Below are positions 1 to 64,000 of a stretch of 64,000 nucleotides of DNA, piece after piece. Each line of letters starts with the position of its first letter. Position 1 is the first letter of the stretch. The notes under the pieces were generated by a model. That model did no database searches. It worked only from the letters and a program-made list of their open reading frames with translations, and was not told the origin of the DNA. The position numbers and the translations under genes were made by a program. Origin of the DNA: a virus. The DNA lies in the IMG/VR virus record IMGVR_UViG_3300009128_000008, positions 1 through 64,000 of that record; one strand, given 5' to 3'.

Positions 1-1530
1 TGCCCCCTCTCTTGCCACCAAGGCGGCTTCAACTCTATATGTGGCTATTTTATTATTTATCTCAATTAGTTTAGAAAGCTGTCCCTCTCGCCTCTTATCT
101 CCAGCCTTCATCACCTTCATCATAGCATCTTCACCCTCTGGAAGTTTAAGATCTACGGTGGTTAAATCTCCTGCCCTCATTTTCTCTATAATGGCATAAG
201 CCTGCCTTCTGGTTTCAGCGACTTTAAAAGGGCCAGTCGTCAACATCTGAACCTGTTTAAGCATTTGAGCGGCTGCTGCCTGACTACCAGCCGCCTCTTC
301 TCTAGTAACAAGTTCGCCGCCAAACATTTTTCTCATGGCAGATTCAACTTTGCCCGCCACTTCATCTACCTTGCCCTCCGCCAGCATAATATCAATTTCG
401 AATGCTCCCTGAAGACCACCAACGCCGCCTGTCATTCCAGATAAAAATGCTTGCTGGGCTATATCCATATCTGAAATACCTTTCGTAAACCCTTTAACAA
501 TATCGGCAATAGCTCGCGGACCATATCCGCTTTCTGCCAATGCGGGTCCAAAAGATGCCATTACGTCAATTGCTCCTTGTGTGTTATCACCCAAATACAG
601 AAATTGAGCCGCTACATCCTGAGCATATTTTTTCATAATTCCCATTGGTATTTCCGTCTTTTGAGACGCAAGATGCATTTTAGAAAGTGCTTCTAGTGCG
701 CCTTTTGTGCCGGTTGTAAAATCTTTCTGCACGTCCTTCATATAATTGGTAACCTCGGCAAGCTCCAACAATGTTCCTTGCGTTACCTTTATAACAGATT
801 CTTCGGCAATTAAAGCCGGATATAACTGTTTAGTAAATGTAATCATCTTATCCATACTTCCCGGGATAGCCATAAGTTCATGCTGAAGTTTTGCCACTCG
901 CTCCGAATACAAACCAGTAGCATTACCAACTAGCTCTGCATCTTTGGCAAATTTAAGAACTTTGGTGCCAGTCATTTCATAATTATTATTTAATGATTTC
1001 ATCATTTTAGACAAGCCACCAGCGGCAGCGGCTTGTTTTAATAGGGCATTTTCCATATTTCTGCCAGCATCTCCGGCAGCAGCTATATTGGCCATAAAAT
1101 TTATAGCTTTTGCGCCAGTTTCTCCAAAAATCTTAGAAACTATTTTAGATCCTGATGCTCGTCTAATAAATTCATCCATTTGGGCAGACATTTCTTTGGC
1201 GCCATCTGCCATGCTGAAAAATCCGCCAGACATTTTAAATAATTCTTTATCAACCCCCATTGCAATTAAGGTACCAAACTTTACAGCCATCATCTCCAAT
1301 TCTGCGCTGGTGGCCCCAATACTGCCGCCAAGATTGTCCATGGCAGTTTTTATACGGCCTACATCCGCATCAGAAATACCAATATCTGTTTTATCTAACC
1401 CCTTATATAAGGTGGTGGCAAATTGATCAGCTGATTTGCGAAGCTTGTCTAAAACTTCCTTGACTTTTTTGCCCCTTTCAATTAATTTTTGTAGGGCGTC
1501 TGGAGTTGCTGCTACATCTATATCTGCCAT
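1..1530 (-). CDS. Tape measure protein, N-terminal 510 residues (runs off left edge)
   Basis: An open frame of 510 codons runs without a stop from an ATG at 1530 to the window edge, so the 3' part is missing. The translation is rich in Ala, Gly, Met and Lys, and is largely helical with Gly-rich breaks, as is usual in tape measure proteins that set tail length and are later ejected. The start lies one base after the stop of the second tail-assembly chaperone (stop 1532-1534). Sheath, tube, chaperone pair, tape measure is the classical gene order in contractile-tailed phages, and the identification rests mainly on this order. No recognisable enzymatic domain is visible in the part present. Confidence 0.8.
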   Translation of the reverse strand, partial: MADIDVAATPDALQKLIERGKKVKEVLDKLRKSADQFATTLYKGLDKTDIGISDADVGRIKTAMDNLGGSIGATSAELEMMAVKFGTLIAMGVDKELFKMSGGFFSMADGAKEMSAQMDEFIRRASGSKIVSKIFGETGAKAINFMANIAAAGDAGRNMENALLKQAAAAGGLSKMMKSLNNNYEMTGTKVLKFAKDAELVGNATGLYSERVAKLQHELMAIPGSMDKMITFTKQLYPALIAEESVIKVTQGTLLELAEVTNYMKDVQKDFTTGTKGALEALSKMHLASQKTEIPMGIMKKYAQDVAAQFLYLGDNTQGAIDVMASFGPALAESGYGPRAIADIVKGFTKGISDMDIAQQAFLSGMTGGVGGLQGAFEIDIMLAEGKVDEVAGKVESAMRKMFGGELVTREEAAGSQAAAAQMLKQVQMLTTGPFKVAETRRQAYAIIEKMRAGDLTTVDLKLPEGEDAMMKVMKAGDKRREGQLSKLIEINNKIATYRVEAALVAREGA

Positions 1531-1531
1531 A

Positions 1532-1855
1532 TTATTCTCTATTAATTACGCGGCGCCTTCTGTGCGGCCTTAAGCTATTCTGTGGTTGTTTGGCTTTCTT
1601 TTGTCGATCGGCTAGAACCATTTGTGAAGATCTCTCAAAATCAGCATCTGACACAGAAACTGAGCTTTCTTCATTCATCATTTTTTGAGCCATCTCAGGA
1701 TTTGAAAATGCACCATTAAATATTGCATAATGCTTGGCAAATTCATTCTTTTCTTCTAAATCACCGACCCAAGACTCATACATCCACAATTTCAGAAACG
1801 GGTCTATCTCATCAAACCACGGGTCGTTCGGTATTTTCTGGAATGTTTTACACAC
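1532..1855 (-). CDS. Tail assembly chaperone, downstream (frameshift-fused) part
   Basis: This short protein has the pattern 'NDPWFDEIDPFLKLWMYESW' near its start, typical of the second tail-assembly chaperone found just before the tape measure gene. The only start in frame is a GTG at 1855 with no ribosome-binding site at a workable distance (AAAGGAG lies about 24 bases upstream). The frame is open upstream as far as the slippery run at 1891-1897 and is in the -1 phase relative to the preceding gene. The product is therefore probably made mainly as a C-terminal extension of the upstream chaperone, as in lambda gpG-gpGT. Free initiation at GTG is the alternative. Confidence 0.75.
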   Translation of the reverse strand: MCKTFQKIPNDPWFDEIDPFLKLWMYESWVGDLEEKNEFAKHYAIFNGAFSNPEMAQKMMNEESSVSVSDADFERSSQMVLADRQKKAKQPQNSLRPHRRRRVINRE

Positions 1856-1884
1856 AAACCATCGAAATCTATGATCCGGCTCCT

Positions 1885-1900
1885 TTATGATTTTTTTATT
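1885..1900 (-). other. Probable programmed -1 ribosomal frameshift site (A AAA AAA)
   Basis: Read on the minus strand, the last codons of the upstream chaperone are GCA ATA AAA AAA TCA TAA. The heptamer A-AAA-AAA (1891-1897) is in the correct phase for tandem slippage. After a -1 slip the frame continues ATC ATA AAG GAG CCG with no stop and enters the second chaperone frame. An AAAGGAG element lies just downstream of the heptamer. Frameshifting between tail-assembly chaperones is well established in lambda and many other tailed phages. Efficiency cannot be judged from sequence. Confidence 0.75.
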
Positions 1901-2574
1901 GCGTCCGCTACTTCCTTTACATCCTCTTCGGTCTTAACTGCATATTGATTTTGTGCTTTTTCGGTAATTATTTTATATTTATCATGGATATACGCCGCTA
2001 CCGAATCTGACAAAGAATCAAATAGAGCTAATCGCGCCTCCATAGAATCATCACCAATAACTTCCGCCAACAAATACCCATTAATCTGATATACTGATCT
2101 GGCTAATGTTTGTGTGCGAAGCTCAAATCCCAACTCTGCCGCCGACATCTCCTGTAAAGAAACAGTTTTTGCAATTTCTTTTATTTCTCCGGTGCTTAAC
2201 GTCCTAATTGAAAAGTTTACTCCATCTATCTCAAATTCATCAGTTACTTTGCCCAAGCCTATTAAGAATTCTACTCTTTTTTTGGCTTCAACTGTAAGGC
2301 CTCTACCAGTCTGACGCATATCTTCCAAATTGCGCCTATCTTCATTCGATAATACCTGCGGTTGTGGCTGTGATGCAAACGATCTGCCCTCTCCTGCAGC
2401 CCGAGGTGTTTCAAACCTATTTTGAGGCATTTGTTGAGGAGCCTGTCGTGGTACCCGCTGAGGAATTTGCTGATCTTGCGCGGGAGGATTACTAGCATCC
2501 TCCACAGTATATACTTCTCTTTTATTTCCTGTTTGAAACGAAGTACTTCCCAATTCACTTTCAATTTCTGTCAT
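1885..2574 (-). CDS. Tail assembly chaperone, upstream part
   Basis: The 229-aa protein has a low-complexity Gln/Pro-rich N-terminal third (residues about 25-75) followed by a compact, mostly helical domain. Its position between the tail tube and tape measure genes, and the slippery sequence at its 3' end, identify it as the first tail-assembly chaperone. Such proteins coat the tape measure before the tube polymerises around it and are absent from the mature virion. The Gln/Pro-rich extension is unusual for the family. The start ATG at 2574 follows AGGAAG at proper spacing, and a sigma70-like promoter lies about 60 bases upstream. Confidence 0.75.
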   Translation of the reverse strand: MTEIESELGSTSFQTGNKREVYTVEDASNPPAQDQQIPQRVPRQAPQQMPQNRFETPRAAGEGRSFASQPQPQVLSNEDRRNLEDMRQTGRGLTVEAKKRVEFLIGLGKVTDEFEIDGVNFSIRTLSTGEIKEIAKTVSLQEMSAAELGFELRTQTLARSVYQINGYLLAEVIGDDSMEARLALFDSLSDSVAAYIHDKYKIITEKAQNQYAVKTEEDVKEVADAIKKS

Positions 2575-2634
2575 AATTTCTTCCTATTAATTCTTTATTT
2601 GTATATAGTTGGAGACAAACCAACACCATACGTT

Positions 2635-2663
2635 TATATAACAAAATATACGCAACTATTCAA
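2635..2663 (-). promoter_or_regulatory. Candidate sigma70-type promoter for the chaperone/tape measure genes
   Basis: On the minus strand TTGAAT (2658-2663) is followed after 17 bases by TATATA (2635-2640). This lies in the 187-base gap between the tail tube and chaperone genes, about 60 bases before the chaperone ATG. The region is AT-rich, so a chance match is possible. Confidence 0.35.
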
Positions 2664-2697
2664 ATGATTGTAAAACCAATCACAGCGTATATTTCTT

Positions 2698-2731
2698 CCC
2701 CCACACAATTTTCAAAACGCATTGGTGGGGG
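2698..2731 (-). terminator. Strong hairpin after the tail tube gene
   Basis: CCCCCAC and GTGGGGG pair, extended by CAAT/ATTG with a one-base bulge, around an 11-base loop. It sits 31 bases after the tube gene stop. There is no U-run after the stem, so it is more likely an RNA-stability or partial-termination hairpin than a full intrinsic terminator. It would allow higher expression of tube and sheath than of the chaperones. Confidence 0.45.
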
Positions 2732-2761
2732 AGATAACTAATAATTACAAGACTCTATCGG

Positions 2762-3382
2762 CTAATCCGTCAAAAACGCATTCAGCAAACCGGGTGCATC
2801 CAAAGCTCCACGGAAATCCCCTCTATCAGCTTCTTGCTCAAATGAATTAATATGAATGTTCTCAATATATCCGTTAGGAATTGTAGTGACCACATTATTC
2901 ATGTTTAATGTGCTATAAATGTCTTCCGCTTTCCAGGCCATATTATCTGAAATAACCCAATCGGCAGCACTATAAACATAATTGATATTTTCTATCCATA
3001 CGTTTTTTATAGTGGTTATAATTGAGTTTCCAGGATCTGAGTCGGCGAACTGATCGTGAATTTCTATATCAAAAGGGATGCGCTGAGATTTAACATGGAT
3101 ATATCCACGACTAAATGCTTCAGCTATACGCATCTTGTCAAACCTGGTACGTTTGCAAGATCCACTAATATCTGTAGATTTTGCTGGAGCACTATCTATA
3201 TGACCATCTGTTCCTACTTCATCAATCATAGTAATAGTTGGCCGAGCTTCTGTAATATTAAGCTCTTGTACAGCTCCAACAACATTTCCAGCAACTAAAA
3301 TAATAATATTAGTTGATAGATGCGTTGCCGTTCTATTGTTACCGTCTTGGTCAAATAACTGTGTATTTGTGTTTCTAGGCAT
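2762..3382 (-). CDS. Tail tube protein
   Basis: This 206-aa protein has the size and features of contractile-tail tube subunits. A central beta-rich segment contains 'EVGTDGHIDSAPAKST' followed by 'RTRFDKMRIAEAFSRGYIHV', a pattern seen in tube proteins of large myoviruses. It lies directly downstream of the tail sheath gene in transcription order and upstream of the chaperones, as expected. The tube polymerises around the tape measure and conducts DNA on injection. It carries no DGY tripeptide, unlike most neighbouring tail genes. Confidence 0.8.
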   Translation of the reverse strand: MPRNTNTQLFDQDGNNRTATHLSTNIIILVAGNVVGAVQELNITEARPTITMIDEVGTDGHIDSAPAKSTDISGSCKRTRFDKMRIAEAFSRGYIHVKSQRIPFDIEIHDQFADSDPGNSIITTIKNVWIENINYVYSAADWVISDNMAWKAEDIYSTLNMNNVVTTIPNGYIENIHINSFEQEADRGDFRGALDAPGLLNAFLTD

Positions 3383-3437
3383 AGTTTACCACTCTAGTCA
3401 AAAATTATTCTCTAACTTACAACTTTATATCAAAATA

Positions 3438-5897
3438 TTACAGGACACCAACACCAACCCTAATGTAAATCCAGTTTACAGGATATACGGGCTGTACTGC
3501 CACTGAAATATTCCATTGTCTCGGATCTACGCTATCTCTAACAACCCTCAGATCCGCAAATTGTGTTATAAGCTTCTGCGAAATGAAGCTCTGCATAACA
3601 CTTGTGGCTCTGGCCAGTAATGTGCCTTGGAAGGTTTCTGACTCCGGAGATCCTGGGAATCCAGCAAAAGCAGCTCTCATGCTCTTTGCAATACGATCCC
3701 TAATAAATATGATGCTTATTTCTTCTTCTTCTGGGTATCCACTCTGGGTTGTCGTCTTACCCCAAATTACGGTACCGCCTCCAATCGCTGGTTGTAACGT
3801 TGTAATACCAGCTACAGCTAAATTCTCCAATGTAATCGGCCTAAATAGCTTGTCCCTCAAAATTGTAAATCCGGCCAACACCTTATTAGTTAGAGGAATA
3901 GAAACATTGGTCACGCCAGATAAATATCCAGCTGCTGCCGCGGCCATAAAGAACCCATCAACCAATGTGTTATCAGCCCCGATTTGTACAACTATCTGAT
4001 CTGGATAGAAATATACTACACGGAATGTTCCGCCAAAGGAATTAGGAACACCATAGTTAGTAAGATCCTCGACATTTCCTGACAAAATTTCAGATATATC
4101 ATCGCCCTGAATGCCCTCAAGAATACCAATATCTTCTACAGCAGCGGGCGTGGTGCCAATTACATTAGCTGGTGTCAAGCCCTGAATTGCCCCTATAAAC
4201 AACATTCGCTCTTTCTTGTTCTTAATATTACTCATGGCCTCACAATGCAGCCTAGCAGCCTGGAAAATAGCGCTAATTGTCTGAGAGGGAAGAGGAACCA
4301 CTATATCGCACTCAATCAATTCTAGTGCTTCCAGGGCCTCTTGCCATCCAACATCGAAAAAGTCTGCATCACGTGTGTCCACAACAGTAGCTCGCAAGCT
4401 CTGTCCAAGCGTTAAAGCTAAGTCCGAAGTGAATAAGATTCGAGCACTGCTATCACTTGTATCCAACACCCTAAATTCTGCGCCGGTTTCACTCACAAAC
4501 CCGCCAGGATCGGTGATTGTTGCAACACCTTCACTGACAGATACAATGCTATAAGTTCCAGCATTAGCGGCAGGAGCTAGTATTCTTATCTCTCTGGTTG
4601 CGCTCAGGTCATCCAAATTAAACTCTACGGTTGTACTACTTATTGTAGCGGTAGTGGGGGTTACCGGAGTAATTGCTCCATCATCGCCCTCTTTTTGTAC
4701 AGAATCTTCAAGAATTACTGTATAAGCATAAGTATAACCAACGCCATACATAAAGAGCGTAGGAGCTGCCGTAATAGCCGCGTCATAAAAATCTACTTTA
4801 TTAGGCACGATTTGTGTTTCAGACCCTGTAACCGGATCCGTAACAAAGAAATTAATATTAGTATCAACATCCGGGAACACATTAATTGGCAAAGCAAATG
4901 TAAGATCATCAGGAGCAGTACCACCAGACGCCGACTGTTCTAACACATAAGAAACTCTGCGCGGAATACTTGGTGCAGCCTGGCAACAGTAAACACCAGG
5001 AGGCTGATTGGCAAATGCAATCTGACATCCTAATGTAAGCCTATTATCTGTACTTGCCGAACCATGTTTTGTAGAGATCTCATCCATGTCCGAGAAAAAC
5101 TCCGGATCATTTAAATCTATTTCAGCAATATAATTTGCTATCAATGAATCTCCAGCAATTAATGAGCCACTCTCCACTTCTATTGTAAATGCATCACCCT
5201 CTCGGAACGCAGTAGATCCCTCAGAAATCGAGAAGGTCAATATTGTGTTGGATTCGGTAACACCATTGGACTGCCAAACAACATTATTTCCATAGCCATC
5301 TAACAGAATTCCACTAACCGATCCACTAGCAATAAATTTCGCATACCCATCGATAGGATTGCCATAACCATCTCGCACAACAGATACACACCTAACTGTC
5401 CAGGTTTCAGTGGGCGCATTTAAATCAACAAGGCTAAGACCATTAATCACACCGTTTCCAACATTGGCGCCACTTGCCTCCCAATAAGAGCCGCCTTGAT
5501 CCACAAGATGAGCAGTCTGTAATTCTACGTATCCAAGGGTAATATCTAAACGATAATCATATCGATCACTAAACGACCCTCCTGCAGTAGCAAACCCCGC
5601 CTGTTCCAGACCTACTAAGGGTATCCCATTTTTGTATAATACCGTACGGTTAGCTATTACTGGGGCGTATGTAAGCAAAAAGTGCCTACCGTCGCTACCG
5701 GTGGTTGACGTATATGTGGAATTCAATCCATCGTTACCATCCCCTACCGCAGAATTAACTAATCTCTCTACCCTTTCGCCTTCACCAACAATAGCGGCAA
5801 TCCTAAGGCCGCCTGGTACTGATACGCCACGAGATACTGTTTCTACATCTATATAGGGACCAGGGAGTGCATTTGTTGAACCTGGAAAATTTGCCAT
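3438..5897 (-). CDS. Contractile tail sheath protein
   Basis: The 819-aa product ends in a conserved sheath-type C-terminal half. It contains 'AAAAAGYLSG', then a stretch ending 'NLAVAGITTLQP', then 'ISIIFIRDRIAKSMR' and a final beta-strand-rich tail, all characteristic of sheath subunits that interlock between rings. The N-terminus has 'VPGGLRIAAIVGEGER', like other sheath N-termini. The middle 350 residues form inserted beta-rich surface domains, including three DGY tripeptides in about 30 residues (roughly residues 174-202). The start ATG at 5897 follows GAGG at good spacing. Its leader carries a perfect palindrome (5918-5931). Confidence 0.9.
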   Translation of the reverse strand: MANFPGSTNALPGPYIDVETVSRGVSVPGGLRIAAIVGEGERVERLVNSAVGDGNDGLNSTYTSTTGSDGRHFLLTYAPVIANRTVLYKNGIPLVGLEQAGFATAGGSFSDRYDYRLDITLGYVELQTAHLVDQGGSYWEASGANVGNGVINGLSLVDLNAPTETWTVRCVSVVRDGYGNPIDGYAKFIASGSVSGILLDGYGNNVVWQSNGVTESNTILTFSISEGSTAFREGDAFTIEVESGSLIAGDSLIANYIAEIDLNDPEFFSDMDEISTKHGSASTDNRLTLGCQIAFANQPPGVYCCQAAPSIPRRVSYVLEQSASGGTAPDDLTFALPINVFPDVDTNINFFVTDPVTGSETQIVPNKVDFYDAAITAAPTLFMYGVGYTYAYTVILEDSVQKEGDDGAITPVTPTTATISSTTVEFNLDDLSATREIRILAPAANAGTYSIVSVSEGVATITDPGGFVSETGAEFRVLDTSDSSARILFTSDLALTLGQSLRATVVDTRDADFFDVGWQEALEALELIECDIVVPLPSQTISAIFQAARLHCEAMSNIKNKKERMLFIGAIQGLTPANVIGTTPAAVEDIGILEGIQGDDISEILSGNVEDLTNYGVPNSFGGTFRVVYFYPDQIVVQIGADNTLVDGFFMAAAAAGYLSGVTNVSIPLTNKVLAGFTILRDKLFRPITLENLAVAGITTLQPAIGGGTVIWGKTTTQSGYPEEEEISIIFIRDRIAKSMRAAFAGFPGSPESETFQGTLLARATSVMQSFISQKLITQFADLRVVRDSVDPRQWNISVAVQPVYPVNWIYIRVGVGVL

Positions 5898-5917
5898 GAA
5901 TTAATCCTCTTCACTAG

Positions 5918-5931
5918 GTTTACATGTAAAC
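5918..5931. promoter_or_regulatory. Perfect 14-bp palindrome in the sheath leader
   Basis: GTTTACATGTAAAC is a perfect inverted repeat without a loop, centred about 27 bases before the sheath ATG. It could be an operator for a dimeric regulator. It cannot form a stable RNA hairpin because it lacks a loop. No second copy was noticed in the window. Confidence 0.35.
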
Positions 5932-5971
5932 ATTCAATAAAAATGTTATTTTATTGCCTACAATTATTACT

Positions 5972-5979
5972 TATTTATA
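5972..5979 (-). promoter_or_regulatory. T4-late-like TATAAATA box before the sheath gene
   Basis: On the minus strand TATAAATA lies about 75 bases before the sheath ATG, in an otherwise non-coding AT-rich leader. In T4-like phages this octamer is the late promoter recognised with a phage sigma factor. Similar boxes occur at 37588-37595 and, with one change, at 30239-30246. The AT-rich background makes each single match weak. Confidence 0.25.
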
Positions 5980-6039
5980 TGTTTTCTTATGCCGTGATTT
6001 ACGTTTTGTGCCTTTATAGATTTATTCCTATATTTACTA

Positions 6040-6831
6040 CTATAAAGTTGATAGCTGCTGAATAAACTCTAGCGCCGTTGTAATTCTTAGATTTGGGGCT
6101 ATTTCCGGCGGATGATCCCTTACATCCCCAAAATCTACGCATATATTAATGGCGTCCACCACAGAGTTTATCGGTATGTGGCGGTTCCATTCTGTCCGTA
6201 TATCCAGAGATATAGATTGTTTAAAAATCTTATCATTTCTGTCCTCTTCCTCACTCGGAGCATCTACCCTAGTATTTTTGATAAATACTCCGGCATGCGT
6301 CAGATCATCAAGTGACTGATCATCCACAAGAATGGACACCAATTCAACCAGTTCATCGCGCGATCTTAAGGACCGAGTCTCTACATCAATTGCTACGGTA
6401 CCCTCCCACGCTCCAGACAAAGAATAATAGCTTGGCGTGGTAATTATTGTCTCATTTCCGTACCCATCTATGTATCTAACGTGGGTGGTTTTTACCAACC
6501 CTTTATTTCGACTCATAGAAATAGGTTTTCGTGTTGTTCCAGCAGATCTGACCAAAATTGATGGATAATATCTTACATCATACCTATAATATTCTCCGAT
6601 ATAGACCCTCGTGGTAACATCATCATTTAAGCCCGCATCATTTGGTAAATTTGTATGATCTGGGGTATTTGGAAAGCCAAATTCATCTCGGGAATAGTGA
6701 TAATATGAGTCTTCTTCAAAAAAATTGCGCAACGTCTCTATCAACACCTCTTTTGGGTGTACAATCTGTGTGTTTTGAACATAATCGAACAAAGCATAAA
6801 GATCGGTTTTTGTTGAGTTCGCTGTTGCCAT
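6040..6831 (-). CDS. Virion protein, candidate tail completion/terminator protein
   Basis: The 263-aa protein lies immediately before the sheath gene and directly after the 1800-aa fibre gene. It contains 'FFEEDSYYHYSRDEFGFPNT' and a following 'RVYIGEYYRYDVRYYPSILV', patterns I associate with neck or tail-completion proteins of large myoviruses. The C-terminal half is a mixed alpha/beta domain. The exact role is inferred from position between fibre and sheath genes; a baseplate or head-tail joining role is possible. It contains one DGY tripeptide ('YIDGYGNE'). Confidence 0.55.
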   Translation of the reverse strand: MATANSTKTDLYALFDYVQNTQIVHPKEVLIETLRNFFEEDSYYHYSRDEFGFPNTPDHTNLPNDAGLNDDVTTRVYIGEYYRYDVRYYPSILVRSAGTTRKPISMSRNKGLVKTTHVRYIDGYGNETIITTPSYYSLSGAWEGTVAIDVETRSLRSRDELVELVSILVDDQSLDDLTHAGVFIKNTRVDAPSEEEDRNDKIFKQSISLDIRTEWNRHIPINSVVDAINICVDFGDVRDHPPEIAPNLRITTALEFIQQLSTL

Positions 6832-6832
6832 A

Positions 6833-9800
6833 TTACCATCTATATGTTATATCTACCGCCTTCTGTATAGTATGATCGCCAACAGCAACAAACTTTTTAG
6901 TGTCTCCGGACGCAGCCGATTCCAGCTCCCAATACAACAGAAGTGCAATTGATTTTCCCACACCAGTCCTAAATGACGAATCTGGAGCTGTTGTGGTTAT
7001 GTCATATGTGCCAGCCGAACTAATATCTGTCGGCGCACCAGCCTGAGGAACACCAGGGCCGTTATGTGTCATAACAGCTAATATATAATCTAAAGTATCA
7101 AAATCATCACTAACAGTCATCCTGGTTTCGGCTTGCACAAAATAAGTGTTTTTAGGAAGATAACTTTCTAAATCGATATAATAATGCATGAACCTAGCAT
7201 CAGTAGTTATAGACCTGTCATAAACAATAAAGAATACTTCGCGAAACATATCAGGACTATTCCCTATTGACATAACCGCGGCGACACCGGTTATGTCCGG
7301 ATTAGATGCAGGATCGGGGGCATTGGTATCTCCAAAGAAAAATGCAAACCCATCGCCCGCGCCAATCTCAGAACTTGCCCACGTCCCTTCATGCCCGTGT
7401 ACATGTATTGTTTCTGTTTGATTTATATTTCTTTCAACTACCCAATTATCACCCCTATTTTTAATTACATCTGTATCAACCGGAGGAGCGCTTGCGGCCA
7501 CAAAATAATTATCAAAATAATTATCTACAACTAATGCATGATCAACCCATCCACCACCAGTGATATAAGCATAAATATCATTCGTGCCCCTGTAAATCTT
7601 GTTATTAGTAACAACTTTCATATCTTCAGTCGCGGGGCCAATATCATCGAGAAAAATGCCATACCCAGAAGAAGCAGTTGCGCCATCTAACACAAAATTC
7701 TTGATTATATTGTTTGTTATTAACGACGGACCTGATGCAGATATTCCATTATTATATTGGTACGTGACCCCATCAACAACATCCTGGTCTATATTGTTAC
7801 CTATTATTTCGCGTATACTCTCCTCTGTGCTCATATAATCACTAACAAAAATAGCCGAGTTTTCAGCTCTTAATACGATAGATGATCCGTACCAAAACGT
7901 ATCTTCCAAATAAGTCGTATTATATGCCCTCAATGTATTATTAGTTATTTGGACGGAAGACGCTGTAGTTGCAGCGGTTTGTTGTATCTTTGCAAAAATC
8001 CAGTTACAATTATTTTTATCTATTACAACATTACCAGAAGTATAAGCTGAGTCCCCCAGGCCAAAAATCGAATCCCCTAATGTATCTAGAGATGCAATGT
8101 AATGACACGTATTCTCGGAAATATTTAAACCATTCGTAAAATCCACACCACTCAACAAAGTTGCACTGGCCGCTTCAACTCCGGATGTTAAGAATCCGAT
8201 AACACCACAATGATTTTTGCAGATATTAACGTTCGCAGTACGCAAGCCATAACCAGTAATAACTCCCCCAACAAAATCAGTCGGGGAGATAACATATATT
8301 CCTTGGGCGAAATTACATCTATTATTTTCTATCCACGTATTATGTAAAACTGATGGCCCGCTGCCCGCCCCATCAACATTAACAAAAACAATAGCTGCCT
8401 GTATTTTTGCTGTAGCATCATCTGCGTCATTAAATTGGTTATCTGTAACTCTTACATTAGACACCCAATCGTCCCTATTTAACTCAAAATTAATAAATGG
8501 CGGCCTTTGCGATGTAACCTCAGACACAAATATACATCTCTCTATTCTCATCATATGTGACAGCCCATTTGCGCCGCTTTGTGGTTCGCGATAAATGCAG
8601 CCATTTCCAATATTTATCTTGTCATCGGGAGTATATGATCCCTCTGGGTTGTAAACAAAATTTATCCCATACAATGAAACAAAACTATCAATTATAAATC
8701 CTTGTGGAACAGTAACATTAAATACCGCGCCGTCTCCTTCAAAAACAACAGGAATAGTAAATCCAGAAAGATCTATTGTCGAATCAACATCCCACACACC
8801 TCTAACTCTAACTTTTTGTACTCCTCCTGTACTATCGTTTACACCAAATTGCCCAACATCATAGCGATTTATCCAATTTTTCAGAGCTTCTACACAGTGA
8901 AAATTACCAACAAAATCTTCGGTAGTCCAAGTTAGCGGATGGTTTGCTCCCTCATGATCTACAAATTTGCGCACATCTTCTACGTCACCCTCAGTAATAT
9001 TTACAGAACTAATATCTGCAACAATTAATGCTATTGGAGTCAGATCTTGTCGGGTATTTATCAGCTCAGTAAAAGTAACAGATGGAACATAATAAGTTTG
9101 TCCTGCTGGCGTTTCAGCAAAATATTGTGTCTTAGTTGTGGTTATTAAAATTGTTTCAAGACCATTATGCTCATTAGCACAAACAGCCCATAAAACACTT
9201 ATCGGCGGTGGGGGTGGGTATGGCGTTCCTGCTGGAAAAATCTCTGGAATAGTTGCGGACATATTATTGATCACGCTAATATGACCATTTACTAACGCCA
9301 AGCCGCCTTTAAAGAAAACCTCGGAGGTACCACTTGGGGTCGTAGCAATGTAATCCAAATCCAGACCCCTCAATACACCATTAGGATGTAAATGTCTATC
9401 GCCAGAAGTGATAAATTCAATCGCAGAGGTTGTGAAGTCTGTCTCATCTACGCTGCCAAACTGCCTTCGATCCTGGGCGCGCTCAACAATATATGTATCA
9501 GAGTCTGGGCGCCAATTAACCTCACAAGTTGCCAGGATCATTAATTCATCCTGAAGGCGCAATGATGGGAAAATCTCTATATCAACATATCTAGGAACAG
9601 CAGATCCTAAAATTGGATCTCCTGGAAATGCTGCTGTAAGATCTAAAAACACAAGATCTATATAATCATTATATGTCTCGTCATAAAAACGAGTTGGTAC
9701 GTCTTTCCTTCCGGTGGTTAATGGCCCAACGTTAAAAATTCCATCACCAAAGGGATCTCTTTGTCCAATATAGCCGTCGTACTCTCCAGACGCAACAGTA

Positions 9801-12235
9801 TAGGTATTAATATAAAATCTTATATACCTATTAAATGTTGTTGCCCCATCTCTATAAGCACGCAATTTTGGAGAGACATTTTCGATATGCCAATTACTGG
9901 TTGCTAATGCATTAGCGTATGGCGTGTCTTCTTCCTGATGGAGCATTCTCGCGCGCTCATGACTAAATGTTTTACCTTCGTCGGTAACATAAATCTCGTG
10001 CAACCTATGATAATCACCAACTGGAGCCGCATTAATAACGTGCGCGTCATTAAAGCTGATAGAATCTTCCGAAAAATAAAGCTTAACTGGTAATGGTGGC
10101 TCAGAAGAAAATCCAAATCCGCTTCCCGTCCCATGTCGACTATTATAAACAGTAATTAGGGTATATGCAGGATCGCCGGGGCACTGAATAAAAGTTACAT
10201 CTTTTATTACAAATCTGCCATAATCTAAATCATAATAAAAAGGATCACTAAATGGAATTGCCGGCTGAATTACAATAGTTTTTCCTGGCTTCAACTCTGC
10301 CGCTCTTAGATCTAAATTGACCAAATACGTCGTTTCTACTGTAAATGGAACTATCGGATTGCGATTAGAAATATACCCATCCCAATAACCATCTCCATGA
10401 ATATCCACCTGAGCATTATATGTTGGCGCAAAACGATCAAGCTTGCGACCATTAACAACATAATGACGCTCCTTGAAAGGCATAATTACCTTAGTCGGCA
10501 TTTGAGCAGACCATTGATCAGGAAATGTAGCCAAGAATGTTGGGCTGGCAATATCTATATGTGCCGCACCAAATCCAAACACATCATAATCATCACCCGC
10601 GCTCTCACCAATAACATTTTCCGTATAAATATCGGTTATTAGCGTCCCGGCATTATTGACGCCTTTAATTATGGCAAAACTGGCTCCCCCAATCGCATCA
10701 GCCAACATAATACCAAACTCACCCTCGTAAGCAAATGCAATAAAGCGATAATTATATCCAATTTCTCGCAACTTATTATTTGTCGCCTGAACAACAGTGT
10801 CTAATGTATAATCTCCGGGAGTTATGCCGGCATTTCCAGTAACATCAATTGCCGGTAAACTAATAACATGATCATTCGGATTTCCAGTTGGATATAGCTC
10901 AAGATATAAATTATAATGTTCATCATCTAATTGGCCGGCATCAAATCCCAATCCAAGCGCCATAGCTCCGCGAGGATGTCCGGCAATCACACTAGCCACA
11001 ACATCAGTAAAGGCTATTGGTGGGGCGGGGCGAGTAGCATTAGCAGAAGCAATAGCTAATACGCCAGCCGTATCAACATCATATAATGGTCTGTCAATTC
11101 TAGCATAACCATCATAGCCGTCCGCGCCATCCACATCAAATAAATTATAACCATTTAACCTAACAACCCATGTGCTGCCTGGCTCATAACGGATTGAATC
11201 AATATAATAAATCGCCTCAATTCCATTGCCATAATTTATACGAATATGATCGCCTGGTTTTGCCTGGCTGAATTGAGAATCAAATACAAAACCGGTGTTG
11301 TCTGGTTTAAATTCTACTATGTCGTCGCCAAGCGCATTATTATCAACCGGACGGTTGTTTGGCGGATGAACTAAAAATGTATTTACCGGAGTTGGCGGAA
11401 CTACCTGCTCCTTATATCCATCTGGCAAAGTAAAACTTTGAACTCTGCCAATTCGAGGCACAGCATTAGCATGTTTTGTTGCCCGATGAATACCTATATT
11501 AAATAGCTCAAAATCATCAATAGCTTGAAAGGCCTTTTGGGCGTCATTAGCTGATATTGGAATTTCGGCGAAACCACTAGTATCAACCATTATCGCTGAG
11601 GCAAAATGAGCATTAGCAATAGAAAGTTCGTGACCAACTAAAGCGGAATTAATTTCATCTAGTGCTTGTGCAGCTTGTGTCCCAGGCCTTAGCGTGCCAA
11701 ATTTATCCCTAATCCCGTTCCAAACATAGAGCGGATCCCTAGGATCACTTGGCACCGCGTTTAAGTCTATCTGACTCGCCACATGTCTAGCGGGAGAGCC
11801 ATCAGTAAGGAATTGCGCGCCAGTGATATGGGCGTTCAAATCAGAAAATGTAGTATTTGCAAATGTTATTAAAGAATTTAACAAGGCGGAATTTGCAGCA
11901 ATCAATGTATACAAATCCGATGTCGAATGGTCCAAAGTTAATTTAGACTCAACTATTCCCGCATGTATTCCAACTTGAGCATTATCAATAGGTAACGTAG
12001 CCAAACCAACAGATGCTAACGCAGAGGCCCTAATTGTACCATTTGGATTTAGAGATACGTTCAAACGATCTGCAACTGTCTCTAAACTTCCAGACGGATC
12101 GGTTCCAAGCTCGGTCTCAATAGCAAAAACCGCATCTCGTAGTTGGTTTATACTCTCCTCGCCAACTTCGCTTATATTATCATCGACACGTACAATAGTG
12201 GTGTCATCATCGATTGCAAAAGGGTAAACTGTCAT
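6833..12235 (-). CDS. Giant tail fibre/spike with beta-helix and shared C-terminal domain
   Basis: This 1800-aa protein begins with a coiled, helical segment containing 'LRDAVFAIETELGTDPSGS', common at the N-terminus of large phage tail fibres. Residues about 250-1100 are successive beta-rich modules holding six DGY tripeptides. Residues about 1135-1560 have short Asn- and Ile-rich rungs with repeated 'N..I..N.C' spacing, indicating a right-handed parallel beta-helix of the pectate-lyase type. The last 200 residues start with 'NWVVERNINQT' and end in YRW, matching the C-terminal module of the other spike at 12705-16283. It is probably a virion surface protein for receptor binding or polysaccharide contact. 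No catalytic residues can be assigned. Confidence 0.75.
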   Translation of the reverse strand: MTVYPFAIDDDTTIVRVDDNISEVGEESINQLRDAVFAIETELGTDPSGSLETVADRLNVSLNPNGTIRASALASVGLATLPIDNAQVGIHAGIVESKLTLDHSTSDLYTLIAANSALLNSLITFANTTFSDLNAHITGAQFLTDGSPARHVASQIDLNAVPSDPRDPLYVWNGIRDKFGTLRPGTQAAQALDEINSALVGHELSIANAHFASAIMVDTSGFAEIPISANDAQKAFQAIDDFELFNIGIHRATKHANAVPRIGRVQSFTLPDGYKEQVVPPTPVNTFLVHPPNNRPVDNNALGDDIVEFKPDNTGFVFDSQFSQAKPGDHIRINYGNGIEAIYYIDSIRYEPGSTWVVRLNGYNLFDVDGADGYDGYARIDRPLYDVDTAGVLAIASANATRPAPPIAFTDVVASVIAGHPRGAMALGLGFDAGQLDDEHYNLYLELYPTGNPNDHVISLPAIDVTGNAGITPGDYTLDTVVQATNNKLREIGYNYRFIAFAYEGEFGIMLADAIGGASFAIIKGVNNAGTLITDIYTENVIGESAGDDYDVFGFGAAHIDIASPTFLATFPDQWSAQMPTKVIMPFKERHYVVNGRKLDRFAPTYNAQVDIHGDGYWDGYISNRNPIVPFTVETTYLVNLDLRAAELKPGKTIVIQPAIPFSDPFYYDLDYGRFVIKDVTFIQCPGDPAYTLITVYNSRHGTGSGFGFSSEPPLPVKLYFSEDSISFNDAHVINAAPVGDYHRLHEIYVTDEGKTFSHERARMLHQEEDTPYANALATSNWHIENVSPKLRAYRDGATTFNRYIRFYINTYTVASGEYDGYIGQRDPFGDGIFNVGPLTTGRKDVPTRFYDETYNDYIDLVFLDLTAAFPGDPILGSAVPRYVDIEIFPSLRLQDELMILATCEVNWRPDSDTYIVERAQDRRQFGSVDETDFTTSAIEFITSGDRHLHPNGVLRGLDLDYIATTPSGTSEVFFKGGLALVNGHISVINNMSATIPEIFPAGTPYPPPPPISVLWAVCANEHNGLETILITTTKTQYFAETPAGQTYYVPSVTFTELINTRQDLTPIALIVADISSVNITEGDVEDVRKFVDHEGANHPLTWTTEDFVGNFHCVEALKNWINRYDVGQFGVNDSTGGVQKVRVRGVWDVDSTIDLSGFTIPVVFEGDGAVFNVTVPQGFIIDSFVSLYGINFVYNPEGSYTPDDKINIGNGCIYREPQSGANGLSHMMRIERCIFVSEVTSQRPPFINFELNRDDWVSNVRVTDNQFNDADDATAKIQAAIVFVNVDGAGSGPSVLHNTWIENNRCNFAQGIYVISPTDFVGGVITGYGLRTANVNICKNHCGVIGFLTSGVEAASATLLSGVDFTNGLNISENTCHYIASLDTLGDSIFGLGDSAYTSGNVVIDKNNCNWIFAKIQQTAATTASSVQITNNTLRAYNTTYLEDTFWYGSSIVLRAENSAIFVSDYMSTEESIREIIGNNIDQDVVDGVTYQYNNGISASGPSLITNNIIKNFVLDGATASSGYGIFLDDIGPATEDMKVVTNNKIYRGTNDIYAYITGGGWVDHALVVDNYFDNYFVAASAPPVDTDVIKNRGDNWVVERNINQTETIHVHGHEGTWASSEIGAGDGFAFFFGDTNAPDPASNPDITGVAAVMSIGNSPDMFREVFFIVYDRSITTDARFMHYYIDLESYLPKNTYFVQAETRMTVSDDFDTLDYILAVMTHNGPGVPQAGAPTDISSAGTYDITTTAPDSSFRTGVGKSIALLLYWELESAASGDTKKFVAVGDHTIQKAVDITYRW

Positions 12236-12280
12236 TTGTGTAACCTTTTAAAATTATTCAAGATTTTCAAACTGTCTTTA

Positions 12281-12646
12281 TTATTTGGTGTATGGGCCTG
12301 ATGTATTATTCTTCCCTATCTTCTTCATTATATTTTGCTTAACTAGTCTATAAGTCAAACCGCTTATTAGGCCGCAAAATATACCAAAAAACACATGCGC
12401 CGTAGTACTTGTAAATAACTCGGGATAAGGATAACTAGAAATCAGCCATCCCGCCGTTCCACCAAACACCATCGGCATGAGCGGCAACAAAAGCTCTTCC
12501 CATACCTTATTTAGCTTCGTGTCTTTTTTGTTTAATTTCGGAAAGATAAGGCTCAATCCCTTTCTAACAAGCCATACCACGCCAAAAATAACTAAACAAA
12601 ATACAATTATAGATAGAGATTGTTCTATCAGATCCATCGCTAACAC
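12281..12646 (-). CDS. Small membrane protein, holin-like
   Basis: The 121-aa protein has three hydrophobic segments at about residues 9-28, 53-72 and 82-103, linked by a basic loop ('PKLNKKDTKLNK') and ending in a polar, basic tail. Size, topology and charge distribution fit a holin that makes holes in the inner membrane for lysis. It sits alone between the two spike genes, and no soluble endolysin adjoins it. Without that pairing the assignment is tentative; a virion membrane protein is possible. Confidence 0.45.
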   Translation of the reverse strand: MLAMDLIEQSLSIIVFCLVIFGVVWLVRKGLSLIFPKLNKKDTKLNKVWEELLLPLMPMVFGGTAGWLISSYPYPELFTSTTAHVFFGIFCGLISGLTYRLVKQNIMKKIGKNNTSGPYTK

Positions 12647-12704
12647 CCTTATTTTTATTACAAAATTACCTGGTCAAATAAATATGGAATTATGCCGTTA
12701 AATC

Positions 12705-15700
12705 TTACCATCTATAATGTACTCGCAGAACTTTTACCTCAATAGAACATGTGCTTCCATGCGATAAACTACCTAACATACGAAACATAGCTCTATGACC
12801 ATTTCCCACAAGAAAGTCATTATTTGGAGGCGTCATATATAATGTTTCTGTGCCAGTGCCAGAAAATGACACATTATCAGAGTCGCCGGCTGCACTGTCA
12901 TGATTTAATACGCCAATAAAATTAGAAGCTGCCGGAACATTAACAGCACGCAAGTCTAACTCTACATGGACTATACGCACTCCATGTGGAATCACCGACT
13001 CAAACTGAAGCAACCATTTAGGATACCTGGTAGCACTTCCTCCAGCTCCATATGCAATGGTAATTTCTTGCATATGAGTGCCGGTTGCCCCAACATACGA
13101 ATCAGCAAAGTCTCCCCACACGATCTCGCCAAACATAATAATCGGATCTGGCCCCATACCCCAAGTACCACAACAACTTGGCGTAACCTGCACAATGGTG
13201 GTCATATTTTTGTTGCGCTCAAGAACCCACTTATTATCGGGTATAGTGTTATCCCATATCAGAGTTTGTGTAACACCATCCCATGTGAAATCCGAGAACG
13301 CATTATCGACCATCATCCCGCGACCAGATGTAGCGCTCAAATAAATAAACGGACCTGGTAATGGATTTGCATCACCAGTGGCCGGATCTCTCCTCGAAAA
13401 GATATTATCATTAACCAAGGCTTCGCTATATGGCGCATCAGTAGATGGCACATTATCAATATATAAAACACCACCAAATCCTGCCCACCCCATAGGGGGA
13501 ACAATACTGTACATAGATAGATTGTTACCATGGATTTGCATGGCCGAACTCTTACACCAAACACATGTTGTATCGTCTCCAGGATTTACAGGAGGAACAT
13601 AATTAATAATATCAACTATATTTCCTTCAATAACAACTTTACGTATGGTGTCAGTATTATCTGAAGAAAAAGCATCGTAATTATTCACATAAATACCAGT
13701 CATACTTGTCCACGGAGGAATTCCTATCTCATAAGATATTCCGTAAACCCTATTATCGCAAATATTCACCTGATACCCAGGGGCATACACATTTATCATA
13801 CCAAGCTGAGTATACCATGCTCCGTCTGCATTATAATGAAATGCTGGAAATGGTTCGCCTTCTATCCTCTGACTTAGTGTATTTCCATGAATTTTTACTA
13901 AAGGATCTGTTGCAGTATAGGGGTTTAGAAAAGAAACGTCAATATCGATATCAATTAAGATGTGAGTGATATCTACTGCATTACGGGCTGCTTGGAAATC
14001 AGAATCAGATATTATAATATTTCCCTTGTTGGTAGGATCTGACGAGGCATCTACTGAGACCTGTAATGGCAATCCTCCCCCCATAAATTTACAATCACTC
14101 AATTTAAATGATTGTTCCGGAAATGCCAACAATACTGGTAGTGCATATGGAACCCCTAAAACCTCAAACGTAGAATGTGGGCCATGAATCACACAATTTT
14201 CTACCGTTATATCGCGGGACTCTATTAGTATAAATGCATCAAAATCGCCACTAGACAATAATGGGGCTGCAACCGGACCAACGGCTTGAAATCCCTCATC
14301 AGCAATTATGATACAATCTCGCAATGTAACTTTAGCATCGTCCTTCTTAATCCAAAAATAATTATCATCACCAGTAGCCGGAGACAATGCTGTTATAGTC
14401 TCACCAGTCAAATCCATCACACACTTATCCACCAAAATATTCGGGCGTTTTTGCGGACCAGATTGATAATTAATTACCGTATTATCACCAATACCACAGG
14501 CGTATCCATTACCCTCAAATATACAATTTTCTAAGGTGGTAGAATTCACCGCCGGTAACAACACGCTAAGATTGTCTGCAAAAGTTCCATCTTGCTGAAA
14601 ATTACAGTCTTTAACTAAAACATTCTCTGCACCCGTAGCAACATTTGTAATTCCGTTAATATATAAAGCGGTATTTTCAAATATACAGTCTTCTACATGA
14701 ATCGCATGTCTCCTTTCAAGATTCACCCATAATGAATGAAAAGTTGCGGTAGATTCGCTCTGTATATTAATATGTTTTATTGAGTTTGCAATCTCAAAAT
14801 ATCTATTACCCAAAGGATCGGTGGTTACATCGGCAATATTTAGATTAAAAATTGGATATACATTACGCAACTTATTTCCAACAAAATTGTAATCTCTTCC
14901 GCCAGACTGTATGGTAATATCATATGTGCCGGGATTTACCACCACCGTTAGGGGGTATTGAAAGTCTGCAGACAGAATTAAATCTATCGCGTCATCACCA
15001 ATAAAATCTCCACTGGCCCTAGTTGTCCCCCCTTCTGCTTTTCCGGCTATTACATACCACGGATTATGTACGTTAGACCCCCAATTATTACCGGTCATTG
15101 TGGTTTTTAGAGATATGCCTAAGGTCAGATCTACCATAAATAACAGCGGAGTTTCAAAAGTGCCGACAGGACTGGGGGAACCAGTATTTCCAACAATCAC
15201 AATATCAACATCGTCTCCCCCAACACCAACCGTATCCACCAGAAAACAAATCCAAACTGTAGATGGATCGGGATTATTATCTTGTCCAACAACAAAATTA
15301 TTAGTAAGAGTTGCATTACATAAGCTCATCGCAACAAAGCAATTTAAAGAACCACTCGTTGGCGCGGCCTCCTCCCCAAATACTCTTGCCCTGCATTTAT
15401 CGATTACTAAATGATCGGCATCTCCATTGCCAGGATCAAATCTTACAGCAATTTGAAAACCGTCAAAAAAACATCTTTTCAATGTTAAATGAGTCGGTTC
15501 CGTACTTGCATCAACATACCCAATTGCTCGTTGCGTTTTCAGCCTGCCAGTAACCGGGCCATTATTAACCCTTCCAATAAATTTAACATGCTCACAAGTA
15601 AAATTGGACCCTCGCTCACACAATATCATGGGGTTTAGCGGCATTGTAGCAATTGGCTCGCCAGCTACTTGAACGTTACGATCTAAATTATCGCCTATAA

Positions 15701-16283
15701 TTAAGTTATAAAATCTTGTTGAATCTAATGGCGCTCCTGCCTCTAAATCTAATTCTGTAGGTGTGCCGCCATCACCGCCAATAGTTGTGCTAAGAGCTGT
15801 GGTTGAAATCCTAAACATAGGAATCTGATTTGTCTCCCCAACAATTATGGTGCCGGCTATCTCTCCCATAATAGAAACACCAGCAGGAACAATAATTGTA
15901 TTAACAACCGTATATTTACCCGCCAATATTAAAACAATACCGCCATCTGTCAATCTAGTATCATTAAAGGCCGCTTGCATAGCATGTTCAAATGTAGGTA
16001 AACCAGGCTCGCCAATATTATATGATCCCTGGGCATTTCCGCTTAAATCCCCAACACTTACAAAGCCTGACCCACCAGAGGCTATACCAACAGCCAACGC
16101 TTCTAAGGTTTCTTGCACAGTATCATCATGCGGATATAGAATTAATGGAGGATTCATATCGGTCTGATCAGCGGTATGCCTCCAATCGCCTCCAGTATGA
16201 TGCGCAATGAAATCTTGTTTATGGGTTGCCATTTGGCCGCCCTGCTGAACCCTGTTTGACCCTATAAATCTTCTAATAGCCAT
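12705..16283 (-). CDS. Tail spike with parallel beta-helix
   Basis: The 1192-aa protein starts with a short adsorption-type N-terminus. From about residue 90 it continues as a long beta-helix marked by 'GGIVLILAGKYTVV' and many 'ILVDKCVM'-like and 'ITVENCVIHG'-like rungs to about residue 1010. The final domain (about 1018-1192) begins 'KWVLERNKNMT' and ends 'HYRW', matching the C-terminus of the 1800-aa fibre. Beta-helix spikes often bind or cleave surface polysaccharides, but no active-site residues can be named here. The ATG at 16283 follows AGGTG at 4 bases, supporting this start over the internal Met18. It contains no DGY tripeptide. Confidence 0.75.
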   Translation of the reverse strand: MAIRRFIGSNRVQQGGQMATHKQDFIAHHTGGDWRHTADQTDMNPPLILYPHDDTVQETLEALAVGIASGGSGFVSVGDLSGNAQGSYNIGEPGLPTFEHAMQAAFNDTRLTDGGIVLILAGKYTVVNTIIVPAGVSIMGEIAGTIIVGETNQIPMFRISTTALSTTIGGDGGTPTELDLEAGAPLDSTRFYNLIIGDNLDRNVQVAGEPIATMPLNPMILCERGSNFTCEHVKFIGRVNNGPVTGRLKTQRAIGYVDASTEPTHLTLKRCFFDGFQIAVRFDPGNGDADHLVIDKCRARVFGEEAAPTSGSLNCFVAMSLCNATLTNNFVVGQDNNPDPSTVWICFLVDTVGVGGDDVDIVIVGNTGSPSPVGTFETPLLFMVDLTLGISLKTTMTGNNWGSNVHNPWYVIAGKAEGGTTRASGDFIGDDAIDLILSADFQYPLTVVVNPGTYDITIQSGGRDYNFVGNKLRNVYPIFNLNIADVTTDPLGNRYFEIANSIKHINIQSESTATFHSLWVNLERRHAIHVEDCIFENTALYINGITNVATGAENVLVKDCNFQQDGTFADNLSVLLPAVNSTTLENCIFEGNGYACGIGDNTVINYQSGPQKRPNILVDKCVMDLTGETITALSPATGDDNYFWIKKDDAKVTLRDCIIIADEGFQAVGPVAAPLLSSGDFDAFILIESRDITVENCVIHGPHSTFEVLGVPYALPVLLAFPEQSFKLSDCKFMGGGLPLQVSVDASSDPTNKGNIIISDSDFQAARNAVDITHILIDIDIDVSFLNPYTATDPLVKIHGNTLSQRIEGEPFPAFHYNADGAWYTQLGMINVYAPGYQVNICDNRVYGISYEIGIPPWTSMTGIYVNNYDAFSSDNTDTIRKVVIEGNIVDIINYVPPVNPGDDTTCVWCKSSAMQIHGNNLSMYSIVPPMGWAGFGGVLYIDNVPSTDAPYSEALVNDNIFSRRDPATGDANPLPGPFIYLSATSGRGMMVDNAFSDFTWDGVTQTLIWDNTIPDNKWVLERNKNMTTIVQVTPSCCGTWGMGPDPIIMFGEIVWGDFADSYVGATGTHMQEITIAYGAGGSATRYPKWLLQFESVIPHGVRIVHVELDLRAVNVPAASNFIGVLNHDSAAGDSDNVSFSGTGTETLYMTPPNNDFLVGNGHRAMFRMLGSLSHGSTCSIEVKVLRVHYRW

Positions 16284-16370
16284 TTTTCACCTAAAGTTGA
16301 TATACCACACTACAATGACAAAATATTATGCGAATTTTATTAATAAACTTACGGAAATGTCGAGGGACAC

Positions 16371-16399
16371 ATGACATAATGATTCATTGTATGCATAAT
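16371..16399 (+). promoter_or_regulatory. Candidate sigma70 promoter for the plus-strand LAGLIDADG gene
   Basis: ATGACA (16371-16376) and CATAAT (16394-16399) are separated by 17 bases, each one base away from consensus. It lies about 50 bases upstream of the ATG at 16452. An independent promoter makes sense because the gene opposes all of its neighbours. Confidence 0.4.
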
Positions 16400-16451
16400 T
16401 AAATATATGTATGAGCCAAGCAACATATCAGCTAAATTATAATAGGAACTA

Positions 16452-17456
16452 ATGAGAAACTCTAAGGACAAAATAAATATAGACAAAAACTTACTAGAAA
16501 AGTTATACAAAAAATATAAATCTTGCAGAAAAATTGCTAAAAAACTTGGAACAAGTAAAAATACAATAAGAAGGCGTCTTCATAAATACAAAATTAAAAT
16601 TAATAAACAGCCAGACTACTCAAGCTTATTTTCGAAATCAGAATTAGCTGCCTTATATAAAAAATACAAAACTATAAAAGCTGTTTCTAAACATATAGGA
16701 TGCTCGCACAACACTGTAAAAAAACTATTACAACAATATGATATCAATTATAATACTAGTGCTAGAAAAGATTTTTTTAATGAGCGTTTCTTTTCTAAAC
16801 ATACAAGCGCCAATCGCCAAGACAGAATAAAAACATTATACTGGCTAGGTTTTATTGCCGCCGATGGATGCGTCTTAAAAAACCGAAATATGTTATCAAT
16901 AAACCTATCTACAAAAGACCAAACACAACTAGAACAACTAAAGCTGGATATTAATTCCACAGCAAAGCTTTATACCTTCGAAAATAAGCAAAGTAAATAT
17001 AATTCTAAATGGAATAATTCAAGAGTATGCTCAATTCATTTGCAATCAGAAATATTAATAAATGATCTAAATGCTTTCGGAATAACTAACAATAAAACAC
17101 ACAGTTTAAATTTTCCTAATATAATCTTAAACCACCCAGAAATATATGCATTTTGTCTGGGATATTTTGATGGGGATGGGTGCGCATACATAACAAGAAA
17201 AGGGCAATTATTTTTTGACTTGTGTGGTACCGAAAGTTTTCTTAATACATTTAAAAAAATTATAATAGATAATTGCAGCATGCCCGAAAAACAATCTAAT
17301 AAATTACAACACGGAACAAACATTTATCATCTTAGATTTAACGGTAATAATGTCTGCTCCAAAATTTTTAGATGGATGTATCAAGGGGTAATCCATAATA
17401 ACGATTTTTGTATGGCGCGGAAATACAAAATCATAAAACCATACTTAACTCTTTAA
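16452..17456 (+). CDS. LAGLIDADG homing endonuclease with two HTH modules
   Basis: The 334-aa protein begins with two helix-turn-helix-like repeats (about residues 12-50 and 60-97), each of the form 'K.L..LYKKYK....K...H.G.S.NT'. These are followed by a LAGLIDADG domain with both catalytic motifs intact: 'WLGFIAADG' (131-139, Asp138) and 'CLGYFDGDG' (235-243, Asp242). Such enzymes make a site-specific double-strand break that drives copying of their own gene. It is read opposite to the surrounding late genes, with TAGGA before its ATG. Its stop overlaps the stop of the 538-aa baseplate gene by a shared TTAA, consistent with insertion at a gene border. It is related to the larger LAGLIDADG protein at 21408-23138. 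Confidence 0.88.
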   Translation: MRNSKDKINIDKNLLEKLYKKYKSCRKIAKKLGTSKNTIRRRLHKYKIKINKQPDYSSLFSKSELAALYKKYKTIKAVSKHIGCSHNTVKKLLQQYDINYNTSARKDFFNERFFSKHTSANRQDRIKTLYWLGFIAADGCVLKNRNMLSINLSTKDQTQLEQLKLDINSTAKLYTFENKQSKYNSKWNNSRVCSIHLQSEILINDLNAFGITNNKTHSLNFPNIILNHPEIYAFCLGYFDGDGCAYITRKGQLFFDLCGTESFLNTFKKIIIDNCSMPEKQSNKLQHGTNIYHLRFNGNNVCSKIFRWMYQGVIHNNDFCMARKYKIIKPYLTL

Positions 17457-19069
17457 GGTAAAATAATTGTGTGCGTATGACCCAAAACAGGAGTTACTAC
17501 CCCCGCAATAATTTCATGTGAATGATCAGCAGAAATACTCGATGTCTGTGTTATTTGTGCAATATTTGTGATATTTTCACTTATCCTCACCGAATGTAAA
17601 TGCGGTATAGTGCTTGTTCCAGGGCCTCTCAACATACCAATCGAAGTAGAAAGATCTTGTGGCATTGTAGCAGTATTATCAGCCAACTTAATTTGGTAAA
17701 TAGGATCTGTACGGCGAACTCTCTCAGCACTAAACTTCTGAGCACCACTAAATCCCTCAAATATCTTATTTCTAGTTACATTAAGAATTTCATATGCATA
17801 CTGCCTCATACCATCTTCATCATATCGCACCAAAACATCACGGTCTTTAACTGACGGAACCACTAACGTCCAACAATTAGGAATAAATTTTGACTCTAGA
17901 CCAGCCCGATCCAGTAGCAAATCGTCCTCAGCAGGCTCGAATCTCACAAAAATCCTGCCATCACTTCTGCGTGGATTAAAATACTGCTCATACCCCATAG
18001 TAAATCCAGTGCCATAACATAATGGACATCTGGCCTCTGGATATTCAGCGGTAGGAAGGAAACAAGAACATCTAATCCCTGTATGTACTCTGCGCAATAA
18101 CATACAACTTTCACCAGTGCTCTCCAACATCATTTCTTCCCTAGCATGGCTCTGCTCGTTTATAGGAATTCCGCGCAATTGCCGACCAACGCCCAAATAT
18201 CCGTCAGCACAATATAGCTCTCCACCAATATAAGTACCAATACAAGTTCCACTAACTAACATAGATAAATCAGTTCTATGCCACCCAGCATAATCATACG
18301 GCCTAAAATCTGTTTGAGTTGCATCATTGGCCGACATATCAGTAGTTAAAATGTCAGTGTCTACAACCCTATAACCATCTGTAAGTGTGTAGGCATAATT
18401 CGGATATGTAAAATTAGCGGCTTCCATTGCCACGACTTGATTTTCTTCCTCAAAACCTATAAAAAATCTAATAATTGGACTTTGTATCCGAACACCATCA
18501 TATCCATCTACATTATGCATTCTGGCCGTTGTCTCATAATAGCCACGATAATCAGGATCACTAAGTAACAATGAGCTATTAGGAATATCTACAGAATCAT
18601 ACCTAATTAATTCCATCCCAATCTGAACAACACCAAATGCGGGGAATAAATTGATGTCAGATATTGGTATAATTAAATCGGTCTCAGTAATATTGCTTAA
18701 TAAAAGAGCCTCCGGATAAACTCTAAGATTATATCCGTCATAAGCTTCTGGTAACAATGTGGGGTTATATACGTTTAAGTCATACTCAAAAGCTCTTACG
18801 GCGAAATAATACATCTCACCAGGAGTTAGGTCTCTAATTTCGGTTCCCCAGTACCCATCTTCAACATAGACAAGTCTTACACCATCAGAAAACACATTAT
18901 CTCTAACTGTTGAATAATAAATATTATATGCCACATTAAAGCCATACGTGCTCTCAAAAGCACGTTGCCATTGAATAGCTATTCTATACCCATCTCCTCT
19001 AGACACAGCTTCTTGTATGCCTGGCCCAGAGTGTGGTACATAAATTGGATGTCTAAGTATACACGCCAT
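17453..19069 (-). CDS. Baseplate/tail protein with fibronectin-like N-terminus and Cys cluster
   Basis: The 538-aa protein starts with a fibronectin-III-like module (residues about 20-130, including 'YNIYYSTVRDNVF' and 'LTPGEMYYFAVRAFEYD'). The central part has a cysteine cluster, 'CSCFLPTAEYPEARCPLCYG', a possible zinc-binding site. It is followed by 'GFTMGYEQYFNPRRSDGRI', which I associate with conserved baseplate-type proteins of large phages. The C-terminus has several His-containing repeats ('HLHSVRI', 'DHSHEIIAG', 'GHTHTIIL') resembling metal-binding fibre tips. Six DGY tripeptides are present, the highest density in the window. Its exact place in the tail is unproven. Confidence 0.6.
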   Translation of the reverse strand: MACILRHPIYVPHSGPGIQEAVSRGDGYRIAIQWQRAFESTYGFNVAYNIYYSTVRDNVFSDGVRLVYVEDGYWGTEIRDLTPGEMYYFAVRAFEYDLNVYNPTLLPEAYDGYNLRVYPEALLLSNITETDLIIPISDINLFPAFGVVQIGMELIRYDSVDIPNSSLLLSDPDYRGYYETTARMHNVDGYDGVRIQSPIIRFFIGFEEENQVVAMEAANFTYPNYAYTLTDGYRVVDTDILTTDMSANDATQTDFRPYDYAGWHRTDLSMLVSGTCIGTYIGGELYCADGYLGVGRQLRGIPINEQSHAREEMMLESTGESCMLLRRVHTGIRCSCFLPTAEYPEARCPLCYGTGFTMGYEQYFNPRRSDGRIFVRFEPAEDDLLLDRAGLESKFIPNCWTLVVPSVKDRDVLVRYDEDGMRQYAYEILNVTRNKIFEGFSGAQKFSAERVRRTDPIYQIKLADNTATMPQDLSTSIGMLRGPGTSTIPHLHSVRISENITNIAQITQTSSISADHSHEIIAGVVTPVLGHTHTIILP

Positions 19070-19141
19070 TATATCGATATGTCAAAATAGCAGCATAAAT
19101 AAAGTTATATTATCTGGCTTTTAGGATTCTTTTTCTAATTT

Positions 19142-19648
19142 TTAATCCTCATCAAACTTACCCATCAATTCTTTAAATCGTTTTTTTCTCTCCTTTTGTG
19201 GAATCTCGTGGTGGTCTAATACCTTATCTACATATTCTTCGGCCTCATCATCCCCTTTAATATCAGATATATATTTGGTCTGATTTTGAAACCCCTCCTG
19301 CTCAAATTCGTTATCTAAATAGTGTTCTCCGGGTTCACTATGGGTCGGTCCGTCTCCAAAACACTGCTGAAATACGTGAGTTAATTCATGTATCATATAA
19401 TGATCGTCATTACTAAAATCATTATCATCTAAAAGCTTGTAATTAAAATAAATAACACCATGTTCAGTTCTTGCCGAAACCTCAAGGTCTGAAAAACACA
19501 TAGGAATCAGATATATTACACCCGGATCAACTTCATACTCTTCGCATAAATCTAGGTAAACGTCGTTGTCTATGATGCGATCTCTAGATGCATCAATTAA
19601 CTTGAGAAGCTCTTTATGCGGCTTTTTTTGAAGCTCATTCGGCGGCAT
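19142..19648 (-). CDS. HExxH metallopeptidase-like protein
   Basis: The 168-aa protein has a zinc-metallopeptidase signature 'HELTHVFQQ' (His87, Glu88, His91), followed by 'YLDNEFEQEGFQ' about 20 residues on, where a third ligand could lie. The N-terminal half contains 'GVIYFNYKLL', resembling the strand before the active helix in small gluzincin-like proteins. It is cytoplasmic by sequence, with no signal peptide. A peptidase acting on host or virion proteins is plausible, but the substrate is unknown. It sits between the baseplate gene and a DUF5661-like gene at the start of the accessory island. Confidence 0.6.
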   Translation of the reverse strand: MPPNELQKKPHKELLKLIDASRDRIIDNDVYLDLCEEYEVDPGVIYLIPMCFSDLEVSARTEHGVIYFNYKLLDDNDFSNDDHYMIHELTHVFQQCFGDGPTHSEPGEHYLDNEFEQEGFQNQTKYISDIKGDDEAEEYVDKVLDHHEIPQKERKKRFKELMGKFDED

Positions 19649-19662
19649 AATACACCCTTGTT

Positions 19663-19995
19663 TTAATGGCTTTCTTCGTAATCGGTAACAAATTTTAGAA
19701 GGGCATAATAATCCAGATCTTCCAGCTCAGGACGGTCAGACACATCCTCCTGTACCGGCAATTCTGTTAGATGATCCATTGCAATTTCTGTAGCAACTTC
19801 TTTATCATCGGTGTGCTCCATCTCTATTTCTGCGCCTTCTTCTAATGCCTCCTGCTCAAAATCATCAGGAGTATGCTCATCAGCTTCACCGCCCATTAGA
19901 ATATCCTTCCATTCACCGTCCACCCAGGCGCCAAGCTTAATTTTGCGCAATTTTTTCTCAAACAAATCGGCTACTTTAGATATTTTCCCCATCAT
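19663..19995 (-). CDS. DUF5661-like small acidic protein
   Basis: The 110-aa product contains 'GAEIEMEHTDDKEVATEIAM' followed by 'DHLTELP', then a C-terminal 'DLDYYALLKFV'. This resembles the DUF5661 pattern seen in many phage and bacterial proteins (an 'EHT..D..IA..IA.DHL.E.P.YY..L' arrangement), here with an insertion before the final Tyr-Tyr pair. The function of the family is unknown to me. It is strongly acidic. Either of two adjacent Met codons may be the start. Confidence 0.6.
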   Translation of the reverse strand: MMGKISKVADLFEKKLRKIKLGAWVDGEWKDILMGGEADEHTPDDFEQEALEEGAEIEMEHTDDKEVATEIAMDHLTELPVQEDVSDRPELEDLDYYALLKFVTDYEESH

Positions 19996-20019
19996 GTCTG
20001 TATGTCATAATATTCACAA

Positions 20020-21117
20020 TCATTTACAATAACGCTTAAATATAAATACTCCAAATAATATAAACAGAGTTAAGAAAAATAAATCAGATAATCCGGTGTG
20101 TTCGCGAGTGCAGCTAGTATCACAATTACAACCGTCCGTGGGTTCCAATACCAGATGCTTTTCTACACCAGAATCCACCACGCTAGCATCAGGGCAAGTA
20201 GGACATGGCTTTGTACCAGCATCACACTCTTCCTCAGGCTCCTCGGGCTCTGGTGTGTCCTCTTTCATCTCCACATACGCCTCTTGAATCCAGTCCAAAT
20301 AAGAACCAGGAATAGTATACACAGCGCCATGACCACATTCAGGAATAGTAGGCGCCCTAGACGTTACACCAGACACAAATATATTATTACCATAAGTAAC
20401 ATAAGCAGGACCACCAGAATCTCCATAACAGGCATTTCCAGCGTCAGGATTGCTTATCTCATCCTCGCCCAAAATCATTTCATACTCGCCACGCCAAGTC
20501 ACAGGCACATCAGCTGCATATAACTCATCTCCCGTAACGCCTTTCTCATGTTGTCCGTAACCGGCAATAGTTACAATATCACTCACTTTTAATACATCAT
20601 CATAATTTTCCGGAGGTAATACTGGGACAAAAACTATGTTAACAGGAGATGGAGAATTATCAACTAATAACAATGCGATATCATCATAATTTTCACCGGC
20701 CGTACCAGGATCAATGCCTGAATCTATAGGTTCTGTTGTTATGTCCTCCGGAAACCAATCATAATAATAAGAGCCTGGATGAATTGACTTGGCTAAAACT
20801 GGAAAAAAACATCCTATATCTCCTTCCCCAGGTTTTTCATACCCATACGCTATCATCATATCACTTGGATGATAACCAACACAATGGGCCGCAGTTAATA
20901 CAAGATCTGGTTTTATTAATGTTCCCGTACAGTTAGGCGTCTTGCTCGAACCAACCATTAACGCCACAATAGAAGGGTATTCAGAATGATTAGCTGGCGC
21001 GCCGTTTATGATTGGCAGCTGATTATAGGACTCGTTTTCTGAATCAACTCCGGGATTATATCCACAGCCCAAACAAAATAACAAAGTAACTAATAAACAT
21101 AAAAACTTCTTATACAT
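20020..21117 (-). CDS. Trypsin-like serine protease lipoprotein with C-terminal anchor
   Basis: The product (365 aa from the ATG at 21117) has a complete chymotrypsin-fold catalytic triad: His78 in 'LTAAHC', Asp146 in 'YDDIALL' and Ser234 in 'CYGDSGGP'. It begins with a lipoprotein signal peptide with lipobox 'LLFCLGC' (Cys18). The mature fold starts at 'IINGAPA' preceded by Leu-Pro rather than Arg/Lys, so activation would not need trypsin-like cleavage. After the fold come an acidic Pro/Glu linker, a Cys-rich stretch (about 298-337) and a C-terminal membrane helix (about 344-360) with a basic end. GGGAG five bases before this ATG supports it over an upstream Met. Secreted S1 proteases are rare in phages. 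Confidence 0.88.
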   Translation of the reverse strand: MYKKFLCLLVTLLFCLGCGYNPGVDSENESYNQLPIINGAPANHSEYPSIVALMVGSSKTPNCTGTLIKPDLVLTAAHCVGYHPSDMMIAYGYEKPGEGDIGCFFPVLAKSIHPGSYYYDWFPEDITTEPIDSGIDPGTAGENYDDIALLLVDNSPSPVNIVFVPVLPPENYDDVLKVSDIVTIAGYGQHEKGVTGDELYAADVPVTWRGEYEMILGEDEISNPDAGNACYGDSGGPAYVTYGNNIFVSGVTSRAPTIPECGHGAVYTIPGSYLDWIQEAYVEMKEDTPEPEEPEEECDAGTKPCPTCPDASVVDSGVEKHLVLEPTDGCNCDTSCTREHTGLSDLFFLTLFILFGVFIFKRYCK

Positions 21118-21400
21118 TCTTTCTCCCACACAGCTCATCACAAAATTCTCTTCTTTTATCGGCGCTCATAATTAATTCTCTAAGATCTTCCTTCTCCTCG
21201 CCATCCATACAATCAAAACAACGCTTTAGATCTATTAAATCAATATACCAACGCTTCTCGGCCTCAAAGCACATAAAGCCAATCCTACGTTTAAACGGAT
21301 CATCTGATGGAACTATATTAGCATTTTCGACACTCTTTACATGATCTTGCATCGAACACACCAGATCTTCCCAATTATCATATACGCTGTCTTCGGACAT
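21110..21400 (-). CDS. Hypothetical protein, Cys-containing, acidic
   Basis: This 96-aa protein has no recognised domain. Six cysteines and an alternation of acidic and basic patches are visible ('LKRCFDCMDGEEKEDLREL'). Its 3' end overlaps the trypsin-like gene by eight bases, so the two are probably translationally coupled. A regulator or partner of the protease is possible but not shown. Confidence 0.55.
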   Translation of the reverse strand: MSEDSVYDNWEDLVCSMQDHVKSVENANIVPSDDPFKRRIGFMCFEAEKRWYIDLIDLKRCFDCMDGEEKEDLRELIMSADKRREFCDELCGRKNV

Positions 21401-21407
21401 AATTCCC

Positions 21408-23138
21408 TCACGATAAATATTGGTTTATGTTATAAATCTCTACTGTATTTGTATATATCAATCTATAAGAGTTTTTGTTCTTGCGTCGTCGTATATTTTT
21501 AATTTTTGTACCACATTTATTATGAAAAATATTAGATAGTTGCCCCAAAAACATATCACTACCATTAATTTCCATATATCTCTCTGATCTACTAGACTTC
21601 GCGTCTAATCTTCCACGAATAAAATCACTTAAAAATTTGTGCGATAAAATATTACCCGGCATTTGATAATCCATATTTTTATCTGAGTTTATACCAAATC
21701 TAGTATTAAGATCCTGCACTATTTGATCAGATGATATTGATATTCTGAAAGCATTACGCATCTTATTTATTGGGGCGCTTGTCATACCGGATTGCACAAA
21801 ATTTTCCAACTCAGACTTATTTTTTGAAGTTAAAATTATAGTACTCCCATCAATCGTAGACTTTCCCAATATCCTACCAGCAAAATAAAATTGTTTCCTG
21901 CTCTCATTATCAATAGAGAAAAAATTATGATCATGCTTGTTAGACTCAGTAGAACGTTTTTCTATGCCATACTGATGAATATATTTGCGAACAGTCTCAA
22001 ACGAACATCCTAATTCTTCCGCCACCTTTTCCATTGATTGATACTTATTATACAATTGCCGAAGCTTTGATTCATCTAAATTTAACTCACGCTTAATTAA
22101 CTCTACACCACAATCTAATAATAATTGCTTTGTAGTTTTTTGTCTCTTCTGTATAATTTGGGCAATCTTTTGAATTGATTGATGCTCCTGATATAATTTT
22201 GCCAAATTTTCTTTATCTAAACTGATGTGACAAGAAGTCATCCATTTATGTGCTGCTTTGCGAAATTGCTTTAATTCCCGCTCCTTTTTTCGTTTTTCTT
22301 CTAATTTTAGCTTTTTAGAATATCTGGTTATAATTTGTTGTGCTATCTCGCGTTTTCTATCCAAACATACTGTGGCATCCTTATATAGAAAATTACATAT
22401 CTTGGCAGTAACATCGTTTCCCCCATATTCTAATACTCCAATCCCGCTATTTACGCGAATATCTTTGTTTCGTTTCGGTAAGGCACATTGCGTTTCTAAT
22501 ATCATACGGAAAACCTCTAAAAATTTAGTGGTACCTCGTAAGCTAAAAAATAATTGCCTCTCTGTTCTACCGCCATATATCTTAGAATAATATAGACTTC
22601 CATCTCCATCAAAATATCCTCGCATAAAATGACGAACTAATTTATGATCTATCAACCATTCCGGAAAAGTATATATGTGAGACTTACGCGGAACTATATT
22701 AAAACGCTTAAGATCTGAGCACAACCGATCAGATGTTATTCGCAACTCACAGCTAGGATAGTCCTTATGATAGCTACCTATAGGGTTTTGTGCTGCCAAA
22801 GCCTTTTTAATTTTAATTAAATGTTGATGATCTTTTTCAGATAACCCAATAAACAAAATATTTGAAGCTCTTTGGTCTAATACGCAACCATCGGCGGCGA
22901 TAAACCCCGCCCAATAAAAAGATTGTTCATTATTTATAGAGAAAAAATCATGATTACAATTATATCTTATTTGTGGCTTAACATATAGACCACATTCCAA
23001 CATATAACTTTTGACTGTACCTCCGGCACAACCCATCTCACGCCCAACAGCTTTGCAAGATCCTAAGCGGCTATATGCTTCTGCCAACTTGTCCTTTGTT
23101 AGTTTATTTTGTAATGTATTATCTTTTCCTCGTGCCAT
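21408..23138 (-). CDS. LAGLIDADG homing endonuclease with a degenerate second copy
   Basis: The 576-aa protein is an internal duplication. Residues 1-55 form an HTH-like module. Residues 70-250 carry intact LAGLIDADG motifs 'WAGFIAADG' (76-84, Asp83) and 'MRGYFDGDG' (172-180, Asp179). A basic linker (about 270-300) leads to two more HTH-like repeats (about 305-345 and 354-393). The second LAGLIDADG-like domain has decayed motifs: 'FAGRILGKST' (419-428) and 'IRGRLDAKSS' (507-516) have lost the acidic pairs. The first half is probably active and the second may only bind DNA. A strong AGGAGG lies seven bases before the ATG. It stands between a structural gene and a hypothetical gene, in the same direction as both. 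Confidence 0.88.
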   Translation of the reverse strand: MARGKDNTLQNKLTKDKLAEAYSRLGSCKAVGREMGCAGGTVKSYMLECGLYVKPQIRYNCNHDFFSINNEQSFYWAGFIAADGCVLDQRASNILFIGLSEKDHQHLIKIKKALAAQNPIGSYHKDYPSCELRITSDRLCSDLKRFNIVPRKSHIYTFPEWLIDHKLVRHFMRGYFDGDGSLYYSKIYGGRTERQLFFSLRGTTKFLEVFRMILETQCALPKRNKDIRVNSGIGVLEYGGNDVTAKICNFLYKDATVCLDRKREIAQQIITRYSKKLKLEEKRKKERELKQFRKAAHKWMTSCHISLDKENLAKLYQEHQSIQKIAQIIQKRQKTTKQLLLDCGVELIKRELNLDESKLRQLYNKYQSMEKVAEELGCSFETVRKYIHQYGIEKRSTESNKHDHNFFSIDNESRKQFYFAGRILGKSTIDGSTIILTSKNKSELENFVQSGMTSAPINKMRNAFRISISSDQIVQDLNTRFGINSDKNMDYQMPGNILSHKFLSDFIRGRLDAKSSRSERYMEINGSDMFLGQLSNIFHNKCGTKIKNIRRRKNKNSYRLIYTNTVEIYNINQYLS

Positions 23139-23242
23139 TTTGTCCTCCTGTATATGTATATAACACAGGAAATAACAAATTTAGCGTGCTCGAAGAAAAA
23201 GATACAAGAAACCCTCCAAAATCACCTAAGTGCTTGATATCA

Positions 23243-24145
23243 TTAAATAATTTGCCTTGCTCTCAGGTGCCTAAGCCTTGCCAGAGCAGGATGTCTAGCC
23301 GTGCTTATCGTCAAAGTGCCCAAGCCAATCGGTCCTGGTTTCATGTTGAACTTAATCAATTTAACTTTTTCAAAATGATTAGCCAACTCAGCAGCCCATT
23401 CAGTTTGCATTAAGTCAGACACGCCGGGAGGAGTAAATTGAATCCCCTGATCATTAATCTGGAACTCTCTACCTCTCTCCAATAACGCCTTGCTAGATAG
23501 AGCCATTAATGTTGCGCCTTGAACAATTACATCATGGAATTGAGCAATAATTTCCGTATCTTCAAATGTAAAAAAAGTAAAATGCGGAATCTCATTAAAC
23601 AGGCTTAATGAGTTGGCGATAAAAGAGACTAACGAGTCTATATTGTAAATATCACAATCTACATATACGTCATTTCCCCATTGGTCTGTAGACTTTACCT
23701 TGCCTCTACTATCCAGTCTGGCTCGTAATGTTTTAATTAGAAGGTTTATATTATGTATAGCAATTTGGCTATAATTGAACCCAGGATCATCTCCTAAATG
23801 CTCATAACCGTCAGTATTTACGGCTGGCATTTGTGTGTTCTGAACCACAAAATTAAATGATCCTGAGACACGATACCCATTCATAACACCATCCCAGATA
23901 TCATTCCAAACGCCCAAAGCGGCATTAAAACCTACGGCGAAATCATATCCATATAATCCGGTGCTAACTCTATATACACCGGCATTTGTAGGTCCAATAA
24001 CTACATTACCACTAGGCTCTTCAATAGTAACGGTAGGAAGAGCATCCAAATCTGCAGGGTTACCATCAGCGCCACGAAATAAAGCGCGCAATTGTACGGT
24101 TTCAGTGTGCCCTACAGTTTGTCCTCTAGACCTCAATACTACCAT
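23243..24145 (-). CDS. Virion structural protein with Ig-like N-terminal domain
   Basis: The 300-aa protein begins with a beta-sandwich-like region (about residues 1-105, with 'VTIEEPSGNVVIGPT' and 'AGVYRVSTGLYGYDF'). Its plan matches the whole of the 119-aa protein at 24214-24573. The C-terminal two thirds are helical and end in a basic segment ('ARLRHLRARQII'). Small Ig-like proteins in this position are usually virion surface or neck components. It contains one DGY tripeptide ('NTDGYEHLG'). The role is inferred from context and fold impression only. Confidence 0.5.
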   Translation of the reverse strand: MVVLRSRGQTVGHTETVQLRALFRGADGNPADLDALPTVTIEEPSGNVVIGPTNAGVYRVSTGLYGYDFAVGFNAALGVWNDIWDGVMNGYRVSGSFNFVVQNTQMPAVNTDGYEHLGDDPGFNYSQIAIHNINLLIKTLRARLDSRGKVKSTDQWGNDVYVDCDIYNIDSLVSFIANSLSLFNEIPHFTFFTFEDTEIIAQFHDVIVQGATLMALSSKALLERGREFQINDQGIQFTPPGVSDLMQTEWAAELANHFEKVKLIKFNMKPGPIGLGTLTISTARHPALARLRHLRARQII

Positions 24146-24213
24146 GATATACCTCAGTTAAATGTCAAAATATTACGATAAACTTCGGGTATATAATATG
24201 AAATATGAAATAA

Positions 24214-24573
24214 TTAAGATGGGTACACCGCCAAATTACCTAAGGGCAATGAAACATTAATTAAATACGTATCATAAAAATTAGCCACTCCAGTATGAGG
24301 ATCTGGCACTGGACCCTGGTACACAACTCTCAATATATACGTTCCCAAATTAGTAGTACTACTAGGAACAACAAAAGAACCACGATATGTTCCAACAGAA
24401 ATTCTAGTAAGTGGAACAGGGTAGCCACCTACTGCAGCTCCAGTTGGATCTATCACTGATTCAATAAATGGCATATAGCCATCTACAAGATTTCCCCAAA
24501 GCCCTTGAGACAACACATTTGCGGAAAATGAAATCGTTTGTCCTGGGTTCGCATTAATATTAACTGTACTCAT
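24214..24573 (-). CDS. Small Ig-like virion protein
   Basis: This 119-aa protein is nearly all beta-strand. Its arrangement ('IDPTGAAVGGYP', 'ISVGTYRGSFVVP', 'GTYILRVVYQG') parallels the N-terminal domain of the 300-aa protein just downstream in transcription. The two probably arose by duplication of one domain. A surface decoration or tail role is likely. One DGY tripeptide is present ('LVDGYMPF'). Confidence 0.5.
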   Translation of the reverse strand: MSTVNINANPGQTISFSANVLSQGLWGNLVDGYMPFIESVIDPTGAAVGGYPVPLTRISVGTYRGSFVVPSSTTNLGTYILRVVYQGPVPDPHTGVANFYDTYLINVSLPLGNLAVYPS

Positions 24574-24598
24574 ATCAACATGCCAAATTATGCAAAAT

Positions 24599-24958
24599 CT
24601 ATTCTAATTTCTCTTTAAACAACTCAGACATTTCTTCCGCGTATTTCTCGTCGGAAAATACAATCTCTTCATACTGCGGCATATCAACTTTGGCAGGAGC
24701 TTTTCGTCTCATTTGCATAGGTTGATTTGCTTTATGCTTCCTGGGGTTGCCCGGAAAATTTGGCTCCTCATAACTTACTTTAATTAAACCGTTTTTCTTG
24801 CATAAAGATCCGGTTTTTTTAGACTTTTCCAACCTATCGACGGAATAAGAGAAGTGTTTTTTATCAAGTAAATTATAATATCTACCCGCCGGAATAGTTA
24901 AATTTAGGTCCGACAAACAAACATTCTTCTTTGAAATATTGATTACCCAGAATTCCAT
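24599..24958 (-). CDS. Hypothetical protein, possibly virion-associated
   Basis: The 119-aa protein starts with a beta-rich half ('FWVINISKKNVCLSDLNLTI') and ends with a basic loop ('PRKHKANQPMQMRRKAP') and an acidic helix. Its ATG overlaps the stop of the cold-shock gene (TAATG), so the two are translationally coupled. The N-terminal half resembles small phage proteins of unknown function; I cannot name a family. Confidence 0.5.
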   Translation of the reverse strand: MEFWVINISKKNVCLSDLNLTIPAGRYYNLLDKKHFSYSVDRLEKSKKTGSLCKKNGLIKVSYEEPNFPGNPRKHKANQPMQMRRKAPAKVDMPQYEEIVFSDEKYAEEMSELFKEKLE

Positions 24959-25194
24959 TATTCTATTACTTTTACATCGATTGCCTTATCATCTCCAGAG
25001 TTGTTTTTACCAATAGAAAATGATACTCTCTGTCCTGCCTTTAGAATTTTAAATCCCGTCATATTTATATCACTATAATGACAAAACATATCTTTTTGCT
25101 TTACTTTATCTTTTTCCCAATTAAGGAATCCAAACCCCATCTTGGAATCAAACCAATCTACTACGCCCTCAAAAACTTCCTTGTCTTCGCTCAT
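24958..25194 (-). CDS. Cold-shock domain protein (CspA-like)
   Basis: The protein (78 aa from the ATG at 25194) is a single cold-shock domain. It has 'GVVDWFDSKMGFGFL' with RNP1-like Lys-x-Gly-Phe-Gly-Phe, 'DMFCHYSDI' as the RNP2-like strand, and 'LKAGQRVSFSI' as strand 4. Such proteins bind single-stranded RNA or DNA and act as RNA chaperones. The start is chosen because AAGGAG lies six bases upstream. The expected Val before His in RNP2 is Cys here. A phage copy may help translation or RNA stability late in infection. Confidence 0.88.
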   Translation of the reverse strand: MSEDKEVFEGVVDWFDSKMGFGFLNWEKDKVKQKDMFCHYSDINMTGFKILKAGQRVSFSIGKNNSGDDKAIDVKVIE

Positions 25195-25235
25195 ATCTTT
25201 CTCCTTACAAATGTACAAATATGCAAACTTATGCG

Positions 25236-25523
25236 CTATTTAGGATCTTGTTCTTTGCCTACATCTTCTGGCGGAATAACAGCCTCACCATTAATTGTAA
25301 GGCCTCCATAACAATCAAATAATTTATATAGCTCAGCAATCGCGACCTTACCCATATGTTCACGCTCAACCTCATTAGTACAATTTTGTATCAATTTATC
25401 ATACTTATCCAATAGTCTTACAACATCAGTATAACAGCCAAAATTCCTTGCCTGATTTAGTAATGCTCGGCGGAACTCTACCTCAGATACAACTTTTCCC
25501 TCTGGTTTAAATTTATTACTCAT
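25236..25523 (-). CDS. Hypothetical small protein
   Basis: The product (95 aa from the ATG at 25523) is mostly helical, with 'EVEFRRALLNQARNFGCYTD' and 'LLDKYDKLIQNCTNEVER', and has no recognised domain. GAGGA lies at good spacing before this ATG, which overlaps the end of the HNH gene upstream by eight bases. The overlap implies translational coupling. Confidence 0.5.
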   Translation of the reverse strand: MSNKFKPEGKVVSEVEFRRALLNQARNFGCYTDVVRLLDKYDKLIQNCTNEVEREHMGKVAIAELYKLFDCYGGLTINGEAVIPPEDVGKEQDPK

Positions 25524-25857
25524 TGTCTTCCTCATCTTTTACAAATGTAACTCTAGATTGTTTGGGTTTATGTGTAAAATACGGCTCATCTATATCAATA
25601 TTCTTTTTGCCGTCTAATTCATAAACTAACGTTCTAGCATATGGTAATTGTGTACTTGGGTATAGACCGATTATTTTTAGACGATTAGTATTATGTAGTA
25701 AATAATGATGGTTAGAACATAAAATTGCCGTATTAAAATTATGATTACTAGTTCCGATTTCAGTGCGGCCTATTATATGATGCTTGTGGAGCATGGCAGG
25801 ATCTGACACGCTACAGCCATCTATCTCACATACTATTTTTTTCAATTTCTTCTTCAT
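25516..25857 (-). CDS. Small HNH endonuclease
   Basis: This 113-aa protein has an HNH core: 'LHKHHIIGRTEIGTSNHNFN' followed by 'TAILCSNHHYLLHN', with two upstream cysteines ('CEIDGC') that could form a zinc site. Compact HNH proteins of this form are frequent in large phages and may be homing nucleases or packaging helpers. It is far from the terminase here, so homing or an orphan role is more likely. Its start overlaps the end of the larger HNH gene by 32 bases. Confidence 0.8.
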   Translation of the reverse strand: MKKKLKKIVCEIDGCSVSDPAMLHKHHIIGRTEIGTSNHNFNTAILCSNHHYLLHNTNRLKIIGLYPSTQLPYARTLVYELDGKKNIDIDEPYFTHKPKQSRVTFVKDEEDNE

Positions 25858-26713
25858 ACATGTCCAATATATCTTTTGCCCACTTTACCAAATCTTCCGG
25901 CGTTTGTCCCGGAGGATGGCGAGAGACCCATATTTCCAAGTTTTCAGGCCTATTATCATGACGAATGCCATTTTTATGATGAACATATTCAAATTTTCTT
26001 AATGGCCTGCCTATTTTTTCACTCATAACAAATCTATGTTCTAAAATTCTACCTCCAACCTGGGCATTAGGATGATCTGGCTTATAAACTAATCTATATC
26101 CATATTCATTTATACTTCCGGCGCCATTTTCTGCAATTAACATTTTTAACGGATCTTTAAATTTTAAAAATCTAGTATAATGTTTACTACAATAACCTTT
26201 AGATCTTACTTTGCCAAAACACCTATATACACTACATATATCAGATACTTTATGTAACTCTAAATTCTCAAGCCTATTATCTAATTTGTCGCCATTTTTA
26301 TGGATAACTTTCTCATCTTTATTTATTGGCCTATTTATATTTTCACTCATTATATATACGTGCTCTTGTATCCTGCCATTTTTAAAAGAGTTTGGATGAT
26401 TTGGTTTATAAATATATCTTATATTTCCATCCACATACCCTGAGCCATTTTTATTAAATAATGTAAAGTTAGGATCTCCATGCTTTTTATAGCGATAATA
26501 ATGTTTTTGACAATATCCTAACGCACAATGTATTTTGTTACATCCGTCCAAAGAACATAATCTTATTTTTTTTGTTGTCTTTTTTCTATTTTTATAATTA
26601 GGCTTTTTAACAATTAATGGATCTCCATGTTTTTTATATCTTACAGAATGTTTATTGCAATAACCATATCTGCGCTGTTTTTCATCACACCCTTCAACAT
26701 TACACTTTTTCAT
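25826..26713 (-). CDS. Tandem HNH homing endonuclease with three zinc-finger-like modules
   Basis: The 295-aa protein shows three copies of a C-x4-C...YC-x2-H module (about residues 4-21, 53-71 and 160-178), each followed by 'RYKKHGDP' or a similar segment. It has two HNH domains: 'EHVYIMSENINRP' through 'NRLENLEL' (117-153), and 'EHRFVMSEKIGRPL' through 'NRPENLEIW' (225-262). The pattern is zinc, zinc, HNH, zinc, HNH, so the enzyme is an internal duplication. Free-standing HNH genes of this type are usually homing elements. In the first copy the catalytic pair reads 'VIHKNGD' and in the second 'VHHKNGI'; the first lacks one His and may be inactive. Confidence 0.82.
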   Translation of the reverse strand: MKKCNVEGCDEKQRRYGYCNKHSVRYKKHGDPLIVKKPNYKNRKKTTKKIRLCSLDGCNKIHCALGYCQKHYYRYKKHGDPNFTLFNKNGSGYVDGNIRYIYKPNHPNSFKNGRIQEHVYIMSENINRPINKDEKVIHKNGDKLDNRLENLELHKVSDICSVYRCFGKVRSKGYCSKHYTRFLKFKDPLKMLIAENGAGSINEYGYRLVYKPDHPNAQVGGRILEHRFVMSEKIGRPLRKFEYVHHKNGIRHDNRPENLEIWVSRHPPGQTPEDLVKWAKDILDMYEEEIEKNSM

Positions 26714-26776
26714 ATTAAAATGTCACAATATTACCACATATTACTGTTTATACATTACATGGTAATTTTAAACTTA

Positions 26777-27850
26777 TTATACCATCTTTCTTAATTGGTT
26801 TATAAAACATTCCGCATCTAATTTATTATACTCGCCCCACTGACTTACCCGGATATAATCTTGACCATCACTAGGACGATTTAAAGCCTGCATCAAAGGG
26901 GAGCCACCAGTATATAATGATCCGCAGGCACTCCCAAGCCCAATATGTACTCCAGAATTTCCTAATAAATTCAATATCCTAAAAGCATCACCAGTTTTGG
27001 GCGTCTTGGCAAATGTTGTATTTGGACATCTATCAGCCTTCTCTCCAATTATCTCAAAACCCATATTACTCAGTTCTGGCTCTATAACGTCCCTAAAAGA
27101 AATCATATTATCTCTACGTTCATCTAATGTATTTATCGCGTGCTCCAATGCCACCGCTGTAGCAGCTATTCCACCAACATTCGGTGTGCCTGGAGTATCC
27201 ATTACATATCTCGACCCGGTGCCATATTCTTTCCAGCAATCAGTGTTTTTTAAATAAATCCACCCCACACCAGAAGGGCCTCCAAATTTATGAGCGCCAA
27301 AAACCGCAATATCAACATCTAAATCAGATACATTAACAGATATTTTCCCTAAAGATTGAGACATATCAGAGAATAAATATTTTTTATTAAACTTGCCGAT
27401 ATCTTGTATGGTGCCTATTTCATTTTGCATGTGGATACAAATAATATTATCTTGCCTTTTATACGAAACCTGGCCATCAGAATTTACTGGTATTTTCTGG
27501 ATTTGTTTGCCAAATATATCCTCGGCAGCAGTATAAACAGCTGGATGTTCTATTTGAGATAGCCAAATATCATCAATAAACCCAGTTAGTTCGACCAGTA
27601 ATAATAAACCCCACTCACACGCAGAAGTACATCCACTAGTAAATATTATTTGACTAGATTTTTGCGCTCCAATTAATTTCGCAATCTTTCCGCGAGCTTC
27701 TTCTATAGCGCTGGCAGCCGCTCGACCTAACTTAGATGGAGATAGCGGATGTCCATGACCAGCAACAGAATCATTGAATTTACAATAAAAATCTATTACG
27801 CCCTGGCTCATAGGTAGATGAGCATTAGCATCTAAAAATAGTTCTTTCAT
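26777..27850 (-). CDS. Cysteine desulfurase (NifS/IscS-like), PLP-dependent
   Basis: The 357-aa protein matches class V aminotransferase cysteine desulfurases along its length. It has 'DANAHLP' at the N-terminus, 'SGCTSACEW' (72-80), 'IEHPAV' (His102), 'NEIGTIQDI' (Asn143), 'SDMSQSLGK' (Asp162, Gln165), and 'GAHKFGGPSGVG' with PLP-lysine Lys188. 'GLGSACGS' carries the catalytic Cys309, and 'YIRVS' gives Arg334. All key residues are present, so it should release sulfur from cysteine as an enzyme persulfide. Possible acceptors are Fe-S clusters, thiolated tRNA or phosphorothioate DNA; no acceptor enzyme is in the window. It lies alone between an HNH gene and a small virion gene, and looks like an acquired host gene. 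Confidence 0.9.
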   Translation of the reverse strand: MKELFLDANAHLPMSQGVIDFYCKFNDSVAGHGHPLSPSKLGRAAASAIEEARGKIAKLIGAQKSSQIIFTSGCTSACEWGLLLLVELTGFIDDIWLSQIEHPAVYTAAEDIFGKQIQKIPVNSDGQVSYKRQDNIICIHMQNEIGTIQDIGKFNKKYLFSDMSQSLGKISVNVSDLDVDIAVFGAHKFGGPSGVGWIYLKNTDCWKEYGTGSRYVMDTPGTPNVGGIAATAVALEHAINTLDERRDNMISFRDVIEPELSNMGFEIIGEKADRCPNTTFAKTPKTGDAFRILNLLGNSGVHIGLGSACGSLYTGGSPLMQALNRPSDGQDYIRVSQWGEYNKLDAECFINQLRKMV

Positions 27851-27898
27851 GCTATATATATATAACGATAATATTTGTTTTTTTACACAATCACACTA

Positions 27899-28204
27899 TT
27901 ACATAGCAGCCCAGGCTTCAACTCTAATCTGCTGACCTGGATTTGCCGTTCTAAACCAAATATAGCTCACTCGCCGATTATTAAAAAATAATGCGGATGT
28001 GTCTGTACCAGGCATTAAATCGCCATGAAGAGTGCGCCCATTAAAACTATACTCTACCCTTTGAGTACCTTCGTTAATTAAAGAAAAGGAAGACAATCCA
28101 CGGAAATTAAACTCAATTTGTGAATTAGCTGGAAAAGCTGCCGGAGTAACATTTACTCTCCTAAAAAAATTAAAATCTTTTCCTTGTGTTATTGGTGCTG
28201 CCAT
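27899..28204 (-). CDS. Small virion protein candidate
   Basis: The 101-aa protein is predicted mostly beta ('IEFNFRGLSSFSLINEGTQR', 'VEYSFNGRTLHGDLMPG'), a plan seen in head or tail decoration proteins. It follows the capsid gene after a terminator, with its own GGGG-rich ribosome-binding site and a possible -10 TATAAT at 28253-28258. No family could be named. Confidence 0.5.
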   Translation of the reverse strand: MAAPITQGKDFNFFRRVNVTPAAFPANSQIEFNFRGLSSFSLINEGTQRVEYSFNGRTLHGDLMPGTDTSALFFNNRRVSYIWFRTANPGQQIRVEAWAAM

Positions 28205-28274
28205 AATTACCCCTATACCTGTTGTAAATTCACTTCACTATTATGTTTTTTTATTATAAGTGAAACCTAAATAA

Positions 28275-28310
28275 AACAAAAAAGCCCGCATAATAATTTA
28301 TACGGGCTTA
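28275..28310 (-). terminator. Intrinsic terminator after the major capsid gene
   Basis: On the minus strand AAGCCCG and CGGGCTT form a 7-bp stem around a 14-base loop, followed by a T-rich tail (TTTTTTGTTTTATTT overlapping the stem end). It lies about 40 bases after the capsid gene stop. The transcript of the highly expressed capsid gene most likely ends here. Confidence 0.85.
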
Positions 28311-28346
28311 AATTTAAGTCAGTAGACTATTTTGTAGTAATCTAGC

Positions 28347-29357
28347 TTATGCGCCAATTACAGTGCTCTTGTTACCAGCAGATACGCCGCGAGGATTGAC
28401 AATACCAAGACCAATGATCTCGGAAACAACCCAGCCCAACTTAAGCTGCTTGGGTTCATCAGCAGGAAGAACCTCAATATCCTGTCGAACGGGCATTACG
28501 CCTACGAACTCAGGATCGGCACAAGCAAATACTGTACCAGCAGGAACGATCTTGGAAACCATAAGATCGGCGCCCCAAATATGAGCATGCAGACCAGTCT
28601 GTAGAATCTCACGATGGGTCACAGGATCAATATCACCAACACCAACAGCACCACCACCGGACGACCAATTAAGGATGTCGGTGAATTCGTTGATATTCAT
28701 GAAGAACTTGGTCGTAACAAGGTCCCAACGGTCAACTTGCTGCTTTAGCTCGACAAGGTCGCGCCTTAGCATACCACCGTCAGCAATGTCTTGTAGGGTG
28801 TTCTCAGCCTGAGCAGCAGCATTAAGAGCCGCAAAACCATTAGCATCTTCTTGTGCCATGATTTCTTGACGGGCCTTCTGCACTGCACGGTCAATAACGT
28901 TAAATCTTCGCCTCTTAACCTCAGCAATACGAACTGTTGGATTTGAGTAAATCTCAAACTCAGGAACAGTTACACGATCGCCAAATACGCGACTCTCTGG
29001 GCCAGTACCATTGCTAGAAATAACAACAGCAGCCACATCGATATCACGATCATAAACAGGGAGTGCACCCTGAGGTAGCGGATCAACAACTAGCGCCCTA
29101 CGAAAGATACCTTGATAGTCAAGATTCCTACGAATTGGATTAGCCATAGCTTGAGCCAAAGCGATTTTGCCGTCATGACTCATAATAGCACGGGAAATTA
29201 GCTCATCACGTGCATCATCTGTCAGGCCTGGCTGACCACTTAGAGCTAGATTTGAAGGTGTGTTATCTTCAATAATTGAAGCGTACTTAGTTAGGGTAGT
29301 AAGTGCATCCTTAAGACTGGAAGCATTAATTTCTCCCTGGGTATTAAACATATTCAT
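28347..29357 (-). CDS. Major capsid protein (HK97-fold type)
   Basis: The 336-aa product has the plan of an HK97-fold capsid protein. A helical N-arm (about 1-95) is followed by a spine-helix region ('RRFNVIDRAVQKARQEIMAQ'), a P-domain ('VTTKFFMNINEFTDILNWSS') and a C-terminal strand set ending 'GLGIVNPRGV'. It is flanked by a decoration-like gene upstream and a strong terminator downstream, as expected for the most abundant virion protein. TAGGAG at good spacing precedes the ATG at 29357. Whether the N-arm is cut by the prohead protease cannot be seen from sequence. Confidence 0.88.
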   Translation of the reverse strand: MNMFNTQGEINASSLKDALTTLTKYASIIEDNTPSNLALSGQPGLTDDARDELISRAIMSHDGKIALAQAMANPIRRNLDYQGIFRRALVVDPLPQGALPVYDRDIDVAAVVISSNGTGPESRVFGDRVTVPEFEIYSNPTVRIAEVKRRRFNVIDRAVQKARQEIMAQEDANGFAALNAAAQAENTLQDIADGGMLRRDLVELKQQVDRWDLVTTKFFMNINEFTDILNWSSGGGAVGVGDIDPVTHREILQTGLHAHIWGADLMVSKIVPAGTVFACADPEFVGVMPVRQDIEVLPADEPKQLKLGWVVSEIIGLGIVNPRGVSAGNKSTVIGA

Positions 29358-29428
29358 AGTATATATACTCCTACGAGGTTAAAAGGCTACTCGCTAAGCC
29401 AGTAACCGTGATTAAAACTTGAACAATC

Positions 29429-29450
29429 GGGCGCCCGATCACGGGCGCCC
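29429..29450. repeat. Twin GGGCGCCC palindromes forming a strong hairpin
   Basis: Two copies of the self-complementary octamer GGGCGCCC (29429-29436 and 29443-29450) are separated by six bases and extended by C/G pairs. They form a very stable GC-only stem in RNA on either strand, in an otherwise AT-rich genome. It lies between the decoration gene and the major capsid gene. The minus strand lacks a clear U-run after it, so an RNA-processing, stability or partial-termination role is more likely than full termination. Confidence 0.6.
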
Positions 29451-29467
29451 ATTCAACTTAGGTTAGA

Positions 29468-30142
29468 TTATAGTTCAGGATGGAAATGAATCACAGCCTC
29501 AGTGAACAGCATCTGAGCAGCAGCAGCACCAGGCGGAGAGTTCAACGCAGAGGTTAGATACCGTGGGGTAGTAACCAAGCTTCCATTAGTCTGGAACTCA
29601 ACAAACCTAGCAACAACGACCGCCTCAAAAGCAGCGCCAACAGTGGGTGTCAATAGACCAGTGGCAGTAGCATATAGAGCATCATTACCAACAAGAGTGC
29701 CATTACCAGGTACAAGACCTGTTCCTGCAGTCTCATCGACAGCGTCTAATGTTACAGCGTATAGACCAGGCTTATCCCAAAGGGTTACCTTACCACTACC
29801 AGTAGCAGTGTGCGGGCCTAACTGAGCACCAGTATTGACTACTTGACCAGCAATTCCGCCAACGACCTGACCAAACAAAGTACCATAATTTGTGGTCCCA
29901 TCATCCGTTAGGAATAGAGGACGAACACCAGCGGTAAGATTGGTAGTAACAGCAGGACGAACCTGATTTACTACGCCAACATAGCCATCACCAATATCGG
30001 AAGTTGCAAGATCCACATTTGCAGCGGTGCTTACATAACCGAATTGAGCTACCTCACCACCAAGAATGGTTAGATAATCATTGTCGTAACCGTCGAACTG
30101 ACCAAGCGGCTGGATTCCGGGTTGTAAAATTCTAAGAGCCAT
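29468..30142 (-). CDS. Capsid decoration/stabilisation protein candidate
   Basis: This 224-aa, beta-rich, Gly/Thr/Ala-rich protein is encoded immediately upstream of the capsid gene in transcription order, where head decoration proteins usually lie. Its start 'MALRILQPGIQPLGQF' parallels 'MTLRIVQAGNALPFSF' in the 230-aa protein at 37653-38345. Both continue with a similar 'G..A......SD..IGV/YVGVVN' pattern, so they are probable paralogues. Two DGY tripeptides are present. The preceding 173-base gap is non-coding and AT-rich, with a TATAAATG box at 30239-30246. Confidence 0.55.
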   Translation of the reverse strand: MALRILQPGIQPLGQFDGYDNDYLTILGGEVAQFGYVSTAANVDLATSDIGDGYVGVVNQVRPAVTTNLTAGVRPLFLTDDGTTNYGTLFGQVVGGIAGQVVNTGAQLGPHTATGSGKVTLWDKPGLYAVTLDAVDETAGTGLVPGNGTLVGNDALYATATGLLTPTVGAAFEAVVVARFVEFQTNGSLVTTPRYLTSALNSPPGAAAAQMLFTEAVIHFHPEL

Positions 30143-30315
30143 TTTTTATCCTTTTGAGCACGATTAGTTGGTGTGCTCCTATTAAAGTCTTACATCTTTC
30201 GGTCTTACTTACAATAATAGTCATTGGACAATTATTCACATTTATATATATTTATTAGTATAATGATCTAAAAAATCTACTTTTATTTTTTTTTTATTTA
30301 TCGAATTTTCGATAT

Positions 30316-30942
30316 CTATATCGAATTAGCGATAATTTGTAATTTTTCTTTCCTGGAAGCTTCTTTTTTACTAGATTTATATTTGGCGATCAGGCTTAGA
30401 GCGCTTTCCAAATCACCAGGGTTTGTTAAGAATTTTTTGCTAGAACTGATAATGGCGCCGGACATTTTGCCACTTACCTCACTAACTAGAATAGATTCGA
30501 CAGCCTTGGCAGCGCTATATAATTGCGGGTTCATCTTGCCGTCTATAGGACCACCATATGGAGCGCCAATAAGAGGATGAGAAGCGCCTAAAAAAGATTG
30601 CCAAGATTTAATTAAATTAGACGCGCTTGTGTCTTTTTTCTCATCTTTTTTCTTTTTATCGTCTGTTTCCTCGGGCTTCTCATCAACATCTGGTTTTTCT
30701 TCCGCCTCAAGCTCCTCCACCTTCTTTTTTACTTCATCAAGTTTCTTCTTTCTTTCTGGTGGTAGGATATATCTCAAATATGAAAAACTTTCCTCATCAT
30801 CTAGCGATTGTAAATCAAGCGGACTTGTGCTGGCTATAAAAGGCTCACGAGGACGAGAAAAATTCCTCTCGTCCGACATAACTACCGGCTTAAAATAGGA
30901 TCCATACTCCCAGCTGGATGGCATGTCTATTAATCCGCTCAT
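30316..30942 (-). CDS. Hypothetical virion-region protein with charged coiled coil
   Basis: The 208-aa protein has an acidic/basic Lys-Glu-rich centre (residues about 60-105) likely to form a coiled coil, followed by a helical C-terminal domain ('SAAKAVESILVSEVSGKMSG'). No family is recognised. It is the last gene before the capsid cluster and directly follows the 401-aa gene. Confidence 0.5.
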   Translation of the reverse strand: MSGLIDMPSSWEYGSYFKPVVMSDERNFSRPREPFIASTSPLDLQSLDDEESFSYLRYILPPERKKKLDEVKKKVEELEAEEKPDVDEKPEETDDKKKKDEKKDTSASNLIKSWQSFLGASHPLIGAPYGGPIDGKMNPQLYSAAKAVESILVSEVSGKMSGAIISSSKKFLTNPGDLESALSLIAKYKSSKKEASRKEKLQIIANSI

Positions 30943-30954
30943 GTATTTGATTAC

Positions 30955-32160
30955 CTATACATACCGAAGATATGTGCGCTCTTTCTTTTTCTTTCCTTCT
31001 GTTGGGAAGCGCACATAAACTCCCTCTTCTTTTTCTTTAGTAACTTTTGGCGTCTTGCCCTCTAATGCGCTTTCTTGCCTCTTTAATACTTTATACGAGG
31101 CTTTAATATCGGTCATCACATCTTCTTCATTGTTAAAATACTTAATCAACTCCTCGTGACTACTAATTTGCTTGGAATTTTCAGCTATAGCCTCATTTAA
31201 TGCCTCAAGAGCGTCTGTCACGTCTTCAACATCACTCTGTACAATAAACTCTTTAACTTTACGAAGCATCCTGTATATAGAGGTTTCCTTCGATCTATAT
31301 TGTGTTTCCCTGAGCTGTATTAATTTAATAAATTTTGGAATAATCCTGCTAACATGCCGCGCTAATTTCTTATACGCCCTAAGCATTTTTACAGCATCTT
31401 GTTTGTATAATACCCTTGCCTGTATTGCAGCATTACGAACATCCGCCGAAGTAACCCCCTCATCATCATCAACCTCGGGACCAGATCGAATCTTAATGGA
31501 CTTTACAGCTTCTGCAGCATCACGTAGCCTTGTTATACTGTTAACTAGCGGACGAAGATCGGGTTCCATTTGAGGATAATCATCAACCAACATATCTGAG
31601 ATTTCTTCTAGAGCAATTATGGCATTTTGTTCAACGCCTTGTACCAATGTTGTGTTAGAGAAAAGCTTTGTAAGACCTCCAACAGCAAACACAACACCAG
31701 CAACAATTCCCGCTATTGCTAATGGTGGCAAAGCTTCTTTAACCAATCTGCCAGAACAAGAATCAGCCAATGTCATTAAGTTTTCATTCTTGGTGCGATC
31801 TAGCATAAATGCACCCTTAACAAGTTCATCTACTAATTCTTTTTGCGCTTTTACATATCTGTGTTGAGTAAGCTTTCCATCATTAGGCTTTAAAGCAATA
31901 TATGCCATCATGTCATGACGCTCTTTTAAATTCTCCACTAATGCATTGAAGCGATCATATGACGGAGCTACTACTACGGGTTCTGGATGAGCTTTGTCCA
32001 ATATATCATCATCCTTTCCGTTTGGTTGTACACCATAAAGAGCTTCCACGGCAGAAAGATCCCGAGATTCATAACTGGGATTTGTTTCCTCTGCAGCTTC
32101 CTTTACTAATCCCTTCTCCTTAGCAATCTTGGTATATTCATCAAAAATTTCGCTATTCAT
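30955..32160 (-). CDS. Hypothetical virion protein with membrane segment and AHP motif
   Basis: The 401-aa protein starts with 'SEIFDEYTKIAKEKGLVKEA', typical of proteins in this cluster. It carries the AHP motif (53-88: 'ILDKAHPEPVVVAPS', then a Glu/His-rich helix) shared with the 1264-aa and 1233-aa proteins. A single hydrophobic segment lies at about 145-163. The rest is helical and ends in a Lys/Glu-rich tail. It overlaps the 410-aa gene by eight bases. It is probably an internal head protein, but the function is unknown. Confidence 0.5.
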   Translation of the reverse strand: MNSEIFDEYTKIAKEKGLVKEAAEETNPSYESRDLSAVEALYGVQPNGKDDDILDKAHPEPVVVAPSYDRFNALVENLKERHDMMAYIALKPNDGKLTQHRYVKAQKELVDELVKGAFMLDRTKNENLMTLADSCSGRLVKEALPPLAIAGIVAGVVFAVGGLTKLFSNTTLVQGVEQNAIIALEEISDMLVDDYPQMEPDLRPLVNSITRLRDAAEAVKSIKIRSGPEVDDDEGVTSADVRNAAIQARVLYKQDAVKMLRAYKKLARHVSRIIPKFIKLIQLRETQYRSKETSIYRMLRKVKEFIVQSDVEDVTDALEALNEAIAENSKQISSHEELIKYFNNEEDVMTDIKASYKVLKRQESALEGKTPKVTKEKEEGVYVRFPTEGKKKKERTYLRYV

Positions 32161-33385
32161 TTTTACCCTCTGCAGATTTTTTATTCCTTATGGCTCTGCG
32201 TGCCGGTCCAGAAAACTTATCTACTATTTTTCTTATTCTTGTCTTTGGCGCATCAGCTGGACGATAATGTTTCGGTGGAATTACCAGTCTATTCGGCATT
32301 GCACTAGAATAATTCCTTTCGAAATCCCTAACTACACGCCGAAATGATGGGGACGACATTATAATATCATCATATCCCACCAAATCACGATATATATCTG
32401 TCGCCCAAACTAGCAACATATTCTCTACTGAGCCGCCCACTAATGGAACAACCCAATAACTACCACTAGAAACTGTCCCAGGTGCCGCCTTAGGAGTTGT
32501 TGTGGTCCTCCTTGTGGGTGTCCTTGCAGTTGCTGGAGCGGTATATGAAGCCGGCACAATAGTTTCTGTCGTTTCTCGTCTTGCGCTAGGTGTCTCCGGT
32601 TGCTCCTTTTTCCCTTTATCGCGGCCCATCAACCCTCTTAAAGCGCCTGCGCCAGCTATTAACCCGGCACCAATTAAAGCAGTTTTAAGAGTCCATAATA
32701 ACAGTCCGCCTCCAAACCACTTTAACAGACTGGCACCACGTGGTCTTTTAAATAAATTGCCAAATATTCGACCAATTACACCAACGTTTCCACCAAATCC
32801 CTTTCTCTTCGGAAATAAACCGGGAATATCTGGTGTTTGTTTGCGGCGACCAAAAAGAGCAAAAGACACTAATGGTGATGGATCGTCCAAGCTATCTAAC
32901 GAATCCTCGTCACAATATTTTCGCAGACCATAAAACATATCATTGCAAGCGGAACTACTTAATGCGCCAGCCTCAGATTGAATTACAGACTGCCCAATTG
33001 AAGATACCTCGGCGCTACTAATAGGTTTGCCACTTTCAATTTTGGGCTTTAACTTATCAACCATTTTGCCCAACAGCGCACCAAGATTAAACCCAAAAAT
33101 CGAATCTAATAGCAATGAAACAATACCTAAAACAGGATTTATTCTAAATAATACAGTGGGAACTAGAAAATTAAGTACAGTCCCAGCAGTTCCACCGCCA
33201 CTTTCACCAACCTTTTCAGCAAAATGATTCTTAATAGACGATGCTATCCCGCCTAATCCTAGTTCACCGAAAATACCAGCACCTTTAATGATCTCGGCAT
33301 CAGCTCTGGCCAATTTCTCAACCAAAATGGTATCTGCAATATACTGTAAATCATCTTTTCTTTGTATATTATTCATAGTATACAA
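32153..33385 (-). CDS. Hypothetical membrane-associated virion protein
   Basis: The 410-aa protein has two hydrophobic regions. The first, at about 66-105, is rich in Leu, Ile and Phe; the second, at about 220-250, is Gly/Ala/Leu-rich. They are separated by a hydrophilic stretch with three Cys. A Thr/Pro/Arg-rich linker (about 255-300) and a basic C-terminus follow. It has no signal peptide. Membrane-active internal proteins are sometimes ejected with DNA to form a channel in the host envelope; this is inference from composition. Confidence 0.5.
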   Translation of the reverse strand: MYTMNNIQRKDDLQYIADTILVEKLARADAEIIKGAGIFGELGLGGIASSIKNHFAEKVGESGGGTAGTVLNFLVPTVLFRINPVLGIVSLLLDSIFGFNLGALLGKMVDKLKPKIESGKPISSAEVSSIGQSVIQSEAGALSSSACNDMFYGLRKYCDEDSLDSLDDPSPLVSFALFGRRKQTPDIPGLFPKRKGFGGNVGVIGRIFGNLFKRPRGASLLKWFGGGLLLWTLKTALIGAGLIAGAGALRGLMGRDKGKKEQPETPSARRETTETIVPASYTAPATARTPTRRTTTTPKAAPGTVSSGSYWVVPLVGGSVENMLLVWATDIYRDLVGYDDIIMSSPSFRRVVRDFERNYSSAMPNRLVIPPKHYRPADAPKTRIRKIVDKFSGPARRAIRNKKSAEGKNE

Positions 33386-33394
33386 ATGCCTTAG

Positions 33395-36300
33395 TTATCT
33401 TCCGCCGCCTTTTTGATATATATCAGTTTTTACTTCCTGATACCTTTGCGCAATCATATCCAACCATTCGTTATAATACCAATACACACCAGGTTTTCCA
33501 CCTTCGCCTTGTAGAATTCTCTTGCGTAAAGATCTTGGTACCATTCGTTCAAATTCAGTTTTAATTCTACGCAACTCTTCATACAATAAATCACAGAACT
33601 TCAAAAACTGGGCTGACGCAGTTTGTCCAGACCAATCTTGAGCCATCGCCTCCACCTCTCTAATGTTGCGAAGTAGTACCGGTCGTTTTAATTTTTTGCC
33701 CTTCTTTTCTGTGGCTACATAATAATCACCACCAGGACCACGCTCAACCTCCAATTTATACCCTAACTCTCGCGCTGCTCGTTCGCGCGCCCTAGGAGTA
33801 GCCCTTGCCCTTCCAATAATTTTTGAAACTAACTGTGGTCCCTCAGCGCCTACCCAGTCACCTAATGACAATATTGTCCTCTGATTTGTAGGAATGCGTG
33901 GCCACCATTCAGTATCATTTAGATCTAATGTTTTCCAAATAGGAGATCTGTTTGGATCAAAATCGGGTCCTATACGTACATCACGCCCAACAATATCTCG
34001 GCCGCCTACTCCTCGGTCTCTGCCAGTTCCACGGCCGGCGGGTACCCTGGCTCCACCAGGTCTTCCGGCGCCTCCAGGGCCAACTCCAGCTCCAGGAGCG
34101 GGTCGGGCAGAAATTATTAATATAACACTATTTCTCTGATCTGCCTTTGGGGCTTGCTCCGCCACAACGGTCGTCAGCTCGCCAAATAAAGCTGGAATCA
34201 TCCCAGAAAGTATGCGAGCATTTTTTTGATATGTTGCCGCATCAACCTTATCCGCTCCACCTGGCAACAGACTCTTAACCGTCTCTATAAAAGATTCTAA
34301 TCTAGTTGGCTCTGCCATATACGCTGCTTCGAGCTGTTTATTCAAAAGGGCCAGAGCAAACATCCACTGATTAGATGTCAGACCAACCCCGGTAGGAGCA
34401 ACATATGGCTCATCCTTCATATAAAGCCACTGACCATATGCATATACAAATCTGAATCCTTGAGGCTTCGCTGGCCATATGCTAGTGCGAGTGACTGGGT
34501 TAATTCCTTTACGCTTCTCCTCTGGAGATTGTTCCAAACCCGGCTCGGCCCGCTGCTGCTCCTTAGTAATAGGAGTACGCGTTTCCCTCTTTCCAGCTTC
34601 ATCACCATATTGGCGAATTACCCTTGTAACCAATCTTTCCTCATCCAGCTTATGGGCGGCCATCCAGCGCTTTACAATTCCGTGCTTCTCTAAATATAAT
34701 TGCAGCGCAGATAAAGAAGCCAGATCTTGATTCGTAATTTTAACGTTAGGAGGTCCTTGAAGTTTAGACAGATCAACAACAACAGATATCAGCTGTGTTT
34801 TCCCTACATACTTCTTGCTCACAGCATAATTGACCGACTTATCCATAGCCTCTACAATCTTTTTGTTTGTAGGCGCGTACATCTTGGCAGATCTTACATC
34901 ATGTAAATACCCGCGGCCAGCAGGGCCGGGAGTAATAGTGCCTGATATTGTTGATGCTTTTGCCGCTGTTAATACATCATTCCATTTGCGCCTAAAAGAC
35001 TCTATTTGCTCTAGTGCAAATGCTGTTTTCTTTCCCCACTTACCATCTGCTGGGCTTGTGCTTCTTGGCCCGGATGTTCCCATCTGAGACACAGCGGAAA
35101 ACACACGATCTATCTCTGGTTTAGTAATTTTAACTTGCGCCAACACTCTCTGAGTATCGCCTTTGTTCAATGTATCTTTAAGTTTAAGCATGGAAGTTTG
35201 CATTTCCATTACCTTGTTAACTATAGGGATCTGAGCGGCACTAGGAGTTTTACCACTGGGTCCGCGAGGCCTAGGAGAGCCTGATGGAGGGGCATCAAGA
35301 GGAGCTGGTACTGGTGGAACAGGATTTGCCTGCTTAACAATATCATCTAAAGCTGAATTAGCTCTGCGACGACGTGTTGGTGGTTTTGTTCCCTCATTCC
35401 ACTGTTTGGACCACGACAACACATCTTCTTGACTCATGCCGGCAAACTCAGGCCCCAAAGCGGAGATTGTATCAAAAAATTTCTTACTCTGATTTCCAGC
35501 TTTCACGGCAGCCATATAATTTATAGTTGCTTTATAATTAGTTAGTGTTGTTTCATAGTTTTTGGTACCTTCTTCATATCTGTCCAACAATCCTCTTAAC
35601 CTAACTGCCGCCGAACTTAAATTATTATAAGTTTCGCGTGATATATCTATATAATAAGGCTTATCTGATGCCAAGTGTATATATGGTGTAAACTTTCTTA
35701 TGGCAGCCGTAATCTTTGTAATTGCTTGCGCTATCATAGGGCCATATTTTACATAGCCCCACTCAAACCCCAAAAACTTTGCCAATCGATCAATCCGCCT
35801 TGTCCACCTTCCACCAACTTTAAACGTTGTTTCAAGTTTCTTTTTAACAGCCTGCAATAATGAAATCACAGCAGCAACAGATGCAGCAAATTCCTTCTTA
35901 CCACTAGTGTTTATTTCTGGCGATTCAGAAATGGGGCCCATAGCGCTTGTAAACTTGGCGGCAATCTTTTTTAACTTGGCACTTGTCTTTTCATTTAATT
36001 CCTCACACGGCTTCCAAAATTTAGCATTAAACTCAGCAACCAAATAGTTGTAAATAGCAAGTGCAGCCGCATTTACTTGTTTTGTGTCAAGTCTAAACCA
36101 GGAATATAAATTATCCTCAGATTTTTCAGCGTCTCCTGGTAAAGGCGCCCAAACAGATTGGGCGTTATCTGCCCAAATATCATGGGCAGTATTTGGCGGA
36201 GAAACTAACGACCACGAAACATCGCCCTTCTGTCGAATTTTTAGAATGCTGGGCCCTAATACATCGCCGGGACCCCATTTGGTACCCCTCTTCTTTCCTG

Positions 36301-37189
36301 AACCAGGTTGAGATCCCCAAAAGAATTTAGATTGGCCAGTTTCATTTCCTATTGCAGCTAAGTGTTCGTAATTTCCTTTTAATTTATTAGCAATGCGCCG
36401 CGGACCTTGAGAAGGATGAAAGTCTCCTACAATATACTTATTATAAAGCGCCACATATTTGTTTAAATCTTCAGGAGACTGGCCGGTAGCTTTTGCAAAA
36501 CTATCGCGCGCTTTTTGATCTTTCAATAAGGCTCTAGCATTCAATGTCCATATGGGCCAATTTAAACCTAAGGCGGAGAGAGCCCCAAAAACTAAGGGGC
36601 CAATCTCAGCATACGTATCTTCCAACTCGCCTGCAACAGAATCCATATCAACCGGTCCTGTTGGCATTTTTGGTGGTTCTTCTTTTTTAGGCTCCACCGA
36701 CATTTTCGGCTTGTCCGAAGGTAGGCGCCACTCTTTAGGCAGATTAGGGTAATCAGCAGTTTTCTCTAAATCCACGCCCAAAGCCACAGCGGCAGATCGT
36801 ATAGCATCATCAATTACCTCAGCATATTTACCAGTTGGTTTTTTATTTACAATGTCTAAAATCTTCTTATGAGCACTCTCTTCAGTCTCAACAACACCAT
36901 ATCCGCCCTGTGATGGAGCAACCTCAACATCACCATCAGGATGAGCGCTTTCTAACACATCCTCGCCATCTTCATCTATAGCGCGATACAAATGAGTTTC
37001 GGCCATTTTGAAAGTATGGATTTTGTCTTCAAGAGATTCAGCCTCTTTTTCAAAACCTTTCTCCCTCATTGCATTGGCCAAACGCACCATATCCGCAAAC
37101 AAATCTTCAGTTGGCTCATACGATACACTATCTGATGCCTTTTTAACAACTTCCTTCAACTCTGCTTCTTTAATCATGTTTTTTTCCAT
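33395..37189 (-). CDS. Very large internal virion protein candidate (AHP motif)
   Basis: The 1264-aa protein starts with a helix 'MVRLANAMREKGFEKEAESL' and then the AHP motif (78-111: 'VLESAHPDGDVEVAPSQGG', followed by a Glu/His-rich helix). The rest is mostly helical, with two Pro/Gly-rich linkers (about 615-650 and 1030-1070) dividing it into three parts. The middle part repeats 'KVMEMQTSMLKLKDTL'-type helices. No enzymatic motif is recognised. Length and position between head genes suggest an inner-head or ejection protein. A peptidoglycan-binding role for the central part is possible but not supported by clear motifs. Confidence 0.55.
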   Translation of the reverse strand: MEKNMIKEAELKEVVKKASDSVSYEPTEDLFADMVRLANAMREKGFEKEAESLEDKIHTFKMAETHLYRAIDEDGEDVLESAHPDGDVEVAPSQGGYGVVETEESAHKKILDIVNKKPTGKYAEVIDDAIRSAAVALGVDLEKTADYPNLPKEWRLPSDKPKMSVEPKKEEPPKMPTGPVDMDSVAGELEDTYAEIGPLVFGALSALGLNWPIWTLNARALLKDQKARDSFAKATGQSPEDLNKYVALYNKYIVGDFHPSQGPRRIANKLKGNYEHLAAIGNETGQSKFFWGSQPGSGKKRGTKWGPGDVLGPSILKIRQKGDVSWSLVSPPNTAHDIWADNAQSVWAPLPGDAEKSEDNLYSWFRLDTKQVNAAALAIYNYLVAEFNAKFWKPCEELNEKTSAKLKKIAAKFTSAMGPISESPEINTSGKKEFAASVAAVISLLQAVKKKLETTFKVGGRWTRRIDRLAKFLGFEWGYVKYGPMIAQAITKITAAIRKFTPYIHLASDKPYYIDISRETYNNLSSAAVRLRGLLDRYEEGTKNYETTLTNYKATINYMAAVKAGNQSKKFFDTISALGPEFAGMSQEDVLSWSKQWNEGTKPPTRRRRANSALDDIVKQANPVPPVPAPLDAPPSGSPRPRGPSGKTPSAAQIPIVNKVMEMQTSMLKLKDTLNKGDTQRVLAQVKITKPEIDRVFSAVSQMGTSGPRSTSPADGKWGKKTAFALEQIESFRRKWNDVLTAAKASTISGTITPGPAGRGYLHDVRSAKMYAPTNKKIVEAMDKSVNYAVSKKYVGKTQLISVVVDLSKLQGPPNVKITNQDLASLSALQLYLEKHGIVKRWMAAHKLDEERLVTRVIRQYGDEAGKRETRTPITKEQQRAEPGLEQSPEEKRKGINPVTRTSIWPAKPQGFRFVYAYGQWLYMKDEPYVAPTGVGLTSNQWMFALALLNKQLEAAYMAEPTRLESFIETVKSLLPGGADKVDAATYQKNARILSGMIPALFGELTTVVAEQAPKADQRNSVILIISARPAPGAGVGPGGAGRPGGARVPAGRGTGRDRGVGGRDIVGRDVRIGPDFDPNRSPIWKTLDLNDTEWWPRIPTNQRTILSLGDWVGAEGPQLVSKIIGRARATPRARERAARELGYKLEVERGPGGDYYVATEKKGKKLKRPVLLRNIREVEAMAQDWSGQTASAQFLKFCDLLYEELRRIKTEFERMVPRSLRKRILQGEGGKPGVYWYYNEWLDMIAQRYQEVKTDIYQKGGGR

Positions 37190-37233
37190 TGCCGTTTTTT
37201 AAAGCTTTGGGTTGCTATTTATTGCTATTATGA

Positions 37234-37536
37234 TTATTCCTGATCCTCGTCCAGATCAAGTAACATCACGCCATCCACAAAAATAGGATTAACCTTCTCC
37301 CTATAACTAGTATCTGTGGCAAACTTCTCTTGCAAAGCCTTAAAAGCCACTCTCAATTTTGGATCACTCTTCACACGCCGTTCAAACTCATCCAAATCAC
37401 CCAATACATCATTAATATTCGGGGCTTCTGCTTTCTTCTGCTGCTTCTCTAGAGCCTCTCTTTTTAGCTCATTTTTAACATACTCCCTAAAGATTTCGGA
37501 TGACATTGCTGCAGTCCAATCCATAATATTCTCCAT
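37234..37536 (-). CDS. Small charged protein upstream of the large internal protein
   Basis: The 100-aa protein starts near 'SSEIFREYVKNELKREA', similar to the N-terminus of the 401-aa protein ('SEIFDEYTK'). It is highly charged and helical and has no recognised domain. It may be a scaffold fragment or an accessory factor. A TATAAATA box (37588-37595) lies about 52 bases upstream. Confidence 0.5.
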   Translation of the reverse strand: MENIMDWTAAMSSEIFREYVKNELKREALEKQQKKAEAPNINDVLGDLDEFERRVKSDPKLRVAFKALQEKFATDTSYREKVNPIFVDGVMLLDLDEDQE

Positions 37537-37652
37537 AATCTACATACAGGTATACTGGTCTATAATAATATTAAGTTATGCGCTCATTATTTATAAATGC
37601 GCGCTTTATTTAGAGAAAAACTAGCCTATTCCCTTATTATCTACATGCTGAT

Positions 37653-38345
37653 TTATAGCCACAAACACTCTATGCTGGAATGAACACTACTAGGCGGAGC
37701 CGTTACAAGAGCGATAGCTGGATAGTCCGTGCTGATCTGTCTTGTAGTTAATAGGCCGCTCTCATTCACAAAAAGAGGAGCATTTAATGGATATCTTTGG
37801 TTGCTTTCAAATTGGTCCGTTTGAAAAATCATCCTCATAAACCACACTGTCATTCTAGAACTAGCTAATGTAGAATCATCGCCAGGAACATTTGGAACCT
37901 GATAAGTATAATTAACTACTGTTCTTATGGCGTCCATAGTAGAGCCACCTGTTTGACTAAAATTTAGCTCCGTTCCAGCCAAAAATGTTACTACTCCATT
38001 TCGCGGTATAAGCTCAACATCTACCGGATTGGACATAAACGAAACCGCCATAACATTTGGATTTCTAAGCTCAACTTTAACGTCCACCGGAGTAACCAAT
38101 CTACCATGAGACATAACTCCTTGAGCCGGAGCTATAACCACCTCATCTATTGCGACCGATGAAAATGCATTCTTTTTAATATCATCAATTACACCAATTG
38201 GAGCAGATCCATCGCTAGTGCCACAAACTACCTGATTACCATGTAAGGTAAGCTGTGCAATCATTCCCGGTTCAAATTCTGCGCTGGGGTCTACTGGAAA
38301 GGAAAAAGGCAAGGCATTTCCAGCCTGTACAATCCTAAGTGTCAT
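37653..38345 (-). CDS. Virion decoration-like protein, paralogue of the capsid-adjacent protein
   Basis: This 230-aa beta-rich protein begins 'MTLRIVQAGNALPFSF'. It then shows 'GTSDGSAPIGVIDD', parallel to 'ATSDIGDGYVGVVN' in the 224-aa protein at 29468-30142. It ends with an aromatic, hydrophobic C-terminus ('IECLWL'). It is bounded upstream by an intrinsic terminator and has a well-placed GAGGTG ribosome-binding site, so it is probably a separately expressed late unit. A capsid or head-surface role is inferred. Confidence 0.5.
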   Translation of the reverse strand: MTLRIVQAGNALPFSFPVDPSAEFEPGMIAQLTLHGNQVVCGTSDGSAPIGVIDDIKKNAFSSVAIDEVVIAPAQGVMSHGRLVTPVDVKVELRNPNVMAVSFMSNPVDVELIPRNGVVTFLAGTELNFSQTGGSTMDAIRTVVNYTYQVPNVPGDDSTLASSRMTVWFMRMIFQTDQFESNQRYPLNAPLFVNESGLLTTRQISTDYPAIALVTAPPSSVHSSIECLWL

Positions 38346-38404
38346 CTTATCACCTCTTAAATATTTGGAGTTATTCTCTCATATATATAACAGAATACAG
38401 CAAG

Positions 38405-38444
38405 AGAAAAAGAAAAAGCCGGCCATTAAAAAAATAGCCGGCTT
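38405..38444 (-). terminator. Intrinsic terminator after the small acidic gene cluster
   Basis: AAGCCGGC and GCCGGCTT form an 8-bp GC-rich stem around a 13-base AT-rich loop on the minus strand, followed by a T-rich tail (TTTCTTTTTC). It lies 20 bases after the stop of the 115-aa gene and before the 230-aa gene. Confidence 0.85.
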
Positions 38445-38463
38445 AAGCTAATATATTTATTAT

Positions 38464-38811
38464 TTACTCAATTTCTTCTTCTTGTGTAAACCTTTTGTCG
38501 TCTTCGTCATAAGTGTTATCTACATCATCTACATTAAATACCCAGCCTTTATTCTTTAAATTTTCAAGCATCTTTTCGCTGGTCAATCCCTCAGTAGCCG
38601 GGTCATCAAGCTTTTTAGAAACCATTAAAATTAACTGTGCTTCTTTTTTTAAGTTGTTCTCATTTAGTATATTAGCAGCTTTATTAAGATAAGATAGTAT
38701 TTTGTATTTAGTATTATTTTTACTATGAGCTTCTTTTTTATTTTGAAGCTTAATTAATTCGCTTTCAAGATCGGAAAGGAATTCATTTTCTGACTGCTTA
38801 TTAAAAAACAT
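38464..38811 (-). CDS. Small helical protein with IGL-type motif (1 of 4)
   Basis: The 115-aa protein contains 'LNKAANILNENNLKKEAQLI', a helix-turn-helix hairpin motif repeated in the three preceding genes, followed by an acidic tail ('NVDDVDNTYDEDDKRF'). Its ATG overlaps the stop of the 90-aa gene. No family is assigned. It is the last gene before a terminator. Confidence 0.5.
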   Translation of the reverse strand: MFFNKQSENEFLSDLESELIKLQNKKEAHSKNNTKYKILSYLNKAANILNENNLKKEAQLILMVSKKLDDPATEGLTSEKMLENLKNKGWVFNVDDVDNTYDEDDKRFTQEEEIE

Positions 38812-39083
38812 TATTTATCCATTTTCGAGGATAATATTTCCATTACATTTGTAATAGCTTCTGATGCCATACTCTTATTTTCTATCCGTCCTAATAAATC
38901 AGCCGCCTTATTCAAATATTCCATGGCAAACAGAACGGCATAATGGTCCATTACTTCTTGTGGGACATTGGCTGGAGCATCTTCTTCCTCCAATCCAACC
39001 ACTGATTCAGTTTCTGGTTCGTCCTCAGTCTGTCCTAAAATTTCAGCCATTTCTTTGGCTATATCATATTCTTCTTCCGGCAT
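38811..39083 (-). CDS. Small helical acidic protein with IGL-type motif (2 of 4)
   Basis: The 90-aa protein has an acidic N-terminal half and 'YLNKAADLLGRIENKSMASE' in its C-terminal half, a diverged copy of the helical motif shared by its neighbours. It abuts the 301-aa gene with no gap and overlaps the next gene by one base, so the cluster is translationally coupled. Confidence 0.5.
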   Translation of the reverse strand: MPEEEYDIAKEMAEILGQTEDEPETESVVGLEEEDAPANVPQEVMDHYAVLFAMEYLNKAADLLGRIENKSMASEAITNVMEILSSKMDK

Positions 39084-39989
39084 TTATTTTTCATCCTCAA
39101 ATGATGATTCTGTTGATGGTTGTGCTGATGATTTTGTCACAAATTTTTCTCTAAACTTTTCTAACCATTTTCGCGCTTCTTGTTGGGCGCGTTCTTTCTT
39201 AAATTCTTTTTCGAACTCGGCTTCTTCCTCTGCTTCAAGCTGTTCCTGGTATTCTTGTTCTTCTGCTTCTTCCGCTTCTTCTTGTTCCAACATCTGAGTG
39301 AGATCTTGAACCAATTTATCTAACTCCTCTTCTTCTGGATCAAATTCGCGCTCTATTTCTTCTGTAGTTTCCTCTACCTCAACATCAACATCAGGATCAT
39401 CGGGATCGTCACCCTCATAAGACTCAAATAAGCTACCCGGTTCATCTTCTGCTAAAAATTTATCTAATTCTCTTTCGGCATCTTGTGCTTCGCCAATATC
39501 ATAAACATCAACCATATACTCTGCTAAATCTTCAGTTGGCGTATCACCCTCCGGTTCAAAAGCATATTCTTCTGGTTTTACCCCGACTCCCCTAAGAAGA
39601 TCTTCGAACTTGCTTTTCCTTTCGCCTCTTTCAACGCTTTTGAGCTGCTCCAATAATTCCTGCTCTGTTTCTTCCGGCATTATATCTGGCAAACCAGCCA
39701 ATCCCGGGTCATCCTCAGCGGCCTCAGCCAACATACCTTGAACACCATTTAGCACCAACGCAGATGCCTTTTCTAAACCAATATTATCCAAATCTGAAGA
39801 TACACTAATAAATAATTCGGCTAGCTTACTTACAGCAGCTGCAAATTTTTCCTCTACACTGCACTCATCTGGAACAAGGGGGTCCTCACTCTCTTCCGCT
39901 TTTTTATAAAACATCTGAGTATGTGAGTCACTAGCAATTATTTTGCTCATCTCAGAGGCAACTGCTTCACTAACGCTATATTTTGACAT
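39084..39989 (-). CDS. Highly acidic helical protein with IGL-type motif (3 of 4)
   Basis: The 301-aa product starts with a Ser/Ala-rich helix, then 'ISVSSDLDNIGLEKASALVL' (about residues 62-81), then a very acidic region (about 90-270) with long Glu runs, and a basic C-terminal helix. Strong acidity and predicted coiled coil suggest a scaffold or core protein of the prohead. It is encoded next to the protease-scaffold gene. No direct homologue is recognised. Confidence 0.55.
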   Translation of the reverse strand: MSKYSVSEAVASEMSKIIASDSHTQMFYKKAEESEDPLVPDECSVEEKFAAAVSKLAELFISVSSDLDNIGLEKASALVLNGVQGMLAEAAEDDPGLAGLPDIMPEETEQELLEQLKSVERGERKSKFEDLLRGVGVKPEEYAFEPEGDTPTEDLAEYMVDVYDIGEAQDAERELDKFLAEDEPGSLFESYEGDDPDDPDVDVEVEETTEEIEREFDPEEEELDKLVQDLTQMLEQEEAEEAEEQEYQEQLEAEEEAEFEKEFKKERAQQEARKWLEKFREKFVTKSSAQPSTESSFEDEK

Positions 39990-39997
39990 AATTATCC

Positions 39998-40315
39998 CTA
40001 TTCTTGCGCTTTGTCGCTCTCTGACACAACAATATCGGCTTTCTCTTCTTCCACAGGTCGCTCAATACTCATTATGTCTTTGGCGGCCAATAGTACATTA
40101 GCAGCGCTCTTCGGCAGTCCTATGCTATCTAAAATTTCGGATGCCTCTATTAATTTAGTACAGGCATCCGTTAATATCTCTTCCTTAGTTTTCTCTTTGG
40201 CAGCGGCTTTCTTTACTTTGGGCTGTTCAAAAATTTTATTGTAATTCTCATCACTTAATATATCGATCATAGACTGGGCTAACATATCGCCCACATTTTT
40301 ATCGTTTGAACTCAT
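39998..40315 (-). CDS. Small helical protein with IGL-type motif (4 of 4)
   Basis: This 105-aa protein carries 'LIEASEILDSIGLPKSAANV', the clearest copy of the motif shared by the following three genes, flanked by charged ends. It is the first gene after the protease-scaffold gene and a hairpin. An accessory head-assembly role is inferred from position. Confidence 0.5.
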   Translation of the reverse strand: MSSNDKNVGDMLAQSMIDILSDENYNKIFEQPKVKKAAAKEKTKEEILTDACTKLIEASEILDSIGLPKSAANVLLAAKDIMSIERPVEEEKADIVVSESDKAQE

Positions 40316-40337
40316 TGAATCCCCATTGATACGGCAA

Positions 40338-40359
40338 GGGGCAAGTAAAAACTTGCCCC
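40338..40359 (-). terminator. Hairpin after the protease-scaffold gene
   Basis: GGGGCAAGT and ACTTGCCCC form a perfect 9-bp stem with a 4-base loop, about 33 bases after the stop of the 1233-aa gene. No U-run follows on the minus strand, so it may attenuate transcription or protect the mRNA end rather than stop transcription fully. Confidence 0.5.
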
Positions 40360-40391
40360 AGTTAATATTATATTTTTGGGTTTGTTTTCAA

Positions 40392-43300
40392 TTATACTTT
40401 TCTGCCAGCCCAAATCTTATTAAGCTCTGTCTGAAGATCAGATGCAGCCGCTTCAGGCTCGGGTAGTGTAATTGAATCGCCGGTGCCCATCATACCAACT
40501 TGCGGTATGGAGGCTTGCTTTTTCATAGGAGTCTGTGTAGATACCCATCGCTTCATGCTATTAAATGCCTCGTCATTAAAGCTCATAAGCTCTTTGACTT
40601 GCTCATTTACAGCAGTACGAACTAGCATTCCACGGTCTACCATGTCATGTGCTAATTCATAAGCTCTGGCAATCTTTACCTTGTATGATTCCTGTTTTTC
40701 CGCAAGCTTCTGGGACTCATGCTCCTTCGTAAGCTCAGATGCAAATTGAGAACATTCAGCATCTCCCTCGCCATAATACTGTTTCCAGTAACTAACAGCC
40801 TCGGCATCCAAACCATGAGCAACCAGTCCGTCAAAATCCTTCTCAGGATCAATCTTGCCGGCGGTTACCATCTGCTGAATCTCTTCGGCCATCTTACGGA
40901 CTCTAGGAGGCGCCGTGGCAACATCCATTACCTTGTCATGAGCCTCTTCTAATGTCTCAACCTTGCCTAATTCACCAGTAGGTGCAACATCCAGTTGGGT
41001 TGTGACACCACCGCCGGGATGTGCTTCATCTAATACATTAGAAAATGTCAATCCTTGTTGTGCCATTTTTGATAATTCCTCTCTATATGCTACGCGCCCT
41101 TCCTTTGTTGTTAGGTCAAACTTTTCACTTGCGCCAGTCATTTTTGCCAAATCATCTGGAGTGGGACCCTCTACCTTTAAACTGCCATCTGGACCAAGCG
41201 TCGCTGCAGTTGCTGCATTGTCATCATCATCTGCTCCAAAGCCCTTGCCTACCATTGGATATACTTCTTTTGGTTTATATTCAAGTTTTGCCGGGCGTTC
41301 TGGCGTTGGTCCAACATCGATTCCGCCCAATGGATATGCGGTTGTGCTCTCAACTGGCTCAGCTGGCGCAGCTTCATCCTCTTCAAGCGCCCCATAAAAT
41401 TCAGCCGAACCCGGAGCATTTACTGGCGCTTCTAATTCAGCATCAACTTCCTTCTCAATTTCTTTAAGAAACTCTGGCGAAGGCGTAATTACATCTTCCT
41501 CTAACACCACATCAGCATCGGCAACATCAACATCGGCAGCATCAGCTGTGTCAGCAGCATCAGCAGCATCAGCAGCATCAGCAGTAGCGCATTCACACTT
41601 ATCATCGCCACACTCTTCGCAGGCGTCTTCAGCTTTCTTCTTCAGCTGCTCTTTTGTCTGCTTAGATTTCTTGGTTAGCATTTCTGCTCCTCGGGCGTAC
41701 TTGACAAATGCTTCCATCAGCTTATAACAATCGGCAATAGTTGATTTGGCATCATCGCAAGCGTCCTTGACCAAAGTGTTTACAGAGCTAGCGTCTTTCT
41801 CGTCTAGCTTCTTCTCATTCTTGTAAATATGCTCGGCCAAACGCAACTCTTCAATATGCTCTGCCATATCAGCGCCGACCTTCTTCATACCTACAACCAG
41901 AGACTTTCCTAGTTTCTTATGCATTTTAACCATCGCGCCAACAGGTGGTAATGCTCCTTCACCAGGACCTTCACCTTCAGCCTCGACTTCTTCTGCTATT
42001 CCGCCAAACTCATCTAGCTCTTCACCCTCTTCTAACAGGGCTTCAACAGCTTCCCGGACATCAGAAACGTTATTTTCTAGTTCGTTAAGAAGACCTGGCA
42101 GCTCTTCCTTGGGATCGCCAGTTCCGCCTTCATCAGGAACAGGTTCTCCTTCAGGCTCAAGTGCTTCAGGAGCTGCGCCTAATTCCTCAGGTGCAACAGG
42201 CTCTTCTGCAGTAGCAGGTGCTGGTGGTGCAGGCGGTGGAGTTAATTGTGCACTCTTTAGCATTGCATCTGCTTTCTCAAACCCTTCAGACCTCAACACG
42301 TCCAAAATTTTACGGCCATATTTTTCAGTTGCCACAAAATCGTAAAAAGCTTCTACTTTGCCGTCAGTGATCTCTTGGACAGTTGAGCTGAGAATAAGCT
42401 TGTCATCAGCATATACCTGCCAACGACTATTTGCCGGATCCTCAGTTCCGTCTGATTTGGCCGCCTTAATAAATTTGGCGGTCAATTTGGCTCGAAGAAG
42501 CATCTTTTTACGAGCCTCATCGTCACCATATAGTCCTTCCACATCACCAACATCAGGAAAAGGAGCCTCTCCTACCATCTGCTTATCTTCCTTATCGCGG
42601 GTAGTTTGATAGTCCTCTTTAGGATACGTTGGCTTTCCTGGGGTGGGTTCATTACCCTCTCCACCACCTTGGAAGTAGGCCTTGCGAGTCTTAAGCGCTT
42701 CTTTGGCTTTTTCCACCGCAGCCTGACGACGCATTGCCCGCTCTTCTTCCTCAGCTAAACGTTGCAATCGCTTTTTGCGCTCTACTTCAGATTCGCCAGC
42801 ACTGTCAGGTCCGGGAGCCATCCCGTCGACAGGACCAGTATCCATCTGACCCACCATCTGTTTATCCTCATTATCACGGGTGCCCTGATAATCTTCTTTG
42901 GGATACTTTGGTGCGCCAGGTGTAGGCTCATTTACTCCACCACCACCTTGAAAATAAGCTTTCTTTTCAGTCATTTTACCCTCGTTTTGATTTTGTGACA
43001 ACAAACTATCTACGTCATTTTGTAATTTGTTTAAACTTGTATGAATGCCATTAACGACACTAGCAAACTTTCCTAATTCTACATCTGTTGAGGCGTCTTT
43101 TTCTTCTTTCGTCTCTATTGGCGCCTCGCAAACATCATCAGCTTCTTGTTTTTCTTGCGACATCTCTTCACCTTCTTCGGCTTCTTCCACTGTTTCCGCC
43201 TTTTGTTCAAGTGCCTCAAGCTTTTCACAAGCTCGCTCTAAATCTTTTTTAATTTCAGCTACTGCTTCAGGATCAACTAATTCGTTCATATCGGCCAACT

Positions 43301-44093
43301 TTGAAATAAGTTCTTCTTTGGAATCTACATACTGCGCAATACTGTGTGCTGCAGCAACTATATGTCTAATTTTTGCCTTACCATCCGCTCCGCTTACCAC
43401 TATTGATAATTCGATTGGGTTAAGATCGCAATTTATTTCCCCATAACAACTCTTCTGTCTCATATGGGGGCAAAAATCATTTTCTGTTCGCGCTACTTTG
43501 CCACATTCGGAACAAATTGCTCGTCCAACAGCAGTTCCCATAGAAACTGATGTAGCATAGCCAGTTGAAACTTTTCTAGCCAAATCTGGATAGTTTACCT
43601 TGTCAAGAGCACATAAGGCAATAATTCTTTTCTTGGGATAATCATAATAAGTATCAACAATAACACCACGGACCATATCCACAGAACTTGATTTATGATC
43701 CAGACAAAGCGGTCGTCCTATCCATTTCTTATAAGCCTTAAGTAATTCCTCTTCTGGAAATATATCATTATTAGAATTCTTATATGGCTGCATATTAGGA
43801 TCTGAACAAACCCACTTCCATGAATCGCCCTTCTTTTCCCAATGGGCGTTTATCTCTTCGCCATTAGCATCTTTCTTAATAGTTCCGTCGTCATTTAGCA
43901 ATACAGATTCGGCCGCATGCATCATAATGGCGGAAAAATATAAAAAGTCTTTCGCCCTAGGAGCGATCACTTTTAAATCGGCCGCAATCTTCTCGAACCT
44001 CTCCAAAATAGCAGGATTAGACATAACGCTTTCCTGCGATTGAATCGCGTCCGGTGTGATAGTAACGGCTTCTCCTAATTTGATTATAGTCAT
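40392..44093 (-). CDS. Prohead protease fused to a long scaffold-like region
   Basis: The 1233-aa protein begins with a phage prohead protease-like domain (about residues 45-250). It shows 'GRPLCLDHKSSSVDMVRG' with likely catalytic His133, then 'GYATSVSMGTAVGRAICSEC' with likely nucleophile Ser184. A Cys-Cys-Cys-His cluster follows (Cys194, Cys197, Cys208, His210), probably binding zinc. The rest is acidic and coiled-coil-rich like a scaffold. It has two near-identical 'KAYFQGGG...EPTPG.P.YPKEDYQ' repeats (about 377-412 and 470-503), an Ala-Asp repeat and a C-terminal AHP motif (1019-1058). Head maturation proteases cut scaffold and capsid during assembly. Fusion of protease and scaffold is known; this one is unusually long. 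Confidence 0.75.
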   Translation of the reverse strand: MTIIKLGEAVTITPDAIQSQESVMSNPAILERFEKIAADLKVIAPRAKDFLYFSAIMMHAAESVLLNDDGTIKKDANGEEINAHWEKKGDSWKWVCSDPNMQPYKNSNNDIFPEEELLKAYKKWIGRPLCLDHKSSSVDMVRGVIVDTYYDYPKKRIIALCALDKVNYPDLARKVSTGYATSVSMGTAVGRAICSECGKVARTENDFCPHMRQKSCYGEINCDLNPIELSIVVSGADGKAKIRHIVAAAHSIAQYVDSKEELISKLADMNELVDPEAVAEIKKDLERACEKLEALEQKAETVEEAEEGEEMSQEKQEADDVCEAPIETKEEKDASTDVELGKFASVVNGIHTSLNKLQNDVDSLLSQNQNEGKMTEKKAYFQGGGGVNEPTPGAPKYPKEDYQGTRDNEDKQMVGQMDTGPVDGMAPGPDSAGESEVERKKRLQRLAEEEERAMRRQAAVEKAKEALKTRKAYFQGGGEGNEPTPGKPTYPKEDYQTTRDKEDKQMVGEAPFPDVGDVEGLYGDDEARKKMLLRAKLTAKFIKAAKSDGTEDPANSRWQVYADDKLILSSTVQEITDGKVEAFYDFVATEKYGRKILDVLRSEGFEKADAMLKSAQLTPPPAPPAPATAEEPVAPEELGAAPEALEPEGEPVPDEGGTGDPKEELPGLLNELENNVSDVREAVEALLEEGEELDEFGGIAEEVEAEGEGPGEGALPPVGAMVKMHKKLGKSLVVGMKKVGADMAEHIEELRLAEHIYKNEKKLDEKDASSVNTLVKDACDDAKSTIADCYKLMEAFVKYARGAEMLTKKSKQTKEQLKKKAEDACEECGDDKCECATADAADAADAADTADAADVDVADADVVLEEDVITPSPEFLKEIEKEVDAELEAPVNAPGSAEFYGALEEDEAAPAEPVESTTAYPLGGIDVGPTPERPAKLEYKPKEVYPMVGKGFGADDDDNAATAATLGPDGSLKVEGPTPDDLAKMTGASEKFDLTTKEGRVAYREELSKMAQQGLTFSNVLDEAHPGGGVTTQLDVAPTGELGKVETLEEAHDKVMDVATAPPRVRKMAEEIQQMVTAGKIDPEKDFDGLVAHGLDAEAVSYWKQYYGEGDAECSQFASELTKEHESQKLAEKQESYKVKIARAYELAHDMVDRGMLVRTAVNEQVKELMSFNDEAFNSMKRWVSTQTPMKKQASIPQVGMMGTGDSITLPEPEAAASDLQTELNKIWAGRKV
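41536..41590 (-). repeat. Ala-Asp coding tandem repeat
   Basis: A GCAGCATCA-type nonanucleotide is repeated in tandem and encodes an Ala-Ala-Asp repeat inside the scaffold-like part of the 1233-aa protein. It is a low-complexity spacer within a coding frame, prone to slippage-length variation. Confidence 0.75.
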
Positions 44094-44106
44094 ACTAGTG
44101 CCCTGA

Positions 44107-44271
44107 TTATTTATCAGATTCTTTATTTAATTTGATTTTATTACCATCTTTGTTAATATTTTTAGCATCTTGCTTGGCCTTCTTGAGAGCCTTTTTGGTC
44201 TCCTTATCGTCTAGCTCTTCATCGTCGTCCAATATATGCAAAATCTTTACCTGACCACGTTTAATAATCAT
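44107..44271 (-). CDS. 54-aa charged protein upstream of the protease gene
   Basis: A 54-codon frame begins at an ATG at 44271 and starts 'MIIKRGQVKILHILDDDEEL'. It is very rich in Lys and Asp and predicted helical. AGGGGA lies at good spacing before the ATG, and the gene starts four bases after the stop of the 244-aa gene and ends 13 bases before the protease gene. Tight packing and a clear ribosome-binding site support a real gene despite its size. The function is unknown; an assembly cofactor for the prohead is possible. Confidence 0.75.
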   Translation of the reverse strand: MIIKRGQVKILHILDDDEELDDKETKKALKKAKQDAKNINKDGNKIKLNKESDK

Positions 44272-44275
44272 ATAA

Positions 44276-45010
44276 TTATTCCCCTATATGCATTGTTCTA
44301 ACAAAGTCAGGATAAGTTATTTTTTGAGCATCACTTGGATTTAGTGCCTGAGTATCTTTCTCGGGCTCCGCCATATTGCCATTACCAACACCTTCTATCA
44401 CATTTTGTCTTTCTGTAAATAGCCTTACGATTAATGGTATCTTATCCTTTATTTTAGAACTTAACTCATCTCCTGCAGACTCTACCCAGTTTGTTGCAAG
44501 AATATTCGCATCTATATGCTCTATTATCCTATCTTTTATTAAATTTTCTGCTTGTTCGGATTGCTTTTTTATATTATCTATTGCCGAAATAACCTGCTCT
44601 CTAAAATCAGGAGCACGATAATCTTTTAATACTTTCAGAAATATATTAACTTGTTCTTCCACTTCCTGTATGCTATCAATAAAAGAATTAATTAATTCTT
44701 GTATTTTTGAGTCCGGGGTGAAATAATTTAATTCTTTTACAGCTAAAAAGGCTCGTCTTATTACTTTGTTGTAATTTTCCTTTACCTTCTGTTTATATCT
44801 GTTAATGACGCCCCTTCTTTCTATAACAGCTTCCGTCGAAATATTATCGAATTTCTTAAAAGGATCATACATAATATCCAAATGCTCTTCGGCATTATCT
44901 AAAGCACCGAGAACCTTCTTAAATCTTTCGGACGCACGGATAGCGATTTCCTTTTCAGCTTCGGGAACATCAAATGCCATTTCGATACTACTTGCTATTT
45001 TTTCTAACAC
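44276..45010 (-). CDS. Hypothetical helical protein
   Basis: The 244-aa protein is almost entirely helical, with long heptad-like stretches ('RFKKVLGALDNAEEHLDIMY', 'INSFIDSIQEVEEQVNIFLK'). It probably forms a coiled-coil bundle. The start is a GTG at 45010. The upstream neighbour is the phosphatase, and no domain is recognised. Confidence 0.5.
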   Translation of the reverse strand: MLEKIASSIEMAFDVPEAEKEIAIRASERFKKVLGALDNAEEHLDIMYDPFKKFDNISTEAVIERRGVINRYKQKVKENYNKVIRRAFLAVKELNYFTPDSKIQELINSFIDSIQEVEEQVNIFLKVLKDYRAPDFREQVISAIDNIKKQSEQAENLIKDRIIEHIDANILATNWVESAGDELSSKIKDKIPLIVRLFTERQNVIEGVGNGNMAEPEKDTQALNPSDAQKITYPDFVRTMHIGE

Positions 45011-45083
45011 GATTATACTCTTTTTAGATATAAAACTCTTACATAAAAATATTTTACTATTAGTAGCGATATATGCCTAGATA

Positions 45084-45842
45084 CTAATATAAACTCACAA
45101 AGCCTTGATTTTCGACAGGGCCCACACCTCTAATGCCAGAATAATTATCATATTGACCAACTAACGGCACTTCTTCTAGATCTATCCCATATTCCCGCAA
45201 CAAATCCTGCAAACGCATCTTACGGAGCCCCATTCTCCTTCTTTTTCGATTAGCAAATGGAAATTGCGCCGATGGCCTGTTTACATCAGTCTTCGGAGCC
45301 CATGATTGTTGAGGCATAAATGCGGGAGGAACATTACCCATATTGAACCAATCACGCTCAAGACTTACTATGTCTTCATCGGTTACGTCATTTGCGTCTG
45401 TTTTATGACGCTTAATGAATAATGTATAAAACGCCTTAGTACTAGGGTCCAAATCTTTGCCAAAATCTATTTGCTTTGCCTCTTCTAATGCTTTGTCTAC
45501 ATCCCAATTATCATGTTTTATACGATACAGGGCTGCAGCAGTACCGGTTCTATCCTTTCCATGTAAACAGTGGATATAAGACGGTTTATTGTCGGTCAAT
45601 AAATCAACTATATTGTCGGAAAGGTAATTAAATAAATGTATTGTCTCTGGTCCCTGTAAAGGAATGATGATATGTTCGATACCAAGCTCCTTAACTATCG
45701 GGGATATTTTATTACCAACCTTTTCATCAAGGCTAATTATACGCTTTATCCCAAAAATATTAGATAATATTTGCAGATCTTTCCCACTAGGAGCGCCGCC
45801 CCTATAAATACCATCATCTATTTCTGAAAAACGCTCCGGCAT
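45084..45842 (-). CDS. Tyrosine/dual-specificity phosphatase-like protein
   Basis: The N-terminal 150 residues form a phosphatase domain with the signature 'HCLHGKDRTG' (91-100), which matches HCx5R[ST] with nucleophile Cys92 and Arg98. It is preceded by 'IYRGGAPSGKDL' and 'IISLDE', as in dual-specificity phosphatases. A general acid Asp is not obvious. The C-terminal 100 residues are a basic, Pro-rich extension ending 'VENQGFVSLY' that may attach it to the virion. It abuts the 245-aa gene. Location among head genes suggests a virion-carried enzyme; the substrate is unknown. Confidence 0.8.
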   Translation of the reverse strand: MPERFSEIDDGIYRGGAPSGKDLQILSNIFGIKRIISLDEKVGNKISPIVKELGIEHIIIPLQGPETIHLFNYLSDNIVDLLTDNKPSYIHCLHGKDRTGTAAALYRIKHDNWDVDKALEEAKQIDFGKDLDPSTKAFYTLFIKRHKTDANDVTDEDIVSLERDWFNMGNVPPAFMPQQSWAPKTDVNRPSAQFPFANRKRRRMGLRKMRLQDLLREYGIDLEEVPLVGQYDNYSGIRGVGPVENQGFVSLY

Positions 45843-46580
45843 TTAATACAAAAACCTTCCTACGTTGTTTAAAACCTGTCTTATAAACTCTGGATTCTGT
45901 CCGCTTAAAATATTCTTGATAAAAGCAATCGATTGTCCCATTGCGGCTGATATCGGAGTCTGTTTTGAGGCCACTTCATGTTCATTTATAGCTAATATTT
46001 TGCCCCGAAGATTTGTTATAGAATCAGTTTTACCAGCATCTGTCATTCGCTTCATGATAAACTTCACAACGCTGGCTATGCTTTTGCCTGCCATCATCGG
46101 ATCTCCCATCTCAATGACGGACTGGGCCATTTTAACAATCCGCGCATTAACAATAGAAGCCTCTTTATCAGAAAAATCATAATCTACAGATTGTATTGTC
46201 TGGAGCAACGCCGCTTCTTCCGGATAATCAATATCTTCATGCACCGCGTCATCAAATGCGGACTTAAATTCCGACATAAAATCTTTAACCTTATCAGGAG
46301 CATTCTTATTTAGCCGCCTCATTAGTTCGGAATAGGTCAGTCTTGTGTTCTTTTTGTTATCAGACTCTTTGATAACGCCATATAAATCATTTAAGGCTTT
46401 CTTTCTCTTCTTTTTCTTCTTTTTCCTCTTATTTTTCATATGTTTAAACATTTCGACCTGAGCAAGGCGCTCCTCAGCAGCGGCACGAGTATCATATGTG
46501 CCTAAATTTCTGTCGGATCTAGAAAGCACTCTCCACTTTCCGCCCGGCAGTTTTTTTATATATGACCTTTTAACAATCAC
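45843..46580 (-). CDS. Virion-associated protein with phage 'KWRVLSRSDRNLGTYDT' motif
   Basis: The 245-aa protein opens with 'YIKKLPGGKWRVLSRSDRNL' and then 'TYDTRAAAEERLAQVEMFKH', a module I know from many phage proteins of unknown function. A Lys/Arg-rich run follows (about 48-62), and then a helical C-terminal domain. Its ATG overlaps the 112-aa gene by four bases. The basic run may contact DNA, like the similar basic run in the 870-aa protein. Confidence 0.55.
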   Translation of the reverse strand: MIVKRSYIKKLPGGKWRVLSRSDRNLGTYDTRAAAEERLAQVEMFKHMKNKRKKKKKKRKKALNDLYGVIKESDNKKNTRLTYSELMRRLNKNAPDKVKDFMSEFKSAFDDAVHEDIDYPEEAALLQTIQSVDYDFSDKEASIVNARIVKMAQSVIEMGDPMMAGKSIASVVKFIMKRMTDAGKTDSITNLRGKILAINEHEVASKQTPISAAMGQSIAFIKNILSGQNPEFIRQVLNNVGRFLY

Positions 46581-46915
46581 CTATGACGCCTCACAGTTCG
46601 TTCTTCATCCCAGTATACATCCTTCATTCTTAGTCCGCCATTTACCGGAACAATTGACACAATAGACCAACAATTAAGAAATACATGGTTCGATTTTCCT
46701 GTCCCTTTATCATAACACTCTACAACCAAGCAATCACCCATTAAATCTATTATCCTACCACGCACCACACTCTTTTGGTCCATATCACAATCACTGAACT
46801 TAAATGTAGTATGCGCATCGCCACAATACACTTCCACCATCTCATCTTGGAGGTAATGCATTATTGCCGCGCCATAAGAGCTTATTTCTACTACTGGAGA
46901 TTTTGCTTTAGCCAT
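46577..46915 (-). CDS. Hypothetical beta-rich protein
   Basis: The 112-aa protein is predicted to be a compact beta barrel ('VVEISSYGAAIMHYLQDEMV', 'VVRGRIIDLMGDCLVVECYD') of the small adaptor type. It overlaps the 674-aa gene by one base (TAATG) and the 245-aa gene by four bases, so all are coupled. No family is recognised. Confidence 0.5.
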   Translation of the reverse strand: MAKAKSPVVEISSYGAAIMHYLQDEMVEVYCGDAHTTFKFSDCDMDQKSVVRGRIIDLMGDCLVVECYDKGTGKSNHVFLNCWSIVSIVPVNGGLRMKDVYWDEERTVRRHR

Positions 46916-48939
46916 TACATTATCCTATTCAGCGTAAATGCCCGTCTAGACCTATTCAATTGGTCAAAACTTGTTTCCGCACACTTAGAAATTAACCCCG
47001 GAACCACTGTTGAGGTAATTTTTATTTTCTTATCACAATCTGTAATTATGCTTAATCCGTCCGAAACACAATCACACAATGCTTGCACGGCATCTACTAC
47101 AATTGTTTCGCTACCTAATACAGAACACTGCAGTTCTACCGTATTATCACTCGCTGAACTGTGAATAGAAACCTTGGCATCAGCAATTTTCATTAACAAA
47201 TCAGAAGCTACTCTAGCAAACTCCACCTTATTGAAAAATGATTCGGTTTCCGCCTCTATTTTAATTAGAACATCTGTGGTGGGAAGCTCTCTATTTAATA
47301 TGCTATTTTTCACTATACTCTCCAACGGACCATTAGCCTCTCTGAACAAAGACTTTATAAATGACACAACCTCACCCCATATACCCTTTTCTGTAGTCTT
47401 ATCCTCTTGTGGAACTAATTTTGCTGTGGATTTTCCTGTTTTTACATCTTTTAGTTCTTCTGGCGAATACTGATCATGCCACTCTTTAACGGCTGGTTTT
47501 CTTCCTGGGGGCGGTGCTGGTTGCGATACAATTCCCGATAATTGAGGTAATATTTTCTTAACAAAAGTATTATATAATGAAGTAACCTCACCAGAATATC
47601 CCTTGATATTTGCGGTAAAATACTTATTCAAACCTAATACTACTGTAGCGCTCGTGGGATCGCCCGCTTCCATCCATTCCAAAGCCTTATCATAACGGCC
47701 ACCAATCAGCCTCCAATATCCCTCCGCACCATCTTCCGGGGTATCATAAGCTCTCCATTCTGCGCCTGTATGAGCATATTGTTTTCCGGAGCCGGTAAAG
47801 TCCGTTGTAGACATCACATAATAAGGCTTTCCAGACTTAATCCATGCTGGGAACGCCTTAATATTACCAACATTATTACAAGGCAATTTAATTGGATTGC
47901 GCCCGCTCTCTAAAACAACTTGCGCCCACGCTACACCTAAAGTCTCGGCTGTTGGATCTTTTCCAAATGCCCTTCTATATCCCTCTCTTAAAACATTAGC
48001 AAAACCAACCTCGCTCAAATGAGTCATCTTACGCGGGACTCGCTCTGCTAATTTGATAAGCTCGTCTTTTCTATTAGCATATACATTCATTATCTTCTGT
48101 AGCCGCAATTTATCTCGCGGTCTAACAGAAGTTCTTTGATCCATCACCCATACTCTTGCTTGGAAAGAAAATTGTGAGCCCGGCATTGCAAATCTATCCG
48201 TCATAACCTGAATAATAGTTTCTCCGGCAGCAATATTGGGAGCCCTCTTATGCGGCTTTCTAACATCAGCCGTCATTAGAGTTCCATTAGCAATAGCTTC
48301 TTTTAGATTTTCGGCCAATAGTGCAATATTCTGGTCCGAAAACATTGCATCCATATATTCCGGCGACAAATCTGTAAGACCTTCTATCCGAGTAAAAAGC
48401 TCATCTGCCAATCTTTTCAATGGAGATCCTTCCGATAAGCCTCCCACTTCTATATCGGCCGCTGTCAATCCGCTATACCAAGAAAAATCTTTAAGCTTCT
48501 TTCCATAACTCTTTTGAAGCTCGATATCATAACTCTCGGGCATTACCTTTTTTATTTTATCAAGAAATCCGGGCTCTTCCATTTCTTTAAAAGTATAATA
48601 CCAAACTTTATTCGCATCGCCCTCTACTTTATGAATTTCTGTCCAGAGCTGTTTTGTAAGATCTTTAACTTCTTCTAATGCTTCTCCGTATGCATTTACC
48701 TCGCCATCTCTAATAATCTCAGATAAGTTATTGATCTTTATTTCTAATTCTTCAACTATCTTACCTGTATATTCGGTTTCTTTATTTAATTTAGCAACTT
48801 CGGCTCTGTAGTCTGAGTCTGTTATTCTGCGTAAAAAATTCTTAAATCTGCGCAAAATTCCAGCGACTTTGACAACTTTTTTGTTATCAACGGCCTGTAA
48901 TTCAATAGCAATTTTCCTTATCTCATCAGTATTATGCAT
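46915..48939 (-). CDS. Large virion protein with lysozyme-like (GH73/FlgJ-like) domain
   Basis: The 674-aa protein has a central domain (about residues 322-480) with 'LGVAWAQVVLESGR' (likely catalytic Glu), then 'NNVGNIKAFPAW', 'AEWRAYDTPEDGAEGYW' and 'VTSLYNTFVKKIL'. This order matches glucosaminidase/lysozyme-like folds that cleave peptidoglycan. The flanking regions are helical; the C-terminal 180 residues are a separate beta-rich unit. A virion-associated lysin that opens the host wall at entry is the likely role. It overlaps the 699-aa gene by eight bases. Confidence 0.72.
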   Translation of the reverse strand: MHNTDEIRKIAIELQAVDNKKVVKVAGILRRFKNFLRRITDSDYRAEVAKLNKETEYTGKIVEELEIKINNLSEIIRDGEVNAYGEALEEVKDLTKQLWTEIHKVEGDANKVWYYTFKEMEEPGFLDKIKKVMPESYDIELQKSYGKKLKDFSWYSGLTAADIEVGGLSEGSPLKRLADELFTRIEGLTDLSPEYMDAMFSDQNIALLAENLKEAIANGTLMTADVRKPHKRAPNIAAGETIIQVMTDRFAMPGSQFSFQARVWVMDQRTSVRPRDKLRLQKIMNVYANRKDELIKLAERVPRKMTHLSEVGFANVLREGYRRAFGKDPTAETLGVAWAQVVLESGRNPIKLPCNNVGNIKAFPAWIKSGKPYYVMSTTDFTGSGKQYAHTGAEWRAYDTPEDGAEGYWRLIGGRYDKALEWMEAGDPTSATVVLGLNKYFTANIKGYSGEVTSLYNTFVKKILPQLSGIVSQPAPPPGRKPAVKEWHDQYSPEELKDVKTGKSTAKLVPQEDKTTEKGIWGEVVSFIKSLFREANGPLESIVKNSILNRELPTTDVLIKIEAETESFFNKVEFARVASDLLMKIADAKVSIHSSASDNTVELQCSVLGSETIVVDAVQALCDCVSDGLSIITDCDKKIKITSTVVPGLISKCAETSFDQLNRSRRAFTLNRIM

Positions 48940-51031
48940 CCAAAATACCTTCAGCTATAGCTATAAATTTTAAGCTATCTTCTGGGCGTTTGTCTTCTAT
49001 ATATTCAGAATACTTTAACAACATTGAGGCGATTAGTTTTGGATTATTAGATTTTGCGGCCTTTACCAACAATTTAACAAACTCCTTATTCTCAGCATTT
49101 GTGGCAGGCTCAAATTCTATAACATCAGCGCCGCCTTCCTGCTGATAATGTTTCCATCCAGGAGAATGTTTTGTTCCTTTTTGCTCCTTGATTTTAACTC
49201 GACCTGGCGGCGGTGCCTCCGGCTCTCGATATTTAGGAGGAAATTCTGGAGAGACTTGGGTTCTTGGCACTCCCTCTTCCTCGGGAGCAGGCAATGGTTC
49301 AAACACCGTCCCTGGCTCAGACTCTATTCCTGGATCAGACTCTACTTCTGTCTCTGATGCAGCAGGTATTTCTGGCGCCGGAGTGGTTGGAGCTGATTCC
49401 CCAACAGTCTCTGGAGCCCATGACGACTCTGGAACTGTTTTTGGTGCATCCTCTTCCCCTAATCCAGTTTGATCTATCATAGTTAGTGCCATCTGCTCTA
49501 ATTGCTTTGCCCAATTATATACTTCTTGTGGCGTAATATTTTGAGCCGATTTTGTTATTTGATCTACTAGTCTTTTTTGGGTCTCTACCTTAACTTCAGG
49601 GGGCGGTGGTGCTTCATAAGGCACTGTGAGTTCTTGAGACCTCTGTGTTCTTTGAATGGGTTCTGTTTCAGGTTCAGATCTTGGTGGTCGCGGGATATCT
49701 ACCTTAGCTGGAACTACTGGCGTCTCGCTAACCGGCTTTGGATGTTCAACTCTAACTGGCTGTCTCGGGCCCCTTTTCTTATACTGTTGAATAAGTCGTT
49801 TAAGCTCAGCAGAAGGCATCGCCCTATATTTAGAATAAGATTCTGCTTGTTCTGGTGCCGGGGGAAGCGGTACCGTTTCATCTTCTCTAGGATATTCCTC
49901 TGGTATTTTTTCTGTTTGTGGCCACCGCCCCTTATACGGATCGTCAGATGGCCCTTCAGACGGTAATGGAGGTGGCCTAGGAATTCGCCTTGTATAACCC
50001 TTGGGAACCGGCTCTTCTTCTCCAGCTAACTCGCCTGCCGGCATTTCACCTGGCGCAACCTCTCCTGAAGGCTCTATTAACTCAACATCTTCTTCGCCCA
50101 CTTCTATCACTTCAGATTTCGGCGCCTCACCTTCCCCTGGAGCTGTCACTTCCTGTTGCGCCTCTTCCTCTGCTCTTTGCTCTTCTTTTTGAGCTTCGCG
50201 TCGAGCCTCTAATATGGGCACGGCTCTTGCTTGTATATGCTTCGCAAAGACATTGGCATATTTGGTACTAAATTTTGCTTGTTCCTCAGAAATCTTTTTA
50301 ATGGTGTCCGTATAAGTAACAAGATCACCTTTCGCTACAGCCGCACTAAGTGTCTTGAGGTGAGCTTTAATCTTTTTTGCGGTCGAGTCTGCCAAAGAAA
50401 TTAATGATTTGACAGCTATTTTGTATTTTCTATCTATAGGAGGTATAACTCTTTTTTCAACAAGGCCTTTAGTAAGTTTGTCAGTGATATAATCGAGAAT
50501 GCCCGCCGTAGACACTTTGTCAGATGCTTTTATCTGCTGTAACATCTCCATTATCTCTTCGTCATCCTTGCCCATAGCCTTTATAGCTGCCAACAAGTTC
50601 AATAATTCCTGATCATCTTTGGTAGGCCCCTTTACTGCCGCCAATAATTCTTCATCCGTGCCAGTACCAAAATCCCCCAAATATTGTTTGCCAAAATCTC
50701 TAACGGCTTGCTGGTGATGAGGCTGAACTCGTTGACCACTCATTACAATGGCTCTAAGTCTAAGATTAAGCTGCGCCAGTAATACAGCAAGATTAGCTGG
50801 GCGCTTATATTCTGCTTTCATGCTTTTAACAATAGAACTTATTTCGGTCGCCCACCGTTCCACATCATCATGTATTTTTTCTAATTGTTCAATCTTTTCG
50901 GCATAAGCTTCGTCGCCTCTTTCAGCCAACATTCGCCCCCAACCACCTGGCGTAAGAACTTTTCGCATCCAAATGCCAGGCCGCGCCGCAGTAATAATAA
51001 TAATCTCTTCATTTGTATAGTTTTGCATCAT
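48932..51031 (-). CDS. Large Pro/Glu-rich virion-region protein
   Basis: The 699-aa protein has a helical N-terminal third, then a long Pro/Glu-rich low-complexity stretch (about 270-620), and a short helical C-terminal module ('LLKYSEYIEDKRPEDSLKFI'). The Pro/Glu-rich stretch probably forms an extended linker. It lies between the portal and the lysozyme-like gene. No domain is recognised. Confidence 0.5.
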   Translation of the reverse strand: MMQNYTNEEIIIITAARPGIWMRKVLTPGGWGRMLAERGDEAYAEKIEQLEKIHDDVERWATEISSIVKSMKAEYKRPANLAVLLAQLNLRLRAIVMSGQRVQPHHQQAVRDFGKQYLGDFGTGTDEELLAAVKGPTKDDQELLNLLAAIKAMGKDDEEIMEMLQQIKASDKVSTAGILDYITDKLTKGLVEKRVIPPIDRKYKIAVKSLISLADSTAKKIKAHLKTLSAAVAKGDLVTYTDTIKKISEEQAKFSTKYANVFAKHIQARAVPILEARREAQKEEQRAEEEAQQEVTAPGEGEAPKSEVIEVGEEDVELIEPSGEVAPGEMPAGELAGEEEPVPKGYTRRIPRPPPLPSEGPSDDPYKGRWPQTEKIPEEYPREDETVPLPPAPEQAESYSKYRAMPSAELKRLIQQYKKRGPRQPVRVEHPKPVSETPVVPAKVDIPRPPRSEPETEPIQRTQRSQELTVPYEAPPPPEVKVETQKRLVDQITKSAQNITPQEVYNWAKQLEQMALTMIDQTGLGEEDAPKTVPESSWAPETVGESAPTTPAPEIPAASETEVESDPGIESEPGTVFEPLPAPEEEGVPRTQVSPEFPPKYREPEAPPPGRVKIKEQKGTKHSPGWKHYQQEGGADVIEFEPATNAENKEFVKLLVKAAKSNNPKLIASMLLKYSEYIEDKRPEDSLKFIAIAEGILDA

Positions 51032-51113
51032 AAACCCTCAAAAAGACACACCAACACCACTAATCAATATAATATAATAATATGCCTGTCAAACATCAAA
51101 TTATATTGTATGA

Positions 51114-52973
51114 TTAAATTGCCGGAACCTCTCCTCCGCCACCTTCTGCAGCAGCCGCGGGAGCCTCAGCGGCCTCACCACCGCCCCCTTCCATTGGAGG
51201 CATTTCAGGAGGGGCGCCTAAATCTGGAGGTGCTCCTGGGGGCATACCGGGCAATCCCATATCGCCCATTCCAGCTTCTTCACCGCCAACACCCTCTCCA
51301 CCAGCAGCTTCACCAGGTAATGGTTGTTCCGCGGGCTCTTGAATCTCATCATCAGGGCCTAAAGAGCGCAATTCATTAAGATCCATCTTGGCCATAATCT
51401 CACTTTCCTTCGCCATAATCTGTTCTTCGATGGATTCTTCTTTAATTCTCCTAACTTCATCCTCCCAATCCAAGCCCATGGATCTATAGAGAGTCTGTAG
51501 TGATGCTTTCTTTGTCTCACCCTGCACTACTAATTGAGATAAAGCTTGAATGTAGTCAGTTGTGTCAAACAATGACATATGATTCCACTCGACCTCGGGA
51601 ACAATCAAGACTTTTTCGCCATCGGTATATTCATAAAAATCATTAATCTTAGAAATCGGAGCAAAAATCTTTCTTCGCAACCAAGCAGACAACATATTTC
51701 TAAATTGCATGTAACGCTGACGCAAAACATCAAGGGTCACACCACCATTAGCATAAGTAACATCCGCTCCGCCGTCCATTAATACCTGAGGAACCAACAG
51801 CCCGATATAAATTTCTTTCATTAACTGTGTAACATCATTAGCAATATCTATAATTGCGCCTTGAGCACCAATACGTTCTACAACAACTTGTTCATGACAG
51901 AAAATCTTAAAATCTTTATCATATTGTGCGCTCTCCCAAAGCTCACGCCATGCCTCTAGATCTGCCGGAGATGGTTTATAACTTTCTCCGCCCACCTTAA
52001 TTAAAGTAACGGGATTTATTAAATTATAAGCCTGAGCAAACTTAGACTCTCTTAATAGGTCAAACAACATTAACTGGCGGAAACACGATACCACCAATCC
52101 AGTTCCCCTAATTTCGTAAGGACTAATCTTCCTGGCTAAATGAGAAGCGTAAAAATTACTTAACGGAATATTCTCGCCACGCTTCACATGCTCTATAATA
52201 CTTTGATCTAATCGTTTCCTTTGCTGAACATCCGCCGGCCGATTAGAAGTTACAATTCTTTTGAGATTCTCATCAGGACGCAAACTAATAATGGGCTCTC
52301 CAGCTACAACAGAATGCTTAACAACGATATAATCTGGGTTTTGTATAATCAGTCTATCCCATTTTCCAGCATTTTCATCAATTTCCGCATAAACAAATGC
52401 CTCGCCAAGAGTCCAATATTCTTGAGCAAGTTGGGTACACACATTCATAAGATCGATCTCTTCCGCCATATTAGCGAAAAAATCCTCAATCTTTTTATTT
52501 TTACATCTAATATTTAGTTTAGAAATTGGATATGTTGAATGTAATGATATAGCATTTTGTACAATAGGATTTAAAGCAAAAAACGCTCTACACCAAGCGT
52601 TAATTGTTGCCCTATCTCGCGGCAAGTTTAGATTACTAGTTAGCCAAAGAGGGCTATAGATCTCCGGAACCTGACGGACAGCTCCACCAGGACCGCGAAA
52701 ACTATTAGTACCAGCGGCCCCACCAGCTCCTAAAGAAGAAGTCTGTGCATATTTTCTAAAAGAAGAAGATACAGCATGGCTCGCCTCAGTTGTTCCAAAT
52801 CTACCTGGAATTTGATACTGACCAGAACTACCCTCTTCTCGATACTGACCGCTAGCAACCTCATCATCTAAAACCGTCCTTCTATAAGGGGTAACAGACG
52901 TTGCCATTTTGCGGGTAGCTACAGGCGCAACTGACCTTCTACGCATAAATCTTTCGGAATTTGTTTCTACCAT
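51114..52973 (-). CDS. Portal protein
   Basis: The 619-aa product has the size and pattern of portal proteins, with 'YWTLGEAFVYAEIDENAGKW', 'ISPYEIRGTGLVVSCFRQLM', and 'VTYANGGVTLDVLRQRYMQF', followed by a clip-type 'LRRKIFAPISKINDFYEY'. The C-terminal 100 residues are Gly/Pro/Glu-rich and flexible. It is encoded near the terminase, as usual. Twelve copies form the vertex through which DNA is packaged and ejected. The Ser/Arg-rich N-terminal 90 residues are an extension. Confidence 0.85.
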   Translation of the reverse strand: MVETNSERFMRRRSVAPVATRKMATSVTPYRRTVLDDEVASGQYREEGSSGQYQIPGRFGTTEASHAVSSSFRKYAQTSSLGAGGAAGTNSFRGPGGAVRQVPEIYSPLWLTSNLNLPRDRATINAWCRAFFALNPIVQNAISLHSTYPISKLNIRCKNKKIEDFFANMAEEIDLMNVCTQLAQEYWTLGEAFVYAEIDENAGKWDRLIIQNPDYIVVKHSVVAGEPIISLRPDENLKRIVTSNRPADVQQRKRLDQSIIEHVKRGENIPLSNFYASHLARKISPYEIRGTGLVVSCFRQLMLFDLLRESKFAQAYNLINPVTLIKVGGESYKPSPADLEAWRELWESAQYDKDFKIFCHEQVVVERIGAQGAIIDIANDVTQLMKEIYIGLLVPQVLMDGGADVTYANGGVTLDVLRQRYMQFRNMLSAWLRRKIFAPISKINDFYEYTDGEKVLIVPEVEWNHMSLFDTTDYIQALSQLVVQGETKKASLQTLYRSMGLDWEDEVRRIKEESIEEQIMAKESEIMAKMDLNELRSLGPDDEIQEPAEQPLPGEAAGGEGVGGEEAGMGDMGLPGMPPGAPPDLGAPPEMPPMEGGGGEAAEAPAAAAEGGGGEVPAI

Positions 52974-53111
52974 TTCGTTCCTATATATTTTAAAACCTTA
53001 CCTAAAGACCTAAATATTGATATTGATTATCATAACTTGGCCTGTTCGCACCGTAAAATGTAGGCATTAAAACTCGACATGTATTAATTAAAATGCATGT
53101 ATGTAGAGTGT

Positions 53112-53141
53112 TTTATATCGATATTGGATAAACTATGACAA
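53112..53141 (-). promoter_or_regulatory. Candidate sigma70 promoter for the portal/head operon
   Basis: On the minus strand TTGTCA (53136-53141) is followed after 18 bases by TATAAA (53112-53117), each one base from consensus. It lies in the 258-base divergent gap between portal and phoH, giving a leader of about 130 bases. No convincing plus-strand promoter for phoH was found there. Confidence 0.4.
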
Positions 53142-53231
53142 ATAATTTTCTAAAACAAAACATTACATAAGCTATATAACACAAGCAGAAGGAGTTAAAA
53201 CAACAAAACCCTACAAAGATAGACGCAAAAT

Positions 53232-54563
53232 ATGAAATATACATATGTACTAGATACCTCTGTAATAATTTATGACCCCTATTGTGTAGAAAAATTTCCA
53301 GATTCAAATATAATACTCCAAGTGTTCGTTCTAAACGAATTGGATAAAATTAAAAAGATGTCAAGTGATGCTGGGAAAAATGCTCGCACATTTATTCGTC
53401 TGTTAGATGAAATATGCGGCAACGGCAAATTACATAAAGGCGTAAAGCTACAGAACAAATCAATTATTAAAGTAGACACAACACAGCATGATGTGTCTAA
53501 ATTTGGAGACACCGGATACGTAGACAATCAAATACTATCTTGCGCAAATTCTCTGTCTAAAAAACTCAGAGGAACCAGGGTTGTATTGATTAGCAAGGAT
53601 ATTAATCTTCGCGTACGGGCTCAATCTTTTAATATTGCAGCCGAAGATTATGAAAAAGACGGAATAAAAATTAGAAAAAGAAACGACAGATTATATTCTG
53701 GCGTGGTTACAATAGAAAGCCCTGTATTAAGCGGAGAATTGTGTAATGAAAAATTTCTAGAGTGTAAAAAACACCCAGAACTAAAAAACATATTACCAAA
53801 TGAATGCGTACACTTTGCCGACAAGTACGGAAATGGAAACACTCTTGGAAGAAGATCTGGTGGTGATATTAATATTGTTCGAGATAATGACCTTTGGACA
53901 ATAAATACCAGAAATAAAGAACAAGCATTCGCGGCCGATCTCCTATTAGATCCCGATATTTCGCTTGTATCATTAATAGGAAAAGCAGGCACAGGAAAAA
54001 CTTTGCTCTCAATAGCCGCGGGATTAGAATTATTAATAAATCAAAAAATATATAATAAATTTATAATATATCGACCAATGCAAGCAGTTGGTAACGAGTT
54101 GGGATATCTACCGGGTAATATGGAAGAAAAGCTTGAGCCTTGGATGGAAGCTATTAAAGACAGCTTGGATTATTTAACATCATTCAAAAAGAAAAGGCGA
54201 GGCAAAAAAGCGGCCATTAAAGATAATTGGCGAGATAATCTTGGACAATATTCTGATAGTATCTTTTTGGAGCCAATAACTTACATTCGGGGTAGAAGTA
54301 TTCCAAATGCCTATATGATGATAGATGAAGCTCAGAATTTGTCTAAGAGCGAAATCAAAACCGTCCTTACCCGCGTTGGTCCTGGTACAAAAATAGTGCT
54401 TACAGGAGATATTGAGCAAACAGATGGACCGCACCTAGATGCCATAAATAATGGATTAACTCATGTTGCATCTGCCTTTAGAAGCTCAACATTATCCGGA
54501 CATATAACGCTAATAAAGGGTGAGAGAAGCAAGCTGGCAACTGAAGCCTCAAATATTTTATAA
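53232..54563 (+). CDS. phoH: PIN-PhoH ATPase (PhoH2-like)
   Basis: The 443-aa protein joins an N-terminal PIN nuclease-type domain (Asp8, Glu36, Asp98, Asp123 in the expected acidic positions) to a PhoH P-loop ATPase. The ATPase shows 'GKAGTGKT' (250-257), 'RPMQAVGNELGYLPG' and 'MIDEAQNLS' (363-371). PhoH2 proteins are RNA-unwinding and RNA-cleaving enzymes in some bacteria; phage PhoH proteins are widespread with unclear roles. It is one of only two plus-strand genes, and its stop touches the terminase stop with no gap. The first ATG is used, without a strong ribosome-binding site. Confidence 0.92.
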   Translation: MKYTYVLDTSVIIYDPYCVEKFPDSNIILQVFVLNELDKIKKMSSDAGKNARTFIRLLDEICGNGKLHKGVKLQNKSIIKVDTTQHDVSKFGDTGYVDNQILSCANSLSKKLRGTRVVLISKDINLRVRAQSFNIAAEDYEKDGIKIRKRNDRLYSGVVTIESPVLSGELCNEKFLECKKHPELKNILPNECVHFADKYGNGNTLGRRSGGDINIVRDNDLWTINTRNKEQAFAADLLLDPDISLVSLIGKAGTGKTLLSIAAGLELLINQKIYNKFIIYRPMQAVGNELGYLPGNMEEKLEPWMEAIKDSLDYLTSFKKKRRGKKAAIKDNWRDNLGQYSDSIFLEPITYIRGRSIPNAYMMIDEAQNLSKSEIKTVLTRVGPGTKIVLTGDIEQTDGPHLDAINNGLTHVASAFRSSTLSGHITLIKGERSKLATEASNIL

Positions 54564-56492
54564 TTATCTGTTCCGATTTAACGGGTTCATAAATGGTAAA
54601 TATCCACCGACGGCAGGAATTCCAGTTGGTGCCGACGGATCATTGTCCTGATCGTCTGGATGTATAATTTTAAAACCACCACTAATATCGAATTTATAAG
54701 CAAGATAAGCATTCAATAACGCCATAAATCCATCATTAGGCGTAGACCCTTTTACATATCTAATATTAATATTGCCGCCACGATCCATTGTTGGTTTAAC
54801 CTCCATGGACGAGCAATGCTGTACCAACCAGCCAATCTGCTCATAACTGCCATATGGAAATCTAATCTGTCCCTTCTTCATCATAGAAAATAGTTCTTCA
54901 ATATAAAAATCTCTTTCAAAAATAATTTCTTTTGGATATACATCGTCAGAAAACTTTACATGATGCTTTATTTTTCCTCCAGCACGACTAGCTAAGAACC
55001 TATCGCCATACTCTCTCTGCAAATTAGCGGTGAGATCATTAGCATAACCAATATCACCAATTGCCTGTGTTACACTATATTGTCGCAACAACTGATCCAC
55101 TATTGCTTTTTTATACTCTGGATCATTTTTTTTCAACAATAAAGCAAAATCAACAGACAATAGATCTGGGCCCTCAAGAGTAAGAACTACTGCTGAACTA
55201 TATGATTGTCCTTGCTGTCTTTTCTCTCTATCACCTATAACCATCTGGCCAGCATCTATTTTTTGTCCCCAGTCCAGCCCTAAATATACACGCTTGCTTT
55301 CCTCTAACAAAATAGTCTTTCTAAATTTCCTGCCCATATCCGCACAAAGCTCGTGAATTTCGTCGGCGGTAATTGGAGAGGCATCACCAGTAAAGAACTC
55401 TCCCAAAACTTCTGTTTGATATAAGCGCTCAGTATTAGTTGGATGATTCTCCGGTTTTTCAGAGATAATTTTGCTCCTAGGAAAATGCGGCATATACAGC
55501 TGATTCAAATGATAACCGACAAAATCTGCATCTTTATCAGCATTAACCGCCACCCATTTTCCTCGCTCAGCAGCCGGACGCTTATCTTGCTCATGGCCGC
55601 AATGAATACATTTTACTATAAATCCATGACTAGGATGATCTGGTGGCAAATCATCCTCTATCCAAATCTCTTCCCAATCAGACGACTCGGGGGTATACAA
55701 TGGAAAATGCTCACCACACTTTTCACATCCTAAGTAATAATATTGCTGAGTTGAAGATAGCCAAATCTTATGAAAATCTGAGCCCTTTGCTTTTGGGGTT
55801 CCAAAATATACCTGAATCCCCTCACCAACCGCTCCATATTTAGCTTGTGACAAACACTTGACAGCATTAGACAGGGCTACTCCTGGAATATCCTGGACCT
55901 CATCAAAAAACATGGCATCAACTGTACGACCACGAATCCTATCTCCGGTTAACCCTACCGAATCTACCAATATATGATTTCCATACTCAAATTGTTTGTA
56001 CTGCAAGGAATCGTTTGAAGATGCAGAACGGTCTAATCTCGCCTCTATATAAGATTTGGGTTTTGCGGTTTTTATCTGGCTGCTGTCGGAAGGTACAGCC
56101 ATCTTAATCATAGTATTCAGTTTGGTTTTAGTATAAATATACCCCAAATCTAATAACGGAAAACAATGCATTACACGCATTGGCGCCCTATTATTAGTGC
56201 CAAATAAGCCCGAGCACATAAAGAATAACTCCAATGCGCCTGCCATGGTAGTCGCGCCAATCTGTCGTCCCTTAGTAATAACTACAGGTTTCGAGTCTGA
56301 TTCTAATGCTTTTATCCCAATATATCTATAGACATCCGCTAATGGCTTATAACCATTGCCATGCAAACTAAACTGGTCGCCGTCTAATGTTAAATATCTC
56401 TCGCAAAAACCACACGGATCTATAGATAAGACACCATCGCGCATCTTGGCAAACAGATCCTGCCCGTCTTTAATTTCACTTAAACTATCCAT
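54564..56492 (-). CDS. Terminase large subunit (GpA-like)
   Basis: The 642-aa protein carries a Walker A-like 'TKGRQIGATT' (about 73-82) and Walker B 'MFFDEVQD' (194-201). A zinc-finger insertion follows, with 'CEKC' and 'CIHC' (Cys256, 259, 295, 298). A nuclease domain starts at 'LGLDWGQKID' (Asp407). The Cys4 insertion and the Arg-Gln-Ile-Gly motor loop match the lambda GpA-type group. It packages DNA into the prohead and cuts concatemers. No strong small-subunit candidate adjoins it except the 214-aa gene just upstream. Confidence 0.92.
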   Translation of the reverse strand: MDSLSEIKDGQDLFAKMRDGVLSIDPCGFCERYLTLDGDQFSLHGNGYKPLADVYRYIGIKALESDSKPVVITKGRQIGATTMAGALELFFMCSGLFGTNNRAPMRVMHCFPLLDLGYIYTKTKLNTMIKMAVPSDSSQIKTAKPKSYIEARLDRSASSNDSLQYKQFEYGNHILVDSVGLTGDRIRGRTVDAMFFDEVQDIPGVALSNAVKCLSQAKYGAVGEGIQVYFGTPKAKGSDFHKIWLSSTQQYYYLGCEKCGEHFPLYTPESSDWEEIWIEDDLPPDHPSHGFIVKCIHCGHEQDKRPAAERGKWVAVNADKDADFVGYHLNQLYMPHFPRSKIISEKPENHPTNTERLYQTEVLGEFFTGDASPITADEIHELCADMGRKFRKTILLEESKRVYLGLDWGQKIDAGQMVIGDREKRQQGQSYSSAVVLTLEGPDLLSVDFALLLKKNDPEYKKAIVDQLLRQYSVTQAIGDIGYANDLTANLQREYGDRFLASRAGGKIKHHVKFSDDVYPKEIIFERDFYIEELFSMMKKGQIRFPYGSYEQIGWLVQHCSSMEVKPTMDRGGNINIRYVKGSTPNDGFMALLNAYLAYKFDISGGFKIIHPDDQDNDPSAPTGIPAVGGYLPFMNPLNRNR

Positions 56493-56502
56493 AAATTATA
56501 TA

Positions 56503-57147
56503 TTAGGTGTTTGGCATAAATGGAGCGAAGAAATCACTATTATCTTCGTCTGACTCCATATCATCAACGCCAACACCTCGCCCGATATTAGACTCATTAG
56601 CATTATCGGACGGATTCAACTTAATCTCCTCTGTAATCAGATTATTAATATAAATGGCAACTTTATCGCTGTCAAACTGATCTGGAGAAATATACTTCTT
56701 AAACACACCAGCGGCATCACTTTGAACAGCAGGAACTGATATTTGTCCCCTATGCGTTTTTATATAATTTTTAATAAATGTTTTAATTTCATCTTGCACA
56801 CTTGCCGGAACATCTGCGTCAAACACATCTTCTTCTTGCTGTGCGGTTTTTTGGGCTCCCTCATCGCCTGACGAAACTCTTTTAAGATATTCAGTTAGCC
56901 CAACTCTATCTTGCAACTCTTTAACGGCGCTCTCTACAGTAGCATGATGAGGTTTATTTCTAACAACATAATTAATTTGGTCATATAATGATTGCTGACT
57001 GCGCTTTCTTCCAACGTCTACAGCAGATTCATTCCCTTTTTCTTTTGCTGCTAAATTATCTGCAAAGCTATCTAGCCAACTAACACGCTCACTGGACGCT
57101 CTTTCATGTGCGTCACCCCTATTAAATTTGAAATTACCCCTGCTCAT
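56503..57147 (-). CDS. Hypothetical protein next to terminase, candidate small subunit
   Basis: The 214-aa protein is helical with a basic N-terminus ('RGNFKFNRGDAHERASSERV') and acidic C-terminus. It ends 10 bases before the terminase gene, the usual place of a terminase small subunit, but no small-subunit DNA-binding fold is visible. It overlaps the 69-aa gene by 14 bases. Confidence 0.45.
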   Translation of the reverse strand: MSRGNFKFNRGDAHERASSERVSWLDSFADNLAAKEKGNESAVDVGRKRSQQSLYDQINYVVRNKPHHATVESAVKELQDRVGLTEYLKRVSSGDEGAQKTAQQEEDVFDADVPASVQDEIKTFIKNYIKTHRGQISVPAVQSDAAGVFKKYISPDQFDSDKVAIYINNLITEEIKLNPSDNANESNIGRGVGVDDMESDEDNSDFFAPFMPNT

Positions 57148-57343
57148 TATTTTTACCTTCTAATTGTGTTAGCTTATTTTTCGTTGCAATCAATTCTTCC
57201 GCTAAAAACATACGATTCTGTACTTCCCACCTCAAAAGCACCAGCAAATCATCTCGCGATAATATTCCCAGAAAATCTAAATAATCTGACAAAATTGCTT
57301 CAGATTTTGCCGTGTTTTTTAGCACTTCGTTTGCTTCCCTCAT
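57134..57343 (-). CDS. Small helical protein
   Basis: The 69-aa protein is a helical hairpin ('LLVLLRWEVQNRMFLAEEL') with a good AAGGA ribosome-binding site. It follows closely after the 309-aa gene and overlaps the next gene. The function is unknown; a terminase-associated factor is possible from position. Confidence 0.5.
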   Translation of the reverse strand: MREANEVLKNTAKSEAILSDYLDFLGILSRDDLLVLLRWEVQNRMFLAEELIATKNKLTQLEGKNNEQG

Positions 57344-57351
57344 ATGATTCC

Positions 57352-58281
57352 TTAGCCGGGATAATTGGCCATATAGTCCAGATTATCCACAGAAGTTGTA
57401 TCAATCTCAGCATCAAGCGGATATCCTCGCGGCCTTCTCATTGCATAACCCATATCGGCCAATAGCTGAATTAATTCCGCCTCTTCTCGCTTGGTAAACT
57501 CATACTCCTTGGCTAATTTCTGAAAACAGTCCTCAATATCTTTGCCGGCAGAAACCATGGAGTTAATACATGTTCGGGCCATGGAAGCAATAAACAATGG
57601 AACAACAACTGTAAACTTAGCCGCCTTTGCCGCCTCTTTAACTAAGGCTTCCTCGTCGCTTGACTCTTTCTTCTTTTTCTTTTTCTTTGAATACCTGGTT
57701 TCCATCAGTTTGTCATAGCGCTTATCAAGCCGCTTTATCCCATCGTGGATAGATTCCCTAGCCTTCTCTAAATCACTAATAGGCAAAACACCATCTAAAT
57801 CAGTTTTAACAGCATTAGAAATTTCTCTATCAAGCCTGTGCAGATATGCTATAGCTCTCTCTATTCCGGTAGTATCTTTTCCAGTATGCTTTGGGATACC
57901 AACCATCTTTGCATTGAGCCACTCGATAAAATCTCCCAGGGACCACTTCCAAGGATCCGTCTCAACAACAATATCGTCTTCTGGAGCCTCCACTAAAATT
58001 TCTGCGGGCTCTTCTAATTCTGCCTGCTCCTCACCGCCCGGAACTAGCGGAAGAACAAAAGAGAATCCCTCGCCTACAGGTTCGTCTTCATCTATTTGTA
58101 GGGCTACTCGTCCCTCGCCGGAAAGAAAATCATCTGCCAAATAATTTTCATCCATCATTCCTTCTACCTGGCCTTCTTCGGCGGCTGGGGGAATTACCTC
58201 ACCAACTCCAAGCGGTCCGACCTCCACACTAAATTCCGTAACAGGAACGTTTGCGCTTTTAATATTATCAGCTGATTTCAT
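57352..58281 (-). CDS. Hypothetical acidic/basic bipartite protein
   Basis: The product (309 aa from the ATG at 58281) has an acidic, Pro/Glu/Val-rich N-terminal half and a helical C-terminal half with a Lys-rich run ('SKKKKKKKESSDEE'). It ends in a short helical domain with 'EYEFTKREEAELIQLLADMG'. AAGG six bases before the ATG at 58281 supports this start over the upstream in-frame TTG. No family is recognised. A genome-packaging role is possible from position. Confidence 0.45.
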   Translation of the reverse strand: MKSADNIKSANVPVTEFSVEVGPLGVGEVIPPAAEEGQVEGMMDENYLADDFLSGEGRVALQIDEDEPVGEGFSFVLPLVPGGEEQAELEEPAEILVEAPEDDIVVETDPWKWSLGDFIEWLNAKMVGIPKHTGKDTTGIERAIAYLHRLDREISNAVKTDLDGVLPISDLEKARESIHDGIKRLDKRYDKLMETRYSKKKKKKKESSDEEALVKEAAKAAKFTVVVPLFIASMARTCINSMVSAGKDIEDCFQKLAKEYEFTKREEAELIQLLADMGYAMRRPRGYPLDAEIDTTSVDNLDYMANYPG

Positions 58282-58352
58282 TGTCATCCTTAAAAATGTC
58301 AAAAAGATACAAGTTTTCTATTATATTAGTTTTTATTAGCAGATTGCGATGT

Positions 58353-59303
58353 TTAATACAGTAAAGAATGAACTGGCTTTCCATCAATTAAGCACCCCGA
58401 TAATAACCACTCCCTATATGATTTATAACCCTTTGCGCCAGATTCTTTCGCAATCTTAAGCACATATTTATTTGTTAAGACTTTTCCATATGTATCTTGC
58501 CACCAAATCCCCAGCGGAGATGTCTCAAATAAAATAGATCCTGGATGGCAAAACTTTTCCGCATGACCAGATGCCGTTTTGTCTAACTTATTATTTGCAT
58601 CATAATATAATATTCCACATTTTGAATCTTCCATCCCATTGGGGGATTTTGGTGAACAAAATGCTAAATAATTAAAAAATTCTGCGTATTCTGCATTCTT
58701 AAATGGGCCATAATAATGCATATCGCCTTTAATTTCATGGGGATGCCGTACATATACTCCGCTCTGGCCCGCATTACCAACTACGTAATGCCTCCATGAA
58801 GTTTCCGAAATTTTCTTTACCATATTTTTACTCTCATTACATTGACCCGGAGACTCCAATGAATACATTCCATAATACATTCCGCGATCAATTGAATTAT
58901 CTGTATAATACCCTAATGGAAAACTATATAGGCCATCTATGCCGATACCAGAAAAATGTCTATAATAATATGGAGACCCAAGTAAAGAGCCTTTTTCTTC
59001 AGTGCCAGAAACATTTGTGTCCCAATTGCACTCTACAACATCTCTTCCCTCAAATAATTTACCAGCATATCTACAACGCTTGCAGGGATTCTTCCACAAA
59101 AACAAATGGTTATTGGCCATTGCTACTTCAGTTAACTCTTCTTCTGTAGCATCCTTGCCCAATATAGCTAGCGGAGCCATCCTTCTCACTACATTACCGG
59201 CACTATTACAAGCTTCCGGAACTGTCAGACCAAACGGACAAGGCTCCGACTCATTAGATCTTATAACGGCTTTCTTTATAATATTTTGATTTTTTTTCGA
59301 CAT
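58353..59303 (-). CDS. Cys-rich conserved phage protein of unknown function
   Basis: The product (316 aa from the ATG at 59303) contains 'EPCPFGLTVPEACNSAGNVV' near its start and 'NPCKRCRYAGKLFEG' after it. Paired Cys motifs suggest zinc or iron-sulfur binding. The rest is Gly/Tyr-rich with several further Cys. This start is chosen because it follows the previous stop by 13 bases, whereas the upstream alternative would overlap the 870-aa gene by 50 bases. I recall similar Cys-rich openings in other large phages, but cannot give a function. Confidence 0.6.
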   Translation of the reverse strand: MSKKNQNIIKKAVIRSNESEPCPFGLTVPEACNSAGNVVRRMAPLAILGKDATEEELTEVAMANNHLFLWKNPCKRCRYAGKLFEGRDVVECNWDTNVSGTEEKGSLLGSPYYYRHFSGIGIDGLYSFPLGYYTDNSIDRGMYYGMYSLESPGQCNESKNMVKKISETSWRHYVVGNAGQSGVYVRHPHEIKGDMHYYGPFKNAEYAEFFNYLAFCSPKSPNGMEDSKCGILYYDANNKLDKTASGHAEKFCHPGSILFETSPLGIWWQDTYGKVLTNKYVLKIAKESGAKGYKSYREWLLSGCLIDGKPVHSLLY

Positions 59304-59316
59304 TTTATTAATACCG

Positions 59317-61929
59317 TTAACTCGGCTCGCTGTGGAAGCTGTATTTCCTAGAAAAACCAGTACCATTTTCTAACGCATCAATAATATACATTATTCTTTC
59401 CATTTGTTTTCTCTTGAAATCATACAGGGCCTTTCTGCGACGCACTTTTATGGCTTCCGGATAATCTTCAGGAAAAGAAAACTTATCTCCAAGAACAGGC
59501 TTCCAGTTTCTCACTACGTCCAATTGCTTCTTAAAATACGGAATAAATTGACGACCCTGCGCTCCCAGCCTAGCTATTGGCCAGCCCAAATCATGTATAG
59601 TTAAAGTTTTGTCTATATCTCCTCTTGAGAGAGGCCGTCTATCAAATAATAAAGATTGTATTTCTTGAACTTGATCTTCTTCCTCGGCTTTAGCTCCCTT
59701 CGGTAACACTCTAAAACTTGGTAATAAACCCTCATAAAACTTTTGAACCGCAGGAGTGTCCGCCTTTGACATAGCAAATTTATGCACTATGTGTTTGGTT
59801 ATATTGTTTTTGATCTTGTCGGGTATCTTCTCATCATTAGATACGGCATTCCCAAAATCAATTATTTGTTTTGCCAGCTCATCAGGCACTTGATCAAATG
59901 CCTCCAACACATCTATCCTATCAGTAACATTACCAACTGCATGCCAACCATCTTTGCGTATCTTATCAATATTTTCCAGCGATATACCTTTCTGTAATTC
60001 GCTTAATAATGTTTGCTTTACCCTTTCTTTCTTATCGCCGTCTGGCAGGGATTTATAAAGCTCTACGGTTAGATCTATATCGCTTTTAATTGGAAGGGGC
60101 GTTACATCACCTTCTAAATTTATAATATCCTCAGCTATTTCCGGGAATCTAGAGGAAAACCTTGATACAAATCGTTTTTTTAGATCGGGGTCATGAAGTA
60201 AACTCTCATCAAATAATATATCTCTAAGTGTTAAAACAACTTCCGGAGAATATGTCCCACTTGGCGCATCAATAATTTTGCCCGCAATAGCTCTTCGTAT
60301 CATCTTGGTATTATCGTCCCTATCTTTTTCAACTTTAAAGCGCTTAAAATCATCATCTAAATATTCTTTGTGTTGAGAGTGTTTTCTGTACTCCCCACTT
60401 TCGATGTTTTCCTCTATCTGTTCCTGCGATAACCCTTCATATTGCGCCTCACTTTCATATTCTCTTTGGGCCTGTGACTCTAGATCCCACATCATATCCA
60501 TCATCCAAGATGAATTATTCATAATATCAGCATACCTTATGGCCTCAGCCTCATCATCAAAATATTTCTCCGTTGGCCAATCGCCATAATAACCAGGAAG
60601 AAAAGCCTCTCCACCATACTCATCCTCTCCATATCCAATTAATTCTTCGTCATCCCTCATAACATCTGTCACAACCCAATAATCATAAATAGCTCCCTCT
60701 ACTTCCTGTGGAGTCTTCAACCACGCCAATAATTCCTCATCACTATTAATATCTTCAACATCAGGAGTTACCACCATATTGCCAGAAAATGTATCTGACC
60801 ATTGACCACCTTCCAACTTATACACTCCCATTGGGGCTTTTTGCTTGCTATTTATCCACCCTTTCACTACTTCAGCAAATTTGGCTACATCATCGCCATA
60901 CATTGTGTCCTCTTGCTGTGCGAAAGATTTGCCAGCGATATTCGTAAATCTTCGAATCCTAATCCTGGATATAGGGTTCTTAATATCCCGATCATTCGCT
61001 TTTATTAAATACGCAATAAGGCCGCCCTCAGCAACATCACAAAACACATCTTGATGATGAGTGCCTGTGCCTAATGTCATACAAGACACCCAACTTCTGC
61101 CGGTAGACATCTGAGCTATATCATGCGGGTTTTGAGAAATTACAACAAAATATTTGGCATCTTGGCCTGTTGATCTGGTTCTGGCTGGAGAATTAACAAA
61201 AGAATTGATTACATCTGTCCAGTATTGCTCTTGTTTTTCAGCTTTGATTTTAACCTCAAGATATTTAGGATCAAGCTCATCACCGTTTTCCTGATTAAGC
61301 TGTTCTAACTCTCGATACAATTCTTTTAACTCTCTGTTTTTGGCTGAATTTAAAAGTTTACCAATCCTATATTTATTCTTTCCACTCATACAGGTGCCAG
61401 ACACAAAATCTATTTCCTGACACTTTTCTGGAAACTTTTCTTTAAGCACATTAACAACATCCTGTTCCTCTCCTCCGCTTACGGTAGTTGGAGGGCCCAT
61501 TTCAAACGGAATATAAACTCTGTCCTGTCCACCAAACCAATCATTAAATGGTCGCGGATTATTTTGCGCTTTTTGCTCTATAATATCAAACCACTTTTCC
61601 TCATATTCCGAGGCCAATTTTAAAATATAATCTGAAATACAAGTTAAAGATTTAGAGGCAAGCCTTATTATTCCAAAAGAATCTATGATGCCGGCTAAAG
61701 CTTTTTTACGCTTTTTGCGCATCCGTTTTCTAGACTTTTCAATAAAATCTTTTACACTCTTATACTTATCCATCCTGCCAAAATAAAGACCGGTACCAGG
61801 ACTTACCTCTGTTTCTCCTTCTTCAGGGCCGCCATAATCATAATTGCGCCAAAAGGGAGAGGGCCAAGGTCTAATATCTTTATCTACTCGCTTTTTTCGC
61901 TTTTTATTTTTTTTCTTTTCCTTCGCCAT
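59317..61929 (-). CDS. Large conserved phage protein with 'NPHDIAQMSTGRSWVSCM' motif
   Basis: The 870-aa protein starts with a strongly basic region (residues about 1-95, with 'KRMRKKRKKALAG'). A central domain follows with 'ISQNPHDIAQMSTGRSWVSC' (about 263-283) and 'GGLIAYLIKANDRDIKNPIS', and then an Asp/Glu/Tyr-rich half made of helical repeats ('DIINLEGDVTPLP'). The central motif is one I associate with conserved proteins of large phages of unknown function. The basic end may bind DNA. No enzymatic assignment can be made. It is tightly spaced after the nucleotidyltransferase gene. Confidence 0.55.
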   Translation of the reverse strand: MAKEKKKNKKRKKRVDKDIRPWPSPFWRNYDYGGPEEGETEVSPGTGLYFGRMDKYKSVKDFIEKSRKRMRKKRKKALAGIIDSFGIIRLASKSLTCISDYILKLASEYEEKWFDIIEQKAQNNPRPFNDWFGGQDRVYIPFEMGPPTTVSGGEEQDVVNVLKEKFPEKCQEIDFVSGTCMSGKNKYRIGKLLNSAKNRELKELYRELEQLNQENGDELDPKYLEVKIKAEKQEQYWTDVINSFVNSPARTRSTGQDAKYFVVISQNPHDIAQMSTGRSWVSCMTLGTGTHHQDVFCDVAEGGLIAYLIKANDRDIKNPISRIRIRRFTNIAGKSFAQQEDTMYGDDVAKFAEVVKGWINSKQKAPMGVYKLEGGQWSDTFSGNMVVTPDVEDINSDEELLAWLKTPQEVEGAIYDYWVVTDVMRDDEELIGYGEDEYGGEAFLPGYYGDWPTEKYFDDEAEAIRYADIMNNSSWMMDMMWDLESQAQREYESEAQYEGLSQEQIEENIESGEYRKHSQHKEYLDDDFKRFKVEKDRDDNTKMIRRAIAGKIIDAPSGTYSPEVVLTLRDILFDESLLHDPDLKKRFVSRFSSRFPEIAEDIINLEGDVTPLPIKSDIDLTVELYKSLPDGDKKERVKQTLLSELQKGISLENIDKIRKDGWHAVGNVTDRIDVLEAFDQVPDELAKQIIDFGNAVSNDEKIPDKIKNNITKHIVHKFAMSKADTPAVQKFYEGLLPSFRVLPKGAKAEEEDQVQEIQSLLFDRRPLSRGDIDKTLTIHDLGWPIARLGAQGRQFIPYFKKQLDVVRNWKPVLGDKFSFPEDYPEAIKVRRRKALYDFKRKQMERIMYIIDALENGTGFSRKYSFHSEPS

Positions 61930-61941
61930 AACAGACTCTAA

Positions 61942-62700
61942 TTAAGTTCGTAACAGCCTAGACGGCACATATGAAGCAAGATCTTTAACTAATGGTATCT
62001 CTCCCCATATATCCAAAAGATCTAATAGTTCTATGGTTCTTTCTTTATCATATTTTAATGCCTTGCTTAATTTATCAGCAAAATACTTTTGTTTTATATT
62101 GGCAACGGCCCCTTTATTATTTTTTACCCAGTTTACTATTCCCGAATCTAAACTGAACCCTAACTTTGCGGCCAGATATATCGCTCTAACTATTCTATTA
62201 TTATCATACGCTAACGTTTGTTCTGGAGCCAAGCATGTTCTTATGACTTTACGCCCAATATCATCTATTGCTAAGCCTGTTGGATCTAAAATTCTCTTCA
62301 AATCCATGGACATCAACGCTGTGTTGCATGTAAAGTCTCGACTATACAGCTCTTTTTGCATTTCTGTTGGGTGTTGTATATTAGCTTTTTCTAATAAATG
62401 CGTTATACCAGGAATTCTAAAATTACTAGAAAAATCCAAGCGCAAACCTCCAGACAAACTAATATTAGTATGGCCATCTGGCATAACTTTATAAGACATT
62501 ATCGGCGACTTTAATCTCGTCGCAACTTCTCTGGACAAATAATGTATGCCAGCATCTCCTGTAGTAATATCTACATCGTTAAATTCATTAGGATTACCCA
62601 ATATTCTATCCCTAGGCAAACCTCCCACAATAAATGGCTCAGAAATGCCTTTCGCTTTGGCTAAATCCTTTATGAAAATTAACAGTTTAGATAACTTCAT
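61942..62700 (-). CDS. CCA-adding/poly(A) polymerase-type nucleotidyltransferase
   Basis: The 252-aa protein has the class II tRNA nucleotidyltransferase signatures in order. These are 'FIVGGLPRDRILG' (23-35), catalytic 'DVDITTG' (Asp42, Asp44), 'RDFTCNTALMSMD' (121-133) and the head-domain motif 'RIVRAIYLAAKLGF' (169-182). It is shorter than typical bacterial CCA enzymes (about 400 aa), lacking most of the C-terminal tRNA-binding body and tail. It may repair or remodel tRNA 3' ends, or act on another RNA. It lies among packaging and head genes. Confidence 0.85.
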   Translation of the reverse strand: MKLSKLLIFIKDLAKAKGISEPFIVGGLPRDRILGNPNEFNDVDITTGDAGIHYLSREVATRLKSPIMSYKVMPDGHTNISLSGGLRLDFSSNFRIPGITHLLEKANIQHPTEMQKELYSRDFTCNTALMSMDLKRILDPTGLAIDDIGRKVIRTCLAPEQTLAYDNNRIVRAIYLAAKLGFSLDSGIVNWVKNNKGAVANIKQKYFADKLSKALKYDKERTIELLDLLDIWGEIPLVKDLASYVPSRLLRT

Positions 62701-62704
62701 GTTA

Positions 62705-64000
62705 TTATCTTATAGGCGCTGGAGGAACCGGTGCAGCTGGTGCAGCTGGTGCGGCTGGCGCTACTCTTGCTGGAGGGGCCTTTTCAACAGTTACGGGGGC
62801 GCCCAACTCTTCCATTTCAATTGGAACGGCGGGAGGGCTTTCTTCTACTTCAGCTTCTTCTCGCCTTTGCTTGCGTTTTTCCTTTAACTCTTCTTCTTTT
62901 TCCTCAGCCCTTTCTAGATTCTCTTTAACCGCCTCTAACGTATCAGAGGTTCTCTCTGCGTCACCCTCTGTAGTTACCAGATCTAATTCTTCTTCTGGCT
63001 GCAACGATCCTCTAAGTCTAGATAAAATCTCCTCTATTCTAGTAGTCATATACTGATTAGACTCTAGAGCAGATTTTTGCGCCTCTCCCAAAGCCGGAAA
63101 ATACGACGCAATTCCCAATCTATCCATCATCAAATCAATTATGCTCAGCTGTCTTGGTATCTCTCTGTTCTTAAGTATATTGGAAATAACTTCCAACCTA
63201 GCAACAACATCTGCCGTGGTAACACTGTCCAAATCAACATCTAGATCGGTTACTTTCTTTGTCGGAACATCATCGCCAACCTCTATCTCAGGAACAACAT
63301 CCTCCGCCATTGGCATATCCGGAGTTACAACAACATCCTCTGGTGTTGGGGGTGTTTCTTCTGGAAGCGGAGCTGGCACAGGAGCTGGTGGCGGAGCCTG
63401 AGCCACAACAGTAATTTCCGCCTGGTCATCTTCTGCCTCGTCTGAATCATCTACTTTCTTTGCCTCTTCTTCCGTCTCTTCCGGAATATCGTAATTTAGA
63501 AGCTGAACAAACTCTTTCATAGCATCCTCATCTTCATCACCCGCTCCCGCCATAGGATCTACAGTTAATGCCTGGGCCCACTTTTTGATACACTTACCGG
63601 TCTTGGGGAAACCATCACTAATTAATATATTGCCCTTCCTAATAATTAAATCTTCAAAAATAGACGACGCAGCGAAACGTGCAGGAGCAGTTTGTACCTG
63701 TATTTTTAGATCTTGCACCGCTCTTAACAGTGGCACTATACCGCCATCCAATCCTTCCCTCATTGCTTCCTGCACCCCAGGATCGGAAATTAAACGTTCT
63801 GCGGAATTCAACCTACCAAGAATGGCCTCTATCTTCTTTAATACATCCTCTCGTCTCTGCTCTGCCTCTGCCCGCTCTTTTGCCTGCCGTCTTTCCTCTC
63901 GCTCTTCTTCACGCCTCTTTTTCTCCTCAGCTCTCTCGGCTGGATTAAGTTCAACAAACTGACTTACATCCGAAGCCGATGGCGATGGAGGCAATTTAGC
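62705..64000 (-). CDS. Pro/Glu-rich protein, 5' end beyond window
   Basis: The frame is open for 432 codons to the right edge and may start at a TTG at 63994 or further upstream. The visible part has a Lys/Glu/Arg-rich coiled-coil region followed by Pro/Glu/Val-rich stretches, and ends with an Ala-Pro repeat ('APAAPAAPAAPVPPAP'). No family is recognised. It ends four bases before the nucleotidyltransferase gene. Confidence 0.5.
   Translation of the reverse strand, partial: AKLPPSPSASDVSQFVELNPAERAEEKKRREEEREERRQAKERAEAEQRREDVLKKIEAILGRLNSAERLISDPGVQEAMREGLDGGIVPLLRAVQDLKIQVQTAPARFAASSIFEDLIIRKGNILISDGFPKTGKCIKKWAQALTVDPMAGAGDEDEDAMKEFVQLLNYDIPEETEEEAKKVDDSDEAEDDQAEITVVAQAPPPAPVPAPLPEETPPTPEDVVVTPDMPMAEDVVPEIEVGDDVPTKKVTDLDVDLDSVTTADVVARLEVISNILKNREIPRQLSIIDLMMDRLGIASYFPALGEAQKSALESNQYMTTRIEEILSRLRGSLQPEEELDLVTTEGDAERTSDTLEAVKENLERAEEKEEELKEKRKQRREEAEVEESPPAVPIEMEELGAPVTVEKAPPARVAPAAPAAPAAPVPPAPIR

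Follow-up and report, generated by a model that had tools for sequence, protein, structure and literature searches.

Probable -1 ribosomal frameshifting between two tail assembly chaperone parts of an uncultured phage, with relatives in which the second frame lies at +1

The locus considered here raises the question of how a protein-like reading frame, which overlaps the end of a tail assembly chaperone gene and has no workable start near the junction, comes to be translated. It lies in a 64,000-nucleotide stretch of viral DNA, hereafter the window, where the chaperone pair takes the form of two overlapping open reading frames (ORFs) between the sheath and tube genes on one side and the tape-measure gene on the other, the tube and tape-measure genes being placed by position. 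An earlier note on this DNA had claimed that a -1 slip on A-AAA-AAA joins the two chaperones, following the logic of lambda G/GT in a probable jumbo phage.

The junction and its gene setting

The features that bear on this claim, in order of coordinates, are the following:

1..1530, minus strand: gene that follows the chaperone pair, placed where the tape-measure gene is expected, and runs off the window
1532..1891, minus strand: -1 frame (gpT-like) extension, 119 codons from ATC plus the stop, beginning IIKEPDHRFRWF..., recognized from the alignment of relatives and from PHROG chaperone matches in relatives
1885..1887, minus strand: zero-frame stop TAA, one codon past the heptamer, read from the sequence
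1885..2574, minus strand: zero-frame tail assembly chaperone (gpG-like), an ORF of 229 aa ending ...DAIKKS before the stop
1891..1897, minus strand: slippery heptamer A_AAA_AAA, in phase with the zero frame, read from the sequence and kept in relatives
2762..3382, minus strand: candidate tail tube protein, the upstream neighbour, identified by its position and kept between sheath and chaperone in relatives
3438..5897, minus strand: contractile tail sheath protein (PHROG tail sheath, E 1e-11; below-cutoff matches to Pfam Phage_sheath)

At the junction the minus strand reads GAC GCA ATA AAA AAA TCA TAA AGG AGC CGG; the heptamer occupies 1897-1891 and the stop 1887-1885, and the chaperone end GCA ATA AAA AAA TCA TAA and the coordinates given for it in the earlier note are exact. 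The heptamer is in phase, and a -1 slip on it would lead, as had been claimed, without stop codons into the second frame, the post-slip reading being ATC ATA AAG GAG CCG GAT CAT AGA TTT CGA TGG TTT GTG... (IIKEPDHRFRWFVCK...). This frame runs through 119 codons (IIKEPDHRFRWFVCKTFQKIPNDPWF...) to its end at 1532. The sole start-like codon near the junction in the -1 frame is a GTG situated 36 nt in (codon 13; GTG 1855), and no ATG, GTG or TTG occurs upstream of it in the window. The Shine-Dalgarno (SD)-like run closest to this GTG, AAGGAG, is read from the sequence at about 24 nt upstream, which is too far; it sits just past the junction and encodes a conserved K-E-P. As the earlier note had it, the second frame lacks a start served by a workable ribosome-binding site, and the residues before the GTG, which it had taken to look like protein, are conserved in relatives as IV.EP.HRF.WF.

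In the alignment of the first protein, members match the PHROG tail assembly chaperone families 2792 (11/39), 2992 (5/39) and 344 (4/39), and in that of the second domain they match the tail assembly chaperone families 25000 (11/39) and 4988 (8/39); the first protein of the window itself did not match any family significantly. As modelled by AlphaFold, this protein contains a block with pLDDT 94-98 over residues 111-210, and the best match of the model in the PDB is the HK97 TAC, 2OB9 (probability 0.99 and TM 0.63 on target, although E is as high as 0.09). The model of the second domain is helical and matched no fold in the PDB, on which account we infer its role by analogy with lambda. The families found for both parts in relatives, the HK97 fold and the gene order agree with the earlier identification of the pair as two tail assembly chaperone parts. 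The gene in the tape-measure position did not itself match any family convincingly. PHROG 1316, labelled "RNA polymerase beta subunit", also matches 10/39 of the second-domain proteins (best E 4.5e-8), and this label is probably wrong or mixed. In six relatives (L025, L026, L027, L029, L031 and L032) two tandem tube-like genes lie between sheath and chaperone.

Several relatives are on contigs of 200-480 kb, reaching up to 481 kb, and Bacillus phage G (497 kb) is among them. These sizes make the earlier attribution to a jumbo phage plausible, although the source record itself is a virus fragment of 84,695 bases. No tRNA genes were found in the window (1-64000).

Conservation of the slip site and rival accounts of the junction

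When the first chaperone was used as the query no close relatives were found, and tblastn in cultured phages was equally empty; because this protein retrieved nothing, the conserved sheath of the window was used as bait, and relatives whose sheath identity to it goes down to about 45% were retrieved from IMG/VR. The genome collection yielded no relatives of the window sheath, and its matches among cultured phages were Eggerthella phage LE2-3 and Bacillus phage G only. The resulting 197 sequences are the window plus 196 fetched loci, among which one contig is often represented by several overlapping copies. The second domain was seen in 179 of the 197, which reduce to 91 distinct junctions, and, with the shift direction computed from each chaperone's own frame, it lies at -1 in 75 of these, at +1 in 16 and in frame in none.

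Heptamer conservation, which the earlier note had proposed as a check, is complete across the -1 group: each of the 75 distinct -1 junctions carries, in phase, one of the canonical slippery heptamers, namely A_AAA_AAA in 59, A_AAA_AAC in 10, A_AAA_AAG in 1 and U_UUA_AAA in 5. For comparison, in-phase A_AAA_AAR/C occurs elsewhere at 87 of 185,763 codon positions in ORFs of at least 150 aa around the first 56 junctions. We found no -1 relative with the contrary pattern named in that note, namely a missing heptamer together with a conserved separate start for the second frame. Five loci (L186, L189, L192, L193 and L194) lack A_AAA_AAN and have U_UUA_AAA one codon upstream, a turnover of the heptamer within the -1 group.

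The codon preceding the two slippery codons specifies I, V, L or A, yet it ends in A in 70/70 A_AAA_AAN junctions, and the first slippery codon (the first Lys) is AAA in the same 70/70. Measured against each locus's own codon usage, the nominal log10 P is -30.5 for the A-ending preceding codon and -13.9 for the first AAA, values that are too strong in that related rows were counted as independent. In L049, L050 and phage G the overlap of the frames is only about 10 nt, essentially the heptamer, and therefore the slip must fall there. Moreover, in the alignment of relatives the second frame is conserved from its very first residue at the slip site, and in 50 of the first 56 -1 junctions it is without any start before codon 13.

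Judged against synonymous recoding, SD-like elements and downstream stem-loops are selected at the level of the family. In the -1 group the P-site codon is preceded by an SD-like element whose centre lies 10-14 nt before it (mean best energy -6.0 vs -3.9, z -6.5), and a downstream 48-nt fold from +6 after the slip has a mean z of -1.77 (s.e. 0.20), the controls having z near 0 at -60, -30, +30, +120 and +150, with smaller negatives at +60 and +90. One universal stem-loop was considered and rejected, as a 9-bp stem placed at one constant register accounts for no more than some of the -1 junctions; other -1 clades seem to use different stems. In the window copy both stimulators are at chance level, the downstream fold having a z of +0.28 and the best SD-like element (-5.7) being equalled by 68% of recodings. 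Hence, the efficiency of the slip in the window may be low, or may rest on the heptamer alone.

We posit, with high confidence, that a programmed -1 ribosomal frameshift makes the fused chaperone in the window. The account in which the second frame is a separate gene, translationally coupled and begun at its own start (the GTG at 1855 or a non-standard codon), might draw on the SD-like AAGGAG just past the junction and on the GTG start that the annotators of LE2-3 gave to the second frame. However, the GTG lies about 24 nt beyond the SD-like run, conserved protein residues are encoded upstream of it, most relatives have no near-junction start in that frame, and AAGGAG already codes for the conserved K-E-P; we regard this account as exceedingly unlikely. 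Transcriptional slippage is very unlikely to make the fused frame, even though a run of seven A's is present in the window and 58 others (59/75 of the -1 junctions), because non-homopolymer heptamers are also kept (A_AAA_AAC in 10, A_AAA_AAG in 1, U_UUA_AAA in 5) in strict phase, and because the SD-like and stem-loop elements are under selection in the family. Poly-A runs are, furthermore, error-prone in sequencing, and one could imagine a single gene split by a sequencing or assembly error, or two unrelated adjacent genes, with the heptamer being coincidental. This has a negligible likelihood, given that the same out-of-frame layout recurs in 75 distinct -1 junctions, that of the cultured phage G included, and that 0/91 junctions are in frame.

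Under the proposed -1 frameshift, most ribosomes would synthesize the 229-aa chaperone and halt at the TAA at 1887-1885, while a minority, with two tRNA-Lys on AAA AAA, would move back one base on A_AAA_AAA and continue in the -1 frame to give a fusion product some 347 aa long (228 + 119). If the two forms act as in lambda, the short one would coat the tape-measure protein and the rare long one would recruit tube subunits by means of its helical C-terminal domain, so that the slip, in setting their ratio, would control tail assembly. Heptamer and second-frame conservation, the families, the fold and the gene order together favour the earlier reading of a -1 frameshift with the lambda G/GT logic, and, as judged from sequence, the window pair appears to be a well-supported new member of that class.

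The +1 relatives and the direction of the slip

The second frame lies at +1, reckoned from the chaperone's own frame and confirmed by homology in most cases, in 16 relatives (L014, L015, L016, L017, L021, L022, L024, L056-L060, L063, L069, L106 and L129). All 16 have AAA AGY at the junction (AGT in 15, AGC in 1), and the second frame begins with GTG in 9/16, GTA in 6/16 and GCG in 1/16. We suggest that in these a P-site tRNA-Lys shifts from AAA to the AAA one base forward; in L014 and L017 the overlap, as read from the sequence, consists only of ACAAAAGTAGY, in which +1 on AAA_A is the sole cognate re-pairing. The fused proteins of the +1 and -1 groups align without any change in length (NK/VANDPEH vs KK/IVKEPDH). 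The conservation of AGY alone is no proof of a slow A-site codon, since it is constrained in part by the valine (or alanine) codon to which it gives rise in the new frame. In the +1 group a very strong SD-like element stands 14-17 nt ahead of the P-site codon (15 junctions; mean best -10.3 vs -5.5, z -6.4), and position +6 gives no sign of a downstream structure (z -0.35). Known +1 stimulation involves an SD adjacent to the E site at short spacing (PMC6321510), from which the spacing in the +1 relatives differs.

The strength of this element and its placement, unlike the known short +1 spacing (PMC6321510), along with the GTG that begins the second frame in 9/16, would be compatible with a -2 shift or internal initiation at the GTG in place of a +1 slip on AAA_A. 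We nevertheless deem this unlikely: the six GTA and one GCG beginnings are non-starts, the distance from the SD to the GTG is about 20 nt, and the short overlap in L014 and L017 leaves +1 on AAA_A as the only cognate re-pairing.

With the +1 slip as the preferred reading, the two groups imply that the direction of slippage was probably switched within one group of homologous chaperone genes. In sheath trees the +1 rows cluster with one -1 row (L049) inside, requiring two direction changes; a single +1 clade is not rejected by the AU test (p 0.265). Our joint reading, which we consider probable, is that an ancestral -1 tandem slip on A_AAA_AAR with a downstream stem-loop gave way to a +1 slip on AAA_AGY, with the strong upstream SD-like element and no downstream stem, that left the length of the fused product across the join unchanged; the L049 lineage has perhaps reverted to -1. 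As its SD spacing misfits the known +1 geometry, the +1 cassette may represent a type not yet described. In the open-licence papers that were searched, no case was met of a direction change within a single group of homologues.

Significance and comparison with known systems

These observations extend a documented form of morphogenetic recoding to a large set of uncultured phages with contractile tails, and fix the correct annotation of the second chaperone, which gene callers easily miss or provide with a false start. They also bring together a natural set of -1 and +1 shifts that solve one problem; since homologous proteins flank the junction whichever way the slip goes, how its direction can switch without loss of the product is directly testable. 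The frameshift itself is a known device of tailed phages; what deserves to be followed up is the switch among relatives.

Frameshifting in tail chaperones is widely conserved in long-tailed phages, being -1, -2 or +1 depending on the phage (PMC5009743); PRFect encountered both directions in the SEA-PHAGES set (PMC10885494), and efficiencies of 6-7% have been measured for HK97-like chaperones (PMC3711429). Like the lambda gpG/gpGT system of Xu, Hendrix and Duda, the window has a two-part chaperone beside the tape measure gene, with a predicted rare -1 fusion arising close to where the first gene ends (PMC5009743). Unlike lambda, the window phage is contractile-tailed, has its chaperone after the sheath and tube genes, shows no recognisable sequence similarity and has its own heptamer.

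Closer parallels are offered by the two cultured phages. Bacillus phage G gp181/gp182 (NC_023719) has a homologous second domain, recovered by iterated tblastn, the junction TTA AAA AAC TAG, an annotation as chaperone plus joined extension, and a matching order with sheath and structural genes upstream and the tape measure downstream; it differs from the window in being distant, in its far longer C-terminal part (252 codons) and in its heptamer, A_AAA_AAC. Eggerthella phage LE2-3 LE23_86/87 (MW679026) displays the order sheath, hypothetical gene, chaperone and overlapping -1 ORF, the last being probably an unannotated frameshift; unlike in the window, the second part is not recognisably similar, and the two are annotated as separate genes, the second GTG-started. 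The LE2-3 chaperone (L124 6420-7156, MW679026) ends GCG CTA AAA AAA TAA.

Beyond tail genes, the -1 cassettes of E. coli dnaX and the IS3 family combine A_AAA_AAR with an upstream SD-like element and a downstream stem-loop (PMC4066793, PMC6321510), as does the family of the window; the gene and its purpose are different, and the window copy's own stimulators are not significant. Finally, a +1 tail chaperone frameshift, the direction also seen in our 16 relatives, has been proposed for the archaeal virus HSTV-2 (PMC5009743, PMC8211752). In that case the direction differs between distant viruses, whereas here it appears to differ within one homologous group.
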